Source: Peribacillus simplex
Lineage (GTDB): Bacteria > Bacillota > Bacilli > Bacillales > DSM-1321
Direction: 5' to 3'
Length of the DNA: 64,000 nt
NCBI RefSeq assembly: GCF_900156045.1
Contig: NZ_FTMX01000004.1
Location: forward strand, 248,001 to 312,000
Below, in pieces: positions 1 through 64,000 of the stretch. The position numbers and the translations under genes are program-made. Numbering within the stretch: position 1 is the stretch's first letter; each line of letters opens with the position of its first letter. The notes under the pieces were generated by a model. The model was not told where the DNA came from. It did not search any database and saw nothing but the letters and a program-made list of their open reading frames with translations.

Positions 1-464
1 TTTTCCTGCCATTTGTAAGGGCCTCTAACTATCCCGAGGTGTGCTTCTTCTTTTTGAAGCATTTGATGAATTTGAGAACTCCATCCAGTTTTCAAACTAA
101 TTTCAACCTCTGGATACAGAGTTAGAAATTCTTTTAATAATACTGGTAGTTTATAACGGGCAAACAAGCCAGATACACCCAATCGCAAAGTTCCTTTCAC
201 TTTTTTATCCAAATTTGAAATGTGTTCTTTTGCAGCTCCTAATTGCTTACGCATATTTTTCGAATATTGAACGAGGTATTCCCCTTCAACTGTAAACTCG
301 ACACCTCTTTTGCCTCTAGAGATTAAATTTGTTTTGAACTCTTTTTCCAGCTGTTTTATACGATAGGATAAAGCTGGCTGAGAAATAAATAGTCGTTGTG
401 CCGCCTTTGTTATATTTCTTTCTTCGTAAAGAGTAATTAAAATAAGCCAGTCTTTTTCATCCAT
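1..464 (-). CDS. LysR-family transcriptional regulator, C-terminus cut by window edge
   Basis: The reading frame starts at an ATG (464-462) preceded by an AAGGAG-like site and runs off the left edge, so about 154 residues are seen. The first 60 residues form a LysR winged helix-turn-helix with the typical ISQPALSYRIKQLEKEF recognition region; the start of the LysR substrate domain follows (GTLRLGVSG). It is divergent from the TcuA-like gene, the usual arrangement for a LysR activator and its target. Its N-terminus closely resembles the LysR protein at 4185-5048 (both begin MDEKDW and share the ISQPAL segment), so the two are paralogs. The effector is unknown; a tricarboxylate is inferred from context. 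Confidence 0.93.
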   Translation of the reverse strand, partial: MDEKDWLILITLYEERNITKAAQRLFISQPALSYRIKQLEKEFKTNLISRGKRGVEFTVEGEYLVQYSKNMRKQLGAAKEHISNLDKKVKGTLRLGVSGLFARYKLPVLLKEFLTLYPEVEISLKTGWSSQIHQMLQKEEAHLGIVRGPYKWQE

Positions 465-482
465 AAAATTTTTCTCCTTTAA

Positions 483-501
483 CCATAAAAAATATTTATG
501 G
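483..501. promoter_or_regulatory. candidate LysR operator dyad
   Basis: CCATAAA and TTTATGG face each other across 5 bases in the spacer between the divergent LysR and TcuA-like genes. A second dyad, CATAAAA-N3-TTTTATG, lies at 624-640, closer to the TcuA-like gene. Two copies of one motif in a divergent LysR promoter fit recall and activation sites. This is inferred from position only; the region is very A+T rich, so chance dyads are possible. Confidence 0.35.
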
Positions 502-623
502 GTAATTATAAATAATAATAATTTATTTGATTTCTAAAAGTATAATACAACTAATCAATAAAAGAAATCTATCTTTTTATGTAAAGCAATAGACTCACTC
601 TAGTTCGCGTTTCCTGCATTTTT

Positions 624-640
624 CATAAAATTTTTTTATG
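624..640. promoter_or_regulatory. second candidate LysR operator dyad
   Basis: CATAAAA and TTTTATG are separated by three T residues. It repeats the core of the dyad at 483-501 and lies about 90 bases before the TcuA-like start codon, where an activation or repression site would be expected. Confidence 0.33.
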
Positions 641-731
641 GCAATGAATAAAAAAACAATATTATTTTTATTCATTATTTTCACTTATTATTTACATGAA
701 GAGTTATCACTACTTAACAGGAGGGGTAAAA

Positions 732-2243
732 ATGGCAAATACACAAAATTATGATGTAGTTGTAGTAGGGGCAGGAAACGCAGCTTTATGTGCGGCAATC
801 TCAGCAAAAGAGGGCGGTGCTAGAGTTCTTGTATTAGAACGAGGACCAATGGAAAAGCGTGGAGGAAACTCTTTCTTCACAGATGGAGCCATACGTGTTG
901 CCTACAATAATTTAGACGCAATCAGAAAAGTAATACCTGAATTAACAGACGCAGAAGCCGAGTTAATTGTTATGCCTGAATACGCTGAATCTGATTATTT
1001 AGATGATTTAATGCGAGTAACAGGTGGACAGAGTAATCCTGAATTAGCAGAACAGCTGGTTACTAAATCGTATGAAACAATAGCGTGGATGCGTGATCAG
1101 GGAATAAAATTTGAATTGAATTATGAAAATCAATCTTTCGTACAAGATGGCAAGCGCAATTTCTGGGGAGGACTGCCAATCAAAACGGAAGATAAAGGCG
1201 TTGGCTTAATGAGACAGCTCTTTGCGCGGACAGAAGAAATTGGCATTGACGTTTGGTACGATTCACGTGCTGTGGAGCTTGTATCAGAGAATAACACAAT
1301 ATCCGGTGTCGTTGTTGAGAAGGATCATACAATGGTAACAGTTCAGACATCCGGTGTGATTTTGGCTTGTGGCGGCTTTGAAGCCAATAAGCAAATGAGA
1401 TGTGAAAATATTGGTGAAGAATGGGAAGCGGCAATTGTTCGTGGAACCGAATTCAACACAGGAGACGGCATTTCCATGGCTATGGCAGTCGGGGCTCAAA
1501 AATTTGGGCAGTGGTCTGGATGTCATTCGATTGGGACAGATTATAACGCGCCAAAAGTAGGAGACTTCACGAAGCCGGGAGATATTTTTAAAAAGCATTC
1601 TTATCCGTACAGCGTCATGCTAAATAATGAAGGGAAACGTTTTGTTGATGAAGGAGCAGATTTGCGAAATTACACCTATGCCAAATACGGCCGTGAGGTA
1701 TTAAAACAGCCAGGACATGTGGCATATCAAATTTATGATGCACAGGTACGCCCGATGCTGCGTAAAGAATATGACCTTGAAGAAGCGACTATTTATAAAG
1801 CAGATACACTTGAAGAGTTGGCTAGTTTACTGCCGGTCAATCAAAAACAATTCCTTAAAACGATCGAAGAATATAACAGTGCCGTACAAGATGGCGAGTA
1901 TAGACCCGCAGAGAAAGATGGCAAAGGAACGAAAGGAATTACCCCTCCCAAATCCAACTGGGCACTTCGAATTGAGCAAGGGCCATTCTATGCTTTTCCT
2001 GTAACGTGCGGAATCACCTTCTCGTTCGGTGGTTTGCATGTAGATGTTACGGGTCATGTGTTAAACAAAGAAGAACAACCGATAAAAGGTCTATTTGCGG
2101 CTGGTGAAATGATTGGGGGGATTTTTTATGAAAACTATCCTGGTGGATCCGGGTTAATGTCTGGAGCAGTCTTTGGAAAATTAGCTGGTTCATCCGCAGC
2201 CCACTATATTCAAGAAAAGGTTGAAGCGATCAATAATCATTGA
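732..2243 (+). CDS. tcuA: FAD-dependent tricarballylate dehydrogenase-like flavoprotein
   Basis: The 503-residue protein has an N-terminal Rossmann FAD motif (GAGNAA, residues 13-18) and the RGGNSFFTDGAIR segment of the fumarate reductase/succinate dehydrogenase flavoprotein superfamily. It ends with the second FAD contact GLFAAGEMIGG and PGGSGLMSGAVFG near residues 453-482. Over its whole length it looks like TcuA, which oxidises tricarballylate to cis-aconitate. The ATG at 732 is chosen because AGGAGGGG lies just upstream; an in-frame ATG at 696 has no such site. TcuB, the usual electron-transfer partner, is not in this window, so the electron acceptor is unknown. The neighbouring PrpF and CitMHS genes support a tricarboxylate role. 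Confidence 0.88.
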   Translation: MANTQNYDVVVVGAGNAALCAAISAKEGGARVLVLERGPMEKRGGNSFFTDGAIRVAYNNLDAIRKVIPELTDAEAELIVMPEYAESDYLDDLMRVTGGQSNPELAEQLVTKSYETIAWMRDQGIKFELNYENQSFVQDGKRNFWGGLPIKTEDKGVGLMRQLFARTEEIGIDVWYDSRAVELVSENNTISGVVVEKDHTMVTVQTSGVILACGGFEANKQMRCENIGEEWEAAIVRGTEFNTGDGISMAMAVGAQKFGQWSGCHSIGTDYNAPKVGDFTKPGDIFKKHSYPYSVMLNNEGKRFVDEGADLRNYTYAKYGREVLKQPGHVAYQIYDAQVRPMLRKEYDLEEATIYKADTLEELASLLPVNQKQFLKTIEEYNSAVQDGEYRPAEKDGKGTKGITPPKSNWALRIEQGPFYAFPVTCGITFSFGGLHVDVTGHVLNKEEQPIKGLFAAGEMIGGIFYENYPGGSGLMSGAVFGKLAGSSAAHYIQEKVEAINNH

Positions 2244-2317
2244 GTTTGCTCCTTGCATAGTTAATTAGATAAGAATTTTTCCAAAAGTTCTAGGGATACA
2301 TTAAATAGAAGAATGAA

Positions 2318-2352
2318 AAACAGCCAAGGCTTAAAATAGTTCTTGGCTGTTT
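2318..2352 (+). terminator. intrinsic terminator-like hairpin after tcuA-like gene
   Basis: AAACAGCCAAG and CTTGGCTGTTT form a perfect 11-bp stem about 75 bases after the stop codon. The T-run is short, so efficiency is uncertain. The rest of the spacer to 2704 holds one more inverted repeat and no gene I can support. Confidence 0.6.
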
Positions 2353-2388
2353 GGTACTTCAAATATTAAAAGTCTTTATGCATTGACT

Positions 2389-2419
2389 AAAACTCATATC
2401 ATATAGGGATATGAGTTTT
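2389..2419. repeat. inverted repeat, possible second terminator
   Basis: AAAACTCATATC is followed seven bases later by GATATGAGTTTT, a perfect 12-bp stem. It could be a backup terminator for the upstream gene or for transcription of the opposite strand. No T-run follows in either direction. Confidence 0.45.
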
Positions 2420-2704
2420 AGAAAATAGCTTTAAGCGTCCGGATGGCCAGGCAATAAATAATCGGTTTGTTTGTGGATATTTACCTCTATAACAAGGATG
2501 ATAGATAACAATTAGTTTTCTTTTTGTTTAAATACCCTAGTAACCATGAAATTCTGGATTCAGTATCTATATCCTAAATTGTATAAGTGTGAGCGCTCCC
2601 TCCCGGAAATTTTTCAACTATTCTCAATCCTATTTTATAATTGAATTTTGTAGGCATCGGTTAGTTGGAGATACATTAGAGTCTGGGCTCAATTGAAAAC
2701 TCAC

Positions 2705-2851
2705 TTATACAAAACAAGGATCATTGAAGTAAACTATTTCGGAAAGAATTTTAGTGCCATTCATATTTATGAATAGTTCTTTCGCTTCTTTTTCTGTGTC
2801 AAATTCAAAAATTTTAATATTTCCTTTTAAAAAGACAGTGATGACCCACAT
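2705..2851 (-). CDS. small conserved-looking protein of unknown function
   Basis: This 48-residue frame starts MWVITVFLKGN and continues with an acidic stretch (EFDTEKEAKELF). The ATG at 2851 has TTTGGAGG eight bases upstream, a strong ribosome binding site, which is why it is preferred over the ATG 51 bases earlier. The pattern suggests a small beta-alpha-beta fold resembling short uncharacterised Bacillus proteins. It lies 57 bases after the PrpF-type gene on the same strand and may be cotranscribed with it. I do not know its function. Confidence 0.62.
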   Translation of the reverse strand: MWVITVFLKGNIKIFEFDTEKEAKELFINMNGTKILSEIVYFNDPCFV

Positions 2852-2908
2852 TGCAAAGCCTCCAAATGATAGATAATTTTTTTGCGTAATTTGCAAAATC
2901 AATTCAAA

Positions 2909-4036
2909 TCAAGCTAATTGATAGGTAAGCTCGTAATTATTTTTCGTGTACACGTATCCCTCTAAAATGATTCTCGCTGTGCGTACCACTTTAATAGCGC
3001 GAATGTGTCCTGCCAGAAAATCAACTTTTGTTTCCATTATCCCCGCCGGGTGGGCTAATCGAAAAATTTCCTGTTTGATGTCCACCATATCCGATAAAAT
3101 CGTTTCCTGTAAGTAAGCTCCTGCAGTTGCACAGATTGCTCCTGTAATAGCAAGCGCTTGATGGGGCTTTTGCATCGACATCATTCTGATCATCAAATCC
3201 ATCTCTGACGCTTTTCTTTCCGTTCCGTTTAGGTCGACGTAATCCATAGGAGGAGCAATTAGGGTCATTTTAGGCACAGCAGGAGATTGGACAGTTGCTG
3301 ATTTCTTATCGGAAAATTGACACATTTCAGCTGCAATTGACCGGATTTCTTCTAGTTCATTTAATTTTTCCGGTGAATATTCAGTGGGCAATTCGCTCCC
3401 GTTTAGACCAATATCCTGTGCCCTTACAAAAACAAGTGGATTAGCAACATCAATAATTGAAACTTGAATCAGTCGATCCTTCGTTTTAATCATGTCAATT
3501 GGATTTCCTGTAGGGAATAGTTTTCCTGTAACTGCTCCTTCAGCACGAGTAAAAGAAAGATAGATAGGTGATCCTTTACCAGGCACGCCTGGAATTGAGC
3601 AGCTGCCTTCTGTTTTCACTTGTCCATTTTCAACCTCTACTTCTGCAATAATCAATTTTTGCGTATTTGTGTTAAAAATTTTCACCGTTGTAACAGGTTC
3701 TTTTGCCGGAACTAATCCGTGCTCAATTGCGTAAGGTCCTACAGCAGATGAAATATTACCACAATTCCCTTTAAAATCAACCATTTGATTATCGATGCTG
3801 ATCTGCGCAAATGTATATTCCACATCGAATTCTGTTGAATCCGATTTTTTGATAATCGCAGCTTTACTTGTCAATGAATTCGCTCCTCCAAGACCATCAA
3901 TCTGTCTCCGATCCGGACTGCCCATCACGTCAAGTAAGAAACCTTCCCAGTGTGAGCGATTCGAAGGCATATGTTCAAAGTTAAGGAACACACCTTTACT
4001 TGTCCCGCCGCGCATTACAACTACTGGTACTTTCAT
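2909..4036 (-). CDS. prpF: PrpF-family isomerase (aconitate isomerase-like)
   Basis: The 375-residue protein opens with RGGTSKGVF (residues 9-17) and carries the NCGNISSAVG segment with Cys92. These are hallmarks of the PrpF family of diaminopimelate-epimerase-fold, cofactor-free isomerases. Characterised members move double bonds in methylaconitate or interconvert cis- and trans-aconitate. The ATG at 4036 follows AAAGGTGG; an in-frame start 21 bases earlier lacks good spacing. It is divergent from the LysR gene at 4185. Beside a TcuA-like enzyme and a CitMHS carrier, the most natural role is feeding trans-aconitate or a related tricarboxylate into the TCA cycle, but the substrate is inferred. 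Confidence 0.87.
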   Translation of the reverse strand: MKVPVVVMRGGTSKGVFLNFEHMPSNRSHWEGFLLDVMGSPDRRQIDGLGGANSLTSKAAIIKKSDSTEFDVEYTFAQISIDNQMVDFKGNCGNISSAVGPYAIEHGLVPAKEPVTTVKIFNTNTQKLIIAEVEVENGQVKTEGSCSIPGVPGKGSPIYLSFTRAEGAVTGKLFPTGNPIDMIKTKDRLIQVSIIDVANPLVFVRAQDIGLNGSELPTEYSPEKLNELEEIRSIAAEMCQFSDKKSATVQSPAVPKMTLIAPPMDYVDLNGTERKASEMDLMIRMMSMQKPHQALAITGAICATAGAYLQETILSDMVDIKQEIFRLAHPAGIMETKVDFLAGHIRAIKVVRTARIILEGYVYTKNNYELTYQLA

Positions 4037-4112
4037 TGTATAACCACCTTTTCTCAAGACAATATTTATAGCACTACCGGTTCCATTGAGAATATAGTAT
4101 GATGAGTTCTGT

Positions 4113-4136
4113 AATAAGTAAAATACATATTTTTTT
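4113..4136 (+). promoter_or_regulatory. 24-bp box in the prpF/LysR divergent promoter
   Basis: The box begins AATAAGTAAAATACATA and ends in a T tract. A copy with one mismatch in 24 bases lies inverted at 5146-5169, upstream of the CitMHS gene. Sharing it between the divergent prpF/LysR promoter and the transporter promoter points to one regulator, most likely the LysR encoded between them. Confidence 0.6.
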
Positions 4137-4184
4137 AATAAAAATGATAAAAAAACTTATAATCTAAATGTGGGAGATGGTTAA

Positions 4185-5048
4185 GTGGACGAAAAAGATT
4201 GGATTGCGATAAGGATACTATATGAAGAAAAAAACATTAGCCGTGCCGCAGAGCGTTTATATATATCGCAGCCGGCGTTAACGTACCGGCTTAAAAATTT
4301 AGAAAAAGAATTTAGCACGAACTTATTTTTCAAAATAAAAGGAGGCATTGAGTTTACTTCCGAAGGGATACATTTAGCGGGATATGCGGAAGAAATGGTG
4401 AAAAAGTTGCAAAAAACGAAAGATTATATGCTGAATATGAAAAATGAGGTAAGAGGAACTTTAAGGCTTGGCGTTTCCAGCAACTTTGCCCAATATAAAC
4501 TACCAGAAATATTGAAAAAGTTTTCAACACAATATCCTCATGTACAATTTAATGTGAATACAGGCTGGAGTACAGAAATCATGCATCTTCTGGATTCCTC
4601 TAGTGTTCAATTAGGCATTCTGCGTGGAAACTATGAATGGTATGGAATCAAATCGTTACTGCATAAAGAAAGACTTTGTTTAATCTCTAAAAAAGAGGTA
4701 GACTTGGATGATTTGCCACAACTTCCATTCATAAATTATAAAACAGACAGTTCTTTAAAAAACTTAATAAATGGCTGGTGGCATGATAGATTCCCGGAGC
4801 CACCATTTGTAACTATGGAAACAGATCGGCAGGAGACGTGCAAAGAAATGGTCAAAAATGATCTTGGTGTTTCTATTTTGCCGGAAATATGCCTGCAGCC
4901 TTCAGATAACTTGCATACATACGGGTTATCTTACAAAAATGGGAAGCCAGTCTTAAGAAATACATGGTTAATGTATAACCAGGATTCTTTAAAACTATCT
5001 ACTGTGAAAAACTTTATTGATTTCTTGAATAAAAATTCCAATCTTTAA
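4185..5048 (+). CDS. LysR-family transcriptional regulator
   Basis: The 287-residue protein starts at GTG (4185) after GGGAGATGG. The N-terminal winged helix-turn-helix carries ISQPALTYRLKNLEKEF, and a LysR substrate-binding domain begins at GTLRLGVSS near residue 88. It is divergent from prpF and followed by the CitMHS gene. It is a paralog of the partial LysR protein at 1-464. Its likely targets are the two promoters that carry the shared 24-bp box. The ligand is not visible from sequence; citrate, aconitate or tricarballylate are candidates by context. Confidence 0.93.
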   Translation: MDEKDWIAIRILYEEKNISRAAERLYISQPALTYRLKNLEKEFSTNLFFKIKGGIEFTSEGIHLAGYAEEMVKKLQKTKDYMLNMKNEVRGTLRLGVSSNFAQYKLPEILKKFSTQYPHVQFNVNTGWSTEIMHLLDSSSVQLGILRGNYEWYGIKSLLHKERLCLISKKEVDLDDLPQLPFINYKTDSSLKNLINGWWHDRFPEPPFVTMETDRQETCKEMVKNDLGVSILPEICLQPSDNLHTYGLSYKNGKPVLRNTWLMYNQDSLKLSTVKNFIDFLNKNSNL

Positions 5049-5050
5049 TG

Positions 5051-5093
5051 AAAAAGCACAATGAAATTTATTGACAATTTCATTGTGCTTTTT
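5051..5093 (+). terminator. strong intrinsic terminator after LysR gene
   Basis: An 18-bp perfect stem (5051-5068 with 5076-5093) has the core GCACAATGAAATT/AATTTCATTGTGC and A/T tails on both sides. It separates the LysR gene from the CitMHS gene, which therefore needs its own promoter. Confidence 0.9.
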
Positions 5094-5145
5094 CGATTTC
5101 CTAATTAATATAAAATGGATTATAAGTTTTTTTTTCGAAAAAGTA

Positions 5146-5169
5146 AAAAAAATATGTATTTCACTTATT
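5146..5169 (-). promoter_or_regulatory. inverted copy of the 24-bp box, upstream of CitMHS gene
   Basis: On the minus strand this reads AATAAGTGAAATACATA followed by a T tract, matching 4113-4136 at 23 of 24 positions. It is about 130 bases before the transporter start, a plausible site for a LysR activator. Confidence 0.6.
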
Positions 5170-5266
5170 TCAAGAAATGAACTATTCTAAAAATAGAAAC
5201 CAAATCAACAGGGAACCAGAAAATATTATATAATGTTTTTTAACTATTCAAACTTTTTATCTGATT

Positions 5267-5280
5267 TGTAAGCGGTTTCT
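5267..5280 (+). promoter_or_regulatory. cre-like catabolite repression site
   Basis: TGTAAGCGGTTTCT matches 13 of 14 positions of the Bacillus CcpA consensus TGWAANCGNTNWCA. It sits 20 bases before the inferred CitMHS start. Bacillus citrate transporters of this family are known to be glucose repressed, so CcpA roadblock or repression is a reasonable inference. Confidence 0.55.
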
Positions 5281-5299
5281 TTAATAGGAGGGGATTCAT

Positions 5300-6610
5300 A
5301 TTCTTACGTTACTTGGAATTTCAATGGTCGTTGTCTTTACTTATTTAATCATGTCTAAACGGTTATCACCTGTTAATTCTCTTGTGGTCATTCCAATTAT
5401 CTTTGCATTAATTGGCGGATTTGGTCCAGAGCTCGGAGATATGATGCTCGATGGAATAAAGGTTGTCGCACCTTCAGCCGCTTTGCTATTGTTCGCTATT
5501 TTGTTTTTCGGAGTTCTGATTGACGCTGGATTATTTGATCCACTTATTAAAACTATGTTAAAAATCGTAAAAGGGGATCCGGTTAAAATAGCGATAGGAA
5601 CAGCAGTAATCGCAATGACCGTTGCCTTAGATGGGGATGGTACCACGACTCATATGATTACGATTTCCGCTATGCTGCCTCTTTACTTACGACTTGGTAT
5701 GAATCCACTTATTCTTGCCACTATTTCTATGCTGGCTGTCAGTATTATGAGTGGTATGACTCCTTGGGGAGGACCTGCAACAAGAGCAATAGCATCTTTA
5801 GGTCTCGATGCAAATGAATTCTTTGTACCGATTATCCCAACACTATTCGCAGGTATTGCAGCTATTCTTTTTACCGCTTATGTACTTGGGAAAAAAGAGC
5901 GCAAAAGGCTTGGTGTTGTACATATCAAAGCTGCACCTGAAATGAAAGGAGCTCTTGCTGAAGCAGCGGTAGCTTCCGCCATACAAGACGATTTAAAGCG
6001 CCCTAAATTAATATGGGTCAATCTTTTGTTGACGCTCACGGTCATGTTCATTCTTGTAATGGGCTTCGTACCGGTACCTGTGTTGTTTTTAATCGGATTT
6101 GTGCTTGCTTCGATCATTAACTACCCTAACTTAGAACAGCAAAAAGAGCGAATCGTGTCACATGCAGGAAACGCTATAACCGTCGTCACATTAGTATTTG
6201 CGGCTGGTATTTTCACAGGGATCTTTTCCGGAACGAAAATGGTAGACGCCATTGCAAATTCATTAGTGGCCATCATTCCGGATTCTTTAGGCTCTTTTTT
6301 ACCGATGGTCGTTGCGTTCACAAGCATGCCATTTACGTTCGTTTTATCCAATGATGCTTACTACTTTGGTGTTTTGCCAATTCTTGCCGAAGCAGGAGAA
6401 GCTTATGGGGTGAGTCCTCTAGAAATTGCCAGAGCTTCCGTACTGGGCCAGCCTGTACATTTCTTAAGTCCACTCGTGGCATCGACTCTTTTATTAGTAG
6501 GGATGGTAAAGACAGATATCGGGGAACTACAGCGGTATGCATTTAAATGGGCTCTAATTTGTTCATTAGTCCTTATCATTGTTGCCATCTTGACAGGGGC
6601 TATCATTTAA
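5300..6610 (+). CDS. CitMHS-family metal-citrate/tricarboxylate:H+ symporter, likely ATT start
   Basis: This is a very hydrophobic protein of about 436 residues with some twelve membrane segments. It has the CitMHS-like segments [26 protein letters not shown] (residues after about 110) and [13 protein letters not shown] near residue 350. The family moves citrate or related acids complexed with Mg2+ or Ca2+. The first ATG (5324) is 30 bases from the only good ribosome site, AGGAGGGG at 5286-5293. An in-frame ATT at 5300, seven to eight bases from that site, would add ILTLLGIS, which completes the first membrane segment typical of the family. An ATT start is therefore inferred. Confidence 0.85.
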
Positions 6611-6652
6611 GTAAAATGTTATCTAAAAAATTCTTCGAACTTAAACAAAGTA

Positions 6653-6697
6653 GGGCTGTGCCAAAACCAATTATTATTAGTGGTTTTGGCACAGCCC
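6653..6697. terminator. bidirectional intrinsic terminator
   Basis: GGGCTGTGCCAAAACCA pairs perfectly over 17 bp with TGGTTTTGGCACAGCCC across an 11-base loop. It sits between the convergent CitMHS and yyaC-like genes and probably serves both. Confidence 0.88.
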
Positions 6698-6703
6698 ATT
6701 CTT

Positions 6704-7237
6704 TTATTTAATTCCAGTAGTCTCGCCGCTAGCTTGAGTAATTATTTTTACGATTGTTTTCGCAAGGTTCATAACCGTGTATAGACGAGTATCATTTAAA
6801 AATTGCATGGTTGGCAGCGGATCTATATAATTGACCATTCCTGTAATATGATAATCTCCCACTTCCGGCAATACTTTTTTTAAAGCTTTCCCTGGGACAA
6901 GTGGTCCATCCTTCAAGAAAACATGACCGACCTGGTTTTGATTCCCTAAACAAGCATCAACACTAAAAATAAGAGGCTTTTTGAATTGTTTTTTAATTAT
7001 TTTCAACGTGTCTTTTAAATTAAATGCATGAACGGGATTTTCCAAAGTACCGTAAACACGATAAGGCACCGTTTGTTCTTTAAGCATTGTCCCGACTAAA
7101 GGGCCTAAAGAATCCCCAACTGATCGGTCTGAACCAATGCACAGAAAGATTACATCTTCATTTTGACATCCAGAAGATTGAATAATCTCTTTGACTTTTG
7201 ATGCTAAGCAGTTTATTTCTTCGCCTTTTGGTTCCAC
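6704..7237 (-). CDS. yyaC: YyaC-family sporulation protein (DUF1256)
   Basis: The 177-residue protein has the signature IGSDRSVGDSLGPLVG near residues 33-48 and FSVDACLGN further on. These are typical of YyaC, a putative sporulation protein with a hydrogenase-maturation/GPR-protease-like fold. The proposed GTG start lies about 11 bases after AGAGGAG. Family members occur in endospore formers, which is the best single hint that this organism sporulates. It appears monocistronic and convergent with the CitMHS gene. The biochemical activity is not established. Confidence 0.85.
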   Translation of the reverse strand: MEPKGEEINCLASKVKEIIQSSGCQNEDVIFLCIGSDRSVGDSLGPLVGTMLKEQTVPYRVYGTLENPVHAFNLKDTLKIIKKQFKKPLIFSVDACLGNQNQVGHVFLKDGPLVPGKALKKVLPEVGDYHITGMVNYIDPLPTMQFLNDTRLYTVMNLAKTIVKIITQASGETTGIK

Positions 7238-7552
7238 AGAACAAATTGCTCCTCTTCTTGTAAATTAGACTCATCTTAATTCCCCTTTGTTCTATTATAC
7301 GAACAAAAAGGACATCATGCATGTAAATATATGCATATGCTTGAGGTTAAAGGTTTTTATCCAATATTTTAATTTTGGAGGAACTTTTTAAATATACTTC
7401 TCTGTGATTATCTGGTCTTCTTCAAATTCTCACCTGGCGTGTCAGTATTGCTTTTGAAATACCGGGTAACAACATCTGAATATCATTAATCATCTTGTTC
7501 TTTTAGACATCTTCATCTAAAGTAAATGGATATATGATATAGAGGTGAAGAG
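7238..7552. other. 315-base spacer without recognisable gene
   Basis: This separates two divergent genes. I see only A+T-rich DNA and no convincing small frame, structured RNA or terminator. It must hold the promoters for yyaC and the YczE-like gene. Confidence 0.5.
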
Positions 7553-8197
7553 ATGGCATTTAGGCTATTACGGTATTTTATTTTTTTTCTTGGTTTAACT
7601 TTCTTTGGATTAGGGAATGCGATTGCGGTAAATGTTCAATCCTTGGGGCTGCACCCATGGGAAGTTTTGAACGTTGCCCTGTTCCAGCGGTTCGGGTTCA
7701 CGATTGGGACGTGGAGTGTCATGTGTGGATTAGTACTTGTGGTGATCACCTTTGTAGTCGATAGGAAGTATATTAGTATTGGTACCTTTCTAAATGCTTT
7801 ATCAATAGGACCAATCATGGATTTTTTCTTACATCTCAACATTCTTCCTCATGAAACGGATCAATTATGGTTGAATCTACTCATCTTGTTGATGGGTATC
7901 ATCATATCCGGCATTGGCGGAGGAATTTATGTGGCTGCGGGAATCGGGGCAGGTCCTCGAGATGGTTTCATGCTTTCCGTTTCGGAAAAAACCGGGTTAT
8001 CGGTCAGCCGGGCAAGAATCGTTGTCGAGAGCCTCATCTTGATATTCGGGTTCACCCTTGGAGGTCCAGTGTTTATTATGACGTTTGCATATACCTTTAT
8101 TCAAAGCCCAATCTTTCAGTTTTCCATGAAGCTAATGCGTTCCTTTATCGCTAGTTTGGAGCGGAAGCAAAAGGGACAATTTGAGCTTCCATTATAA
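7553..8197 (+). CDS. YczE/YitT-like integral membrane protein
   Basis: The 214-residue protein has five to six predicted membrane segments. Features resembling the YczE/YyaS/YitT group are FFGLGNAIAVNVQSLGLHPW near residue 18 and GGGIYVAAGIGAGPRDGFM near residue 122. The start ATG follows AGAGGTGAAGAG. In B. subtilis YczE is linked to lipopeptide production, but the molecular role of the family is unknown. No operon partner is visible apart from a short frame that overlaps its end. Confidence 0.85.
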   Translation: MAFRLLRYFIFFLGLTFFGLGNAIAVNVQSLGLHPWEVLNVALFQRFGFTIGTWSVMCGLVLVVITFVVDRKYISIGTFLNALSIGPIMDFFLHLNILPHETDQLWLNLLILLMGIIISGIGGGIYVAAGIGAGPRDGFMLSVSEKTGLSVSRARIVVESLILIFGFTLGGPVFIMTFAYTFIQSPIFQFSMKLMRSFIASLERKQKGQFELPL

Positions 8198-8198
8198 A

Positions 8199-8309
8199 TT
8201 GGAAGGTGGATTCAAAAATGATACAGATATTGATGCACGAATATTTGCTGAGATGATTATCGAAAAACTCAACTATTCTTATGAAGATTTTAAAAGGGAG
8301 GGGTTTTGA
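8199..8309 (+). pseudogene. short orphan C-terminal-like fragment
   Basis: A frame directly after the YczE-like gene encodes about 36 residues with good protein character (DIDARIFAEMIIEK, then NYSYEDFKREGF). It has no ribosome site at any usable start and overlaps the end of the preceding gene in another frame. It reads like the C-terminal tail of a lost gene. I do not recognise the family. Confidence 0.35.
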
Positions 8310-8358
8310 TAAAAGAGTTAGTTTTTCTTTTATTATGATTGGCAGGGGAAGATAAAAT

Positions 8359-8393
8359 GCCCAGTATCACCTTCTTTACTGGTGATACCGGGC
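8359..8393. terminator. intrinsic terminator between convergent units
   Basis: GCCCAGTATCACC pairs with GGTGATACCGGGC (one A-C mismatch) across a 9-base loop and is followed by a T-run. It ends the YczE-like unit and probably also the minus-strand DsbA-like gene. Confidence 0.82.
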
Positions 8394-8403
8394 GGTACTT
8401 TTT

Positions 8404-9333
8404 TTATTTAGTAGTTGTTAAATAGGATTCCCCTAGAATTTCCTTCACTTGATAACGATCTGGTGAAAGCTCTTTATCAATGAAAGAGTTAACATCTGTT
8501 TTTTCAACATCGTACATTACTTCAATTTCCTTAGAAAATAGAAGTTTTTCTTTTTCAAGCAAGGTGGAAAGGGAAGGTTGTTGTTTTGGTTGCAGTTCTT
8601 CTGTATTTAGAACTTGTCTTAATCCGTCAACATAGTATTCAAAGGGACGACCACCGACAATTTTTACGCCTTTATTTTCCTCATTGATTATGATAATAGT
8701 AGGAAAACCTCTGGCACCCAAGCTTCTAGCTAGACCAAAATCTTCATTCAATAATTGTTGTCCGATGAGTTGCTCAGCCTCATTTACAATGGCTTCTCCA
8801 TCAAGTCCAAGTTTATTTACGATTTCAATCATAACGGATAAATCTGAAATATTATGATTAAATGCGAAAAGTGCTTCTCTTGCACGGCGCAAATATTCAA
8901 ATGCAATTGCATCATTATGATTTTTTTGAATTACTTTAAATACACGAGAAGGTGGGTAGGAGGATTGGACTGGGTTATCAATCATTAAAGTCCCATCAAT
9001 TGGCATTCTTGAATATTCACCAACTTCTCTCCAGTGACCAGCAACGTCAGCCGGTTTATAAATTCCGTTTGCAGGATCGATTGGTCCGTCATGCCATTTT
9101 TCCAGTAAGCCTCCCATAACCGTATGGAAGTTAAAATAATCACCATACTGCTCGACAAAACGACGAAGAACCGGTTCAATTGCCCAGCAATGAGAACAGA
9201 TAGGATCGGTCACATAATAAAGATTAATTGACTTCTTTGGTTGATTAAAGTCAATAACCTCCATTTCCTCACTGTCAGCCACTCCGCATACACCTGTTTC
9301 TAAATCACAAATCATATTATTATTGTTCTTCAA
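8404..9333 (-). CDS. DsbA/FrnE-like thioredoxin-fold protein (SpxH/YjbH-related)
   Basis: The protein of about 309 residues carries YYVTDPICSHCWAIEP with a CxxC pair (Cys46, Cys49) and the GFPTII cis-proline region of DsbA-type thioredoxin folds. There is a helical insertion and a C-terminal extension. This layout resembles Bacillus YjbH/SpxH, the adaptor that presents Spx to ClpXP, and FrnE oxidoreductases. The CxxC is intact, so redox activity is possible. Start: a TTG at 9333 sits seven bases after GAGGG, better than the upstream ATG at 9426. It is divergent from the TetR gene. Whether it is an adaptor or an oxidoreductase cannot be decided here. Confidence 0.8.
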   Translation of the reverse strand: MKNNNNMICDLETGVCGVADSEEMEVIDFNQPKKSINLYYVTDPICSHCWAIEPVLRRFVEQYGDYFNFHTVMGGLLEKWHDGPIDPANGIYKPADVAGHWREVGEYSRMPIDGTLMIDNPVQSSYPPSRVFKVIQKNHNDAIAFEYLRRAREALFAFNHNISDLSVMIEIVNKLGLDGEAIVNEAEQLIGQQLLNEDFGLARSLGARGFPTIIIINEENKGVKIVGGRPFEYYVDGLRQVLNTEELQPKQQPSLSTLLEKEKLLFSKEIEVMYDVEKTDVNSFIDKELSPDRYQVKEILGESYLTTTK

Positions 9334-9674
9334 TTCATTTCCCTCATCTCTATTCAATACTTTAATTACATACATAAAGGAAAGCGAGGAAAAGAAGTTA
9401 TGTTCTTTTCCCACACTTTTGATCATTTCTTGAAATTATTTTCTAATTGTTCATGAAATGGTGCAGGCCTAGAGGTTGACATTTTTTCAAAATCCGTAAA
9501 GTGACATAGTGCCGGTTGTGTACGTACTGTTTACTTTTCAAAGAGGCAATATAATATTTGCTTTACAATTGAATTTTAAGTCATAATGATAAGCATCAAC
9601 ACCAATAGTTCTGTGGATTTGTCGTTTATACAACATATTTAAGAAATTGTTGAAAAAATAGGAGTGACAACAAA

Positions 9675-10241
9675 ATGACGCAATCAAAGACGGACCCTCG
9701 AGTTCTACGTACCCGCAAATTAATTATGGATTCCTTCATTAAACTTTCAGAAGGAAAGGAATTTAAGGATATTACGATAAAGGATATAACGTCAGAGGCC
9801 ATGATTAATCGTGCAACCTTTTATTATCATTTTGAAGACATATACGACTTATTAGAGAAGGTATTATCAGAAGTATTATTAGTTAATTTGGATTATGATA
9901 TTTACCAAAATGACGTACTGACTGAAGAAGCTTTCGCTAGTATCTTTAAAGCTATTACAAATTTTCAAAAGTCATTATCCAATCGTTGTCATAGAGGATA
10001 CAAAGATACCATTGCCCGTATTATTAGGGAACAGCTCGAAATCATTTTTTACAAAATGTTGTTAAAACAAAATACAACTGAAGAGGATGAATCTCTAAAA
10101 ATTACTGCTGTCATGTTAAGTTGGGGAATTTACGGAGCATCTGTGGAATGGAGAAGGAATAGTAAGGTACCTCCAGAAGAATTTATCAAATTAGTCATTC
10201 CTTCTATAATGTATGGGATTGATTTTGAAACTGAAAATTAA
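9675..10241 (+). CDS. TetR/AcrR-family transcriptional regulator
   Basis: This 188-residue protein has an N-terminal TetR helix-turn-helix with the motif AMINRATFYYHFEDIYDLLEK near residues 43-63 and a variable C-terminal ligand domain. The start ATG follows AGGAGTGA. It is divergent from the DsbA-like gene and upstream of a MarR-SDR pair. Its targets may be the DsbA-like gene or the neighbouring SDR; neither can be proven from sequence. The domain ending resembles TetR C-terminal domain families common in Firmicutes. Confidence 0.9.
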   Translation: MTQSKTDPRVLRTRKLIMDSFIKLSEGKEFKDITIKDITSEAMINRATFYYHFEDIYDLLEKVLSEVLLVNLDYDIYQNDVLTEEAFASIFKAITNFQKSLSNRCHRGYKDTIARIIREQLEIIFYKMLLKQNTTEEDESLKITAVMLSWGIYGASVEWRRNSKVPPEEFIKLVIPSIMYGIDFETEN

Positions 10242-10253
10242 CAGGTATATAAG

Positions 10254-10300
10254 TTGACAATTAAAATAGGTTGATTCAATATACATGCTATAGCATGTAT
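10254..10300 (+). promoter_or_regulatory. promoter plus 20-bp palindromic operator for marR-like gene
   Basis: TTGACA (10254-10259) is followed after 17 bases by CAATAT, a weak -10. The perfect palindrome ATACATGCTATAGCATGTAT (10281-10300) overlaps the -10 edge. Binding there would block RNA polymerase, the standard autorepression layout of MarR genes. A near-identical palindrome lies before the SDR gene at 10860-10879. Confidence 0.75.
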
Positions 10301-10382
10301 TTATTGATATCCATAAATCCACAATGGAAGATTTAGTAATATGCTTAGCCCTATCTTATATCTTAATTAATAGAGGTGATAT

Positions 10383-10802
10383 ATGGATTTACAAGATTTA
10401 ATTGGGTATCTTATTCATCGTACGGATGTAAAAATGACCAATTATTTTACCAAGAGGTTAAAACCATATGAAGTTACCCCAGAACAATGGGGCATTATTA
10501 GTGTTCTTTGCAGCCAAAAAGGCACTACTCAAAAAGAGTTGGCAGAAGCCATTGATAAAGATCAAACTACTATCGTAAGAATGATACAGTCAATGGAAAA
10601 AAAAGGGGTTGTAATGAAGTCATTTAATGACCAAGACAGGCGTTCACATTACCTTTTCTTAACTGAAAAAGGTGACGATATAAAACAAACTATCCTGCCT
10701 GTGGTTAAAGATGCTCATCATTTCGTTACGAGTAATTTAAGCGAGGAAGAGATCCAGCAATTAAAATCGTTATTAAACAAATTATATGATACACGCTACT
10801 AA
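10383..10802 (+). CDS. MarR-family transcriptional regulator
   Basis: The 139-residue protein has the MarR winged helix: TQKELAEAIDKDQTTIVRMI near residues 50-69, then a wing with DQDRRSHYLFLTEKG. Its start follows AGAGGTGATAT. It lies between two copies of a 20-bp palindrome, one before itself and one before the next gene, an SDR. This strongly suggests it represses both. The inducer is unknown; such pairs often respond to small electrophiles or phenolics. A weak hairpin (10808-10840) follows the stop codon. Confidence 0.93.
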   Translation: MDLQDLIGYLIHRTDVKMTNYFTKRLKPYEVTPEQWGIISVLCSQKGTTQKELAEAIDKDQTTIVRMIQSMEKKGVVMKSFNDQDRRSHYLFLTEKGDDIKQTILPVVKDAHHFVTSNLSEEEIQQLKSLLNKLYDTRY

Positions 10803-10859
10803 TACTTGTTCCTTATGGATGCTATGCAATTATAAGGAACAAAGTCAATTTTTCGCATT

Positions 10860-10879
10860 ATATATGCTATAGCATGTAT
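10860..10879 (+). promoter_or_regulatory. MarR-type palindrome before the SDR gene
   Basis: ATATATGCTATAGCATGTAT differs from the palindrome at 10281-10300 by one base. It sits 77 bases before the SDR start and overlaps a TATATA-like -10 region. The repeat of a 20-bp palindrome on both sides of a marR gene is the basis for calling it an operator. Confidence 0.75.
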
Positions 10880-10955
10880 TTTTCGCTTGTGTCATATATA
10901 GTTGGTAGCGTCAATAATTTTAATTACAAAAGCTAAATGAAGGAGTAGATAGAGG

Positions 10956-11705
10956 ATGCTGAATGGAAAAGTAGCAATTATAACAGGAGCAAGTCGAGGG
11001 ATTGGAGCTGCTACAGCCAAATTATTTGCTCAGTATGGGGCTAAGGTAGTTGTAAACTATGCCAATAATATGGGTGCTGCAGAGGAAGTAGTAGAATTCA
11101 TCCGTGAAAATGGTGGACAATCCATTGCGGTTCAAGCAGATGTTAGAAATCAAGAAGATATGAATTCTCTAGTAAATCAAACTATTTCACATTTCGGAAA
11201 AGTAGATATTCTGGTAAACAACGCAGCCATTCACTTTGCTATGAAACCCTTCTTTGACATGGAATGGGATGAATTCAGGCCCAAAATTGAAGAGGAAGTG
11301 AAAGCAGCTTTCGTTTCAACAAAATCAGTATTACCGATTATGAAAGAACAGAAATACGGGAAGTTAGTTTTCATTTCAAGTGGTTTAAGCCACCAGCCTA
11401 TGCATGGCTTTATTGCACATGGAACAGCAAAGGCAGCAATTAATTCCTTTGTACGGTATCTGGCTCAAGAATTAGGACCATATAATATTACAGCTAATAC
11501 AATATCACCTGGTATGGTCGAAACAGATGCCACTAAACATACTCCTGCAGAAGAAAAAGAAAAAGCAGCCATGTTTACTCCATTAGGAAGAATTGCAAAC
11601 CCTGAGGATATTGCTCGTGCTGCCTTATTTTTTGCAAGTGATCAAAGTGCCTTTATGACAGGAACTTATGTCCCGGTATCCGGTGGCATGGAAATGAATT
11701 CATGA
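10956..11705 (+). CDS. SDR-family oxidoreductase with His in place of catalytic Tyr
   Basis: The 249-residue protein has the classical SDR layout: TGASRGIG (residues 10-17) for NAD(P) binding, NNAA near residue 88, and a FabG-like ending with PVSGGMEM. The YxxxK active-site pattern reads HGTAK: residue 155, normally Tyr, is His (codon CAT), while Lys159 is kept. I recall related SDR sequences with an AHGTAK pattern, so this may be a subfamily trait rather than damage. Such a protein may be a poor dehydrogenase or use an altered proton relay. It is probably controlled by the MarR protein just upstream. Confidence 0.9.
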   Translation: MLNGKVAIITGASRGIGAATAKLFAQYGAKVVVNYANNMGAAEEVVEFIRENGGQSIAVQADVRNQEDMNSLVNQTISHFGKVDILVNNAAIHFAMKPFFDMEWDEFRPKIEEEVKAAFVSTKSVLPIMKEQKYGKLVFISSGLSHQPMHGFIAHGTAKAAINSFVRYLAQELGPYNITANTISPGMVETDATKHTPAEEKEKAAMFTPLGRIANPEDIARAALFFASDQSAFMTGTYVPVSGGMEMNS

Positions 11706-12218
11706 ATTTATAAAAAATCAAATCTAATTTGAGATGTTTACGGAAGTTTTAGTCAGGAGAAAAATAATATTAGCCTTTGATAGAGAGCTTGTGATTGCAG
11801 AGAAAACAAGATTACTTGTCGTTTTGAGACGGATTTTTTTTGCGCCATTAACTTCTGATGATTTATCTTATGTTAACTAGATTTGTATAGAGTATACAGT
11901 GTTCCCTTTTTATGTAATGTGTCCAATCTATATTTTAAATACTTCATACTATAATTATAGATCCTCTTATTCATAGGAGATATTTATTCTTTAGATCGGG
12001 TCAATTGTATGAAGGGTGAACTATGATAATGGGATATACAAAATGGTAATTTGTTATCAATATAGACGAATACTTTACTTTTTATTTGCTTTTCATATAT
12101 TGATAGAAAACTTAATAGAAAAAGATGATATTACTGTAACTTGTTACTATGATTTTTGTTGTAAGAAGAAACACTATGGTTATGTTAAAACTTTATTTTA
12201 ATTAGAGGGAGTGTAAAG
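11706..12218. other. 513-base A+T-rich spacer without a supported gene
   Basis: A 61-codon frame from GTG 12016 has no ribosome site and unlikely composition (Tyr, Cys and Ile rich), so I do not call it. No terminator or structured RNA is evident. It must contain the promoter of the TylF-type gene. Confidence 0.45.
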
Positions 12219-12959
12219 ATGTCTAAAAATTTAGCTATTGATTTATATTTAGAATTACTTAAAAAAACAATTTTGTATGAGATATGGCTTGAACATGAAG
12301 GTGTTGACCCTGATATTCGTCGACAAGGTCTTGATTGTCCAGCAATTGCACATAGTATGATTGGAAGACTTCGTATGGAAAATATACAACAATGTATGAC
12401 ATCTGTATTGGAGGAAAACATTGAAGGTGATTTTATAGAAACAGGTGTATGGCGAGGTGGAGCTTGTATCTTTATGAGAGGTTTCTTGAAGGTCCATGGA
12501 GTGAATGATCGTAAAGTATGGGTCGCTGATTCATTCGAGGGTTTGCCAGTACCAAACATTGAACAATACCCTCAAGACAAGGGAGACCCTCATCATACAT
12601 TTGATTTTCTACGTGTATCACTCGATGAAGTACGGGGAAATTTTCAAAAGTATGACTTACTTGATGAGCAGGTCCATTTTTTAAAAGGATGGTTTAAAGA
12701 TACGTTACCTACTGCTCCCATTGAAAAGATCGCTGTTGCAAGACTTGATGGAGATATGTATTCCTCAACTATGGAAAGTTTGAGAAACATTTATCCAAAA
12801 GTCTCTATAGGTGGATACATTATTATTGATGATTACGGCTGCTTACCAAATTGTGCAGCTGCAGTAACAGATTTTAGAAAAGAATTTGAAATAGATGAAC
12901 CGCTTATAAAAATTGATAACACAGATTTAACTGGTGTATATTGGAGGAAAATGAAATAA
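12219..12959 (+). CDS. TylF/MycF-type SAM-dependent O-methyltransferase
   Basis: This 246-residue protein matches the macrocin O-methyltransferase (TylF) family. It has ETGVWRGGACIFMRG as the SAM-binding loop near residue 74, VADSFEGLPVP, RLDGDMYSSTMESL and IIIDDYGC as metal and substrate-binding segments. Characterised members methylate sugar hydroxyls of macrolides, using Mg2+. The start follows AGAGGGAG. No glycosyltransferase, polyketide synthase or other partner is nearby, so it is an orphan and its acceptor is unknown. Confidence 0.9.
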   Translation: MSKNLAIDLYLELLKKTILYEIWLEHEGVDPDIRRQGLDCPAIAHSMIGRLRMENIQQCMTSVLEENIEGDFIETGVWRGGACIFMRGFLKVHGVNDRKVWVADSFEGLPVPNIEQYPQDKGDPHHTFDFLRVSLDEVRGNFQKYDLLDEQVHFLKGWFKDTLPTAPIEKIAVARLDGDMYSSTMESLRNIYPKVSIGGYIIIDDYGCLPNCAAAVTDFRKEFEIDEPLIKIDNTDLTGVYWRKMK

Positions 12960-13216
12960 CTGACTCAACAAGGGAGTGCTTTTTTGCATGCCAATTTCCA
13001 TAGTTTACAAAAGACAACTAGGAATGTAATAAGATTGTTTAACTAACGATAGTTGAAGAAGAAGCCGATTTCCTTATCTAAAGAAGAATCGTTTTTTCGC
13101 TACCTCCTGGCTTTATGTAAACTGGAAATGTATATCATATACAATTATATTATTTTGATAATAAACATCATATTTCCCACACTCTAATAATTAGGAAAGT
13201 TAGCCAAAAGAAGCAT

Positions 13217-13258
13217 AAAAAAAGTGAATCCCTTGTTACTAATGGGATTCGCTTTTTT
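13217..13258 (+). terminator. intrinsic terminator
   Basis: GTGAATCCC pairs with GGGATTCGC (one G-T pair) with A-run and T-run flanks. It lies 260 bases after the methyltransferase gene; the intervening DNA holds no gene I can support. Confidence 0.8.
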
Positions 13259-13448
13259 CAGTATTAACATTTTTATCGTTAATACATGATTTTTAACATA
13301 GTTGGCACATCAAAGTTTTCCTCTGCCAACAGTTCAGGGAACTACGCTACTTTAAATAAAACTCGCTAAATTTTCCTGAAATTGGCTCTAACCCAATCAA
13401 TTAAAATAAAATTTAATAAAATAAAAGGATAAATTAAAAGGAGTTGTT

Positions 13449-13862
13449 ATGATGGCAAACATTGTAAGTATTGGGACAAGTGTCCCTGCCCCTCCGGTGA
13501 GTGGTTCTCTTGATAGAGAGGTTACTACAACACCAATTTCTCTTGCATTATTTGGTTTAGTTATTCCAGAAGGTGACAATAGGGTATTATTACATGCTAC
13601 AGTAGGAGTTACATCTGCCTTATTAGCCCCAGTATTAATATTTAACATATTTAGAGGTGACCAAGTAATTTTTTCTAGTAGAGAAGAAGTACTATTATCA
13701 GCAGGACAAGAACAAACGGTTTCACTTCACGCAATTGATACGAATGTTCCTGCTACAATCAACGAAGCATATTTGTTAACTGTTCAACTAGAAAGTGATC
13801 TATCCGCTGCAGATGTTACTGGACCAGTTACTTTTTCAGGAATATCATATTCATATCCATAA
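13449..13862 (+). CDS. hypothetical beta-rich protein, possibly spore-surface
   Basis: The 137-residue protein lacks a signal peptide and is rich in Val, Ser, Thr and Leu with alternating hydrophobic residues, for example VLLHATVGVTSALLAPVLIF and TVSLHAIDTNVP. This suggests a beta-sandwich like the C1q/TNF-type jelly rolls of exosporium proteins. I cannot assign a family with confidence. AAAAGGAG precedes two adjacent ATG codons (13449 and 13452); either may be used. It stands alone between terminators. Confidence 0.68.
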   Translation: MMANIVSIGTSVPAPPVSGSLDREVTTTPISLALFGLVIPEGDNRVLLHATVGVTSALLAPVLIFNIFRGDQVIFSSREEVLLSAGQEQTVSLHAIDTNVPATINEAYLLTVQLESDLSAADVTGPVTFSGISYSYP

Positions 13863-14133
13863 AATTATACAATCACTCCAAAGCTCTAACGCATAGTTTA
13901 CCGACCTGCCTCTCCCAGCCATAGAATCAATATTGACGGTTCTAATCCATTTTCATTCTCTGTGGTGCAGGGACGAGTTTGCACTGCATGAATGACAAAT
14001 GAGTGGGGGTAGTTGAATAAGAGATTGCATAAACCCCTACTTTTTTATGTAGTTCCCGGACTTCTTTAGAAGCCAAAAACGTTGATAAATCAATAATATA
14101 TAAAATCTATGCATAATCGATAAAAAATGAAAG

Positions 14134-14171
14134 AAAGCCAAACCCAGATGTATCAAGGGTTTGGCTTTTTT
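14134..14171 (+). terminator. intrinsic terminator
   Basis: AAAGCCAAACCC and GGGTTTGGCTTTTTT form a 12-bp perfect stem with T tail. It lies 270 bases after the beta-rich protein gene, in DNA without a recognised gene. Confidence 0.85.
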
Positions 14172-14507
14172 GCTAACTTCTTGAAATTGACTTTATGTAT
14201 ACTGAATCATCAAAATGACAAAGACTATAGGCTCTTCCTTTTTCTATAGTTTTACGTTAGAGCGTAAAGACTCATGTTATTCGGTAGCAATTGTTGGATA
14301 ATTAACCATAATTAAATATGGACGAAAAAAAGAACTCCAACGTGTCTAAGTGGTGGTGTAACACCCTTAAACATTTCCCCTAATTGCCCTAGGGAAAACA
14401 CTTGTCGAAGTCCTTTGTTACTAATAAAGTTATATCACTTGTTTTAATGTTTATTGCTTTCAGTTTCAAGGGAAAAATATTGTTTCTTTCTATTTAGACA
14501 CAATAAA

Positions 14508-14553
14508 AAAGATGCTGTTTCCCTTAATTTTTATCGGGATCAGTGTCTTTTTT
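14508..14553 (+). terminator. imperfect terminator-like hairpin
   Basis: An A-run followed by GATGCTG pairs with CAGTGTC and a T-run, using two G-T pairs. It may be the relic terminator of a lost gene in this decayed 14.2-15.3 kb stretch. Confidence 0.4.
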
Positions 14554-14782
14554 AATGTCCTCTAAGGAGGAAATGCTATTTTAGTAGCAGGCAGAATTCT
14601 GATTTGCTGAATTTCTATTGGCTATCCAGCAAAGCCCCAACTTCCTCATTTATGATAATCGTCTTCCGTACCTTTGTGCCTTTTTCTAAAGTTATCTTTG
14701 ATACAAGTCATTACTATGTCTATCTTGCTGGTCGTTAAGCACATATCCTCTTATTAAATCTAAGAATCGCTCTTTCTTCTGG

Positions 14783-14920
14783 TGTGAATTCCGTGTGAAT
14801 CGAACTAACCCAAACCTATTTGAAGACGGAGGACACCGAATTTACTATGTAGGTATAAGTAGAGCTACGAACAGATTATTTATAGTAACACCAAAATTAT
14901 CTAAAGAAACCGAGAAATAG
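14783..14920 (+). pseudogene. UvrD/Rep-type helicase C-terminal fragment
   Basis: A frame without a start encodes HRIYYVGISRATNRLFIVTP, which matches helicase motif VI of UvrD/Rep superfamily 1 proteins, followed by KLSKETEK and a stop. Only about 45 residues remain; everything upstream is gone. Such helicases occur in recombination (AddA, PcrA) and in defence operons of the Gabija type, but too little is left to decide. It is the clearest fossil in the 13.9-15.3 kb spacer. Confidence 0.72.
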
Positions 14921-15218
14921 TTAAATCAAAATTCCAATTAATATAATGGGAGCCATGAAAAGATCTCCAATTGACGAGTGTTCGGTAGGTAAGGTAACTA
15001 GCGTTCGGGGTAATGGATAAGTTAACTGAGGCATCATAAGAATTCAGTTTATATGAAGATTACATAACGTTTAGCGAGAATAGTAGAGAAAGGAGTTCAT
15101 CAAACGATATCCACTTGATTCATTGAAGCGGCTGTAATGCTTCCAATTTGTCATATATAGAGGCGGCAATGGTCTTTACTGTATGGTGTGTCTACGAAAA
15201 AGAAGGAATTAACTTAGA

Positions 15219-15236
15219 GGGGACGGTCTGGAGACC
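15219..15236 (+). repeat. short repeat GGGGACGGT-type, also at 40191
   Basis: GGGGACGGTCTGGAGACC contains a small dyad (GGTCTGGAGACC). A related sequence, GGGGACGGTTTGAGACC, occurs at 40191-40207. Sequences starting GGGGACGGT are common beside REP-type elements in Firmicutes, so both may be mobile-element scars. No transposase is nearby. Confidence 0.35.
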
Positions 15237-15246
15237 GAATACAAGA

Positions 15247-15267
15247 CTGTCGAGGTCTTCTCGACAG
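15247..15267. terminator. hairpin downstream of the minus-strand SDR gene
   Basis: CTGTCGAG and CTCGACAG form an 8-bp perfect stem with a five-base loop, about 50 bases after the SDR stop codon. There is no real T-run, so it may be a weak or factor-assisted terminator. Confidence 0.45.
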
Positions 15268-15318
15268 CCTAAGATTTAGTAAATGAATAGCTTTTAGCTT
15301 TATTTCATCTTGTAATTA

Positions 15319-16065
15319 TTACCAAGGTTGACTTGTTGGTCCAATTGTAAACTCATTAATGTTCGTATCATCTGGCTGATCAATCGCGAATGCCACAACA
15401 TTGGCAACTCGATCAGATGTAATACCGTATTGTTTGTACAAAGCAGTCATACCTTCTGAAGTATCCTTATCCGTAATCGTATCCAACAATTCCGTGTTGA
15501 TTGCTGCTGGATAAATAGTTGCTGTGCGGATGTTAGTACCTTCTTGGGCAGATTCCATACGCAGAACCTCCATTAAATCACGAACAGCCCACTTTGTTGC
15601 GCCATAAACCGCACCTCCTGGATAAGCTTTAATCCCAGCTACTGATGAAGTGGTGATGATATGTCCAGAATTTTGCGATGTAAATGTTGGCAATACTGCC
15701 GCGATACCATTCAACACACCTTTAATATTAACATCAACCATGCTATTCCACTCGTCAGTTTTTAATTCAGAAAGGGGTGAGTTAGGCATTATTCCAGCGT
15801 TCAAGAAGATTACATCTACGCCACCAAAAGTGTCTTTAGCTAGTTGAACAAGTTGCTGACTATCATCTGGATTAACAACATCTGTGACGCGATAAGCAGC
15901 TTGTCCACCAGCTTTTTGAATTTCCTCGGTCAATGCTTTTAATTTGTCTTCGCGACGAGCGCCTAAAACAATTTTAGCACCTTTACTCGCCAATAATTTT
16001 GCAGTTGCTTCTCCAATTCCAGATGAAGCTCCAGTGATTATAACTACTTTGTTTTCAATTGCCAT
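15319..16065 (-). CDS. SDR-family oxidoreductase (YdfG-like)
   Basis: The 248-residue protein has TGASSGIG near residue 11 for NADP binding, NAGIMPNS near residue 90, and the intact active site SSVAG followed by YGATK. It resembles the NADP-dependent YdfG/serine-dehydrogenase branch of classical SDRs. The start follows AGGAGGAATAAAG. The next upstream gene on the same strand is a LysR regulator about 330 bases away, with a decayed SDR copy beyond it, so LysR-SDR pairing seems to have been duplicated here. The substrate is unknown. Confidence 0.92.
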   Translation of the reverse strand: MAIENKVVIITGASSGIGEATAKLLASKGAKIVLGARREDKLKALTEEIQKAGGQAAYRVTDVVNPDDSQQLVQLAKDTFGGVDVIFLNAGIMPNSPLSELKTDEWNSMVDVNIKGVLNGIAAVLPTFTSQNSGHIITTSSVAGIKAYPGGAVYGATKWAVRDLMEVLRMESAQEGTNIRTATIYPAAINTELLDTITDKDTSEGMTALYKQYGITSDRVANVVAFAIDQPDDTNINEFTIGPTSQPW

Positions 16066-16391
16066 CTTTATTCCTCCTTTGTGTACATGGTGAGTTTACC
16101 CCTTAGAGTTAACTCTAACGCAAGAGGAAATTTTAATATTGTTAGAAATTAGTTTAATTGTTTGTAAAAAAGAAGAACCAGAATATCTTATTTTCTAAAA
16201 AAGAATTTCGATTTTTTTATTGCACTAACGTATTTGGTTGTGCAAGTAAATATCACAAAGAAGCAAGGCTTCCGTTAAGTTAGCAGTTGCCGGATTAGGG
16301 CGTATTGATGGTCAATATCACTGTAATCCATAGTGGCTACTTCGAGGAGTAGATTATAATAAATAATTCATTATATTTTTACGCGATTTTC

Positions 16392-17300
16392 CTATATATC
16401 TGATAAAGAACTTGGAAATTTCCCCTGAATTTCTTTTAAAAACAGTTCAGCAGCAGCGGAAAAAACCTGATGCTTTTTCCAAACAATGTTTAAGCCAGAT
16501 TCAAGTCTTGGTTCTAGCGGTCTAAAACAAAGGTTACTATCACTAGACGTATTTACTATTTTATCAAGGGTTAGTGCATAACCAATACCCTCTTCAACCA
16601 TGATCGCAGCATTATAGGCAAGATTGTATGTAGTCACGACGTTTAATTTATCAAAATTTCCACCAAACCAATCTGCAAATTCATTTTTAGACAATGTTTG
16701 TTTCATAGCCTGCCGTGAACAGATTAGCGGAACATTTAATAAATCCACTGCTTGAATGGTATCTTTGAAAGCAAGAGGGCTATCTTTCCTCATAACAACA
16801 CCCCAAACATCTTTGGTTGGGATATTGACATAATTGTATTTGGATAAATCCGCCGGTTGAATTAATATACCAAAATCAAGCAATCCCTTGTCAAGCCGTT
16901 CATTCACATCATCTGAATTTCCACTGTACAGGTGATACCGGATATTTGGATAACTCAATTGTAAATTTTTCACTACCCGTGCAATCTGTCTCATGGCGTC
17001 AGTTTCCCCACCACCTATATATACGTCACCACTTATTGTTTCTTCCATAGAACTAAATTCTACACCTAATTTTTCGACCATATCAACGATTTCTTCTGCT
17101 CTCTTTCGGAGGAGCATCCCTTCATCTGTGAGTATGATACTGTGACTACTGCGAATAAATAGTTTTTTTCCTAACTCTTGTTCAAGATCTTTTATTTGTC
17201 TTGACAAGGTGGGCTGTGTCACATGCAAAACATTAGCTGCAGCTGTTATGCTTCCTTCTCTTGCAACAGTAAGAAAATACCTCAAAACTCTAAATTCCAT
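16392..17300 (-). CDS. LysR-family transcriptional regulator
   Basis: The 302-residue protein begins MEFRVLRYFLTVAREGSITA and has the LysR helix-turn-helix LHVTQPTLSRQIKDLEQEL near residues 25-43, then a complete substrate-binding domain. Members of this branch often sit divergent to SDR genes. Here the divergent SDR (17457-17703) is broken, while an intact SDR lies downstream at 15319. A decayed copy of this regulator lies at 22793-22972. It may act on the intact SDR gene and itself through the dyad at 17359-17377. Confidence 0.93.
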   Translation of the reverse strand: MEFRVLRYFLTVAREGSITAAANVLHVTQPTLSRQIKDLEQELGKKLFIRSSHSIILTDEGMLLRKRAEEIVDMVEKLGVEFSSMEETISGDVYIGGGETDAMRQIARVVKNLQLSYPNIRYHLYSGNSDDVNERLDKGLLDFGILIQPADLSKYNYVNIPTKDVWGVVMRKDSPLAFKDTIQAVDLLNVPLICSRQAMKQTLSKNEFADWFGGNFDKLNVVTTYNLAYNAAIMVEEGIGYALTLDKIVNTSSDSNLCFRPLEPRLESGLNIVWKKHQVFSAAAELFLKEIQGKFPSSLSDI

Positions 17301-17358
17301 TTATCACACCTCTTCTTTACTATTTTTAGTATATATATATTAGAAATGCTTAACAAGC

Positions 17359-17377
17359 ATATCTCATTATAAGATAT
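17359..17377. promoter_or_regulatory. candidate LysR operator dyad
   Basis: ATATCT and AGATAT face each other across seven bases, within a longer stretch GCATATCTCATTATAAGAT. The same dyad is kept at 23027-23045 beside the decayed LysR copy, which supports a functional role before duplication. Confidence 0.5.
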
Positions 17378-17456
17378 AAGCATTTGTTATGAACAAAAGG
17401 CACAGCTAGAATGAATTACACAAAGTAAAAAATAGTAAGAAAGGATGTTATCTACT

Positions 17457-17703
17457 ATGTCTACTATTAAGATAAAGTTGTTGTGATTACGGGTGCATCA
17501 ATTGGAATTGGTAAGGCAACCACTAAGAAATTTGCAGAAGAAGGAGCAAAAATAATCAGTGCCGCTCGTCGTGGAGAATCTTCAGCTTACTATCGGTATA
17601 AATGCAAAGTGATATAGCGTATGCAATCCCTTATGCCATAAACAAACCTGACACTGCTGCGGTAAGCGAGATCATCGTCCGCCCAACTAAACAAGTTGAC
17701 TGA
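17457..17703 (+). pseudogene. SDR gene with internal deletion and frameshift
   Basis: The N-terminal part reads DKVVVITGASIGIGKATT and continues to about SAARRGE. After a short gap the C-terminal part AYAIPYAINKPDTAAVSEII ends at TGA (17701). Between them some 170 residues expected in an SDR are missing, and a one-base shift near 17468 breaks the start. The C-terminal part resembles YdfG-type SDRs. It is divergent to the LysR gene, so this was probably its original target. Confidence 0.85.
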
Positions 17704-17761
17704 CGGATACGTCAATGAAGGAAATAATGATTCTTCCTACAACACAATCGCAATGAAAAAT

Positions 17762-17791
17762 ATTGCCTATAAACTGATAGAGGCAATTTTC
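17762..17791 (+). terminator. short terminator after SDR relic
   Basis: ATTGCCT and AGGCAAT form a 7-bp stem, followed by TTTTCTG. It is likely the terminator of the decayed SDR gene. I looked for a BglG/LicT-type antiterminator target here and did not see one. Confidence 0.5.
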
Positions 17792-17872
17792 TGTTCATGG
17801 TAAACCAATAGTTTAAATTCCGTTTTATTGGCCTGTAACTGTACCCTTAATTGATAAAAGGATGTGAAAAAA

Positions 17873-19714
17873 TTGAACTACAAAAAGCTAGCAGAAGAAA
17901 TCATTTACTTCGTGGGTGGAGAAGAAAATATAAAAAATGTCGTGCATTGTGCAACGCGATTACGATTTAACCTTCATGATAATAAGAAAGCGGGTAAAGA
18001 AAAACTAGAAAATTTAGATGGTGTGTTGAGTGTTGTTGTAAATAGCGGCCAATTTCAAGTAGTAATTGGAAGCAATGTATCTGAAGTTTTTAAAGAAATA
18101 CAATCTGCTGTAAATATCGATGGTGAAGGAACTACAAGACCATCAAAGCAAAAAGTAAATATTATTGAAAAGGTTTTTGAAGTGATCTCAGGAAGTTTCT
18201 CGCCTTTACTTGGTGCGCTAGCTGGGGCAGGTATGCTGAGAGCATTAATAGCTCTTTTAACAATGACCGGTATCCTATCAACTGACAGCGGAACTTACAC
18301 TATTCTATTAGCTGCCGGGAATGCGATTTTTTATTTCCTTCCCATTTTTCTAGGTATCACAATTTCTACAAAGCTTGACGCAAACCCTTATGTAGGTGGG
18401 ATGATAGGAGCAACATTACTAGAGCCTAATTTCACTGGATTGTTAGAAAATCGTGGGGATATGACAGATTTCCTTGATATCCCTGTTGTTTTAATGGACT
18501 ATTCTTCATCTGTGTTTCCAGCTTTTATCGCAATCACTATTTATGCTTTATTAAATAGATATCTTAAAAAAATCATTCATAAAGATTTGCAAATGTTTAT
18601 GCTCCCTATGTTGGCTTTAATTATTATCGTGCCATTAACAACGATAGCATTTGGTCCTATTGGTGTATATATTGCTAATTCGATCGGAACTTTCATTAAT
18701 TTCTTATATGCAGAAACTGGCGTAGTAACTGGTGCTATCTTGGGTGGAAGTTGGACCTTCCTTACCTTATTTGGAATACACACTGGATTCACACCTTTTA
18801 TTCTTGAAAATGTAGCAATTGGAGGTGATCCGATTCTTGCATTGGTGTCTGCGTCTGTCTTTGCGCAAATCGGTTTAGCATTCGGTGTGTTCTTAAAAAC
18901 GAAAGATAAGAAATTAAAAGCACTGGCTGGCTCAACATTGATGCCTGGACTATTTTCAGGAATTACGGAACCAATCCTTTACGGGTTAGCACTTCGGTAT
19001 AAACGTGGACTTATTTATATAGCAATCGCCGGGATAATCGGTGGAGGTGTCAGTGGTTTACTTGGAGCAGTAGCCACTGCATATGCCTTTCCTTCTATGT
19101 TGAGTGTTCCTATATATTCTCCGTTAATTTCTTATGTTATTGCCATGTTTCTTGCATTTGCAGTTTCAGCCGGATTAACAATTGTTTTAGGTTTTGAAGA
19201 TAAGAAAACAAAAGCAATGGACGAAAAGAAATTAGAGTCAGAACCATCATCTGAAAAACACGAAACGATATTGAGCCCATTATCTGGTTTAGTTAAACCG
19301 TTAAAGGAAGTCAATGACTCTGTATTTTCTTCCTATGCGATGGGAAGAGGTGTTGCAATAGAGCCGACTGAAGGGCGAGTTACCTCTCCTGTGAATGGTG
19401 TCGTGACGATGGTTTTTCCAACCTATCACGCAATTGGGATTCAATCGGATGAAGGGGGAGAAATATTAATTCATATTGGAATTAATACAGTTTCGTTACG
19501 AGGAGAACATTTCTCATCTGAGATTAAGCAAGGAGACCGAGTGACTCAAGGGCAACATTTAATTGATTTCAATGTCGAGAAAATCAAAGAAGCCGGCTAT
19601 GAAGTAATTACACCGATTATCATAACCAATACAGATCATTATATTGATTTTATTGAACTGAAATCCGATACCGTTCAAGCAAAAGAAAGGTTGTTAACAT
19701 TAGTCCCGAACTAG
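17873..19714 (+). CDS. bglP: PTS beta-glucoside transporter subunit IIBCA
   Basis: The protein of about 613 residues joins three PTS domains. IIB carries the phosphorylated Cys in HCATRLRF near residue 28. IIC spans residues 105-440 with about ten membrane segments and GITEPILYG. IIA at the C-terminus carries the His in LIHIGINT. It imports and phosphorylates aryl-beta-glucosides or cellobiose. A TTG start at 17873 is favoured because AAAGGATGTGA lies five bases upstream; the GTG at 17864 sits inside that site. The 6-phospho-beta-glucosidase gene follows 180 bases later. No BglG-type antiterminator gene is present here. Confidence 0.93.
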   Translation: MNYKKLAEEIIYFVGGEENIKNVVHCATRLRFNLHDNKKAGKEKLENLDGVLSVVVNSGQFQVVIGSNVSEVFKEIQSAVNIDGEGTTRPSKQKVNIIEKVFEVISGSFSPLLGALAGAGMLRALIALLTMTGILSTDSGTYTILLAAGNAIFYFLPIFLGITISTKLDANPYVGGMIGATLLEPNFTGLLENRGDMTDFLDIPVVLMDYSSSVFPAFIAITIYALLNRYLKKIIHKDLQMFMLPMLALIIIVPLTTIAFGPIGVYIANSIGTFINFLYAETGVVTGAILGGSWTFLTLFGIHTGFTPFILENVAIGGDPILALVSASVFAQIGLAFGVFLKTKDKKLKALAGSTLMPGLFSGITEPILYGLALRYKRGLIYIAIAGIIGGGVSGLLGAVATAYAFPSMLSVPIYSPLISYVIAMFLAFAVSAGLTIVLGFEDKKTKAMDEKKLESEPSSEKHETILSPLSGLVKPLKEVNDSVFSSYAMGRGVAIEPTEGRVTSPVNGVVTMVFPTYHAIGIQSDEGGEILIHIGINTVSLRGEHFSSEIKQGDRVTQGQHLIDFNVEKIKEAGYEVITPIIITNTDHYIDFIELKSDTVQAKERLLTLVPN

Positions 19715-19893
19715 TTGTGATCATACATAGAGATGTGACTATGTCGTGGGACAAGCATTTAAATTGATTTCCTTAAAATAGCGGATAAATAGAACAATGC
19801 TAATCCTACAATTTCTGTTTAATTGTATTTTTCTTAAAGTAATACAAAGAAAATGAACTACCTACGTGAAAAGAATGAAGGAGGAAATATTAA

Positions 19894-21369
<1,476 letters not shown>

Positions 21370-21409
21370 ACGTCAATATGAATGATTAAAGGAAGTGGAA
21401 CACTAATTT

Positions 21410-22591
21410 ATGAAGAATTCTAATAGTTTATTTATATTTATCTTAGCAGTTGGTGTATTTGGTATTATCAATACCGAAATGGGCGTAATTGGTATACTCC
21501 CTGCCCTAGCGGATCACTTTGATGTCAGTGTCTCTACAGCTGGTTTAATGGTTAGTCTTTTTGCGCTAGCCATTGCCATTGCTGGTCCAACTCTACCATT
21601 AGTATTTTCACGTATAAATCGAAAAAAGGTCATGTTACTGGTATTAGCTATATTCATTATCGGTAATGTTATTTCCATTTTTACAACTAATTTTACAGTA
21701 GGATTGCTAGTTCGTGTTATACCAGCCTTCTTCCATCCTGTATATGTCTCTATTGCTTTATCAGTAGCTGCTGCCTCTGTTAGTGAAAGGGAGGCACCAA
21801 AAGCCATCTCTAAAGTATTTATAGGGGTTTCCGCAGGTATGGTTCTAGGTGTTCCTGTGGTAAGCTTTATTGCCAATACGATTTCACTTGAAATGGCGAT
21901 GTCCTTTTTCGCTGTCGTAAATATTTTTACATTTATTGCGACTTTACTATTTGTACCTTCTATGCCTGTGCAGGAAAGACTTTCTTATGGTTCTCAGCTA
22001 AAAATTTTAACGCAGGGCATTACTTGGCTCTCTATTTTGGCAGTTCTTTTTTTAAACGCAGCCATTTTCGGTGTATATAGTTACCTAGCTGAATATTTAG
22101 ATGTAGTAACGAATATGTCATTAAATATGATTAGTACCATGTTACTTGTCTACGGCTTAGCTAATATTATTGGGAATATTATCGCAGGCAGATTACTAAC
22201 GGACCATCCAATTCGTTCTGTCACAATCTTTCCCATTGTATTAACTGCTATTTATATTATCTTTTTCTTTGTGCGAGAGCTTACTGTACCTACAGCTATT
22301 ATTATTTTAGTTTGGGGGATGCTTGGAGGTATTGGTGCAAACATTAATCAATATTGGATTATGTCGTCTGCGCCCAAAGCTCCAGATTTCGCGAATGGGT
22401 TATTCTTAACTTCCGTTAACTTAGGTACAACTATCGGTGCTGGTGTAGCCGGAATCATTATCGCACAATTTGGCACAGAATATATTTTATTCGTAGGTGT
22501 ACTTACATTAGTATTAGGTTTTATATGTATTTTACTTAGAAATTATATGTATAGACTTAAAACAAATCAACTAATAGAGAATGATTATTGA
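21410..22591 (+). CDS. MFS transporter, DHA1/AraJ-like sugar or drug exporter
   Basis: The 393-residue protein has twelve predicted membrane segments. Features include NTEMGVIGILPALADHF in the first loop and SRINRKKVMLL in the loop after segment 2, the motif A region of the major facilitator superfamily. It resembles the AraJ/YdhP-like DHA1 group of exporters. It starts 40 bases after bglH and follows GGAAGTGG, so it may be read through from the bgl genes. A strong terminator follows it. The substrate cannot be inferred. Confidence 0.88.
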   Translation: MKNSNSLFIFILAVGVFGIINTEMGVIGILPALADHFDVSVSTAGLMVSLFALAIAIAGPTLPLVFSRINRKKVMLLVLAIFIIGNVISIFTTNFTVGLLVRVIPAFFHPVYVSIALSVAAASVSEREAPKAISKVFIGVSAGMVLGVPVVSFIANTISLEMAMSFFAVVNIFTFIATLLFVPSMPVQERLSYGSQLKILTQGITWLSILAVLFLNAAIFGVYSYLAEYLDVVTNMSLNMISTMLLVYGLANIIGNIIAGRLLTDHPIRSVTIFPIVLTAIYIIFFFVRELTVPTAIIILVWGMLGGIGANINQYWIMSSAPKAPDFANGLFLTSVNLGTTIGAGVAGIIIAQFGTEYILFVGVLTLVLGFICILLRNYMYRLKTNQLIENDY

Positions 22592-22649
22592 CAAACACAG
22601 GTAGAAATTAACAATCTTTAATTAATAAAACCAATCTTAAAATCTACTG

Positions 22650-22696
22650 AAAAAGAATCCATTTTGATCAGTCTTTTTTCAAAATGGATTCTTTTT
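22650..22696 (+). terminator. strong intrinsic terminator
   Basis: AAAAAGAATCCATTTTG pairs with CAAAATGGATTCTTTTT (17 bp). It closes the bgl/MFS unit. Confidence 0.9.
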
Positions 22697-22792
22697 ATTT
22701 ATCGTAAAAGTCTGGATTGTGAGATGTTCTTTTTGATCGAATTTTATTTCAAAGCAATCGTGCTTATTCTAGAGGTGTAAGTTCTGAAAATC

Positions 22793-22972
22793 CTATATAT
22801 CTGATAAAGAATTTACATAGGAGCATTCCTTCATCTGTTTCCCTAACTCTCGTTCAAGTTCTTTTAATTGTCTTGACAAGGATGGCTATGTACCATGCAA
22901 AAAATCAGTAGCACCCGTAATACTTATTTCTCTTGTAACCATAAGAAGATATCGCAATTCTCTAAAGTCCAT
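22793..22972 (-). pseudogene. decayed copy of the LysR gene at 16392-17300
   Basis: From ATG 22972 the frame reads MDFRELRYLLMVTREISITG, then LHGT, a stop, and PSLSRQLKELERELGK. This aligns with the intact LysR N-terminus MEFRVLRYFLTVAREGSITA and LHVTQPTLSRQ. Most of the remainder is deleted; a short piece of the wing region follows and the last residues SLSDI and the stop match the intact gene exactly at the DNA level. It is a paralogous copy reduced by nonsense mutation and deletion. Confidence 0.9.
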
Positions 22973-23026
22973 ATAACAGTACTCATTTATAATGTTTTAG
23001 TATATATCAAGATATGCTCATAAAGC

Positions 23027-23045
23027 ATATCTTGATATGAGATAT
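23027..23045. promoter_or_regulatory. relic LysR operator dyad
   Basis: ATATCT-N7-AGATAT followed by AAGCA repeats the arrangement at 17359-17377. The following GCTAGAATAAATTACA also matches the region after 17405. The whole divergent promoter was therefore duplicated with the LysR gene and may now lie upstream of the hydrolase gene. Confidence 0.5.
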
Positions 23046-23160
23046 AAGCAATGGGATATATGTATATAACACGCTAGAATAAATTACAAAGGAGGTTATG
23101 TGATAGCTGCCACAGAAGAAAATCCTTTAATTATCCTAATTTGAAAGGGTGTTATTTAAA

Positions 23161-24261
23161 ATGAAAAAAAAATCGATTATCATGCGTGTACTCACAATGA
23201 TAGCAATGGGCTTGCTTTTGTTTGTGACCATCGTTGCAGCCAAGACCGACGTTGGCGCCGTCTCCAAGACTGTTGCATACACGCCGGACATGTCCAATGG
23301 AGCAGACAATTTTTACAAGAGCAACAAGGTAAACATGAAGAAGGTTTCTTTTGAAAATCAATACAAGATGAAAGTTGCAGGGAACCTTTTTATTCCCAAA
23401 GGTTTGAAGAAGAAAACCAAAAATCCCGCAATCATTGTCGGGCATCCTATGGGTGCAGTAAAGGAACAAAGTGCGAATCTGTATGCACAAAAAATGGCTG
23501 AAAAGGGATTCGTTACTTTGTCCTTGGATTTGTCTTTCTGGGGAGAGAGTGAGGGGCAGCCTCGCAACGCTGTCTCGCCAGATATCTATGCCGAGGATTT
23601 CAGTGCTGCGATGGATTTCCTAGGCACGCGGCCGTTTGTTGACAGGAATCGGATTGGGGTTCTCGGGATTTGCGGCAGCGGGAGCTTTGCCATCAGCGCA
23701 GCCAAGATTGATCCGCGGATGAAAGCCATTGCAACAGTCAGTATGTACGAAATGGGGGCAGCTAACCGTAACGGGCTTAAACACTCGCAGACTGTCGAGC
23801 AGAGAAAGAAGATTCTTGAAGAGGCAGCAGAGCAACGCTATGTGGAGTTCACAGGCGGTAAAACCAAATACACCAGTGGGACGGTACATGAACTAAATAA
23901 AAACTCTACCGAAATTGAGCGTGAGTTTTATGATTTCTACCGTACTCCAAGAGGTGAATACACCCCTAAAGGTCAGTCGCCGGCACTTACAACGCATCCT
24001 ACGCTTACCAGCAACGTCAAATTTATGAATTTTTACCCATTCGAAGACATAGAGACGATATCTCCTCGTCCGATGCTTTTCATCGCGGGTGAAAATGCTC
24101 ATTCTAAGGAGTTCAGCGAAGAAGCATACAGGCTAGCCGGCGAACCGAAGGAACTCTACATTGTTCCGGGCGCAGGTCATGTAGATCTGTACGACCGAGT
24201 GAATTTAATTCCCTTTGACAAGCTTGAGTCCTTCTTCAAAGAAAATCTGAAGAAAAAATAA
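23161..24261 (+). CDS. exported alpha/beta hydrolase (YcjY/dienelactone hydrolase-like)
   Basis: The 366-residue protein starts with a signal peptide or anchor (MKKKSIIMRVLTM, then a hydrophobic stretch). The hydrolase core has GHPMGAVKE as an oxyanion-loop region, a nucleophile elbow GICGSGS, and GAGHVDLYD with the catalytic His. The elbow places Cys, not Ser, at the usual nucleophile position, as in YcjY-like proteins and dienelactone hydrolase. The ATG at 23161 is preferred over GTG 23149. It is richer in G+C than its neighbours, which suggests later acquisition. Natural substrate unknown. Confidence 0.85.
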   Translation: MKKKSIIMRVLTMIAMGLLLFVTIVAAKTDVGAVSKTVAYTPDMSNGADNFYKSNKVNMKKVSFENQYKMKVAGNLFIPKGLKKKTKNPAIIVGHPMGAVKEQSANLYAQKMAEKGFVTLSLDLSFWGESEGQPRNAVSPDIYAEDFSAAMDFLGTRPFVDRNRIGVLGICGSGSFAISAAKIDPRMKAIATVSMYEMGAANRNGLKHSQTVEQRKKILEEAAEQRYVEFTGGKTKYTSGTVHELNKNSTEIEREFYDFYRTPRGEYTPKGQSPALTTHPTLTSNVKFMNFYPFEDIETISPRPMLFIAGENAHSKEFSEEAYRLAGEPKELYIVPGAGHVDLYDRVNLIPFDKLESFFKENLKKK

Positions 24262-24323
24262 TGCTTGTGTTGGAAGATCATGAAGAGCTTTTTGTGCTAA
24301 TGATACATTGAATGAAACCATGG

Positions 24324-24362
24324 TGTGAATTCCACATATCTTGTCGGGATTCACATTTTTTT
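24324..24362 (+). terminator. intrinsic terminator after hydrolase gene
   Basis: TGTGAATTCC pairs with GGGATTCACA (one G-T pair), followed by eight T residues. Confidence 0.85.
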
Positions 24363-24480
24363 GTCTAGAGTTCCATATTTGGAAATGATTCAACAGGAGC
24401 TTTCAAGCGTTCTTCACCACATATGAAATCTCAGTACGCTACTAAGATTTGAGAGGTATTGTATTAATTACCATGAGGTG

Positions 24481-24528
24481 CAACGACTAAGAAATTTGTT
24501 CCTTATTGTGCAAATTTCTTAGTCGTTG
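24481..24528. repeat. 18-bp perfect inverted repeat made from an SDR fragment
   Basis: CAACGACTAAGAAATTTG and its exact complement are separated by 12 bases. The right arm is part of the minus-strand SDR fragment (encoding ATTKKFA). The left arm looks like an inverted copy of the same bases. No T-run follows, so it is probably a rearrangement scar rather than a terminator. Confidence 0.75.
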
Positions 24529-24580
24529 CTTCACCAATTCCATTGGATGCTCCCATAAATAACAACAATTTACTTGTTAC
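24503..24580 (-). pseudogene. SDR N-terminal fragment
   Basis: On the minus strand KLLLFMGASNGIGEATTKKF is readable before a stop. This is the SDR nucleotide-binding segment, close to DKVVVITGASIGIGKATTKKF in the relic at 17457. The start codon is replaced by a stop-containing frame and the rest of the gene is absent. Confidence 0.82.
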
Positions 24581-24766
24581 ATCTGAGACTGCACTTCGGA
24601 GTTTTTTTGCTTGGCGGATTTAACGAACAGAGAAGAAGTCAGTATGAAAGTAATCCCCTTACCATCTAAAGATAAAGATATCCATCTTGGATTAATTAAT
24701 ACAGCGAGAAGCCCAGTCACGATGAATTTACTAGACAAAAAACGAAACTTGAAGGAGGAAAACGGG

Positions 24767-25513
24767 ATGAACAAACAATTAATCCATTCATTTGCATTGT
24801 TACTAGCCCTCGCCCTTACTGCTTGCAATAACAATGATATTGAAACAAAGGACAATGCTCGTCAAGAAGAGGGTTCCTCTGGGGCTAAGTCTGGGGAATA
24901 CGCTGAGATTGGATCTGGTGCTAACCTTGTAAAATTCCCTGAAGACCTTGAAAAGGGGATCGTGTTTGCCACTTATGATCGAGGAGATATCCATGAAAAC
25001 ATCTATGTAAATAGTAGGGAAGCAATTGAAGCGGTGCGGAATGGAGAGGAGCTTCCGAGCGGCACCGTTATCACTCTGGAAGGATTTCGAGATGGAGAGA
25101 TTGAGCATTATTTAGTGATGGAAAAGCGTACCGGCTGGGGTTCCAAATACTCGCCTGAAGAGCGTAATGGGGAATGGGAATACCAGCATTTCACACCTGA
25201 CAGAGAAGTGGCTGAAGACAATATTGGCCGTTGCTTTTCCTGCCACGCAAACCAGGAAAGAGATGACTATATGAATTCGATGGATCAGATGAAAGAGTTT
25301 GATTTGGGAGAGATTTCACAAGCAAAAAGCAGCAGTTCAGAAACCCCACTCGCATCTATCCTTACAGAGCATTGGAAGGTTAGTGAAATAGCTGCTCATG
25401 TGAATTATTCTAAGGATGTAAATAAAGATAGTAATGTAATAGATGATGAGGAAAAAGCGAAAAAAATTCAGAACGTTCTTTTAAAGATGTATTTACAGCA
25501 ATATAAAAGCTAA
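24767..25513 (+). CDS. cytochrome P460-family lipoprotein with CxxCH haem site
   Basis: The 248-residue protein begins with a lipoprotein signal (hydrophobic residues 7-17, lipobox LALTAC, Cys20). A low-complexity linker is followed by a P460-type domain (residues 45-165) with LEKGIVFATYDRGD, HYLVMEKRTGWGSKY and a haem c attachment site CFSCH (Cys156, Cys159, His160). P460 proteins of nitrifiers oxidise hydroxylamine or bind NO; Gram-positive members are not characterised. The ATG follows AAGGAGG. A DUF4405 membrane protein gene follows after 30 bases, so the pair probably forms a membrane-anchored redox unit on the outer face of the membrane. Confidence 0.85.
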   Translation: MNKQLIHSFALLLALALTACNNNDIETKDNARQEEGSSGAKSGEYAEIGSGANLVKFPEDLEKGIVFATYDRGDIHENIYVNSREAIEAVRNGEELPSGTVITLEGFRDGEIEHYLVMEKRTGWGSKYSPEERNGEWEYQHFTPDREVAEDNIGRCFSCHANQERDDYMNSMDQMKEFDLGEISQAKSSSSETPLASILTEHWKVSEIAAHVNYSKDVNKDSNVIDDEEKAKKIQNVLLKMYLQQYKS

Positions 25514-25543
25514 TCAAGCATTAAATAGAAAGAGGAGAATATT

Positions 25544-26248
25544 TTGAATCGAAAGATGTTATTCAGGCTTATTAATGACCTTGTTATGACAGTTCTTATG
25601 TTAATAGCAATGGCTTACTATATTACCGGAAATAGGATTCATGAAGTCATTGGCGTTGTGGTCCTTGTATTATTTATCGTCCATAATTTTTTAAATCGAC
25701 GTTGGTATAAAGCGATTCTAAAAGGAAAGCACACTTTTCGGCGTATTCTGCAAATCGGCCTCAATCTGCTTTTTCTAGTTGCAATGATTTTGATGATGAT
25801 ATGTGGAATACTAATATCCAGTGATATATTTCCCTTTATACCGATAACTAATGACATGACCTTCCGGCAATTACATGTTCAGACAGCCTATTGGGGATTT
25901 ATCATCATGGCTGTACACATAGGATTATCATGGGGAATGATTATCAATTCAGTACGGAGGATGTCGAGAATCACCGATATTAGCCCTATTCGTACCATTA
26001 CTTTACGTATTTTGGCGGTATTAATTGTTGCCTACGGGGTGCATTCCTCCTTTGAGGAAGAAATGGGTACTAAGCTATTCATTTACAACCCATTTGGTTG
26101 GTTCAATGATGATTCTACAATAAGGTTTTTAATTGACCACTTATCAATCATGGGAATCTATATTGCTGGGACACATTACGCTTTGAAATTTATTTCGAGG
26201 CAGGAACAAAAAGAGGCACCAAGAACTAGTGGAGGTTTAAAAGGATAG
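25544..26248 (+). CDS. DUF4405-type membrane protein, putative cytochrome b
   Basis: The 234-residue protein has five to six membrane helices. His residues lie inside or at the edge of helices, in LFIVHNFLNRRW near residue 46, RQLHVQTAYWGF near residue 109 and MAVHIGLSW near residue 125, a pattern expected for haem b ligands in DUF4405 proteins. A TTG start follows AGAGGAG. It is 30 bases after the P460 lipoprotein gene. It could pass electrons between the quinone pool and the extracytoplasmic haem c. This is inferred from family and neighbourhood. Confidence 0.82.
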   Translation: MNRKMLFRLINDLVMTVLMLIAMAYYITGNRIHEVIGVVVLVLFIVHNFLNRRWYKAILKGKHTFRRILQIGLNLLFLVAMILMMICGILISSDIFPFIPITNDMTFRQLHVQTAYWGFIIMAVHIGLSWGMIINSVRRMSRITDISPIRTITLRILAVLIVAYGVHSSFEEEMGTKLFIYNPFGWFNDDSTIRFLIDHLSIMGIYIAGTHYALKFISRQEQKEAPRTSGGLKG

Positions 26249-26419
26249 ATATCAAATGAATATCTTGGATTGGGTTCAGGCATCAGTTCAATAGAAGAAT
26301 ATGATGGGAACAGATGTAGCTTTATTCATTATGCTGATGGTACTCACCCTTCGGTAGTATTGCTAATGAAATAAAGGGTATCATCATCAATAAACGTACA
26401 AAAAGAAGGAGCAAACAAG

Positions 26420-26935
26420 ATGAAAAAACTGTTAGGTTTGGCTATCTTAGTAATGAGCTTTCTCCTCGCTGCTTGCAGCAGTAATGACAATAATTTATCT
26501 GAAACCGACAGAAGTCATAATGCAAGTGACAAATCAAACCGTGCACAAGAAGAACCAACAGAAGATAGCCTTTCAGATATAAGAATAAAATTATCGTTTA
26601 AAAAGGAGGAAGTACTTGTTAGAATGTACGATAATCCAGCAAGTAGGGATTTTTTAACTCAATTGCCGTTAACGGTAACATTTGAAGATTACGTAGGTAA
26701 AGAGAAAATTAGTATTTTACAGAAAAGATTATCAGCAGATAATGAGCAATCCCGAAACCAACCAACAAAAGGAGACTTTGCTTATTTTTCACCTTGGGGA
26801 AATTTGGCTATTTTTTATAAAGGTCTTGAAGATTCTACAAGTGATCTTATTATATTAGGTCAGATTGAATCAGGAAAAGAAAATCTTGAAAATATTCAAA
26901 GTGATTTTACAGTTTCAATTGAAAAAGTTGACTAA
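26420..26935 (+). CDS. lipoprotein with cyclophilin-like fold
   Basis: The 171-residue protein has a lipobox LLAACSS (Cys19), a charged linker of about 30 residues, and a C-terminal domain of about 115 residues. The domain reads like the cyclophilin-like (TM1367-type) family: VLVRMYDNPASRDFLTQLP, GDFAYFSPWGNLAIFYKG, then LIILGQIESG. The fold is an all-beta barrel; enzymatic activity is doubtful. RBS AAGGAG. It follows the DUF4405 gene by 170 bases and may belong to the same unit, although the spacer contains no other gene. Confidence 0.8.
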   Translation: MKKLLGLAILVMSFLLAACSSNDNNLSETDRSHNASDKSNRAQEEPTEDSLSDIRIKLSFKKEEVLVRMYDNPASRDFLTQLPLTVTFEDYVGKEKISILQKRLSADNEQSRNQPTKGDFAYFSPWGNLAIFYKGLEDSTSDLIILGQIESGKENLENIQSDFTVSIEKVD

Positions 26936-27126
26936 TTGATAGAGAATAAGATAGCTCCTTATATAACTCACTATTTTACTAAGAAACTATGCATTCCTCT
27001 ATACAACAATTTTTTAGAGAAGGTATTCATTCCAACAATCTATAACAGTTTTCTAACCATTATTGATTTATCATCCATGTTCCATATCATTGACTGAATT
27101 ACCGGTGATACCATAAAATGCCGAAA

Positions 27127-27320
27127 AAAGATAGTATCCGTCAAGCTGCGATTACATTAAATGAGCGGTATGGAAGATTAGTCGTATTGAATAATAATGC
27201 TGGCGTTTATTTGGATAAAACTGAAAAGTTATTGAATATGAACCTTCCATTATAGAAAAAACTATGGCAACTAATTTCTTTGGGGTTTACCATGTGGTAT
27301 TTAATATTATTGGGAATAAG
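27127..27320 (+). pseudogene. SDR internal fragment with frameshift
   Basis: The first frame reads DSIRQAAITLNERYGRLVVL followed by NNNAGVYLDKTEK. This matches the NNAG region of classical SDRs. After a shift near 27237 a second frame continues EPSIIEKTMATNFFGVYHVV, the following helix of the family. Both ends are missing. It is the third SDR relic within 10 kb and covers a different part of the gene from the other two. Confidence 0.85.
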
Positions 27321-27353
27321 CCTATTCGAGAACGACTCTCGAGTAGGCTTATT
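27315..27353. terminator. bidirectional intrinsic terminator
   Basis: AATAAGCCTATTCGAGA pairs with TCTCGAGTAGGCTTATT (one G-T pair) across five bases, followed by a T-rich run. On the minus strand it can also end the M20 peptidase gene. Confidence 0.85.
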
Positions 27354-27436
27354 TATTTTTAAAAAAAAGCCTTTACTTATGGTATGGTTCACGTAGTGCA
27401 TCTAAATGATTTTTTTATTTTTCCGTTATCAAACTA

Positions 27437-28900
27437 TCAATTGAACAATTTTTGTTTGATACCCTTTTGGTTATTTTTCGGAGGTGTAAGCTCTTTGGGA
27501 ATTAGGGATGTATACGTTTCCCCGTCGAGTCTTTCAGCTAACTCTTTTTTAGCATGAACAAGTAATTCTGGGTTTTCAAGAGCCGAAATAGCGGTACATG
27601 CCATTGCTTTTCCAGCTAATAACATGGCATCATGGGCGTAGCTTTCTTTACCTTGTGCGACAGCCTGCCAAGTATGAAATGGTGTTCCAAATGCCCAGGT
27701 GGAAGTAACGCATTGTGCTGTTGGAACATTCCAGCTAACGTCGGCAACATCTGTAGACCCACCCATAAATGTTTCTTTTTCAGAAAAAGGAACGATAAAG
27801 TCGGCAATAGGTCGTTCTGCTAATTGAGAAGCTCCTTGTTTCCCAACTTGTAAAGCTGCCGCACGCTTCTCCTCGTCAGTTAACGATTCATAGATTGTTT
27901 TTGCATAGTTTATATCCTGTTCAGTAGCAAGAGGAGCTCCTATTTCCTGCATATATTGGTGCATCACTTTTTCAAGGGTCATATTAGGAATTAAATTATG
28001 GCAGGAACCTTGAATTTCGAAATCAACTTTCGTTTGCGTCATAAGTGCCGCACCGCGGGAACAGTTAACTACCCTGTCATAAAGCTCTTTTACTTGATCT
28101 GGTTTCGGTGCACGGATTAAGTAAGTCACTTCCGCCTCAGCCTGAACAACGTTTGGAGCCAATCCTCCTGTATTGGTTACAGCATAATGAATCCGGGCTT
28201 CATCAATCATGTGTTCTCTCAAATAATTGACTCCAATGTTCATAAGTTCGACTGCATCTAATGCACTTCTTCCTAAATGTGGTGATGCAGCGGCATGGGC
28301 ACTTCTCCCTTTAAATTTAAAGTGTGCATGGATTACCGCATTGGCAGTGGAGTTCATGACAGCATTCATTGTTGAAGGATGCCATGAGAAAGCAGCATCA
28401 ACATCTTTAAAAAGACCGTCTCTTGCCATAAAGGTTTTCCCGTATCCACTTTCTTCTGCTGGACAGCCAAAATATTGTACTGTTCCAACTAGCTTATTTT
28501 CCATCAAATAATCCTTAACCGCAATGGCTGCCGCTAAGGAACCCACTCCCAGCAAATTATGGCCACAGCCATGGCCATTTCCATTTTTAATAAGGGGCTC
28601 AGATTTACTGCTGCGTGCTTGTTGGCTTAGTCCTGCCAAGGCATCATATTCCCCGAGAATCGCAATGACCGGATGACCAGATCCATATGAGGCAATAAAA
28701 CCGGTTTCAAGACTAGCTATTCCCTTTTTTACAGCAAACCCTTCCTTTTCCATTGCTTCGCTAAGCAGATCAGCCGAATGGAATTCCTCAAATCTAGTTT
28801 CTGCAAACTCCCATATTTGATCACTTAGCTGTGTAAACAAGGTGCGTTTATTATCTATTAAATTTGTAATTTTTTCTGATAGAGTAGTCAATTTTCCCAT
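27437..28900 (-). CDS. M20-family amidohydrolase, AbgB-like
   Basis: The 487-residue protein has the AbgB layout: ILGEYDALAGLSQQ near residue 80, GNGHGCGHNLLG carrying metal-binding His, PAEESGYGKT with the catalytic Glu, and the M20 dimerisation domain with HAHFKFKGRSAHAAA. AbgB cleaves p-aminobenzoyl-glutamate and related amides. It lies three bases after the frameshifted MFS gene on the same strand, so transporter and hydrolase formed an operon. The divergent regulator at 30267 probably controls both. The actual amide substrate is not known. Confidence 0.93.
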   Translation of the reverse strand: MGKLTTLSEKITNLIDNKRTLFTQLSDQIWEFAETRFEEFHSADLLSEAMEKEGFAVKKGIASLETGFIASYGSGHPVIAILGEYDALAGLSQQARSSKSEPLIKNGNGHGCGHNLLGVGSLAAAIAVKDYLMENKLVGTVQYFGCPAEESGYGKTFMARDGLFKDVDAAFSWHPSTMNAVMNSTANAVIHAHFKFKGRSAHAAASPHLGRSALDAVELMNIGVNYLREHMIDEARIHYAVTNTGGLAPNVVQAEAEVTYLIRAPKPDQVKELYDRVVNCSRGAALMTQTKVDFEIQGSCHNLIPNMTLEKVMHQYMQEIGAPLATEQDINYAKTIYESLTDEEKRAAALQVGKQGASQLAERPIADFIVPFSEKETFMGGSTDVADVSWNVPTAQCVTSTWAFGTPFHTWQAVAQGKESYAHDAMLLAGKAMACTAISALENPELLVHAKKELAERLDGETYTSLIPKELTPPKNNQKGIKQKLFN

Positions 28901-28903
28901 CTC

Positions 28904-30131
28904 CTAAATTGCATTTTTTTTGAAAGAAGGAACCTCTTTTTTAGAGCGAATTAAAAATAAAGATCCTGCACATAATAGCGCAAACATAATCAGCATCATA
29001 AAAGCAACTGTATAAGAGCCGTCAAAAGCATCGACTAAAAATCCTATTAACATCGGAGTCAGAACACCAGCGAATTGGGCACCGGTATTAATGAACCCAT
29101 TTGCAGTACCTACAACCTCTTCAGATAGCATTTTTAATGGAGCTGAAATGATCAGAATAATATTAAACGACATGAATACAGTAACAACACTTTGATAGAC
29201 AGCAAACATTGCTATATTTGGCGCATAAGCCATTAAATATAGAAAGACCGCCGTTAATACTGCAAATACAGCTGCAATTACCTTATCTTTCCCTTCAGGT
29301 AATTTATCCAAAATATAGCCGCTTACAATCATTGCAATAATTCCTGCAAACGCTGGAATAGCTGAAATATACCCGACCGATGTTAAGTCGAGATGGCGTT
29401 CCGCCACTAAATACGTTGGCATCCACGCCATTAATCCCCATTGAACTGCGTAAATGGCAAAATAGGCAATGAACAAATTCCAGATAATCGGAGTTTTTAT
29501 AACTTCTCTTAAAGGCGCTTTATTTTTGGAGGGGTTTTCACTTTTTCCTACAGTTGAATCATTCCGCTTTTATGAAAAATACATAGAGGAAGGCAAATAT
29601 AATACCAATGGCACCCGCAATATAAAAGATGGTTCTCCAACCGATAGTTTGCATGGATTGTGTACCAATTATTGGTGTTATTACACCCATAATCGTCCCA
29701 GAAGTTAGCATGAAGGACATGGCACGGCTACGTTCATTTTGTGGAAACCAACTCGCAATACCTTTTGACGCAGATGGAAAAAAGCTGCCTTCCCCAAGTC
29801 CAAAAAGAAATCGAATGAGGATCAAGGACATGAAGGACCACGCCATTCCTGACAAAATCGTGAAAACGGACCAAGCAAAAACAGCCATGATAATGATTTT
29901 TCGGAAACCAAACCGATCTGCGAGCCACCCACCGGGAATTTGCATTAAGGCATAACCTGCAAAAAAGCTGCTTAAAACAATTCCAGTCTGGGAGGCACTT
30001 AAATGTAGATCCTCTGAAATGCCTAAAATCGCATAATTCATAAAAAATCGATCAAAGTTTCCAATTGACCATCCTAAAAATAGCAAGATGATAATGACAT
30101 ACTTCCAGTTCTGCGACAATTTAGATACCAT
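28904..30131 (-). pseudogene. MFS transporter (ACS-like) split by one frameshift
   Basis: The first frame (30131-29559) encodes six membrane segments with NFDRFFMNYAILGISEDL and motif GWLADRFGFRK and stops after FFIKAE. The second frame resumes without loss at NDSTVGKSENPSKNKAPLRE and continues through 28904 for the other six segments. The shift lies near 29560 at GCGGAATGA, where removing one G restores the frame. The sequence on both sides is well preserved, so this is recent or a sequencing error. The start ATG 30131 follows AGGAGG. It resembles anion:cation symporters of the sugar-acid/carboxylate type. Confidence 0.88.
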
Positions 30132-30266
30132 ATAATTCCTCCTAGCAAAATTAGTAGAATTCTGTATCATTATAAAAAATTCTGACTATTCAAACAATGT
30201 GTGATTCTATATAATAATTACATAAACTATGTGGAGGTCTACATATTCCTATGGAGGTTGTAAAAA

Positions 30267-32318
30267 GTGGAAACATTGATGAAAATCAAACAATTTTTAG
30301 TGGGTGACTGTTGCCTTTCAAATTTTCAACTGTGGCAAAGCATAAATGGATTAGATTTTTCACTTGTTTTATCTCATCATTTTGACAAAAAAACACCCAT
30401 ACCAGAAAGATTTTTAAATGAAAAAATTCGCACCCATGAAAATTACACCGATATTTACTATCATTATTCCAATCATACAACCATTGTCCTCAGGCTCAGC
30501 GTATCATCCGCATTAAAAATCGAAAGCAAGCAAAAACTTAGGCCGATAATAGATTTACATTACTTGCAAGTAATGCTAGATAGAGAAAAATATATTAGGA
30601 ACAAAATGATGGAGAGCATCCGTGATATATCCGTACACGAAGATTTAGATGACTTGTTAAAAAAAATATTAGAGAATGCCTTATCTGTTATACCTGTAGC
30701 TACTATGGGAGTTCTATGGATATACGAACCAAGCTTAGACGTGCTTTTTCCTAAAGCTTGGACAGGCGGTCCTAATGAAGAAATCGGAAAAATGAGGATG
30801 AGGGTAGGGGAGGGGATTATTGGGAAGACATTTAAAGATAATAAATCTTTTACGCTTACAAATATAGAGGGAATTCTCTCGGAATCCTCTAATATTTCAC
30901 CAGGTAATCTTTTTCATTTGTATAACTCTGTCCAATTTGACGATTTACAATCCATTATTTCAGTTCCAATAAAGGTTGAAGAGAGTGCTTTATGTGTATT
31001 GATCGTCTACCAAAACGGTCCTTATCCTCTTTTAACGAAAGATGATCAACAACTGTTAGAAAGTTTTTCCGATCAGGTTTCTATTGTCTTAAGAAATTCG
31101 AAGTTATACCAAAATCTAAAAAAACAAAATGACCTTTTAATTCAACGAGATACCATACACAATTCTTTAATAAAACTGTCTCTTCAAAGTAAAGGGTTAC
31201 AAAAAATCGCAAATGAAATAAAAAAGATGATAAACCATCCAGTAATGATAGTAGACTTAACAGATGATCAAATATATTCAAATCCAACCCCATGGAAAGT
31301 GGAGCTTCCTTCAGAGTTGATAAAAATAAATACAAAATTACCAACTCAATCTTTTTTTACTAAGTCCTATAATAGTCAGTCCTGGTACATTCACCCTATA
31401 ATTGCCATTGATGTTCCAATTGGAATAATGGCCGTAGAAATGGAGGAAGATGACCTTTTTCCTTTAAACAAAATGATTATTGAACAGGCAAGCTCAGTAA
31501 TTGCATTAGAGATTATTAGAAAACAAACATTAGTGGATTCTTTTTATCAAAAAACAAATGATCTATTTAATGATTTTATTCAGAGCCAAGAATATAACCT
31601 GATACGAAAGAAGGCCATTGAGCTTAGAATTAATGATCATCCCTATTATATGGCAATCGTGATTCATCTACATCCTCATGCAGATTTCCATTTCGTTAAT
31701 ATGCAAATGCATAAAATTATTGCCCAAATTAAAAAGCAATTAGGAATATTTGTTTCAATCGTTTTTGGTTATGGAAATAAAGTGACGTTGGTATGCCAAT
31801 TTAATAACTTTGCAGATCAAGATTATGTAAAAAAGAGACTAGAGCTTATTCATTCCAACTGGGTTAATGTGCATGAAGAACCTCTAAAAATAGGGATTGG
31901 TACCTGCTATCCAAGTATGAATAATATAGCAAAAAGTTACTCCGAAGCGGATAAAGCCCTTTCTTTTCTGATCTCGAGGCAGCTTAAAAGTATCGTGAAT
32001 TATCAAGATATTGGCATAAATCATCTTTTTATTCACCAACCCATTGATGACTTGAACTCTTTTGTAAATGAAGTTTTTAATCCCATCCAATCTGATAAAG
32101 ACGGTACTTTGGATTTAGAACAAACCCTGCTTGCCTATATGGAAAACGACCGTCAAGCTACACAAACAGCCAAAATTTTGCATATCCATGTTAATACTTT
32201 ATATCAAAGGCTAAAAAGGATCGAAGAAAAGCTTCAAATTTCCTTTTCGAATCCAGAAGATATTTTAAAAGTTCAACTTGCATGTTATTTGAGAAATTCA
32301 ATCGTCTCACTAACTTGA
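30267..32318 (+). CDS. GAF-domain PucR/CdaR-type transcriptional regulator
   Basis: The 683-residue protein starts at GTG after GGAGG. An N-terminal segment of about 100 residues is followed by a GAF sensor domain (residues 115-275, for example RVGEGIIGKTFKDNKSF and SVPIKVEES). A second poorly conserved sensor-like region comes next, then a CdaR-like domain. The C-terminal PucR helix-turn-helix contains ILHIHVNTLYQRLKRIEEKL near residue 640. It is divergent from the MFS-AbgB operon and likely activates it in response to a small ligand. There is no phosphorylation site. Confidence 0.9.
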   Translation: METLMKIKQFLVGDCCLSNFQLWQSINGLDFSLVLSHHFDKKTPIPERFLNEKIRTHENYTDIYYHYSNHTTIVLRLSVSSALKIESKQKLRPIIDLHYLQVMLDREKYIRNKMMESIRDISVHEDLDDLLKKILENALSVIPVATMGVLWIYEPSLDVLFPKAWTGGPNEEIGKMRMRVGEGIIGKTFKDNKSFTLTNIEGILSESSNISPGNLFHLYNSVQFDDLQSIISVPIKVEESALCVLIVYQNGPYPLLTKDDQQLLESFSDQVSIVLRNSKLYQNLKKQNDLLIQRDTIHNSLIKLSLQSKGLQKIANEIKKMINHPVMIVDLTDDQIYSNPTPWKVELPSELIKINTKLPTQSFFTKSYNSQSWYIHPIIAIDVPIGIMAVEMEEDDLFPLNKMIIEQASSVIALEIIRKQTLVDSFYQKTNDLFNDFIQSQEYNLIRKKAIELRINDHPYYMAIVIHLHPHADFHFVNMQMHKIIAQIKKQLGIFVSIVFGYGNKVTLVCQFNNFADQDYVKKRLELIHSNWVNVHEEPLKIGIGTCYPSMNNIAKSYSEADKALSFLISRQLKSIVNYQDIGINHLFIHQPIDDLNSFVNEVFNPIQSDKDGTLDLEQTLLAYMENDRQATQTAKILHIHVNTLYQRLKRIEEKLQISFSNPEDILKVQLACYLRNSIVSLT

Positions 32319-32623
32319 CTACCGCAATATTGCTATTAACAGTTTGGCAAGAAACTCAACGAACCTGTAGATGGATGGGATTATATTAGAACACTACTTT
32401 AAACTAAGATAATTAGATACTAAATTAAAAGGTAATATTAATATATCGTTGACGATGGTAGTAATGGATATATTCTTCTAGTTTTGCCCCCTTGGGTGAA
32501 GGGGATAAACTAAAAAAATTGAGAAAACAAAACAATGCTCTTGAAAAAATTATAAAATGTTAAAATGTAAGTATAATTACATTATTCAGTTAATTTGCTT
32601 TTTACACTAACACTGTTTGTTAG

Positions 32624-32716
32624 GTGACATTGGATATCGCCTATGAACGCAGCAACGGACCATGGAAACATTTTAAAGATATTGTACATGGGGAAAACCG
32701 TCTGAAAAGGATTTAA
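32624..32716 (+). other. short unsupported frame, possible gene relic
   Basis: A GTG-started frame of 30 codons reads TLDIAYERSNGPWKHFKDIV and ends NRLKRI. It has protein-like composition but no ribosome site. It may be the tail of a lost gene upstream of the ABC ATPase. Not recognised. The remaining spacer (32319-32736) shows nothing else. Confidence 0.25.
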
Positions 32717-32736
32717 TACGTTAAGGAGGAGAAAAA

Positions 32737-33555
32737 GTGAGCCGAACGGAAAGCATCATTTCACTTAAAAACATTATCTGGAAACGAAATGGAAAGCTGT
32801 TATTGAATGGGGTTTCATGGGAGGTCCAAAAAGGGGAACATTGGGCTCTTCTAGGACTAAATGGATCTGGGAAAACATCCCTTTTAAAAATGATTACAGG
32901 TTATCAATGGCCAAATAGTGGTGAAGTGTCCGTGTTAGGAAATCTTTTTGGAAAAACGAATATTCCTGAACTGCGGAAATCCATCGGCTGGGTCAGTTCC
33001 TCATTAGATCAGGAATATCAGTCTCGCCCAAATGATACAGCACTTGAAGTAGTTTTAAGCGGAAAATTTGCTTCAATTGGATTATATGAGGAAATTACAG
33101 AGGATGATGTAAAGAAAGCAAAAGCATTACTTGACCAATTCAGAATCAAACGTCTGTCTAACCAATTTATCCACACACTCTCTCAAGGTGAAAAAAGAAA
33201 AGTAATGATTGCAAGGGCCCTCATGTCTTCACCGCAATTATTAATCTTAGATGAGCCTTGCAATGGACTGGATATTTACTCTAAAGAAGAGCTGTTAACG
33301 TCTATTGAAGATATGATTGCTGCACCGAACGGCCCAACCATTTTATATGTTACACATCATATTGAAGAAATTGTACCATCTATAACCCATGCTATGTTAA
33401 TCAATTCGGGGAACGTTATGGATAAAGGAGAAAAAAGGGACGTATTAACCGAATCATTATTGGAAAAGACGTTTCGTGTCCCAGTCAAAGTAGAATGGGA
33501 GAATGGGCGTCCCTGGATCCGGATTAAATCCTTGTTATTAACTGAAAAAAAATAA
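32737..33555 (+). CDS. ylmA: YlmA-like ABC transporter ATP-binding protein
   Basis: The 272-residue ATPase has Walker A GLNGSGKTS (residues 40-48), the signature LSQGEKRK, Walker B LLILDEP and the switch His in THH. It resembles Bacillus YlmA, an orphan ATPase of the ModF/YlmA group without a dedicated permease. No permease or binding protein gene is adjacent, in agreement. The start GTG follows AAGGAGGAG. The function of YlmA proteins is not established. Confidence 0.9.
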   Translation: MSRTESIISLKNIIWKRNGKLLLNGVSWEVQKGEHWALLGLNGSGKTSLLKMITGYQWPNSGEVSVLGNLFGKTNIPELRKSIGWVSSSLDQEYQSRPNDTALEVVLSGKFASIGLYEEITEDDVKKAKALLDQFRIKRLSNQFIHTLSQGEKRKVMIARALMSSPQLLILDEPCNGLDIYSKEELLTSIEDMIAAPNGPTILYVTHHIEEIVPSITHAMLINSGNVMDKGEKRDVLTESLLEKTFRVPVKVEWENGRPWIRIKSLLLTEKK

Positions 33556-33768
33556 ACCTAGTATGTTGAAGAGTAAAGTAAAGCAGTCATAATGGTAAAA
33601 CTACAAGATGAATATAGATTGCTTTCCATTGGAGGGCCTAATTAAATAACTTAATTTAGTGAGTCATAATCATACTCGTTAGGACATCTTAATTTGTCTC
33701 AATATGTAGAATGGTAGGTGTCTCTATAAGGGAGTACTATACTTGGCATTGTTATGTGCTCTCAAACT

Positions 33769-33801
33769 AAAAAGGCGAAGACTAAAAATCTTCTCCTTTT
33801 T
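33769..33801 (+). terminator. intrinsic terminator
   Basis: AAAAAGGCGAAGA pairs with TCTTCTCCTTTTT with one mismatch and ends in a T-run. It lies about 210 bases after the YlmA-like gene. Confidence 0.75.
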
Positions 33802-33811
33802 TTAATCCTTT

Positions 33812-34044
33812 TCAAGCCTTCTCTTGCTCAGGGTTTGTATAGAGGGCAGCCGTTGTGGTTGAAGTATGACCGAGTTGAGTCATCAACAAATGAATTCTCC
33901 TGATTGTTCCATTAAATTCGTCCCATAGGTATGCCTCAGTTTGTGTGGGGACATGGATTTATTGGAGTTAAAGGCCTTCTTGTATTTCTTTACTAGTGCC
34001 TCGATGCGGGAGTGGAATGAGTAGTTTTCTACATGGTTAGTGTA
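33812..34044 (-). pseudogene. tyrosine recombinase (XerS/integrase-type) C-terminal relic
   Basis: On the minus strand SPHKLRHTYGTNLMEQSGE is followed, after a frameshift near 33890, by LMTQLGHTSTTTAALYTNP and a stop. These are the HxxR box, the GH box and the catalytic Tyr of tyrosine recombinases. About 75 residues remain and the N-terminal two thirds are absent. It ends only 14 bases before the FAH-family gene. It shows that a mobile element or Xer-like gene was once here. I did not find a matching att repeat. Confidence 0.87.
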
Positions 34045-34057
34045 TGATCTGATCTAC

Positions 34058-34951
34058 TTAAACTAATATTTTATTTGGTAACTTTACACTATTTTTCAAG
34101 ACACCAATATTAGAGACTTCAATTTCAATCTCATCGCCATCTAATAAGGTGAAGTCATTTGGTGGAATTATACATGTACCAGTCAATAATACAGTGCCGT
34201 CAATAATTTCATTGTCGCGTATGAGGAAAGAAATTAATTCATCAAATTTTCTTTTTAACTGGCTAGTATTCGCTTTTCCCTCTACTTTAAGCTCGTCATT
34301 GCGGTAGATTCGACATGTGATGTCAAAATTGTAGGGATCTTCCACAGACTCTGCAAGGAGAATGGCCGGTCCAATGGAACAAGAATTTTTCCACATTTTT
34401 GCTTGTGGTAGATAAAGAGGATTCTCCCCTTCAATGTCACGACAACTCATATCATTTCCAATCGTATATCCAAGGATTTCACCATCTCGATTAATAACAA
34501 TGCCTACTTCTGGCTCAGGAATCTGCCAATTAGAATCACTGCGTATGTAAACGTCCTGTCCTGGACCAACCGTACGGGCAGCCGTAGACTTAAAGAAAAT
34601 TTCTGGCCGTTCAGCCTCATATATCTTGTCATAGAAAGTGGTTGCATCAAGCTTTCCACCTGTTGCTTCATAGTTACGTGCATCGCGACTACGCTCATAT
34701 GTAACACCGGAAGCCCATACTTCTTCAGCTACGATAGGAACAAGTAACGATAAATCTTCTACAGAGTATGGAATGGGCTTTGAATTGGAAATGGTGAATT
34801 CTACAAAAGAGAGGGGAGAAACATTTTGTTCGTTTGCCTGTTGGATTAATTCAATCAATCCATCTTGAGGAAGAGGGTATACTTTTCCCTCATTTGTAAC
34901 AGCGGCTAGAGTTGTTTTTGAATGATCATGTAAATATCGGATAATACGCAT
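34058..34951 (-). CDS. FAH-family protein, likely 2-keto-3-deoxypentonate dehydratase
   Basis: The 297-residue protein has the fumarylacetoacetate hydrolase fold. GVTYERSRDARNYEA near residue 78, a metal-binding Glu pair in PEPEVGIVI near residue 148, GNDMSCRDIEGENPLYLPQ and TGTCIIPP near the end are visible. This arrangement is typical of 2-keto-3-deoxy-D-arabinonate/xylonate dehydratases in Weimberg-type pathways, which yield 2-oxoglutarate semialdehyde. Beside a YjhG/YagF dehydratase this role fits well. It follows the iclR gene on the same strand and has its own operator-like palindrome at 34969-34985. The exact sugar acid is inferred. Confidence 0.85.
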   Translation of the reverse strand: MRIIRYLHDHSKTTLAAVTNEGKVYPLPQDGLIELIQQANEQNVSPLSFVEFTISNSKPIPYSVEDLSLLVPIVAEEVWASGVTYERSRDARNYEATGGKLDATTFYDKIYEAERPEIFFKSTAARTVGPGQDVYIRSDSNWQIPEPEVGIVINRDGEILGYTIGNDMSCRDIEGENPLYLPQAKMWKNSCSIGPAILLAESVEDPYNFDITCRIYRNDELKVEGKANTSQLKRKFDELISFLIRDNEIIDGTVLLTGTCIIPPNDFTLLDGDEIEIEVSNIGVLKNSVKLPNKILV

Positions 34952-34968
34952 AAATTTAGCCTCCTAAT

Positions 34969-34985
34969 GTTTTATATTATAAAAC
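34969..34985. promoter_or_regulatory. IclR-type palindrome upstream of FAH gene
   Basis: GTTTTATATTATAAAAC is a near-perfect 17-bp palindrome 18 bases before the FAH-family start codon. Similar boxes lie at 35808, 36232 and 41250. Confidence 0.7.
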
Positions 34986-35024
34986 TAAGTTTTTATATAT
35001 AGACAAAAGAGAAGGGAACCATCT

Positions 35025-35801
35025 CTATGAAATTGGTATCCCATTTCCCATTTGTTCTGATAATTGGAAAGCTGCCTGTTTCAATTGTTCAATAAAAATG
35101 TCTAGCTGAGCCTCATCTATACGAGCTATAAGTGTAGAAATGCTAATAGCGGCAACAACTTTGTTCTCATGATTTCGAATGGGTGCTGCAATACAGCGAA
35201 CACCTGGCTCGTTTTCCTGATTATCAACTGCGTACCCTTGAGATTGAACTTGTTGGAGCTCACGCAAAAATTCAGATTCACCTGAAATGGTAGATTCAGT
35301 TTGTTTAAAATAGACATATCCATTTAGAATTTTTTTAATTTCTTCTTGATCTTTAAAAGCTATTAAAGCTTTACCAACAGCGGAGCAGTGAAGTGGAATT
35401 CGTTTCCCTATTTTTGAATAAAGAATAACAGCCATAGGACCTTCAACTTTATCAATATAAACTCCCTCTTTGCCGTCTAGTATAACCAAGTGGGCAGTCT
35501 GTCCGGTTTTTAACGATAAATCCATTAAGTATTTTTTTGATAAATCTCTAACGTCTAAAGACTGAATGACATAGTTTCCTCTTTCAAAGAGCTTCATTCC
35601 CAATCCATACTTCCCATTCTCAGGATTTTGACTAATATACCCATGATTTAAAAGCGTTTTCAATAAAGAATGAACAGTGCTTTTGTGAAGTCCTAACTGA
35701 TTACTTATATCTGTTATTTTCAATTCTGCTGTATGTTCGTCAAACAAATCAAGAATACGAAGAGCACGATCTACTGATTGAATAACAGGCATGAATTTCA
35801 C
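35025..35801 (-). CDS. IclR-family transcriptional regulator
   Basis: The 258-residue protein has an N-terminal winged helix (ALRILDLFDEHTAELKITDI, then GLHKSTVHSLLKTL near residue 38) and an IclR effector domain with PLHCSAVGKALIAF and AAISISTL. In E. coli the yjhG and yagF dehydratase genes also have IclR neighbours (YjhI, YagI). It most likely represses the FAH, dehydratase and its own promoters through the GTTTTA-N5-TAAAAC boxes. The effector would be a pentonate or its keto-deoxy product, which is inferred. Confidence 0.93.
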   Translation of the reverse strand: MKFMPVIQSVDRALRILDLFDEHTAELKITDISNQLGLHKSTVHSLLKTLLNHGYISQNPENGKYGLGMKLFERGNYVIQSLDVRDLSKKYLMDLSLKTGQTAHLVILDGKEGVYIDKVEGPMAVILYSKIGKRIPLHCSAVGKALIAFKDQEEIKKILNGYVYFKQTESTISGESEFLRELQQVQSQGYAVDNQENEPGVRCIAAPIRNHENKVVAAISISTLIARIDEAQLDIFIEQLKQAAFQLSEQMGNGIPIS

Positions 35802-35807
35802 CTACTT

Positions 35808-35824
35808 GTTTTAAATTATAAAAC
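35808..35824. promoter_or_regulatory. IclR-type palindrome upstream of iclR
   Basis: GTTTTAAATTATAAAAC lies seven bases before the iclR start codon, a position for autorepression. It shares GTTTTA and TAAAAC arms with the three other boxes. Confidence 0.7.
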
Positions 35825-35968
35825 CTGTTTTTACTATTATAAACATCTTGCAATTCAAATATAATACTAGTTTTTTTAAAATGTCAAGAAACATATATAA
35901 ATACATGGACATTTTTTGTCCAAAGAGAAATTATAAAGAATTTATTAATTATTCTCATTCTACAATGC

Positions 35969-36012
35969 GAAGTTATTAAGTCATACATTTATCTACGTAA
36001 GTTAATAACTTC
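35969..36012. repeat. inverted repeat in the iclR/dehydratase spacer
   Basis: GAAGTTATTAA and TTAATAACTTC are 11-base arms 22 bases apart. The spacer from 35802 to 36455 holds no gene I can support; this repeat and two IclR-type boxes are its only visible features. Confidence 0.45.
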
Positions 36013-36231
36013 TATTGAAACTAGTATTTATTTAGAATTATTCACTCTGTTTTTAAAACAATTAGATTCCTTTTGAGGTTCCTTACGTGGATATGAGTAA
36101 AATGTAGAGGTTTCTTATAAATAACATGAAATCTGACTCTATAATCGGCTCTAAAATAGTTGATTGACTTTTCAGAAAAAATATATATGATTATTTTAAA
36201 TGGCAACAAAAGTTTAATATAGATGAACTCG

Positions 36232-36248
36232 GTTTTATAATATAAAAC
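36232..36248. promoter_or_regulatory. IclR-type palindrome upstream of dehydratase gene
   Basis: GTTTTATAATATAAAAC lies 207 bases before the dehydratase ATG. A long untranslated leader may follow, since no nearer box is seen. Confidence 0.68.
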
Positions 36249-36455
36249 AAAGGGAGGGGTTTTTATAGAGAGTATTCAAAGATAAACAGTCCTATGAAAA
36301 TTCAATATTCCTGATGATAAAAATTTAAATAGCAATAGGCAAACATGATAGTAATGGCTATAAATTAAGACGAAAATTAGCAGATTATTATGTGAGCTAC
36401 ATAAAAAATATTTCTTTTATTGTAATAAAAAAACCTTATTAACGGAGGAATACAT

Positions 36456-38444
36456 ATGTCATTGCAATCAATATTTGGCGAAGAGGATGTATCTTTTTAC
36501 AAAGTTCAAACTCATTCAAAAGGGGCAGATGGTTCACTTCCACTTACATCCGAAATGTTGCTAGATTCACCAAGTGGTGACCTTTTTGGATTATCTCAAA
36601 ATGTTGGAATGGGATGGGCACCTTCAAACCTCCTTGGAAAACAAGTTCTAATCCTCGGTACTCAAGGTGGAATTAGGAATCATGATGGTACTCCAATTGC
36701 ATTAGGCTATCATACCGGCCATTGGGAAATAGGTTTATTAATGAAGGCCTCAGCTGAAGAGATTAGTAGACAAGGAGGAGTTCCTTTTGCAGGGTTCGTA
36801 AGTGATCCATGTGATGGTCGTTCTCAAGGAACTGCCGGTATGTTTGATTCCCTTCCTTTTCGGAACGATGCAGCTATAGTTTATCGAAGATTAATTCGAT
36901 CATTGCCTACGCGTCGTGCAATTATTGGGGTAGCTACATGTGATAAAGGTCTTCCAGCAATGATGGTAGCTCTAGCGTCAATGCACGACTTGCCAACTAT
37001 CATTGTCCCTGGAGGTGTTACTCTTCCGCCTACAAATGGAGAAGACGCAGGAAAGATTCAAACAATTGGGGCAAGATATGCAAACAACGAAATTACTTTA
37101 CAAGAAGCTGCTGATCTCGGGTGTCGTGCTTGTGCTACACCGGGTGGAGGTTGTCAATTTCTTGGTACTGCTGGCACCTCCCAAGTAGTTGCTGAAGCCA
37201 TTGGGATGGCTTTACCTCACTCGGCACTAGCACCTTCAGGTCAGCCAATATGGATGGAGATGGCTAAGCAATCAGCACGTGCAGCTTTAGAATTGGAGAA
37301 GAAAAAGCTATATACCAAAGATATTATTACGGATAAAGCGATAGAAAATGCTATGGTGATTCACGCCGCTTTCGGAGGTTCAACAAATTTATTGCTTCAT
37401 ATCCCAGCAATTGCTCATGCAGCTAATTGTAAAATCCCTACTGTTGAAGATTGGACTAGAATCAATAAGAAGGTTCCTCGCTTAGTCGATGTACTGCCTA
37501 ATGGTCCTGTTGGTCACACAACCGTTAAGGTATTCCTGGCTGGTGGGGTTCCAGAGGTTATGCTTCATCTAAGAAAATTAGGTGTCTTGCATGAAGATGT
37601 ACTAACCGTTACCGGAGAAACCCTTGGTGCAAACCTCGATTGGTGGGAAAAATCAGAAAGACGTGCATTGATGAAAAAGCAATTGTTAGAAAATGATGGG
37701 ATTAATCCTGAAGATATTATCATGGATCCAGTCAAAGCAAAAGAAAAAGGTCTAACTTCTACAGTTACATTCCCAAAAGGAAATATTGCTCCTGAGGGAT
37801 CAGTAATTAAATCAACTTCCATTGATCCATCTGTGGTAGGAGAAGACGGAGTGTATCGGCATACAGGAAAAGCTAAAGTCTTTACTTCAGAAAAGACAGC
37901 TATAAAAGCTATTAAAACAGGGGGCATTGAAGCAGGAGATATAATGGTAGTCATGGGCGGTGGTCCTTCAGGAACCGGGATGGAGGAAACCTATCAACTA
38001 ACATCGGCATTAAAACATTTGTCTTTTGGCAAACATGTCTCCTTAATTACTGATGCGCGTTTTTCGGGTGTTTCGACAGGAGCATGTATTGGACATATTG
38101 GACCTGAGGCATTGGCTGGGGGAGCAATTGGGAAATTGCGTGATGGAGATGTTATTGAAATCATTGTTGACCGCAATCAGTTAGTGGGTTCCGTTAATTT
38201 TGTTGGAACTGAGAATGAAAGACTTTCTTTAGAAAAAGCAACGAATGTCTTAAAAGAACGTGACCTTCATCCAGACCTCAAACCGGATCCTGGTCTTCCG
38301 GATGATACTCGTTTATGGGCTGCGCTTCAATCAGTAAGTGGAGGAACTTGGCGCGGAAATATCTATGATACAGATCGAATTATTGAAGTTCTAAATGCGG
38401 GAGTTAAAGCATTAGGTGAAGAAAAAACACTAGTTCAAAATTAA
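36456..38444 (+). CDS. YjhG/YagF-family D-xylonate-type dehydratase
   Basis: The 662-residue protein belongs to the IlvD/Edd Fe-S dehydratases. Its length and segments such as [30 protein letters not shown] and [17 protein letters not shown] place it in the YjhG/YagF branch, which dehydrates D-xylonate and related pentonates to 2-keto-3-deoxy acids. The cysteines in these segments bind the cluster. The start follows GGAGGAATACAT. It is followed by a GntP permease and divergent from the iclR-FAH unit, much like the E. coli yjhF-yjhI arrangement but with an FAH protein in place of the aldolase. Confidence 0.93.
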
Positions 38445-38558
38445 TCTATAATTGCACAACTTTAAAGCACATTTAAGACCTTACTTTTTTAACTTAATCG
38501 TTTATTCTCCCATTTTATTAAATAGTAGTGCACGCTAAAATTTTGTAATAACTTCAAA

Positions 38559-38572
38559 TGAAAGCGATTACT
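38559..38572 (+). promoter_or_regulatory. cre-like site upstream of GntP permease gene
   Basis: TGAAAGCGATTACT fits 13 of 14 positions of the CcpA consensus TGWAANCGNTNWCA. It lies 150 bases before the permease start, in the 278-base spacer after the dehydratase gene. Catabolite repression of the uptake gene is inferred. Confidence 0.55.
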
Positions 38573-38722
38573 ATATTTCGTTTTTTCAAATATCTACACT
38601 TTATGACTAGTAAACAAAATAGCATAAGCATCCTAGAGTTACTTACTAATTAAAATATAGGTTCGGTATTTTTGTAAGTTGAGCAAATAGAAATATTTTA
38701 ATTATTTTTTTGGAGGTTTATT

Positions 38723-40174
38723 ATGCCATTACTTATAGTAGCGATTGGGATTATCCTGTTGCTAATTTTGATTACTGGATTCAAATTGAATACATTTGTT
38801 TCATTAATTATTGTATCTTTTATTGTATCTTTAGCACTAGGAATGCCGCTGGAAAATGTTGTTGCATCAATTGAAGGTGGATTAGGTGGTACACTTGGCC
38901 ATATCGCTTTAATATTTGGACTTGGTGCCATGCTTGGTAGGTTAATTGCTGATGCAGGGGGAGCCCAGCGTATTGCAATGACCTTAATTAACAAGTTTGG
39001 AGAAAAAAGAATTCAGTGGGCAGTTGTAGTTGCTTCATTTATTGTGGGTATAGCACTATTTTTCGAAGTAGGCTTAGTTTTATTAATTCCGATTGTATTT
39101 TCAATTGCGAAAGAATTAAGAGTTTCTATTATGCACCTAGGTATTCCCATGGCTGCAGCCTTATTAGCAACTCATAGTTTCTTACCCCCACATCCAGGGC
39201 CAACAGTAATAGCTGGTGAATATGGTGCAGATATTGGCTTAGTTTTACTTTACGGTATTATTGTCGCAATACCAACCGTCATTATAGCAGGCCCTTTATA
39301 TACTAAGGTTGCTAAAAAAGTTGTACCTGATGCATTTAACAAAACAGGTAATATAGCTTCTTTAGGGGAACAAAAAACATTCCAGCTTGAAGAAACACCA
39401 GCTTTCGGTATAAGTGTATTGACTGCAATGTTCCCCGTTTTATTAATGGCTATATCTACAATTATTGATATGATTCAAAAATCAGTAGGGTTTGAAGGGA
39501 ATACATTATTAGAAATTGTACGTCTTATAGGAAACCCTTCGTCTGCAATGTTAATCTCTTTATTTCTTGCATTCTATACAATGGGAATAGCAAGAAATAC
39601 TCCAATAAAAGAAGTGATGGATTCTTGTACATCAGCAATTGCAGCAATTGGCATGATGCTATTAATTATTGGCGCTGGGGGTGCTTTCAAGCAGGTACTA
39701 ATTGATGGTGGTGTAGGAGATTATGTAGCAGAATTATTTACAGGAACTTCAATGTCACCTATCATACTTGCTTGGTTGGTTGCTGCGATATTACGAATAT
39801 CTTTAGGATCAGCCACAGTTGCAGCTATGTCCACTGCAGGATTAGTTATTCCAATGTTGGCTCAATACGATGCTAATTTGGCCTTAGTAACTCTTGCAAC
39901 TGGAGCAGGCAGCTCAATTTGCTCGCATGTTAATGATGCAGGATTTTGGATGATTAAAGAATATTTTGGGTTAAGCATGAAGGAAACGTTTTCAACATGG
40001 ACAATACTTTCCACTATTACTTCTATAGCAGGATTAGGGTTTATTTTATTATTAGATGCATCTTTAATTATTTCGGGAGCAGTAATAATTCTTATTAGTA
40101 TAGTATCCATATATTTCAGTATGTTTGACCGATTCAAAGATAAAAGAAACGCTTTGGGGAATATAAAAGCATAA
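38723..40174 (+). CDS. GntP-family sugar-acid permease
   Basis: The 483-residue protein has about twelve to fourteen membrane segments and the GntP features [20 protein letters not shown] near residue 53 and [19 protein letters not shown] near residue 393. GntP permeases import gluconate and related sugar acids with protons. Following the dehydratase gene, it is probably the pentonate importer. The start follows TTTTGGAGG. The 278-base gap and the cre-like site suggest a promoter of its own. Confidence 0.93.
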
Positions 40175-40190
40175 AACCTTTGGAAAACAA

Positions 40191-40207
40191 GGGGACGGTT
40201 TGAGACC
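40191..40207 (+). repeat. short GGGGACGGT-type repeat
   Basis: GGGGACGGTTTGAGACC resembles 15219-15236. It begins 17 bases after the permease stop codon, next to an inverted-repeat element, and could be a transposition scar. Confidence 0.35.
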
Positions 40208-40243
40208 AGTGATAAAGTCTATTTAAATAGAAATGGAAGTTGA

Positions 40244-40377
40244 AAACCTACTATAATGTAAGACGGGGGAAGAATTGCTTGTGATGATTGAAGAGCAGAG
40301 AAATAAGTTTATAAATCTCGTCCAAAAAGATTTGCTCGATTAAGCAATTTCCGGGATATTTACATTATAGTAGGTTT
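40244..40377. repeat. 134-base element with 18-bp terminal inverted repeats
   Basis: AAACCTACTATAATGTAA and TTACATTATAGTAGGTTT are perfect complements 98 bases apart. A nested pair (GAATTGCTT near 40272, AAGCAATTTC near 40342) sits inside, together with a 19-codon frame starting MIEEQRNKF. It could be a MITE-like insertion or a long structured 3' end; a T-run follows the right arm. Confidence 0.6.
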
Positions 40378-40384
40378 TTTCGAG

Positions 40385-40408
40385 GTCCTCAGTGAGAGGG
40401 CTTTTTTT
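40385..40408 (+). terminator. intrinsic terminator
   Basis: GTCCTC pairs with GAGGGC around AGTGA, followed by seven T residues. With the inverted repeats before it, it closes the dehydratase-permease unit. Confidence 0.65.
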
Positions 40409-40423
40409 GTTGCAAATATAAAT

Positions 40424-40543
40424 ACCCGATCAATTCTAGTTATTTTTGGAGTAATGTGCGTATATGTATTGGATGCAATTCAAAAGGAATATTTTAAAAG
40501 TAAGCCCATTACACTAGGTTGGTTTGATAGACTAGAACAGTAA
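40424..40543 (+). pseudogene. fragment of an unidentified small membrane protein
   Basis: The frame reads SILVIFGVMCVYVLDAIQKE, then PITLGWFDRLEQ and a stop. It has a plausible membrane helix and a C-terminal tail but no start codon or ribosome site. It may belong with the next relic. Not recognised. Confidence 0.35.
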
Positions 40544-40574
40544 AAATTGAGAGGGTCACTTTATTTTATTAGGT

Positions 40575-40796
40575 ATGAATGCAATTGCAATATTCATCTT
40601 TATAAGTCTTTTTCATTAATTTTAAAAAAAACGGTAAAGCTAAGAAACGTTTTCTTTTTGCTGGAGTTTCTTTTGTAGTGATGGTAATAGGCGCTTTATT
40701 TATGGTCGCTTTTCAATAGGGTGAACAGTATAGGAAGAAGCTGAAGCCGAACAAAAGGCTAAAGAAGAAAGAGAAGCTAAAGAGGCTGCCGCATAA
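40575..40796 (+). pseudogene. broken membrane/lipoprotein-like gene with Ala/Glu-rich tail
   Basis: From ATG 40575 a hydrophobic start (MNAIAIFIFISLFH) stops, then another frame gives KKRFLFAGVSFVVMVIGALF and stops. A third gives EEAEAEQKAKEEREAKEAAA and stops. Together they look like a two-helix membrane protein with a charged Ala/Glu linker, as found at the N-terminus of several Bacillus DUF4352-type proteins. At least two frameshifts have occurred and the C-terminal domain is absent. Confidence 0.6.
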
Positions 40797-40850
40797 GTTA
40801 AGATTTCACTTTACAATGAGATACTAATAAATAAAGCCTATATGAGATAC

Positions 40851-41056
40851 CTAGTTGGTTTTCTGTCTATGGAGTCCCGGAAAAACCGTGATTGAAGTTT
40901 CCCCCAATTTTAAAAATGCTTTTTCCGTTCTTGTCAGGTTAAATAATTCTTCCCATGTACTAGCTGATCGAATGCCATCTAAGTATAAGCCATCAGGAAC
41001 ATCATCTAAATGGTCATCGATGTGAAGTAAAACAGAATCAGAACCGATGTTACCTG
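40851..41056 (-). pseudogene. fragment with HIDDHLDD motif, family uncertain
   Basis: On the minus strand a frame of about 68 residues reads GNIGSDSVLLHIDDHLDDVP, then DGLYLDGIRSASTWEELF, and ends FPGLHRQKTN. It has no start codon and a stop lies directly upstream. The His/Asp-rich motif resembles metal sites of arginase-like or UPF0489-type proteins, but the match is not secure. Confidence 0.5.
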
Positions 41057-41127
41057 GGAATTAGCGGCATTTGTACAGTGCAAGTACCCAATAATGAAGC
41101 AGAAAATTGTATCTTTAGGGTTAAAGG

Positions 41128-41156
41128 ACACTCAGATTTTAAAAGAGTGTTTTTTT
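41128..41156 (+). terminator. intrinsic terminator-like hairpin
   Basis: ACACTC and GAGTGT form a 6-bp stem followed by six T residues. It may be left from the lost genes upstream. Confidence 0.55.
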
Positions 41157-41249
41157 GTGCAGAAGTCTACTGAATTATCTTAATTTTCCAAAATTATAAT
41201 TGACCATAATGGGACGACTGATTTAGAATTGGTATGTATATGAAATTAT

Positions 41250-41265
41250 GTTTTATATATAAAAC
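41250..41265. promoter_or_regulatory. IclR-type palindrome upstream of the ABC transporter operon
   Basis: GTTTTATATATAAAAC is a perfect 16-bp palindrome, with the same GTTTTA/TAAAAC arms as the boxes at 34969, 35808 and 36232 but one base shorter in the centre. It lies 83 bases before the first gap-free ABC gene. Confidence 0.6.
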
Positions 41266-41347
41266 GAAAAAGAGGGGGGAACGGCAATACCTTATGGACA
41301 ATCTTCAATTGAAATAAAAATAAATCTGATTTGGGGAGGTAAGGAAT

Positions 41348-42409
41348 ATGTTTAAGAATAAATTGGCGTTCGTTCTGCTTTGTTTAGTATTAATATTGTC
41401 TGCGTGCGGTTCAAGTGACGAAACTACTACAGAAAATAAGGGGAGTTCAGAAGGAAAAGCGGTTAAGCTTACTTTTACGGAACCTGCACGGTTGTTGTCA
41501 GTTGCCCCTTTATATGTAGCCATCGAGCAAGGATTTTTTGAAAAAGAAGGAATTGACGCTGAGATTGTATCTGGTGGTGGAGGAGCACAAGTCATCGCTT
41601 CTGTATTATCGGGAGAAGCTCAATTTGCCGTTTCAGGTCCTCGAAGTATGTTCACTCCTCTTGACAAAGGTGAAGATTTATTGGCTATTCAATCATTGAA
41701 TTCGGCGCTAACCTATCAAATTACACTCTCTAATCAATATCTAAAGAAAAAGAATGTTTCTAAAGACTCATCATTTGAAGATAAAGTCGCTTCATTGAAC
41801 GGCGCAACAATCGGAACAAACCTTGTTGGTGATTCTGGGGACGTATACACCCGATATTTAATGCAAATGCATGGCGTTGATCCGAATACTCTTAAAGCAG
41901 TCAAATTAGCAGGAGATGGATCGAAGATTGGCGGTATGCAGGAGGGGGTTGTTGACGGGGGAATAGCATCACCTCCGATGGGTTTACAAGCGGAAAGTAA
42001 AGATGTTGGTGAGATTGTAATCAATACAAGTGAAGAGCCAATGTATGGGAATATGGTCTGGGAAGCTGTTTTTGCTAAAAAAGAATATTTAGAAGAAAAT
42101 CACGAAACATCTTTAAAAGTAGTTCGGGCAATAGGGAAAGGTATGGAGTTCACACGTAATCATCCAAGAGAGGCAGCCGAATCAATCGTATCTTATTTTG
42201 ATGGAATTGATGTTGATATTCTAGAGGAATCAATTATCGGATTGAAAAACACTTTTAAAGGCTATGGAGAAATGAATCAAGAAGCTTGGGATAATGCCCA
42301 GGATCCATTAGTTGAATTTGGCAAGTTGTCAGGCGTTTCTACTAAACAGGATACTACTGAAGATGTTATATGGACAAATAGTTATATAGAAGAAGCTTTT
42401 AAAAAATAA
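41348..42409 (+). CDS. NitT/TauT-type ABC transporter substrate-binding lipoprotein
   Basis: The 353-residue protein has a lipobox LILSACGSS (Cys20) and an SsuA/THI5-like periplasmic binding fold: PLYVAIEQGFFEKEGIDAEI near residue 55, GSGDVYTRYL-like middle segment and GMEFTRNHPREAAES. This class binds sulfonates, nitrate, taurine, pyrimidine precursors or aromatic acids. RBS GGGGAGG. ATPase and permease genes follow 15 and 20 bases apart, so the three form one importer. The upstream box suggests IclR control; the ligand is unknown. Confidence 0.93.
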   Translation: MFKNKLAFVLLCLVLILSACGSSDETTTENKGSSEGKAVKLTFTEPARLLSVAPLYVAIEQGFFEKEGIDAEIVSGGGGAQVIASVLSGEAQFAVSGPRSMFTPLDKGEDLLAIQSLNSALTYQITLSNQYLKKKNVSKDSSFEDKVASLNGATIGTNLVGDSGDVYTRYLMQMHGVDPNTLKAVKLAGDGSKIGGMQEGVVDGGIASPPMGLQAESKDVGEIVINTSEEPMYGNMVWEAVFAKKEYLEENHETSLKVVRAIGKGMEFTRNHPREAAESIVSYFDGIDVDILEESIIGLKNTFKGYGEMNQEAWDNAQDPLVEFGKLSGVSTKQDTTEDVIWTNSYIEEAFKK

Positions 42410-42424
42410 GTAGATGGAAAGGAG

Positions 42425-43252
42425 ATGATGGTCAAGATGGAAAATTCACAACTTGAAAAGTTCAAATTGTCCACTCGTTTTTTGGATGTTACTTACGTAA
42501 ACAATAAAACTGGTGCAGAAGTGATTGCCCTGCAGAATATAAACTTGCATATCAAAGATGGTGAGTTTATATGTATTGTAGGACCGAGCGGCTGTGGGAA
42601 AACCACTTTTTTAAATACTGTAGTTGGATTACTGAAGCCAAGCAAGGGAGAAATTCTATTAGATCAGCAAAAAATTGATGGGCCCGGCAAGGACAGGGCA
42701 ATGGTTTTTCAAAACCCTAGTCTATTACCTTGGAGAACAGTTAAGGAAAATGTTCTTTATGGAGTTGAACTGCAAAAGCAAATAACACCAGAGAAAAAGA
42801 AAGAGGCCAAAGAATTTATTGAAATGGTCGGTTTAAAAGGTTATGAAAATCATTATCCCCACGAATTGTCAGGAGGGATGCAGCAAAGGGTAAACTTGGC
42901 TCGGGCATTAACGGTAAACCCGTCATTAATATTACTGGATGAACCATTTTCGGCATTAGACGCACAAACCAGGGAATTTATGCAAGGTGAGTTACTTAGA
43001 ATATGGGATGAGACAAAAAAGACAAGTCTTTTTATTACACACCAAATTGATGAAGCGGTATTTTTAGCTGATAGAGTTTTTGTTTTTGGGGCAAGACCAG
43101 GACGTGTAGTGGAGGTTGTGGATGTTGATATACCTAGACCGAGAGATCTCCACGTGAAGCGTAGCCCGGAATTTTTAGAGTTTGTCGATCATATATGGTC
43201 CATCATTGAACAGGAGTCTTCAAAACAAGGTTTCGATAATAAAGAAAAATAA
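42425..43252 (+). CDS. NitT/TauT-type ABC transporter ATP-binding protein
   Basis: The 275-residue ATPase has Walker A GPSGCGKTT near residue 56, the Q-loop in MVFQNPSLLPW, the signature LSGGMQQR, Walker B LILLDEP and switch His in ITHQ. It matches the SsuB/TauB group. Start choice is uncertain: AAAGGAG ends at 42424, so the ATG at 42428 or 42437 may be used rather than 42425. It is the energy unit of the importer encoded with its neighbours. Confidence 0.94.
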   Translation: MMVKMENSQLEKFKLSTRFLDVTYVNNKTGAEVIALQNINLHIKDGEFICIVGPSGCGKTTFLNTVVGLLKPSKGEILLDQQKIDGPGKDRAMVFQNPSLLPWRTVKENVLYGVELQKQITPEKKKEAKEFIEMVGLKGYENHYPHELSGGMQQRVNLARALTVNPSLILLDEPFSALDAQTREFMQGELLRIWDETKKTSLFITHQIDEAVFLADRVFVFGARPGRVVEVVDVDIPRPRDLHVKRSPEFLEFVDHIWSIIEQESSKQGFDNKEK

Positions 43253-43272
43253 TAACGGGAAAGGAGAATAAT

Positions 43273-44097
43273 ATGACGAAGGGTACGATCCAACTTACAC
43301 AATCAAAGCACAAGATAAAAAAGGCGAAGAAAATAAAAAAAGAAAAGAAGTCATTTTTCATCAGTGTTGCTTCTGTTTTACTATTCCTGTTGCTTTGGGA
43401 AGTTGCTTCCCAAAATGAATGGATAAATCCATTGTTCATTAGCTCACCAATTGAAATTGCACAAGCGGCAGTTTTAATGGTCCAAGAAATTTCTTTTTGG
43501 GAAAATATGAAAGTAAGTGGTTACGAATTTATTGCAGGCTTTGTTTTAGCCATACTTATTGGAATTCCAATTGGTGTGTTATCGGGCTGGAATTCCAAAT
43601 TTAATGCTGTAGTTAATCCTTTCATTTCAGGATTATATGTAACTCCTAAAGTCGCCCTTTTACCAGTGATCATAATTGCGTTCGGAATAGGCCCAGCATC
43701 AAAAATTGTTATCGTATTTTTGATGGCCTTCTTTCCAATAGTGATGAGCGCTCAAAAAGCTATGTTAACATTAGATCAAAACTTAATAAAAGCAGCAAGA
43801 ACATTTAGTGCAAGTGAATTTCAAATTTTTAAAACGATTGCTTTGCCTTCGACGGTACCATTCCTTTTAAACGGTATTCGCTTAGGTATTGGTCAAGGAT
43901 TAATTGCTGTAGTTGTAGGTGAATTATTCGCTTCGACAGCTGGTATCGGTTATCAATTGACAAGCAATGGTCAAAATCTGCAAACTGATCGTATGTTTGT
44001 TGGAGTGTTGGTCATTACGATTACGGGAATCATTCTTACTTCATTATTAGGCATTATTGAAAGACGATTTTCATCTTGGAAACCAGAAAATAGTTAA
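43273..44097 (+). CDS. NitT/TauT-type ABC transporter permease
   Basis: This 274-residue protein has a basic N-terminal tail rich in Lys, then six membrane segments. The binding-protein-dependent transport motif is AARTFSASEFQIFKTIALPS near residue 176, the loop that contacts the ATPase. It matches the SsuC/TauC family. RBS GGAAAGGAG. It completes the three-gene importer. No terminator is seen directly behind it; the dispersed repeat begins 140 bases later. Confidence 0.94.
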   Translation: MTKGTIQLTQSKHKIKKAKKIKKEKKSFFISVASVLLFLLLWEVASQNEWINPLFISSPIEIAQAAVLMVQEISFWENMKVSGYEFIAGFVLAILIGIPIGVLSGWNSKFNAVVNPFISGLYVTPKVALLPVIIIAFGIGPASKIVIVFLMAFFPIVMSAQKAMLTLDQNLIKAARTFSASEFQIFKTIALPSTVPFLLNGIRLGIGQGLIAVVVGELFASTAGIGYQLTSNGQNLQTDRMFVGVLVITITGIILTSLLGIIERRFSSWKPENS

Positions 44098-44237
44098 TAA
44101 AATTTACCCTTTAAAGGTTATTATTGCATTACTGTTACAGATTAAAAGCCTCAAGACAATATTTCAAGTAAGCTTAAATTTGGAAAAGGTATTTGTAAAC
44201 GAGTTTGTATACAAAAGGGGTTCCTTCTGAATTTTTA

Positions 44238-44442
44238 AACAAAGCTGATTGGAACGGAAGGTACGAGACTCCTGCTTAGAAAAGCGTGTCCAGGGGAGAC
44301 CTCACAGGCGCCAAGAGCGCCGAGGAGGCTCCCGGACCGCCCGCGGAAAGCGAGTGCCTGGAGTGGAAATCAACGTTCATATTTTACACTCCCGCAAAAA
44401 AATGTAGGTAATCTTAATATCGAATTTGTCTACAGTCTGAAC
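44238..44442 (+). repeat. dispersed GC-rich intergenic repeat, copy A
   Basis: About 205 bases, richer in G+C than the surroundings, start AACAAAGCTGATTGGAACGG, include GACCGCCCGCGGAAAGCGAG and end with an imperfect hairpin (TGTAGGTAA ... TTTGTCTACA). It aligns with copy C at 58361-58562 along its whole length and with pieces at 49631-50000. It holds no gene. Such elements recur between genes in Bacillus relatives. Confidence 0.85.
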
Positions 44443-44475
44443 AAAAGGTGCTTCCAATACGAAGCACCTTTTGTT
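44440..44475 (+). terminator. intrinsic terminator
   Basis: AACAAAAGGTGCTTC and GAAGCACCTTTTGTT form a perfect 15-bp stem directly after repeat copy A. It can act in both directions. Confidence 0.82.
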
Positions 44476-44688
44476 TAGCATGGTTTTCAAACCTAATCCA
44501 TCTTTTAATGGAAATTTCCAATCCAATCTCATATGGAATAAAATTTCGTCAGCGATGATTACATCTCAAAATGTATTATGATTCGTTATTTTTACTGTTC
44601 CACTTCACAGCGAGATAGAAAATTTATTGAAGTTCTCCTGTATCCATGATACCTTCAGTTTATAGTGAATGGTTGGGAGGAATGGGTT

Positions 44689-45585
44689 TTGAACACTAAA
44701 GCGTTTTTATTGGCATCTATTACAGTTATTATTTGGGGATCTACATTCGCGGCCATTCGTGCAAGCTTACATGGCGGGTATTCAGCCGGCCATTTGGTAC
44801 TTGTTCGTTATCTTATAGCATCTGGGATTTTTGTCCTTTATGCTCTATGGCCTGGGGTGAAATTTCGACTCCCGAAAAAAGAGGATTTACTGAGGATATC
44901 GATCCTTGCATTTATTGGTATTAGTATTTATCATATCGGGGTGACATTCGGGGAACAAACCGTTTCGGCGGGAACGGCTGGAATGCTGATTGGTTCAGCA
45001 CCTGTTTTCATTGCGATCATCGCTGCGTTCGTTTTAAAAGAACGCCTCGGCCTATTCGGTTGGATTGGTTTAGGTATAGGATTCACAGGGATCACCTTAA
45101 TAACATTAGGTACTGCAGGCCCTTCCCTGAAAATTTCTGAAGGTGCCTTTTTAGTGCTGATGTCCGCTATTGCTTCTGCAGTGTTTTTTGTTTTCCAAAA
45201 GCCGCTGTTTAGCCGCTACAATCCGATTGAATTGACAGCCTATTTCACATGGATCGGTACCATACCCTTTTTCATATTTTTTCCTGGGCTATTTCAAGAA
45301 ATTCAACACGCTACAATGGAAGGTCATTTATCAGCGGTTTTTGTTGGTATTTTCCCTGCGGCCATCGGTTATGTAACTTGGGCAGTTGCTCTATCATTAG
45401 GAAAAGCCAGTTCCGTTTCCAGTTTGTTATACCTTGAGCCTGTGATTGCCATTTTCGTCGCTTGGGTTTGGCTGCGGGAAGTGCCTAGTACTCTTTCAGT
45501 CATGGGCGGCGGAATTGCGATATTAGGGGTTCTTGTCGTTAATGGGTTCGGAAAGTATAAGTCAGTAATGAAAAAAGCAGCATGA
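44689..45585 (+). CDS. EamA-family (DMT) transporter
   Basis: The protein of about 298 residues has ten predicted membrane segments in two EamA repeats. ITVIIWGSTFAAIRASL starts the first; FLVLMSAIASAVFFVFQKPL starts the second. Family members export metabolites such as amino acids or nucleosides. A TTG at 44689 preceded by GGGAGGA is preferred over the GTG at 44665, which has no ribosome site. It stands alone between terminators; substrate unknown. Confidence 0.9.
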   Translation: MNTKAFLLASITVIIWGSTFAAIRASLHGGYSAGHLVLVRYLIASGIFVLYALWPGVKFRLPKKEDLLRISILAFIGISIYHIGVTFGEQTVSAGTAGMLIGSAPVFIAIIAAFVLKERLGLFGWIGLGIGFTGITLITLGTAGPSLKISEGAFLVLMSAIASAVFFVFQKPLFSRYNPIELTAYFTWIGTIPFFIFFPGLFQEIQHATMEGHLSAVFVGIFPAAIGYVTWAVALSLGKASSVSSLLYLEPVIAIFVAWVWLREVPSTLSVMGGGIAILGVLVVNGFGKYKSVMKKAA

Positions 45586-45695
45586 TGGTTGTTTAAACCA
45601 ACAGGAAAACATCACAGCATTTTTAAATTCATCATGAAGAATGAGAGTTTATCCTTCTTGTACGACGCAACAAATAGGAGGGCACCCAATAAAGG

Positions 45696-45748
45696 AATTC
45701 ACCCAGGTTGCTGAGATATATCAGTTACACCTGGGGAATTGAATTTTT
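45696..45748. terminator. intrinsic terminator
   Basis: AATTCACCCAGGT pairs with ACCTGGGGAATT (one mismatch), with an inner CTGA/TCAG pair, followed by a T-run. It separates the convergent EamA and phosphoesterase genes. Confidence 0.78.
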
Positions 45749-45762
45749 TCCTCCTCTTTTAA

Positions 45763-47547
45763 TTACTTAAAATCAAATCTTTTTTTAAAGTCCCAATACA
45801 ATTTAAATGAATTATTTTCACCTGTTAAAAATTTGTAATCGATATAGGATTTTTCCTTTTTAGACATTTCGTCGACAAATGGCGAATAGGTACGGAATAC
45901 CAATCCATTTTTCTTTTCATCAAACTCTACAAGTCTTAGCCAGCCATTACCCCCTCGATAATTCGTTTGGTAATTGACCAGCATTTGAATGACATCATTT
46001 CCTGCTGAATTTTGTTTTACCCGATGTGCTATCCCAAAATAATGTCCATTAACCGTCATGAACACTTGATTATGGTCCTTTACAAGTTCATTCCAAATCA
46101 GCCGGCCATTAGACGACTCGACGGCGATGGTTTTATCATCCTTAACCTTCGGAAATATAATATCATGTGAGACGAGGATTGTCGGTTTATCTTTATGCAG
46201 ATCTAGAACCTTTTTTGACCATTCCAGGTCCTTATGCAGATTTTTCATATCCACTATCAAGACTAAGTATTCATAACTCCCTGCCTTAGCGATTGCATAT
46301 GAGCTATAACCAGAGAGAGACGACCCCTTATAGTATTTTTTATTCAAAAAACGCTGCGGCCCATAGTGTGTTAAGAAAGGGTCTCCGGCCGCATAGTCAT
46401 GATTCCCTGCTGCCATCATATATGGAACTTCCTTTTTATCCAAAAGGGAAATGGCCTCGAGGGAATTCTGCCATTGTTTTTCTGAATCACTATCGACAAT
46501 GTCCCCAACAAATGTATTCATGATGATATTGTTCTTCTTGGTGTTATTGGAAATCCAGTTCATTTGGCTATTAAAAATCTCTGGATTTTGGCTTGAATAT
46601 TTCTGGGTATCTGGTACAAAAAGAAAATTATAATTCTTTTTATTCGTTAGAAAGGGTAAAGCCTTGTTGGATCCTTCGAATGGTTCATCGTCACGGGCGT
46701 CCTGCACAAGCCATTCTTTTTCGGTTAAAGCCTTATTAGCGACTCGTATTTCCTGGATATTCCCTTTGAATAGTGCACTAAACTTATTTCCCCACTCAGA
46801 TGCCCCGATGTTCCAGCCTTTACCTTTAACTGCTGCAATACCTATTACTTTTTCTGATTTTCCGTAATCACTTATGCCATTCAACGTTAAAGTCGTCGTG
46901 TCACCATCATTTACAACTGCCAAATGGTACCATTCATCAGCGTTTAAAGATCGAGACCAATTGCTTACATTATAATTTAAATTAGATGGATGACTTGTCC
47001 AGTGGATTTTTTGATCACTGGATACAGTTAAAGCAGAAAGGATTTTTTTCTCGCCTTCCATTTTATTAAGATCGGCAGCCTGTCCTTGTCTAGAAAAAAG
47101 CCCCATGACACTCTTGGAATCACTTGGCAACTTAAAAATCGCTTCAATGGTAAAACCCTTATCGAAATTCTCCGAATTGATAGGTGCATTCTTATTGGTT
47201 TTGAAATATCTACCTGAAGGGGCGTTTTCGTAATTAGCGAACTCCAAGCTATCCACTTTTTCTTGATCATCATAATCTTCTTCAGACCATTGAATCATAT
47301 TTTTTAATTCAGGCGAGGCAGGATCACCTATCGTCACTAACTCTAAATCATTTCCATGTTTGCTTGTATCTTTTATAATTAAATTACCTTTATCGATTGA
47401 ACCGCTTTTAACATGTTGTTTTGTGAATTTCCAATTTGCTACGATACTGCTTCGATTATTTTCAGCAACGGAATCAGCCGATTTGGCAATACCAGGAACA
47501 ATCATACATAAGAGTGAGAGACCTATTAATGCTTTTTTCATTCTCAT
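45763..47547 (-). CDS. secreted LamG-metallophosphoesterase
   Basis: The 594-residue protein begins with a signal peptide (MRMKKALIGLSLLCMIVPG, cut near AKSADS). Residues 36-275 form a concanavalin A/LamG-like domain (FTIEAIFKLP, WYHLAVVNDGDTTTLTLNG). Residues 300-560 form a calcineurin-like phosphoesterase with PDTQ, GDIVDSD, GNHDY, SHD and NGHYFG metal motifs. The first motif has Asp but lacks the usual DxH His. It likely hydrolyses an extracellular phosphoester; the LamG part may bind carbohydrate. The start follows GGGGTGA. It is monocistronic. Confidence 0.9.
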   Translation of the reverse strand: MRMKKALIGLSLLCMIVPGIAKSADSVAENNRSSIVANWKFTKQHVKSGSIDKGNLIIKDTSKHGNDLELVTIGDPASPELKNMIQWSEEDYDDQEKVDSLEFANYENAPSGRYFKTNKNAPINSENFDKGFTIEAIFKLPSDSKSVMGLFSRQGQAADLNKMEGEKKILSALTVSSDQKIHWTSHPSNLNYNVSNWSRSLNADEWYHLAVVNDGDTTTLTLNGISDYGKSEKVIGIAAVKGKGWNIGASEWGNKFSALFKGNIQEIRVANKALTEKEWLVQDARDDEPFEGSNKALPFLTNKKNYNFLFVPDTQKYSSQNPEIFNSQMNWISNNTKKNNIIMNTFVGDIVDSDSEKQWQNSLEAISLLDKKEVPYMMAAGNHDYAAGDPFLTHYGPQRFLNKKYYKGSSLSGYSSYAIAKAGSYEYLVLIVDMKNLHKDLEWSKKVLDLHKDKPTILVSHDIIFPKVKDDKTIAVESSNGRLIWNELVKDHNQVFMTVNGHYFGIAHRVKQNSAGNDVIQMLVNYQTNYRGGNGWLRLVEFDEKKNGLVFRTYSPFVDEMSKKEKSYIDYKFLTGENNSFKLYWDFKKRFDFK

Positions 47548-47891
47548 AAAACATTCACCCCATTACATTTTGATTAAGCGATATACATTTATCCTTTTAC
47601 TACCTGGATTAATTTGTAGCGAACTAAGCCTAGGTAGATTCCGTATAGCTGCAATATGGTATAGTTTGCTTATCTTCTCGATAACTTATTAAGGATGAGT
47701 AAAAAAGTCTTATTCTTTTGAAGGGCATTAGGATATAAGTCCTAATGTGTACGAATTATCTTGTTGAAATCAGGGAATGCAACTAATTGTCGAAAGAGAT
47801 TTGCAGTAATTTGAACTTCAGATGGGAAAGCATGAATAGCATACTGGTAATTGGAGTTAATGGACAAAACGAAGAAAAAGCAAAAAAAAAG

Positions 47892-47910
47892 AGACAGCCA
47901 TAAGCTGTCT
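47892..47910 (-). terminator. terminator of the Gly/His-rich gene
   Basis: On the minus strand AGACAGC, a five-base loop and GCTGTCT are followed by a T-run of nine. It begins five bases after the stop codon. Confidence 0.88.
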
Positions 47911-47914
47911 TTTT

Positions 47915-48232
47915 TCACCACCTACAAATCCAAGACCACCCAAATCCGGGAACCCATACTCTTCTACAACGTGGAACCCAATGCCCGTGTTCCCAATGAC
48001 CACCGCCATGACCGCCACCGTGTCCATCCCAATGACCACCGCCATGACCGCCACCGTGTCCATCCCAATGACCACCGCCATGACCACCGCCGTGTCCATC
48101 CCATTGACTGCCGCCATGACCGCCGCCGTGTCCGTCCCATTGACCGCCGCCATGACCACCGCCCGGGCCCGGTATTCGTTCTCCATCTATATAATAAGGC
48201 ACATTATTAGGGTAATAAGCGTAATTATACAT
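47915..48232 (-). CDS. Gly/His-rich tandem-repeat protein
   Basis: The 105-residue protein has an N-terminal Tyr/Asn/Pro-rich segment (MYNYAYYPNNVPYY) and four full and one partial copies of a 12-residue unit GHGGGHGGGHWD (residues 24-81). A Trp/Arg/Cys-rich tail follows (WVPGFGWSWICRW, with Cys89 and Cys103). AAGGAGG lies eight bases before the ATG and a terminator follows at once, so it is a real gene. The His content suggests metal binding; the tail resembles surface-associated proteins. It lacks a signal peptide. Spore coat or exosporium association is possible but unproven. Confidence 0.88.
   Translation of the reverse strand: MYNYAYYPNNVPYYIDGERIPGPGGGHGGGQWDGHGGGHGGSQWDGHGGGHGGGHWDGHGGGHGGGHWDGHGGGHGGGHWEHGHWVPRCRRVWVPGFGWSWICRW
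47990..48163 (-). repeat. 36-base tandem repeats in the Gly/His-rich gene
   Basis: Four full 36-base units and one shorter unit encode GHGGGHGGGHWD variants. Codon-level differences are few, so the array is young or homogenised and probably varies in copy number between strains. Confidence 0.88.
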
Positions 48233-48576
48233 TCAAGAAATCCTCCTTTTTTGTTTACCCTTTCAGGATATGTACAAAGGGTGGGAAGTGTCCTATATGG
48301 ACAATGATGTACGATAAAATAGGCCTGCCTATTTATTGTTGTCAAAATAAAAGACAGCAATATTAATGGCTGTTTTTTTCCCTCATATTGAATTTTAAAC
48401 ACTATTGGTACTTCAGTTGTTTTGTGATAGAGAACTGTTAGTATTATGAAAACTAAAGATGATAAGGAGTATTCAGTAGATAATAAGAAAAAATAATCCT
48501 TTTTAGACTTAACAAAACATTTGTTTTCTAGGTTGAACATCCAATCTTTACTTCTCGCAATGAACAAGCTTGATAT

Positions 48577-48867
48577 GTAGATGATCAAGGAAATCATCTG
48601 CATTGGCCAGTAGGCAATTATCAATTCGAAGGTGTGAGAGAAACAACCTTCTTAACCGAAAACGTAGTAAAGTATCATCGTACAATTTCAACATATATAA
48701 ATGACTTAATTGGTGCTTGATTCAGCGTAAGAGCCGTAAAGGAACCGATGCCATCTGATGAATTGTTAAAAAGTGTTCCTGAAATGATAGATGAAAACCG
48801 AAGGCCCATGTTTTTAATGATTTCAGCAGTAAATGAAACGAATTCTATTAATGAAGGAATCAAGTAA
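48577..48867 (+). pseudogene. class I SAM-dependent methyltransferase, C-terminal relic
   Basis: The frame reads GNHLHWPVGNYQFEGVRETT, continues YHRTISTYINDLIGA, meets a TGA, and goes on FSVRAVKEPMPSDELLKSVP to ENRRPMFLMISAV and a final stop. This matches the C-terminal part of Bacillus class I methyltransferases, whose SAM-binding half is missing here. A terminator follows it directly, so transcription once ended here. The 48233-48576 spacer otherwise holds only a weak hairpin. Confidence 0.8.
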
Positions 48868-48872
48868 ACGGA

Positions 48873-48908
48873 AAAAAGGCGTTTCTACGAAAGTAGGGAC
48901 GCCTTTTA
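48873..48908 (+). terminator. intrinsic terminator
   Basis: AAAAGGCGT and ACGCCTTTT enclose a second stem CTAC-GAAA-GTAG. It follows the methyltransferase relic. Confidence 0.85.
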
Positions 48909-49016
48909 GTTATTATCATTATTTCTTTATACAATAAAGCGTTGATTATTGGCTTTAATTAGGTAATGATTAAATCAGTTACGTATGGAAAAGGGACTTT
49001 GGAGGAGGGAAATTGG

Positions 49017-49586
49017 ATGGAGAAGGTATTTCCGCTTATTGAAACACGACGATTGATCTTAAGGGAAGTAACTATAGAAGACGCGGGTGATATGTTTAAA
49101 TATTTATCTGATACGGATGTAGTGAAGCCAATGGGGCTAGATCCATGCCAAACAGTCAATGACGTATGGGATGAAATTAAGTGGTACGAATCTATATTCC
49201 AGGAAGGTACGGGAATCAGATGGGGAATTACATTAAAAGAATCCGGTAAGGTTATAGGAAGTTGCGGTTTTCTGAATATGGTCACCAAACACTATCGATC
49301 TGAAATTGGATATGAATTAAGTAAAGATCATTGGGGAAAAGGCATTGCTAGTGAAGCATTGGAAGCCGTTGTTAAGTATGGTTATCGCCACTTTCACCTG
49401 GAAAGGATTGAAGCGTTAATTGAACCTGATAATCACCCATCCCAAAAACTCGTGGAAAAACAAGGATTTAGAAGAGAAGGATTGCTAAGGCATTATGAAT
49501 ATACATGTGGCAAATTCGATGATTTATATATGTACTCACTCATAAAAGAAGATCTGATTGACATTTCCTTTAATTCTTTATCATGA
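49017..49586 (+). CDS. GNAT-family N-acetyltransferase (RimJ/RimL-like)
   Basis: The 189-residue protein shows the GNAT fold: ETRRLILREVTIEDAGDMF near the start, the acetyl-CoA motif YELSKDHWGKGIASEALEAV near residue 100, and IEPDNHPSQKLVEKQGFRRE near residue 140. It resembles RimJ/RimL-type acetyltransferases that modify protein N-termini or small amines. The ATG at 49017 follows GGAGGAGGG; the earlier ATG at 48966 has no ribosome site. It is monocistronic. Confidence 0.92.
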   Translation: MEKVFPLIETRRLILREVTIEDAGDMFKYLSDTDVVKPMGLDPCQTVNDVWDEIKWYESIFQEGTGIRWGITLKESGKVIGSCGFLNMVTKHYRSEIGYELSKDHWGKGIASEALEAVVKYGYRHFHLERIEALIEPDNHPSQKLVEKQGFRREGLLRHYEYTCGKFDDLYMYSLIKEDLIDISFNSLS

Positions 49587-49630
49587 TTTTAAAAGAAAAT
49601 TTGGTTGTGTTTTTTACTTTTGATGGTTTA

Positions 49631-50000
49631 CAAAATTTGAACGTAGGGAACTGGCTTTCCCTCAGGAGTCTCGAACACCCGATCCAATCAACTTTGATTT
49701 GAAATTTAGATAGAAGCCCTTTTGTTCATAAAATGGAAAAGGATGTTGAAATCAACTGGAACTTGGAGATTCATTTAAATGGTCTCACTCCTAACCGTAA
49801 TTTTAAAACAAACTTGGTGTACTTTTATATGGATGAAACCCTCATTGGATTGAAGAAATTTGCGACACTCCTGCCGAGACCCCACAGCCGTTAACGGCGA
49901 GGAGGCTTGGCAGACAGTCGGCGGAAAGGGAGCGGATTTCTGAAATCAACTGAATATTTTTAAAACTGAAGGCAAATCTGCTTTAATTCGAGTTTGTCTA
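49631..50000. repeat. degenerate, partly inverted pieces of the dispersed repeat
   Basis: Bases 49631-49715 contain the start of the element in reverse (CCAATCAACTTTG, GGAGTCTCGA). Bases 49870-50000 contain GAGACCCCACAG, GAGGAGGCTTGG and CGGAAAGGGAGCGG in forward sense and the terminal CGAGTTTGTCTAC. The arrangement suggests two insertions or an inversion. No gene is present between 49587 and 50085. Confidence 0.65.
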
Positions 50001-50007
50001 CATCTGA

Positions 50008-50031
50008 GACCGCTAAAAAAGCGGTCTTTTT
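50008..50031 (+). terminator. intrinsic terminator
   Basis: GACCGCT and AGCGGTC pair across an A-loop and are followed by TTTTTCT. It follows the repeat, as at copies A and C. Confidence 0.75.
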
Positions 50032-50085
50032 CTATAGCTGGAAATTTCATGAAAAACCATCTCTGTACATGAAATCTTAGTTTCC

Positions 50086-50409
50086 TCACTTGCTTGTATA
50101 ATCTCTTTCCACCTTGCAAATTCGGGTTGAGTATGACGAGTACCAATCCTTCATCCCTTTTTCCTGTGCCTTTTTGTGAGCAGCATTTTCTTTCCAAAGC
50201 TTTATGGCATCCAGGGACTTCCAATAGGATACGGTAATTCCTAAACCGTTTGGATCTCTTACGCTTTCCACTCCTAAATAGCCATCTTGTTGGGCAGCAA
50301 GTTCAACCATGAATTCCGCGGTTGAATTATAGCTTGCAGCATCCTTATCGCTTCTTTTAGAAGTGAAAATACATGCGTAATAGGGTGGTTCGGGAGTATT
50401 TGCAAACAT
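50086..50409 (-). CDS. ABM-domain (antibiotic biosynthesis monooxygenase-like) protein
   Basis: The 107-residue protein has the dimeric alpha+beta-barrel pattern: YYACIFTSKRSD, then MVELAAQQDGYLGVES, then GITVSYWKSLDAIKLWKENA and HKKAQEKGMKDWY. These are typical of ABM proteins, which include quinol monooxygenases and many uncharacterised small enzymes. The ATG follows AAAAGGAGG. It is monocistronic. Function beyond the fold is unknown. Confidence 0.9.
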   Translation of the reverse strand: MFANTPEPPYYACIFTSKRSDKDAASYNSTAEFMVELAAQQDGYLGVESVRDPNGLGITVSYWKSLDAIKLWKENAAHKKAQEKGMKDWYSSYSTRICKVERDYTSK

Positions 50410-50628
50410 GAAATGATGCCTCCTTTTAACTTAATATTCAAAACAATACCACATGGGCGGGAACATGGATAGATGCCAGGTAAAGCGGTTCCTTGATATC
50501 CGCCAAGAAAACAATGTGGTAAGCGCGGTATATATCACTGACACGGCTAATTCTTTGGAAGGGATTTTATTCTGATTACCGAATATATATTACTTTGACG
50601 GTTTTACAAAAAAAGGAGATGGTTTTGT

Positions 50629-50739
50629 GTGCGGAATATGATCCCAGAATTCCTTAGACTAAATAAATACCTATGTACGCAAGTGGGTGTCGAAATAAAT
50701 GAAGACCATATCAAGAGTATAATGGATATGGTTATCTGA
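50629..50739 (+). CDS. possible 36-residue protein or gene relic
   Basis: A GTG at 50629 ten bases after AAGGAG opens a frame reading MRNMIPEFLRLNKYLCTQVG and ending DHIKSIMDMVI. Composition is protein-like. It could be a small protein or the N-terminal remnant of a larger gene. Upstream, near 50480-50575, a startless frame DIRQENNVVSAVYITDTANS also looks like a relic. Neither is recognised. They are the only signals between 50410 and 50799. Confidence 0.4.
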   Translation: MRNMIPEFLRLNKYLCTQVGVEINEDHIKSIMDMVI

Positions 50740-50799
50740 AAGTTATAAGACACTCGTTGTTCGTGTAAAATGTGTAATCACTTTTGGAGGGATGGCTAA

Positions 50800-51351
50800 G
50801 TGGCAGAATTGGTATATCATGTAGCGGTTTCACTGGACAATTTCATTGCGGATCAAGCAATGTTGGATGGGGATATCAATCAATCTTTTTTCTTATTTGA
50901 AGGAGATCATGTCCCAGACTTTTTATCCGATATCCAGCAATATGAAGCGGTGTTGATGGGAAGTAAAACATATGAATTTGGATTTCAATTCGGAGCTAAA
51001 CCGGGTGAACCGGGTTATAAGGGCTTGAAACATTATATATTTTCGAGCTCCCTTCAGTTTGAATCGAATGAGGAGGTAGAACTTATCGAAGGAAACGCCG
51101 TTGCGTTTATTGAAAACCTCAAGCAGCAAGGTGATGGAAAGCTATGGCTTTGCGGGGGAGGAGAACTGGCTGGAACGTTATTGAAACATAAACTCATTGA
51201 TCAATTGGTGCTGAAAGTGAATCCAGTCATAATCGGTGAAGGCATCCCTCTTTTCGGCAGCGTTAAGCCTAGTCTAAAATTAGATTTAGTTGAAATGAAA
51301 CAGTTTCCAAATGGAGTGATTAAACCTACATATAATATTATTTATACTTAG
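50800..51351 (+). CDS. dihydrofolate reductase-like (RibD C-terminal) protein
   Basis: The 183-residue protein has the RibD_C/DHFR-like fold: VYHVAVSLDNFIAD at the start, VLMGSKTYEFG near residue 52, GKLWLCGGGELAGTLLKHKL with the Gly-rich NADP loop near residue 112, and NPVIIGEGIPLFG. It resembles Bacillus YyaP/YwjB-type proteins of unknown substrate. It starts at GTG after GGAGGG. It is monocistronic, with a terminator behind. Confidence 0.9.
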   Translation: MAELVYHVAVSLDNFIADQAMLDGDINQSFFLFEGDHVPDFLSDIQQYEAVLMGSKTYEFGFQFGAKPGEPGYKGLKHYIFSSSLQFESNEEVELIEGNAVAFIENLKQQGDGKLWLCGGGELAGTLLKHKLIDQLVLKVNPVIIGEGIPLFGSVKPSLKLDLVEMKQFPNGVIKPTYNIIYT

Positions 51352-51396
51352 GAATATGGTGGAGGGCTGCCGATACTTCATTCCTTCAATAGTTAG

Positions 51397-51419
51397 GGCT
51401 GCTTTGGCGCAGCCTTTTT
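51397..51419 (+). terminator. intrinsic terminator
   Basis: GGCTGC and GCAGCC pair across six bases and are followed by TTTTTC. Confidence 0.8.
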
Positions 51420-51495
51420 CTTATGAATATTCACTGGTCATTAAAAGTGAAATAATTTAAAGAAAATTAATTAGAAATTTATTTTTAACATATAT

Positions 51496-51517
51496 CCTTT
51501 CAGTATAACTTGAAAGG
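51496..51517 (+). promoter_or_regulatory. inverted repeat overlapping the hydrolase ribosome site
   Basis: CCTTTCA and TGAAAGG are separated by eight bases. The right arm contains AAAGG of the ribosome binding site AAAGGAG of the hydrolase gene. It could be a response-regulator site or a hairpin that masks the ribosome site. Confidence 0.45.
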
Positions 51518-51527
51518 AGTTTTCTCT

Positions 51528-52493
51528 ATGAGGAAAATGTTGAAAGTATCAAACAATATATTTTTTATCTTCATTGCTATTATCATATTTGTAGAAATGG
51601 CTGTTTTTATTTACCATAATTATCAAATGGGAAAGGAATCATCATTAATTAGAGAAGTAACATCGGTTGATTTTAATAACAAGGGAATTAATGTATATAC
51701 GGAAGGCAGCGGTGAGGATACATACGTTTTTATGTCCGGTTCCGGGATTGCGGCTCCAGTTTATGAATTGAAAGGATTATATAGTAAGTTTGCAAAAGAA
51801 AATAGGATTGCAGTCATTGAAAGAGCTGGATATGGATACAGTGATGTTTTTCACGATGATAGGGATATTGATACAATATTGGAGCAAAGCAGGAAATCAT
51901 TAATGGAAAGTGGAAATAAACCTCCTTATTTTTTGGTTCCACACTCAATATCAGGTATCGAAGCTATTTACTGGGCACAAAAATACCCAAGTGAAGTAAA
52001 GGGAATCATTGCTTTGGATATTGGTTTACCGCACCAATATGTAACTCATAAAATGGGCATGGTAGATTCATTGACTGTAAGAGGAGTGAATATTTTAACG
52101 AAAATGGGTTTGCATCGTCTTTTTCCTTCTGCTGTTTATAATCCCGAAGTGATTCGGCAATCTTTCTTAACTGACCATGAAAAGGAAATATATAAAGCAC
52201 TATCATATAAACAGTTTTTTAATGATGATATGGAGCAAGAGCTTTTACAAAGTTACAGTAATGGGAAAAAATCAGTTAACTTGCCGATTCCAAAAGGTAC
52301 ACCCATTTTATTTTTAGATGCGATTGCCGATGAAAATAAGGATTCTAAATATACAAAACAAAAAAATGAAGATTATGAGAAGTTTGCACAAAAACTATTA
52401 AAAGCCGATGTAATTAAACTGAAAGGGACGCACAGCATTTATTTATATGCGCCAGATGAGATTTATGATCTTGCCATGGAATTTATCAAATGA
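51528..52493 (+). CDS. membrane-anchored alpha/beta hydrolase
   Basis: The protein of about 321 residues has an N-terminal membrane anchor (FFIFIAIIIFVEMAVFIYH) and an alpha/beta hydrolase domain outside or at the membrane: ERAGYGYSDV, the nucleophile elbow PHSISGIEAIYWA with Ser, and LKGTHSIYLY with the likely catalytic His. The ATG at 51528 is eight bases after AAAGGAG. The response regulator gene starts 18 bases after it, so hydrolase and two-component system form an operon. Substrate unknown; the hydrolase could be part of the stress response it shares a transcript with. Confidence 0.9.
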   Translation: MRKMLKVSNNIFFIFIAIIIFVEMAVFIYHNYQMGKESSLIREVTSVDFNNKGINVYTEGSGEDTYVFMSGSGIAAPVYELKGLYSKFAKENRIAVIERAGYGYSDVFHDDRDIDTILEQSRKSLMESGNKPPYFLVPHSISGIEAIYWAQKYPSEVKGIIALDIGLPHQYVTHKMGMVDSLTVRGVNILTKMGLHRLFPSAVYNPEVIRQSFLTDHEKEIYKALSYKQFFNDDMEQELLQSYSNGKKSVNLPIPKGTPILFLDAIADENKDSKYTKQKNEDYEKFAQKLLKADVIKLKGTHSIYLYAPDEIYDLAMEFIK

Positions 52494-52511
52494 ATAAAGA
52501 AAGGCTTTGTG

Positions 52512-53183
52512 ATGAAAAGATATAATATTTTAATTGTTGAAGATGATTTGATGATTGGTGATTTATTGAAAAAAATTTTGCAACGCGAAGAATACAATGT
52601 ACGTTGGATGAAAGAAGGAAAAGATATTATAGAAATAATCCATGATATGGATTTAGTCATTATGGATGTTATGCTGCCAGGAGATGATGGCTATCAAATT
52701 ACAAGGAAAGTAAATAGTCTAGGATTAAATATTCCAGTTATTTTTCTATCCGCCCGAAATGATATCGAAAGCAAACTCCAAGGTTTGACAATTGGTGAGG
52801 ATTATATGACTAAGCCTTTTGATCCCAGGGAGCTATTACTAAGAATGCAGAAATTGCTGGATAATCAATATGGCACTTTCACGCAAATTAAGCATATATA
52901 TATAGATGCCGAACATAAAAAAGTATTCAATAATGACTTGCATAATGAAGTGGTTTTTACTGCTATAGAGCGTAAAATATTTTTCTATTTATATGAAAAT
53001 AGGGGTCGGATCTTAACGAAAGAACATTTCTTTGAATATTTATGGCAGCTCGAAGATAGGAATCAAAATATCATTAATGTTCATATAAAAAAAGTTAGAA
53101 CAAAAATCAATGATAACAACGGTGAGATCATCCAAAATATATATGGGGAAGGGTATAGATTGAATACCTATATAAAGAAATGA
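52512..53183 (+). CDS. OmpR/PhoB-type response regulator
   Basis: The 223-residue protein has a receiver domain with acidic pocket Glu10-Asp11-Asp12, phospho-acceptor Asp52 in VIMDVMLP and Lys101 in MTKPFDP. A C-terminal winged helix follows (ERKIFFYLYENRGRILTKEH and NVHIKKVRTKI). Spacing is complete and typical. The ATG at 52512 follows AAAGG. It overlaps the kinase gene by four bases, so translation is coupled. Its target may include its own operon promoter. Confidence 0.94.
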   Translation: MKRYNILIVEDDLMIGDLLKKILQREEYNVRWMKEGKDIIEIIHDMDLVIMDVMLPGDDGYQITRKVNSLGLNIPVIFLSARNDIESKLQGLTIGEDYMTKPFDPRELLLRMQKLLDNQYGTFTQIKHIYIDAEHKKVFNNDLHNEVVFTAIERKIFFYLYENRGRILTKEHFFEYLWQLEDRNQNIINVHIKKVRTKINDNNGEIIQNIYGEGYRLNTYIKK

Positions 53184-54178
53184 AATTAAAGAAAAAATAC
53201 CAGCTATTATTATTTATCGCCGTTATTAGCGTACCATTTATATTACTGTTAATCAGTATCTTTATGTCAGTCATTTATGATTTGGCCTTTAAAACCAAAA
53301 ATGATGATATTCCTTTTCATGAATCTTTTGCATATCCTACAATGCTGGGGGTATTTATTTTATCATTGTTATTGTTAGCCTTCTTATTTTCCAAATCTAT
53401 TAACTCACTATTAAATAAAATCAATATATTGAATGAAACCATCAGGAATTTGGCCAGTGATAAGGAGATTCCGAATAAATTAGAGATTAAAAGCAATGAT
53501 GAAATCGGGAAATTAACTAAATCGGTGAACTTATTGATTGAAAGAACGACCTATCGGGAATTGGAACTAAAACAACAGGAGGAAATGAAAAAGGAACTCT
53601 TGAATAAATTAAGGCATGACATCAATACACCTTTAACAGCAATAAAATTACAATTGTTTTATTTAGAAGGTCAATATACGGATCAAGTTCCACTACTGCA
53701 ATCACTATATCAACAAATTGATTATATTTCCGAATTAACAAATGAATATAAAATTCAATCCACTGAAGCGTTAGATAATTCTTATATCTTAAATGATGAA
53801 GTGAATATGCACGATTTATTAGAAATGATGGTTAAAAAATGGGACTATTTGTATAACATGCATGGTATTGAATTAATATATCACCCATTAAATGGAGAGT
53901 TGGGATGGATAAGTAATGACTTGTGGCTTCAAAGGTTGTTCGATAACGTTTTCCAAAATGTGTTGAATCACTCGAGGGCTGATAAACTTGTGATAACCAT
54001 TGAAAATAATGGAGTCATTATCAAGGATAATGGAATTGGTTTTGATATCGATAGTAAAAGTAAGGGGCTTGGCTTAAAAATAATTGAGGATATAGCCAAG
54101 ACACTACATATAAAATATAATTTGCAATCAAACGAAAGCGGAACTTCATTTTGTTTTACAGTCGAAAAAACGATATAA
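53180..54178 (+). CDS. sensor histidine kinase
   Basis: The 332-residue kinase has two membrane helices (about residues 8-32 and 52-70) with a short extracellular loop of about 20 residues, as in intramembrane-sensing kinases. A HAMP-like linker leads to the dimerisation domain with His146 in LRHDINTPL. The ATPase part has the N box FDNVFQNVLNHS and the G boxes DNGIGFD and KGLGLKI. The short loop suggests membrane-stress or peptide-antibiotic sensing, possibly through a partner. It shares an operon with the hydrolase and regulator. Confidence 0.93.
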   Translation: MKLKKKYQLLLFIAVISVPFILLLISIFMSVIYDLAFKTKNDDIPFHESFAYPTMLGVFILSLLLLAFLFSKSINSLLNKINILNETIRNLASDKEIPNKLEIKSNDEIGKLTKSVNLLIERTTYRELELKQQEEMKKELLNKLRHDINTPLTAIKLQLFYLEGQYTDQVPLLQSLYQQIDYISELTNEYKIQSTEALDNSYILNDEVNMHDLLEMMVKKWDYLYNMHGIELIYHPLNGELGWISNDLWLQRLFDNVFQNVLNHSRADKLVITIENNGVIIKDNGIGFDIDSKSKGLGLKIIEDIAKTLHIKYNLQSNESGTSFCFTVEKTI

Positions 54179-54383
54179 ATCTCACTTGATTCGTTATTTT
54201 GCGGCGTTAACATCCGGGGATTTTGTCAAGGGTTCATCAATATCAATCTTTTCAGATAGTTTGCCCCATGCAACATAGTTATATATCACTTACTTATATA
54301 AAGCGATACAAAAAGGTTGCTATAGACCCACCCATTTTTAAGTTGATATGATATTCAGGTACTTAATTGTGGGGGGAAGTTGA

Positions 54384-55253
54384 ATGGAAGAACAAAAATA
54401 TAATGACCTCAAATTAGGCGAACGTGGTGCAATCATTAGTATCATTGCTTATATTTGTCTATCAATCATGAAACTTGTTATAGGATACATAAGCGACTCA
54501 GCGGCCTTGAAAGCGGATGGTTTGAACAACACGACTGATATTATCGCGTCCATTGCCGTGCTGATCGGTTTAAGGCTAGCTCAAAGACCCCCCGATAAAG
54601 ATCATGGTTATGGTCATTGGAAAAGTGAAACGATTGCTTCGATGGTAGCTTCATTCATCATGTTTGCTGTTGGTGTACAAGTTTTAATAGATGCAGTTGC
54701 TTCCATGCTTAAAGGTGGAAAGGAATCACCTGATATTATTGCAGGGTATGTAGGTGTTTTATCAGCAATAGCCATGTATTTTGTATACCGATATAATAAA
54801 AAGCTTGCTATAAAAATTAATAGTAAAGCCGTTATGGCAGCTTCAAAAGATAATATTTCCGATGCTTGGGTAAGTATCGGAACAGCTATTGGGATTTTCG
54901 GTTCCCAATTGAATATGCCTTGGCTTGATTCACTTACTGCCATCATAGTTGGATTATTGATATGCAAAACAGCCTGGGATATTTTCATTCAAGCCTCGCA
55001 TGAACTTTCTGATGGATTTGATGAAAATAAAATTCATCTATATAAGGATGTAATTACAAATGTTGATGGAGTCAAGGGGATAAAGGAAATTAAAGGGAGA
55101 AATTACGGGAATAATGAAGTGATTGATGTTGTCATCCTTGTCAATTCTACCCTGGATATTAAAGAAGCACATGATATAGCGACCCATGTAGAGAAAGTGA
55201 TGATGAAAGATCATGGAGTGTATGATGTTCATGTCCATGTTGAGCCCAATTAA
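54384..55253 (+). CDS. mneS: cation diffusion facilitator, MneS/YeaB-like
   Basis: The 289-residue CDF protein has six membrane segments. Metal-site motifs are DGLNNTTD near residue 46 and DHGYGHWKSE near residue 73, and a C-terminal cytosolic domain of about 85 residues (VDGVKGIKEIKGRNYG, VHVHVEP) binds metal. The N-terminus EEQKYNDLKLGERGA is very like Bacillus YeaB (MneS), a manganese exporter. The start follows GGGGGGAAG. It is monocistronic; a manganese-responsive riboswitch (yybP-ykoY type) was looked for upstream but not recognised. Confidence 0.9.
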   Translation: MEEQKYNDLKLGERGAIISIIAYICLSIMKLVIGYISDSAALKADGLNNTTDIIASIAVLIGLRLAQRPPDKDHGYGHWKSETIASMVASFIMFAVGVQVLIDAVASMLKGGKESPDIIAGYVGVLSAIAMYFVYRYNKKLAIKINSKAVMAASKDNISDAWVSIGTAIGIFGSQLNMPWLDSLTAIIVGLLICKTAWDIFIQASHELSDGFDENKIHLYKDVITNVDGVKGIKEIKGRNYGNNEVIDVVILVNSTLDIKEAHDIATHVEKVMMKDHGVYDVHVHVEPN

Positions 55254-55667
55254 TTCTCTCTCTTGAGCATTAATAAAAAGGGAATAATATGGCTTTACAA
55301 ACATATGAATAATATGCAATCATTAATTCATTACATTGGAAGGAAAAGGTACCTTATACAATGAAGCAGTAATCTTATCAAATAAACAGTAAATCTAAAT
55401 CTATATCAATGGGTGTAATCGGTTAGATATGTTCAATGAAAATACGCGTCACTTTTTTTGCTTACCGGATTTATTGGTGAGTAAAGTGAATCACTATTCC
55501 ATTTGAACAAGAATCTTTTGAGATACCCTTGTGAGATTTTTAATGATTATGTTTAGAGATGGGATTCGTCTGTTCGTTTATAGGTACTAATTCATATACA
55601 ACTGCTTTATCTGTTATCAAATCAGATGGGGTATATTTGGTTTATGTATATTAATTTAGTAACAGGC

Positions 55668-55697
55668 GATCTCTCTCTAGAAAAATAGAGGGGGATT
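55668..55697 (+). promoter_or_regulatory. hairpin masking the ABC-F ribosome site (attenuator candidate)
   Basis: GATCTCTCTCTA pairs with TAGAGGGGGATT (T-G pairs included) across six bases, followed by TTTT and the start codon. The right arm is the ribosome binding site itself. It can act as terminator or as a translation block. ABC-F resistance genes in Bacillus are often controlled by leader attenuation, so this is a plausible control. No leader peptide is identified with confidence in the 55254-55667 spacer. Confidence 0.62.
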
Positions 55698-55701
55698 TTT
55701 C

Positions 55702-57330
55702 ATGTTATTTTTAAAAGCGAATGATTTAAAGAAAAGTTACGGGAACCGTAAAGTTCTTTCCGTTGACTCACTTCATCTTTACAGCCATGACCGTGTTGGT
55801 TTGGTTGGCAGGAATGGAGAAGGTAAAACGACCTTGCTTTCTATTCTAGCGGGCGTGAGGGAACCCGATACCGGTCATATAGAAAGCTATGGAACAGTCA
55901 GCTATATCCCGCAAATTGAAGAAAATGAACAAGAAATAAGCGGGGAGTTAACGAGCATATGGAAACTGCCCAATGAGAATCAAGAAATCATAAGCGGCGG
56001 CGAGCGTACTCGAAGGAAAATCGCCGCAGCTCTGTCCTCCAATGCGGATGTATTGATTGCGGATGAACCTACCAGTCATTTGGATATATCTGGAATTGAA
56101 CAATTGGAAAAGGATTTAAAGTCTTTTAATGGCGCTATTTTGCTTACTTCACATGATAAAGCTTTCTTAAATCATCTGTGTACAACAATATGGGAAGTCG
56201 AGCAAGGCAAGGTAACTGTATATGAAGGGAATTACGAAGCGTATATCAAACAAAAGCAAGCAAAAACAGAAAAGGAAAATAAGCAATATGAAGAGTATAC
56301 CCGTGAAAAGAATCGGTTGAAACAGGCTGCACAAAACCTTCAAGCCAAATCTGATTCAATCAGGAAAGCCCCTAAACGAATGGGCAATTCAGAAGCAAGG
56401 CTCCATAAACGGAGCTCCGGGAAACAGAAGGCGAAATTGAACCGTTCTGCTGAAGCGATTGAAACCAGAATCGAAAAATTAGCAAAAAAAGAAAAACCGA
56501 GGGAAGATTCCCCTATAATCTTTGATATTTCAGAATTTCCATCTTTGCATAGCAAAAGGGTCATTCGATTTAATGGCTGTTCCCTGAAAGTCGGGTCAAG
56601 AATGCTGAAACAACATATTTTTGGAGATGTCCCGCTAGCTTGCCGACTCGCCATCAATGGTCAAAATGGTTCAGGAAAAACGACATTATTGAAAAAGATA
56701 GTGGAACGGCACCGAGATTTATATGTCGCGAAGCCAGCAAAAATTGGATTTTTTGCCCAACAACAAGAAAATTTGAATGAAAGTAAAACGATACTTGAAA
56801 ATATATTGGAGGACAGTCCCTACAATAAAGCCTTTATTCGTACACTATTATCCCGATTAGCTTTTAAAGGAAATGATGTTCACAAACAAGTATCACTTTT
56901 AAGCGGTGGGGAAAGAGTCAGGGCTTCTCTGGCAAAAGTTTTTTTGGGAAACTATAATGTACTGGTTTTGGATGAACCTACAAATTACCTGGATATTCAA
57001 ACTAAAGAGGCTTTAACCGAGGTGTTAAAAGCATATCCAGGTACCATCGTTTTTGTAACTCATGATCGTTCATTGATCCAATCGCTTGCAACACACTCCC
57101 TTTCATTTGAAGATGAACCTCCGAGAGTATGTGCTATCAATCAGAAATCAACTAAATCGGCTGCGCTTGAAGACGGTCATCAAGATAAACAGGCTGAACT
57201 TCTTATGGTTGAAGTGCAACTCATCGAGACACTTGGGAAGCTGTCCAGTGTTATGAAGGAAGAGGAAAAAGCGGAATTGGATAGGGAATACCTCCAACTC
57301 TTGAACAAGAAAAAGGAGCTTGAGGGTTAA
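55702..57330 (+). CDS. ABC-F ATPase, putative ribosomal protection protein (Vml/Msr/Vga-like)
   Basis: The 542-residue soluble protein has two ATPase domains. The first has GRNGEGKTT near residue 35, ISGGERTRR and ADEPTSH. The second has GQNGSGKTT near residue 318, LSGGERVR and LVLDEPTNYLD. A long basic linker (residues 190-270, Lys/Arg rich, helical) joins them, as in antibiotic-resistance ABC-F proteins that enter the ribosomal E site. The C-terminus bears a coiled-coil-like tail. It probably displaces macrolide, lincosamide or streptogramin-type drugs. The antibiotic range cannot be read from sequence. Confidence 0.88.
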   Translation: MLFLKANDLKKSYGNRKVLSVDSLHLYSHDRVGLVGRNGEGKTTLLSILAGVREPDTGHIESYGTVSYIPQIEENEQEISGELTSIWKLPNENQEIISGGERTRRKIAAALSSNADVLIADEPTSHLDISGIEQLEKDLKSFNGAILLTSHDKAFLNHLCTTIWEVEQGKVTVYEGNYEAYIKQKQAKTEKENKQYEEYTREKNRLKQAAQNLQAKSDSIRKAPKRMGNSEARLHKRSSGKQKAKLNRSAEAIETRIEKLAKKEKPREDSPIIFDISEFPSLHSKRVIRFNGCSLKVGSRMLKQHIFGDVPLACRLAINGQNGSGKTTLLKKIVERHRDLYVAKPAKIGFFAQQQENLNESKTILENILEDSPYNKAFIRTLLSRLAFKGNDVHKQVSLLSGGERVRASLAKVFLGNYNVLVLDEPTNYLDIQTKEALTEVLKAYPGTIVFVTHDRSLIQSLATHSLSFEDEPPRVCAINQKSTKSAALEDGHQDKQAELLMVEVQLIETLGKLSSVMKEEEKAELDREYLQLLNKKKELEG

Positions 57331-57814
57331 GTGCCATCCATTATTAAAGGCCCTTCTTAATCGAGAGGGGCCCTATTGATGGATAAAGAGCGGTTAAAGT
57401 AGGGGATGATAAAATAGCTATAAAATGGATTAGTCCTAATTAGTCTTGATCGGTATAGGAAATAAAAGGAGATTTTATCAAATGGCAGTTTTTTCGACGT
57501 GACAATTTCGATGACGCTGTATGGGGGAAGGGGGAAATTACGATTAAAATCAGTAATCCGTATCCACAGATAGGCTTGTGATCAAAACAACTGAAGAAAA
57601 CCAATACATAGAGGAATAGAGGTCCTTGCTCAAACCTCAGTAATTTGAGGTAGAACCTTCACTTGGTCTTTTTGAACGGCGATTATTTACACCTATCAAA
57701 AAAAGGAATGCTAATTATTGAAGCATTCCAATGCATTCAGATTTTTTAATCTGGTATGAACTAAAAGCGTTGGTAACCAATAGAGGGTGAAAGTAAGTAA
57801 GAAGGAGGTCAATC
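57331..57814. other. spacer with two hairpins and an unrecognised frame
   Basis: GGCCCTTCT/AGAGGGGCC (57349-57372) follows the ABC-F gene and probably ends it. ACCTCA/TGAGGT lies near 57642. Between them a startless frame reads WQFFRRDNFDDAVWGKGEIT and looks like part of a lost gene. I do not recognise it. No intact gene is visible. Confidence 0.4.
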
Positions 57815-58234
57815 ATGAAACCGCGTATTACTGTCATAACATTGGGTGTGGATGATTTGGAAAAATCGTTGAAATTCTATCGGGATGGCCTGGGATTTCA
57901 AACAGAAGGAATAGTGGGCAAAGAATTTGAGCATGGAGCTGTTGCCTTTTTCGACCTGCAAGAAGGCTTAAAGCTTGCCATATGGAATCGAAGGGATATA
58001 GCTCATGAGGCCAAGGTTCCTTTGTCTCCGACAAGTCCTACTGAATTTACCCTTGGTCACAATGTAGGTAGTAAAGAGGAAGTGGATATTGTGTTGGAAA
58101 AAGCAAAAAAAGCTGGAGCGATCGTAACTGATCCGGCACATGTCACTTTCTGGGGAGGATACTCTGCACACTTTCAAGACCCTGATGGACACCTTTGGGA
58201 AATCGTTTGGAATCCGCAGTGGGACATCATTTAA
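57815..58234 (+). CDS. VOC-family (glyoxalase-like) protein
   Basis: The 139-residue protein has the paired beta-alpha-beta-beta-beta units of vicinal oxygen chelate proteins: ITLGVDDLEKSLKFYRDGLG at the start and YSAHFQDPDGHLWEIVWNP at the end, with metal-binding His and Glu candidates. It resembles uncharacterised VOC proteins of Bacillus, some of which are fosfomycin- or bleomycin-type resistance relatives. The start follows AGAAGGAGG. It is monocistronic. Confidence 0.9.
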   Translation: MKPRITVITLGVDDLEKSLKFYRDGLGFQTEGIVGKEFEHGAVAFFDLQEGLKLAIWNRRDIAHEAKVPLSPTSPTEFTLGHNVGSKEEVDIVLEKAKKAGAIVTDPAHVTFWGGYSAHFQDPDGHLWEIVWNPQWDII

Positions 58235-58360
58235 TCATGAATGTGATTCATATCAAGTTGATATCACTGAATGGAATCATGTTTAGAAAGCATCCTCATC
58301 ACCTCAAGTTTTAATATTTCTAAAAAGACTCTAGGCAAAAGGATTCTATCTAAAGGTTAA

Positions 58361-58562
58361 AACAAAGTTGATTGGAACGGAAGGTACGAGACTCTGCGGG
58401 AACAGCGTGTCTACGGGAGACCCCACAGGCGAAAGCTGAGGAGGCTCCAGGACCGCCCGCGGAAAGCGAGTGCCTGGAGTGGAAAGCAACGTCCAAATTG
58501 TACAAGCCATAAAAAACTGTAGGTAAACTAGATTTTCATCGAGTTTGCCTACAGTATGAAAC
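58361..58562 (+). repeat. dispersed GC-rich intergenic repeat, copy C
   Basis: It begins AACAAAGTTGATTGGAACGG, contains GACCGCCCGCGGAAAGCGAG exactly as in copy A, and ends with a hairpin ACTGTAGGTAAACT / AGTTTGCCTACAGT. About 200 bases. It does not code for protein. Confidence 0.85.
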
Positions 58563-58563
58563 A

Positions 58564-58596
58564 AGCACTTAACCTAAGGGTTAAGTGCTTGTTTTT
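58564..58596. terminator. intrinsic terminator after repeat copy C
   Basis: AAGCACTTAACC and GGTTAAGTGCTT form a 12-bp stem followed by a T-run on the plus strand. It overlaps the stop codon of the minus-strand RHH-like gene. Confidence 0.8.
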
Positions 58597-58846
58597 TATT
58601 AATGAATTCTCTACTTTTTGCAATACTTTCTTTATTCTTTTCTATCGCTTCGTTATTACTGTATTTCACCTGATTAACGGTCTCATTATCTTCCATGTAT
58701 TCAAGCAACAAATCTACAGCTTTATCCATCAGTCTTTCGATGGGGATATTTCTTTCTTCAGCCAGATTAGCGAGTCTATTAGTCAAGTACGGATTGAGGG
58801 TAATGTTTATTGGTTTTCTCGTTTCAGAATTAATAAGTCGTTCCAC
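58574..58846 (-). CDS. small ribbon-helix-helix-like protein
   Basis: The 90-residue frame begins ERLINSETRKPINITLNPYL and continues TNRLANLAEERNIPIERLMD, the strand-helix-helix pattern of CopG/Arc-type DNA-binding proteins. A charged C-terminal helix follows. The proposed GTG start has only a weak ribosome site (GTAGG), so the true start is uncertain. A toxin gene is not next to it. It may be a small regulator, possibly of the divergent PTS operon, but this is speculation. Confidence 0.68.
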   Translation of the reverse strand: MERLINSETRKPINITLNPYLTNRLANLAEERNIPIERLMDKAVDLLLEYMEDNETVNQVKYSNNEAIEKNKESIAKSREFINKKQALNP

Positions 58847-58976
58847 CTACAATCTTTTTATCTATCATATACCTTTAATTGAAGTTAAACAAATATGTGT
58901 AGGGAAATGTAGACAAGAATTTTACACGCCTATGATTTCAAAGTCTGCAACACAAACCATATTTTCAATAAAAATA

Positions 58977-59003
58977 TTGACATAATCAATATAACGTTAT
59001 AAT
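58977..59003 (+). promoter_or_regulatory. sigma-A promoter with palindromic operator before PTS operon
   Basis: TTGACA (58977-58982) and TATAAT (58998-59003) are perfect hexamers 15 bases apart. The 12-bp palindrome TATAACGTTATA (58990-59001) overlaps the -10, a position for a repressor. This promoter lies 59 bases before the IIC gene start. Confidence 0.72.
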
Positions 59004-59061
59004 GTTTATTTATTGAAATTGTTTGTTTTTTCAGACTTTTATTCAAAAGGGGGAAAGGTTA

Positions 59062-60390
59062 TTGAATAATTTTATGGGTTTACTCGAAATGAAAGTGCTT
59101 CCAGTTGCAAACAAGATTGGTTCACAAAGACATCTGCTGGCAATCAGGCACGGTGTTCTAGCAACACTTCCATTGACGATCATTGGATCATTCTTTGTTA
59201 TTTTGTTGAATTTTCCAATTGATGGATATGATGAATGGATTGCACCTTATCGTGCTGCTTTGGATGTTCCGTTTCGGTTTACAGTGGGAGCAATGGCATT
59301 ATATGCAGCTTTCGGGGTTGGTTCAGCGCTTGCTGGCCATTATAAATTAGATCAGCTCAGTGCAGGCCTTCTATCAGTCCTAGCTTTCCTGATTACATGT
59401 GTTGTGCCTACCCAAGTCATGGAATCCGTTCCAGGGGTGATAGAAGCGGGTCGCTGGTTACCTATCAGCTCTTTGAGCGCAGCGTCATTATTCGGAGCAA
59501 TCGTAACGTCGCTGATTTCCGTTGAAATTTTTCATTTTTTAATTAAACGCGATATAAAAATCAAATTACCGGAAAGCGTTCCGCCAATGGTTTCCAATTC
59601 CTTTGCGGCCCTTATTCCAACATTGGTCGTGGTCCTTCTTTTCTGGGGCATTCGTTATGGTTTAGGCTTTGACATTAATTCGATCATCACCACTTTGGTG
59701 TCTCCTCTCAAAAATTTATTGGTTGGCAATAGTTTAATAGGTGGTCTGCTTACAGTCTTTCTCATCGTTTTCTTTTGGTCGCTGGGCATTCATGGACCGG
59801 CAATATTAGGTCCGATCATAAGGCCGATGTGGGATTCGGCGATTCTCGAAAATATGGATGCATTTGCAAGAACGGGTAATGCGGCGAATCTGCCCAACTT
59901 ATTTACCGAACAGTTCATTCAATGGTTCGTATGGATTGGAGGGGCAGGATCGACTTTATCGCTTGTTGTACTGTTCTTATTTTCAAAATCGAAGTATTTG
60001 AAAGAACTGGGTAAACTGTCATTTGTTCCAGGGATTTTTAATATTAACGAACCAATCATTTTTGGAGCGCCGATTGTCATGAACCCCATTTTAATGGTTC
60101 CGTTCATTGTTGCTCCCTTGGTAAATGTCATAGTTTCCTATACTTTCTTTCAATTAGGGTTGATACCGATGATAATGGCTAAGCTGCCGTTTACGGTCTT
60201 TAGTCCAATTGCGGCTGTCATCAGTACAAATTGGACGATCATGGCCGGGGTACTGGTTTTGTTGAATTTCGTCATCTCATTAATGATCTACTTTCCATTT
60301 TTCAAGATGTTCGAGAAGCAGCATTTACGTGATGAAAATAAAATAGAAGCCGGACCTGAAGATAAAAAGGCGGGCATTAAATATGCTTGA
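59062..60390 (+). CDS. PTS lactose/cellobiose-type IIC permease
   Basis: The protein of about 442 residues has eight to ten membrane segments with GVLATLPLTIIGSFFVIL near residue 29, WSLGIHGPAILGPIIRPMW near residue 240 and FNINEPIIFGAPIVMNPI near residue 328, the substrate-binding loop of lactose/cellobiose IIC. A TTG at 59062 lies eight bases after AAGGGGG and is preferred. IIB and IIA are encoded downstream as separate proteins. With the MupG gene in the operon, a MurNAc-containing disaccharide or another beta-linked glycoside is the likely cargo. Confidence 0.92.
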   Translation: MNNFMGLLEMKVLPVANKIGSQRHLLAIRHGVLATLPLTIIGSFFVILLNFPIDGYDEWIAPYRAALDVPFRFTVGAMALYAAFGVGSALAGHYKLDQLSAGLLSVLAFLITCVVPTQVMESVPGVIEAGRWLPISSLSAASLFGAIVTSLISVEIFHFLIKRDIKIKLPESVPPMVSNSFAALIPTLVVVLLFWGIRYGLGFDINSIITTLVSPLKNLLVGNSLIGGLLTVFLIVFFWSLGIHGPAILGPIIRPMWDSAILENMDAFARTGNAANLPNLFTEQFIQWFVWIGGAGSTLSLVVLFLFSKSKYLKELGKLSFVPGIFNINEPIIFGAPIVMNPILMVPFIVAPLVNVIVSYTFFQLGLIPMIMAKLPFTVFSPIAAVISTNWTIMAGVLVLLNFVISLMIYFPFFKMFEKQHLRDENKIEAGPEDKKAGIKYA

Positions 60391-60658
60391 AATAATTTTC
60401 GCAACCCTATCATTTGTAGGGGCCCAAATCATTTTTTCCCGTACCGCTCTAGGTGAGAAATTAACACCCTGGAAATCAGTCGGCCTGTCCATTGTAATCA
60501 TTGGCTTTTCAATCATTCTGTTTAGCGCAATGGGATCGACTTATTATTTAATTGTCATTGTACCGACGGTCATTTGTTCTGTAATGGTATCCTCACGATA
60601 CCGTGATTATTTAATGGATTTACAGGCCAGGAGGGCCCAATGGAAAGAAAGCAAGTAA
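60383..60658 (+). CDS. small membrane protein of unknown function in PTS operon
   Basis: The 91-residue protein overlaps the IIC gene by eight bases. It has three predicted membrane helices (IIFATLSFVGAQIIF, SVGLSIVIIGFSIILFSAM, YYLIVIVPTVICSVMVS) and a charged C-terminal tail (RDYLMDLQARRAQWKESK). It is not a PTS domain I can recognise. Translational coupling with IIC suggests it assists the permease. RBS is weak (AGGCGGG), consistent with coupling. Confidence 0.8.
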   Translation: MLEIIFATLSFVGAQIIFSRTALGEKLTPWKSVGLSIVIIGFSIILFSAMGSTYYLIVIVPTVICSVMVSSRYRDYLMDLQARRAQWKESK

Positions 60659-60674
60659 GGAGGAATAATAGGTC

Positions 60675-61757
60675 ATGAGAAGATTGGGTATTTCAATTTA
60701 TCCGGAACACTCTACACCGGAAAAAGACAAGGAATATATTAAACTGGCCCATGGTTATGGTTTTGAACGAATTTTCACATGTTTATTATCGGTTTCAAAA
60801 CCTTATGAAATTGTCATGGAAGAATATAAAAATATTATTTCTTATGCGAAAACATTACATATGGAAGTCATTCTTGATGTTGCTCCAGCTGTTTTCGACA
60901 AGTTTGATATCAGTTATGACGATTTGAGTTTTTTCGCAGAAATGGGAGCGGACGGTGTTCGTCTAGACCTTGGGTTCGATGGCTTGAAAGAAGCTAAAAT
61001 GACATATAATCCTTATGGATTGAAAATCGAATTGAATATGAGTAATGATGTTGATTATTTATTGAATATTCTGACTCATCAAGGGAATAAAAATCAAATG
61101 ATTGGCTGTCATAATTTCTATCCCCAAAAATTCACAGGTCTCCCTTACGACTTCTTTATTTCCTGCAGTAAACGTTTTAAAGAACATGGCATTCGTACAG
61201 CTGCATTTGTTACTTCGAAAACTGGTGATATAGGTCCTTGGAGTATTAATGATGGATTATGCACATTAGAACAGCACCGTGAACTTTCAATTGATGTACA
61301 AGCCAAGCATCTATGGGCAACTGGTTTAATTGATGATGTCATCATCGGGAATGCTTACGCGAGTGAAGAGGAATTAAGAATGCTGGGATCATTGCAGCGT
61401 GACATGATCGAACTGAAGGTGGAACTCCATTCAGATGCGACACCAATTGAGAAAAAGGTTGTATTGGATGAATTACACCTTCGCCGTGGCGATATCAGTG
61501 AATATATGGTCCGTTCAGTGGAGGTCAGGAAAAAATATGCGAATGAAGACTTTGCAATCCGGGAAAGTGTCCCACAGCGAAAAGGGTCCGTTTTCATCGG
61601 AAATGATTCTTTTGGTAAGTACAAAGGGGAACTTCAAGTCATTTTAAGGGATATGCCATTGGATGAACGAAAAAATGCAGTCGCCCATGTTGTAAAAGAG
61701 GAACATTTTTTAATGGATTATATTAGGCCATGGGGCACATTTAAATTGGTTAAATAA
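60675..61757 (+). CDS. mupG: MupG-family 6-phospho-glycosidase (DUF871)
   Basis: The 360-residue protein begins [20 protein letters not shown] and shows a TIM-barrel domain ([40 protein letters not shown]). A smaller C-terminal cyclophilin-like domain is recognisable from [20 protein letters not shown]. This is the DUF871/MupG family; a characterised member is a 6-phospho-N-acetylmuramidase that cleaves MurNAc-6P-GlcNAc. Between IIC and IIB/IIA genes it should hydrolyse the imported phospho-disaccharide. RBS AAGGAGG. Confidence 0.9.
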
Positions 61758-61788
61758 CTTGTACCTAATTTTTAAGGAGGAATACAGA

Positions 61789-62094
61789 ATGAATATACTA
61801 TTATGCTGTTCTGCAGGAATGTCCACTAGTCTATTGGTCAATAAGATGGAGAAAGCGGCGGCGGAAGAAGGATTGAGCGTGAAAATACAGGCTGTTGCCA
61901 CAACGGAAGTAAGAAACCATATTGACGACGTGGATGTTATTCTTTTAGGCCCTCAAGTTCGTTATTTACTTAATGATATAAAGAAAATAGGGGATGAAAA
62001 AGGAGTACCGGTAGATACGATAAATCCAATGCATTATGGATCATGTAATGGAAAGGAAGTATTGCGTACGGCCCTCCAATTAATTTCAAAATAA
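61789..62094 (+). CDS. PTS lactose/cellobiose-type IIB
   Basis: The 101-residue protein starts [20 protein letters not shown]. The phosphorylated Cys is Cys7 in CSAGMS. It carries the HPr-IIA-derived phosphate to the sugar. The ATG at 61789 follows AAGGAGGAA; an ATG 30 bases earlier is not supported. It follows MupG by 31 bases. Confidence 0.94.
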
Positions 62095-62118
62095 AATACT
62101 ATCAAAAGGGGTGTTAAT

Positions 62119-62448
62119 ATGGCGAAAACGAAAGAGGATCTATCTGAATTATCATTTCAATTAATTCTTCATAGCGGGAATGCCCGCAGTTGTGCAATGG
62201 AAGCCATCGCCTTGCAAAAACAAGGTAAATCAGGCGAAGCCCAGGATAAATTAAAGGAAGCGGAACATGAGTTTGTTGCTGCACATAAAATCCAAACCGC
62301 ATTGATTCAACAAGAAGTGAGCGGTGAGAAATTCGAAATTCCAATGCTCCTGATCCATGCTCAAGATCACCTGATGACCTCCATGACAACAAAAGATTTA
62401 GCGATGGAAATCGTGGAATTACACGAGAAAATACAAAGGAACCAATGA
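62119..62448 (+). CDS. PTS lactose/cellobiose-type IIA
   Basis: The 109-residue helical protein carries the active His80 in PMLLIHAQDHLM and Asp83 of the trimer metal site. The long helices (residues 5-35 and 38-68) match LacF/CelC-type IIA. It receives phosphate from HPr and passes it to the IIB protein. RBS AAGGGG. A terminator follows, so it is the last gene of the operon. Confidence 0.94.
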   Translation: MAKTKEDLSELSFQLILHSGNARSCAMEAIALQKQGKSGEAQDKLKEAEHEFVAAHKIQTALIQQEVSGEKFEIPMLLIHAQDHLMTSMTTKDLAMEIVELHEKIQRNQ

Positions 62449-62475
62449 AGTGATTCATGCTGATGGATTCCTTTT

Positions 62476-62504
62476 AAGAGGCTGCTGCGGCAGCCTCTTT
62501 CTTA
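62476..62504 (+). terminator. intrinsic terminator of PTS operon
   Basis: AAGAGGCTGC pairs with GCAGCCTCTT over 10 bp and four loop bases and is followed by TTCTT. Confidence 0.86.
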
Positions 62505-62727
62505 TGGAACAAAGGGGTGAAATTACATGACAAGGCGGCGATGCATTTCTTTAGCATAGGTTCATGAATTTATGCTCGGGATATAAGGGTCACTCAAGAT
62601 TAGGAATCTCCGAAATTTTAAATTATACTAATAATGATACTGCCTTGAACTAACGAAGGATGATCATGAAAAGCAGAACAAACAACTGATTAGCAAGATT
62701 AATCATGTTATAAAAGGGGAGAATAAC

Positions 62728-63630
62728 ATGCAAAGAGTCAATCTAACTGAAGATTTTAGTCTTTCACGCATTGTACACGGTATGTGGAGATTGGCAGATT
62801 GGAGATTTTCTACAGATGAAATCCTAGCTCTTATTGAACATGGGGTGGATCGGGGCATCACTACATATGATCACGCCGATATATATGGCAGCTATACGTG
62901 TGAGGAGATTTTTGGGAAAGCACTTGCATTAAAGCCATCTTTACGCGATAAAATGGAAATCGTTACGAAATGCGGCATAGTTCTTCAATCAGAAAACCGT
63001 CCATCACATAAAAGTCACCATTATGACACTAGTAAACCCCATATAATAAAGTCTGTTGAACAATCTCTAATGAATCTTAAAACGGATTATATTGATTTAT
63101 TGCTTATCCATCGTCCGGATCCCCTGATGGACCCGGCGGAAACGGCTGAAGCGTTTAATCAATTAAAAGAATCAGGAAAGGTCCGTAACTTTGGAGTATC
63201 GAACTTCAAAAAAACGCAATGGGATATGCTTCAATCTTATCTTGAATATCCCCTTGTGACGAATCAACTGGAGCTTTCTGCATATAATCTTGAAAACTTC
63301 GAGGACGGAACCGTTAATCTATGTCAACAAACGGGCGTGGCTCCTATGGCATGGTCACCTCTTGCAGGAGGAAGCATCTTTGAGGAATCGAATGAAAAGG
63401 CTGCCCGGTTAAGAAAAATGTTAGAAATCGTAAAAGAAGAAATCGGTGCTAACGGAATAGATGAAGTGATGTATGCATGGCTATTGAGACATCCTGCAAA
63501 AATCATTCCGATTGTTGGATCCGGTAAGAAAGAACGACTGGACAGCGCAATTGATTCACTAAACCTAAGCATGGAAAAAGAGCAATGGTTCAATATTTTA
63601 ACCAGCTCGATGGGACATGATATCCCGTAA
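62728..63630 (+). CDS. aldo/keto reductase, YdhF-like
   Basis: The 300-residue protein has an AKR barrel: GVDRGITTYDHADIYGSYTC with Asp and Tyr of the tetrad near residues 49-54, VTKCG with Lys, LLLIHRPDPLMDP with His and NFGVSNFKKTQWDML. IPIVGSGKKERL binds NADPH phosphate. It resembles E. coli YdhF. RBS AAGGGGAG. It stands alone, 280 bases after the PTS operon. An 18-base tandem repeat spans its stop codon (63617-63652). Substrate unknown. Confidence 0.93.
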   Translation: MQRVNLTEDFSLSRIVHGMWRLADWRFSTDEILALIEHGVDRGITTYDHADIYGSYTCEEIFGKALALKPSLRDKMEIVTKCGIVLQSENRPSHKSHHYDTSKPHIIKSVEQSLMNLKTDYIDLLLIHRPDPLMDPAETAEAFNQLKESGKVRNFGVSNFKKTQWDMLQSYLEYPLVTNQLELSAYNLENFEDGTVNLCQQTGVAPMAWSPLAGGSIFEESNEKAARLRKMLEIVKEEIGANGIDEVMYAWLLRHPAKIIPIVGSGKKERLDSAIDSLNLSMEKEQWFNILTSSMGHDIP

Positions 63631-63652
63631 TGAAATGATATCCCGTAATGAA
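63617..63652 (+). repeat. 18-base tandem duplication at a gene end
   Basis: ATGATATCCCGTAATGAA occurs twice in direct succession. The first copy includes the stop codon of the aldo/keto reductase gene, so the second copy is non-coding. Confidence 0.9.
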
Positions 63653-63676
63653 ATGTACCGTTGAACAAGAAACCTT

Positions 63677-63706
63677 AATGGGGACCTCCGTGAAGAGGTT
63701 CCCATT
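63677..63706 (+). terminator. intrinsic terminator
   Basis: AATGGGGACCTC pairs with GAGGTTCCCATT (one G-T pair) across six bases. The T tail is short. Confidence 0.68.
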
Positions 63707-63823
63707 CTTAAATTGCAAGAGATGGACTTTCACTTTTCAAACCATGATTTTTGTGAATTTTTTTAGTACTAATAAGATTCTGCCGTATAATAAAAATACT
63801 ATTTCATTTCGAGGTGAAACAAC

Positions 63824-64000
63824 ATGAAAATCGGGGTAATAGGCTCAAAGTATTTTTTGGAATCCATATCAATCCACTTTCCCATGTTTCCTGAGGTACA
63901 ATTCATTTCCTTTCAATATGACATGCCGGAAGAAAGCAGTCTATTAATAGAAAATGCGGGAAAACAAACCGATCTAGTACTGTTTTCAGGTTCCATACCT
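63824..64000 (+). CDS. N-terminus of an unidentified protein, cut by window edge
   Basis: From ATG 63824, after GAGGTGA, 59 residues are visible: MKIGVIGSKYFLESISIHFP, then FISFQYDMPEESS and TDLVLFSGSIP. The alternation of strands and helices looks like a Rossmann-like N-terminal domain. I do not recognise the family and the rest lies outside the window. Confidence 0.7.
   Translation, partial: MKIGVIGSKYFLESISIHFPMFPEVQFISFQYDMPEESSLLIENAGKQTDLVLFSGSIP

What the first reader, a model, noticed from the sequence alone, without database searches (positions are those of the whole stretch)
24767..26935. P460 lipoprotein + DUF4405 cytochrome b + cyclophilin-like lipoprotein cluster
A lipid-anchored haem c protein of the P460 family directly precedes a membrane protein with helix-embedded His, then a second lipoprotein. 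In Gram-positive bacteria this combination is not assigned a function that I know. It could oxidise a small nitrogen compound or relay electrons across the membrane.
Basis: partly seen in the sequence, partly recalled or inferred. Interest (0 to 1): 0.65.

Follow-up and report, generated by a model that had tools for sequence, protein, structure and literature searches.

The report
Paired membrane and surface haem proteins
Two neighbouring genes encode a predicted surface haem protein and a predicted membrane haem protein that stay together in unrelated soil and plant bacteria, beside genes that look like defences against toxic aldehydes and quinones; they may pass electrons out through the membrane to destroy a reactive chemical, which remains to be tested.

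Summary
A lipid-anchored single-haem c protein (PF16694) lies 30 bp upstream of a DUF4405 membrane protein, with a cyclophilin-like lipoprotein (PF18050) next.

The c/DUF4405 pair is a conserved unit across phyla: 29 of 31 Bacillota loci, and 50 of 52 plasmid records with the haem c gene (mostly Rhizobiaceae), haem-c gene first. It is absent around 49 other, mostly proteobacterial, relatives. The cyclophilin-like gene is a looser associate (14 of 31 Bacillota loci).

The hydroxylamine-oxidase idea is not supported: the lysine that cross-links haem in cytochrome P460 and the distal carboxylate are replaced (Leu; Leu/Phe) in all 34 paired proteins compared. An Arg aligned with the distal cap of Nitrosomonas cytochrome c'-beta, a peroxidase-like protein, is invariant. 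DUF4405 keeps four His in two H-x13-H pairs (34 of 34), fitting a two-haem transmembrane relay; haem b is proven for another DUF4405.

Neighbours (LysR, aldo/keto reductase, hydrolase, SDR, MFS, CMD, beta-glucoside PTS) suggest an island against aldehydes, quinones or phenolics.

Best explanation: quinol-fed extracytoplasmic haem peroxidase/reductase, like MsrPQ in layout. The pairing is shown; haem loading, electron direction and substrate are inferred.

The parts
24767..25513 (+). Lipid-anchored cytochrome c'-beta/P460-superfamily protein (248 aa); lipobox Cys20, haem c motif C156-x-x-C159-H160, putative distal Arg72, Leu104 at the cross-link position, Leu116 at the carboxylate position
25544..26248 (+). 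DUF4405 membrane cytochrome b candidate (234 aa, six long helices predicted), His33/His47 and His111/His125 as predicted ligands of two b haems; starts 30 bp after the haem c gene
26420..26935 (+). Cyclophilin-like (PF18050) lipoprotein, recurrent but non-obligate neighbour
23149..24261 (+). Alpha/beta hydrolase (dienelactone-hydrolase/FrsA-like) with a signal-like N-terminus (by eye), recurrent neighbour (11 of 31 Bacillota loci at ortholog threshold)
21410..22591 (+). MFS transporter (nearest models Cmx/CmrA and AraJ, both below cut-off), recurrent neighbour (10 of 31)
19894..21369 (+). GH1 6-phospho-beta-glucosidase, present near the pair in some relatives
   Evidence: L105, L106, L043 and an L036 fragment
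17864..19714 (+). Beta-glucoside PTS IIABC
   Evidence: TIGR01995 662.7 bits, cut-off 614.7
16392..17300 (-). LysR-family regulator, recurrent neighbour (8 of 31)
15319..16065 (-). SDR oxidoreductase, outer edge of the island (weak assignment: 6 of 31 loci, but also 2 hits in control windows)

Best explanation
The two genes make one two-protein redox unit. The DUF4405 protein spans the membrane with two b haems held by His33/His47 and His111/His125. It takes electrons from the quinol pool (menaquinol in this Bacillota host) and hands them to the haem c of the lipoprotein, which is anchored by a lipid to the outer face of the membrane (apparently a free periplasmic protein in the alphaproteobacterial relatives). 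That haem c has an open distal site with an Arg cap and no lysine cross-link, as in Nitrosomonas cytochrome c'-beta, so it most likely reduces a peroxide or a similar oxidant (ferryl chemistry) outside the cell. The unit travels within stress islands whose other genes look able to reduce, hydrolyse or export aldehydes, quinones and phenolics, and may protect the envelope while such compounds redox-cycle. Shown: genes, conserved pairing and order, residue pattern, family kinship, neighbourhood enrichment. Inferred: haem loading, complex formation, quinol as donor, outward electron direction, peroxide as substrate.
For: Pairing: 9 of 10 haem-c-positive genomes in a 43-genome family scan, the window's own included, keep DUF4405 directly downstream; 8 of 9 in an order scan of 397 genomes, several of them the same genomes; 29 of 31 Bacillota loci in genome contigs; 50 of 52 plasmid records for each gene, 49 with matches <300 bp apart on one strand and the 50th 314 bp. 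Pocket: Arg72 34/34, Leu104 34/34, Leu/Phe116 34/34. Profile search ranks cytochrome c'-beta 7s5o first (E 9e-23) against 0.13-0.75 for true P460s; Foldseek also ranks it first. That protein has an Arg cap, forms ferryl with H2O2 and oxidises guaiacol, and the Lys70Ala change in NeP460 creates peroxidase-like activity (PMC11928373). DUF4405: haem b shown in one member and MsrQ/PepSY-like four-His arrangement (PMC11334425); four His 34/34. Neighbour families in 3-11 of 31 loci; at the same thresholds 0 of 46 control windows, except one SDR family in 2.
Against: No haem, complex or activity data. Peroxidase activity of the nearest solved relative is in vitro with a model substrate. A related group of haem c proteins, mostly proteobacterial, has no DUF4405 within the flanks held (0 of 49 loci; 17 of them placed in the tree), so the haem c protein can work without it. 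In the fold search two Methylococcus P460 entries rank right after 7s5o, above McCP-beta, so fold alone does not tell c'-beta from P460. Only residues 51-150 of the haem c model are confident; the CXXCH region is not (mean pLDDT 57). The DUF4405 model is weak (mean pLDDT 59) and its fold search was uninformative. No catalase, peroxiredoxin or OxyR-type gene was seen among the annotated recurrent neighbours. Arg72 as cap rests on alignment; in NeP460 a corresponding Arg points away from the iron.
Confidence: 0.38

Rival explanations
1. NO or other gas handling: the lipoprotein is a cytochrome c'-type gas binder at the membrane surface; DUF4405 keeps its haem ferrous or uses it to reduce NO.
For: The superfamily's c'-beta branch has a proposed NO-binding role (PMC11928373); hydrophobic residues at 104 and 116 fit a gas pocket.
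Against: The pocket carries an invariant aligned Arg, unlike the Phe-capped McCP-beta and TtCP-beta gas binders. No nitrogen-oxide gene was among the annotated neighbours.
Confidence: 0.2
2. Electrons flow inward: an extracytoplasmic dehydrogenase (aldehyde oxidoreductase or PQQ glucose/sorbosone-type dehydrogenase) passes electrons to the haem c protein, then DUF4405, then quinone.
For: PaoC (equivalog, 1355.5 bits over cut-off 1180) lies near the pair in A. fabrum; an XDH-type cluster directly follows the pair in two Rhizobium plasmids; a GSDH-family gene, a lipoprotein by eye, is near the pair in 5 of 31 Bacillota loci.
Against: Most loci examined have no such enzyme (GSDH 5 of 31, XDH/Pao 3 of 12). 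The Rhizobium iron-sulphur subunit match begins at profile position 50 of PaoA, so the exported N-terminus seems missing. An open, Arg-capped site is unusual for a pure carrier.
Confidence: 0.15
3. Cytochrome P460 hydroxylamine oxidase of Gram-positive bacteria.
For: Pfam Cytochrome_P460 match over the cut-off; Methylococcus P460 entries are ranks 3 and 4 in the fold search.
Against: No Lys at the cross-link position and no Asp/Glu at the carboxylate position in 41 of 41 and 34 of 34 sequences; characterised proteins lacking either do not oxidise NH2OH (Table 2 of PMC11928373).
Confidence: 0.04
4. Flavin-based extracellular electron transfer, as for other DUF4405 proteins next to ApbE.
For: Published DUF4405-ApbE clusters in Firmicutes. 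A flavodoxin gene lies near the pair in two opened alphaproteobacterial records (L107, L108), not tested for flavinylation.
Against: No ApbE (PF02424) in the window's genome, 0 of 1, while the control search found it in 7 of 14 genomes. ApbE was not searched in the other genomes.
Confidence: 0.03
5. The pair has a real but unrelated function and only shares mobile islands with carbonyl-stress genes.
For: Islands are reshuffled and occur on plasmids; partners vary locus by locus.
Against: The same neighbour types recur in two phyla, including one matching order; at the same thresholds the families are absent from control windows, one SDR family excepted.
Confidence: 0.2

Closest known systems
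Cytochrome c'-beta of Nitrosomonas europaea (NeCP-beta, cytochrome c'beta-Met, PDB 7s5o)
   Same: Best PDB relative by profile and by fold; no Lys cross-link, no distal carboxylate, Arg aligned with the capping Arg46
   Different: This one is lipid-anchored in a monoderm, has a longer C-terminal part, lacks an 18-residue insertion, has Leu where NeCP-beta has Met79, and is paired with DUF4405
Cytochrome P460 (NeP460, McP460)
   Same: Same superfamily and fold; single haem c
   Different: Lys cross-link and carboxylate absent; true P460s score only E 0.13-0.75 against the family profile
DUF4405 cytochromes (PF14358) of flavinylation clusters
   Same: Domain and four central His; six long helices predicted
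   Different: Partner is a c'-beta-type haem protein, not a flavinylated protein; no ApbE in the genome
MsrPQ (and quinol peroxidases such as YhjA)
   Same: Architecture: quinol-linked membrane or membrane-attached haem protein serving an extracytoplasmic reductase (MsrPQ recalled; the MsrQ/DUF4405 likeness from PMC11334425; YhjA from the abstract in the listing)
   Different: No sequence kinship claimed for the catalytic partner; substrate unknown

Membership tests
Cytochrome P460 / c'-beta superfamily | PF16694 match over the curated cut-off with C-terminal CXXCH | tested here: met
   45.9 bits against 27; CXXCH cysteines and His invariant 41/41
Cytochrome P460 / c'-beta superfamily | Beta-sheet P460/c'-beta fold | tested here: met
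   AlphaFold residues 51-150 at block pLDDT 70-90, the rest including the CXXCH helix low (mean 57.3); Foldseek ranks 1-12 are all c'-beta or P460 entries
Cytochrome P460 (enzyme) | Lys cross-linked to the haem | tested here: not met
   Position 104 is L/M/Y in 41/41 and L in 34/34; mapping through Table 2 of PMC11928373 and the 7s5o alignment
Cytochrome P460 (enzyme) | Distal carboxylate (Glu96/Asp102) | tested here: not met
   Position 116 is L/F/V/I/T/G/A, never D/E; L/F in 34/34 paired proteins
Cytochrome c'-beta, NeCP-beta type | No cross-link Lys and an Arg distal cap | tested here: met
   By alignment only: Arg72 41/41 and 34/34; its side-chain position is not shown
Cytochrome c'-beta, NeCP-beta type | Peroxidase-like activity | not testable with these tools
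   needs purified protein
DUF4405 cytochrome b | PF14358 match and four central His | tested here: met
   39.3 bits against 26.7; H33, H47, H111, H125 34/34
DUF4405 cytochrome b | Binds haem b | not testable with these tools
   shown only for another DUF4405 (PMC11334425)
Flavinylation-associated DUF4405 system | ApbE in the genome | tested here: not met
   0 of 1 in own genome
MsrQ | Partner MsrP, a molybdopterin methionine-sulfoxide reductase (recalled) | tested here: not met
   The adjacent partner gene is a haem c protein

The most novel reading that the evidence does not exclude
A two-component class of quinol-dependent extracytoplasmic haem peroxidase/reductase (diheme DUF4405 plus Arg-capped cytochrome c'-beta), described in none of the papers my searches listed or opened, shared by Bacillota and Alphaproteobacteria inside plant-associated islands that take up aromatic beta-glucosides and neutralise their aldehyde, quinone or cyanohydrin products; it would give the 'half-way house' cytochromes c'-beta a physiological partner and role.
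Probability: 0.27. Interest if true: 0.8.

Novelty: new variant of a known kind. Interest (0 to 1): 0.6.

Why it matters
[quoted passage not shown] A dedicated membrane partner kept in two phyla gives that branch a likely electron source and makes its role testable by gene deletion in ordinary soil Bacillus relatives and rhizobia. It also gives DUF4405, which the papers I saw place in flavin-based, hydrogenase or organohalide gene regions, another kind of partner.

Tried and rejected
Rejected: hydroxylamine oxidation (Lys and carboxylate absent); flavinylation in this host (no ApbE); the idea that the haem c protein always needs DUF4405 (0 of 49 non-Bacillota loci of the genome-contig scan carry one within the flanks held, some flanks being cut by contig ends); the idea that the cyclophilin-like gene is foreign to the unit (first seemed so from the short loci, then found near the pair in 14 of 31 Bacillota loci and, as annotated, in A. 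fabrum).

Led nowhere: solved-structure search with the cyclophilin-like protein (0 hits) and with DUF4405 (only CRAL-TRIO hits at E 0.03-0.6, taken as chance); Foldseek with the DUF4405 model (best E 0.29); a PF16694 scan of 198 genomes in the group of G424 (59 of 198 positive; kinship not stated, not used for pairing); promoter/terminator scan (18 promoter-like sites against 12.5 expected; 2 terminator-like sites against 1.9, one inside the haem c gene and one at 27314-27354, none between the three genes), so co-transcription rests on the 30-bp gap; paper searches for the island's gene set (listings: nothing on this cluster; one paper, PMC7464077, opened at passages, reports a CMD gene induced by hypochlorite in Burkholderia and no MsrQ or cytochrome).

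Limits: the genome-contig scan used two motifs taken from Bacillota proteins, so it under-samples other kin. The 34 pairs are a choice: 24 of the Bacillota pairs held (window and L106 included) and 10 of the alphaproteobacterial plasmid pairs. Neighbour families were chosen because they recur at P460 loci; control stretches were roughly evenly spaced positions picked by me in four genomes of the host's genus that carry the pair; at a loose 50 bits the controls do hold 1-3 hits for both aldo/keto reductase, both SDR, the LysR and the Zn-ADH families. No control was made for the plasmid neighbourhoods. Counts are not independent: the genomes overlap the 31 loci (L003 and L016 have the same contig coordinates), two organisms give two loci each, and L104/L108, L158/L161, L110/L155 are near copies. 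Recurrent ORF clusters of the GC-rich loci were mostly not annotated, and some there are wrong-strand ORFs. In one search a simple lipobox pattern also flagged two alphaproteobacterial signal peptides (L108, L109), which I treat as false. Correlation of P460 and DUF4405 identities (r 0.83 in 24 Bacillota, 0.82 in 10 alpha plasmids, shuffle maxima 0.58-0.59) shows that they travel together, not that they interact. HMMER's alignment of McCP-beta puts its Gly82 opposite window Gly125, not Leu116, so the carboxylate position rests on the 7s5o alignment; neither place is acidic in the window protein.
Full report
What is there. The window belongs to a Peribacillus-type genome (inference: same-genus handle G021 gives the same match coordinates as plasmid NZ_CP017081.1 of Peribacillus muralis). 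Three intact ORFs on the + strand match the finding: 24767-25513, 25544-26248, 26420-26935. Pfam: Cytochrome_P460, DUF4405 and Cyclophil_like2, all over their cut-offs. DUF4405 starts 30 bp after the haem c gene; the cyclophilin-like gene starts 171 bp further on.

Is the pairing conserved? In the host's family, 10 of 43 genomes have the haem c gene; in 9, the window's own included, the DUF4405 gene follows directly, and in the tenth (L011) the haem c gene is truncated and no DUF4405 was found. In a sample of 397 genomes of the order, 9 match: 8 have DUF4405 directly downstream and the ninth is a weak broken remnant without it; so the system is rare and patchy. In genome contigs, 81 relatives were confirmed and 80 kept: 31 are Bacillota and 29 of those have a DUF4405 ORF directly downstream; two of the 29 (L018, L024) look truncated or frameshifted, and the two exceptions (L020, L044) carry decayed DUF4405 remnants. 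The other 49 kept loci, nearly all proteobacterial, have none within the flanks held. Searching the plasmid collection with the Ensifer pair found 52 records for each gene; 50 hold both, all on one strand with the haem c gene first, 49 with matches less than 300 bp apart and one 314 bp. The two haem-c-only records are partial matches. Of the two DUF4405-only records one lies between transposase genes (L159) and one was not inspected.

Phylogeny. A tree of 53 proteins separates an alphaproteobacterial paired group (99/97), a Bacillota group (99/97, holding all 24 paired Bacillota rows plus the L044 protein whose DUF4405 decayed), and unpaired, mostly proteobacterial proteins (17 rows, fork 95/68, not starred). 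Of the 24 Bacillota rows 19 show a lipobox pattern, four rows were cut before it and one (L037) has PAC; the 10 alphaproteobacterial ones look by eye like Sec-exported soluble proteins. That is consistent with one extracytoplasmic job.

Haem pocket. Using PMC11928373 (first parts of sections 4 and 6, section 24, and search passages read) and the 7s5o alignment (a chain-numbering offset of 20 is my inference and fits all three table residues), the cross-link Lys maps to Leu104, the distal carboxylate to Leu116 and the capping Arg46 to Arg72. Across 41 homologues position 104 is L 36, M 4, Y 1; position 116 is never D or E; Arg72 is 41 of 41. In 34 paired proteins: R 34/34, L 34/34, L 21/F 13. 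The family profile scores NeCP-beta at E 9e-23, McCP-beta about 8e-9, true P460s 0.13-0.75. Foldseek also puts NeCP-beta first (E 3e-7), but Methylococcus P460 next (4e-5), above McCP-beta (3e-4). NeCP-beta forms a ferryl species with H2O2 and oxidises guaiacol; the review says the Arg cap presumably contributes.

DUF4405. A published member binds haem b and its predicted structure resembles MsrQ/PepSY, with four central His (PMC11334425, passages). Here His33/47 and 111/125, each pair 14 residues apart, are invariant in 34 of 34; His211 in 32 of 34; His63 and His199 vary. The AlphaFold model has six long helices but low confidence (mean pLDDT 59). The genome has no ApbE match, so the flavinylation role known for this family is unlikely in this host.

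Neighbourhood. At ortholog-level thresholds, within up to 4 kb on each side of 31 Bacillota loci: alpha/beta hydrolase 11, Dkg-like aldo/keto reductase 11 and a second one 4, MFS 10, cyclophilin-like A 9 and B 6, LysR 8, TetR 8, AraC_N 7, SDR 6 and a second one 3, GSDH 5, Ahr-like Zn-ADH 5, MerR 5; 46 control windows gave 0 for each except the first SDR family, 2 (looser control hits are given under limits). Names such as Dkg-like mean nearest model, below its cut-off. By a looser search the cyclophilin-like gene is near the pair in 14 of 31, and next gene downstream in 8, one of them after a decayed DUF4405. I opened 15 annotated plasmid regions other than L159 (L104-L111, L154-L158, L160, L161) and set aside the sparsely annotated L160; two are Bacillota. 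Of the 12 alphaproteobacterial ones, within 6-8 kb: LysR 12, aldo/keto reductase 8, alpha/beta hydrolase 8, CMD 5, cupin 5, SDR 5, MFS 5, adenylate/guanylate cyclase 4, XDH/Pao genes 3, flavodoxin 2, cyclophilin-like 1 (not independent, no control, gene tables incomplete). A. fabrum 12D13 has LysR-MFS-hydrolase-haem c-DUF4405-cyclophilin-like, the window's order except for the PTS/GH1 genes (haem c and DUF4405 genes identified, the rest as annotated). The window, P. muralis, P. megaterium and L043 also carry beta-glucoside PTS and 6-phospho-beta-glucosidase genes, and L036 a fragment of the latter; three cupins of Ensifer/Sinorhizobium loci pass the (R)-mandelonitrile lyase model. Aromatic beta-glucosides release phenols, quinones, aldehydes or cyanohydrins (established chemistry, recalled), so a plant-chemical detoxification island is a reasonable reading; it is inference.

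Mechanism. Anatomy (four-His membrane protein, lipid-anchored open-site haem c, fixed order, correlated divergence r 0.82-0.90) supports a transmembrane electron relay with an outer catalytic haem. The aligned Arg cap without cross-link favours peroxide or related oxidant reduction over NH2OH oxidation or pure gas binding. Direction and substrate are unproved; rivals are listed with probabilities.

Literature. Searches 'cytochrome P460' or 'DUF4405' (75 papers, 30 listed), 'cytochrome P460 family' (2), 'DUF4405' (8, 7 listed) and 'cytochrome P460'+'Bacillus' (10, listing) showed no paper on this pair in the titles and abstract starts listed; passages of PMC8649781, PMC12727194 and PMC8865925 do not describe it. 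PMC11334425 has no mention of P460 and PMC11928373 none of DUF4405, Bacillus, Firmicutes or Gram-positive in its main text. Subscription journals are mostly not held, so absence in print is not shown.

Noticed in passing
window 27115-27300: Probable remnant of an SDR gene after the cyclophilin-like gene (an NNAG-type stretch in one frame, then a stop, with a further SDR-like stretch in another frame); P. muralis has intact SDR genes in this island.
   Followed up: partly
window 28904-30170 (- strand): An MFS transporter seems split into two ORFs (28904-29476 and 29559-30170), possibly a frameshifted or broken gene.
   Followed up: no
L036:4001-4738: Looks like a chimera: the first part follows one Bacillota subgroup of the haem c protein, the C-terminal tail the window's subgroup, suggesting recombination between subgroups.
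   Followed up: no
L111:5412-5903, L108:6367-6837, L104:5372-5842: Cupins beside the pair in Ensifer and Sinorhizobium pass the (R)-mandelonitrile lyase equivalog model (181.7, 193.8 and 193 bits against 140).
   Followed up: partly
genome G427 (locus L049), contig C38:56111-57166: Two P460-superfamily genes in tandem in Bradyrhizobium iriomotense, besides a third on contig C67.
   Followed up: no
L045-L054: Proteobacterial relatives without DUF4405 still often lie beside LysR genes (L045, L049, L051, L052, L054), and some beside aldo/keto reductase (L049), CMD (L050, L051) or cyclophilin-like genes (L045, L046, and L048 of Desulfobulbaceae), so the stress-island link may be older than the DUF4405 pairing.
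   Followed up: partly
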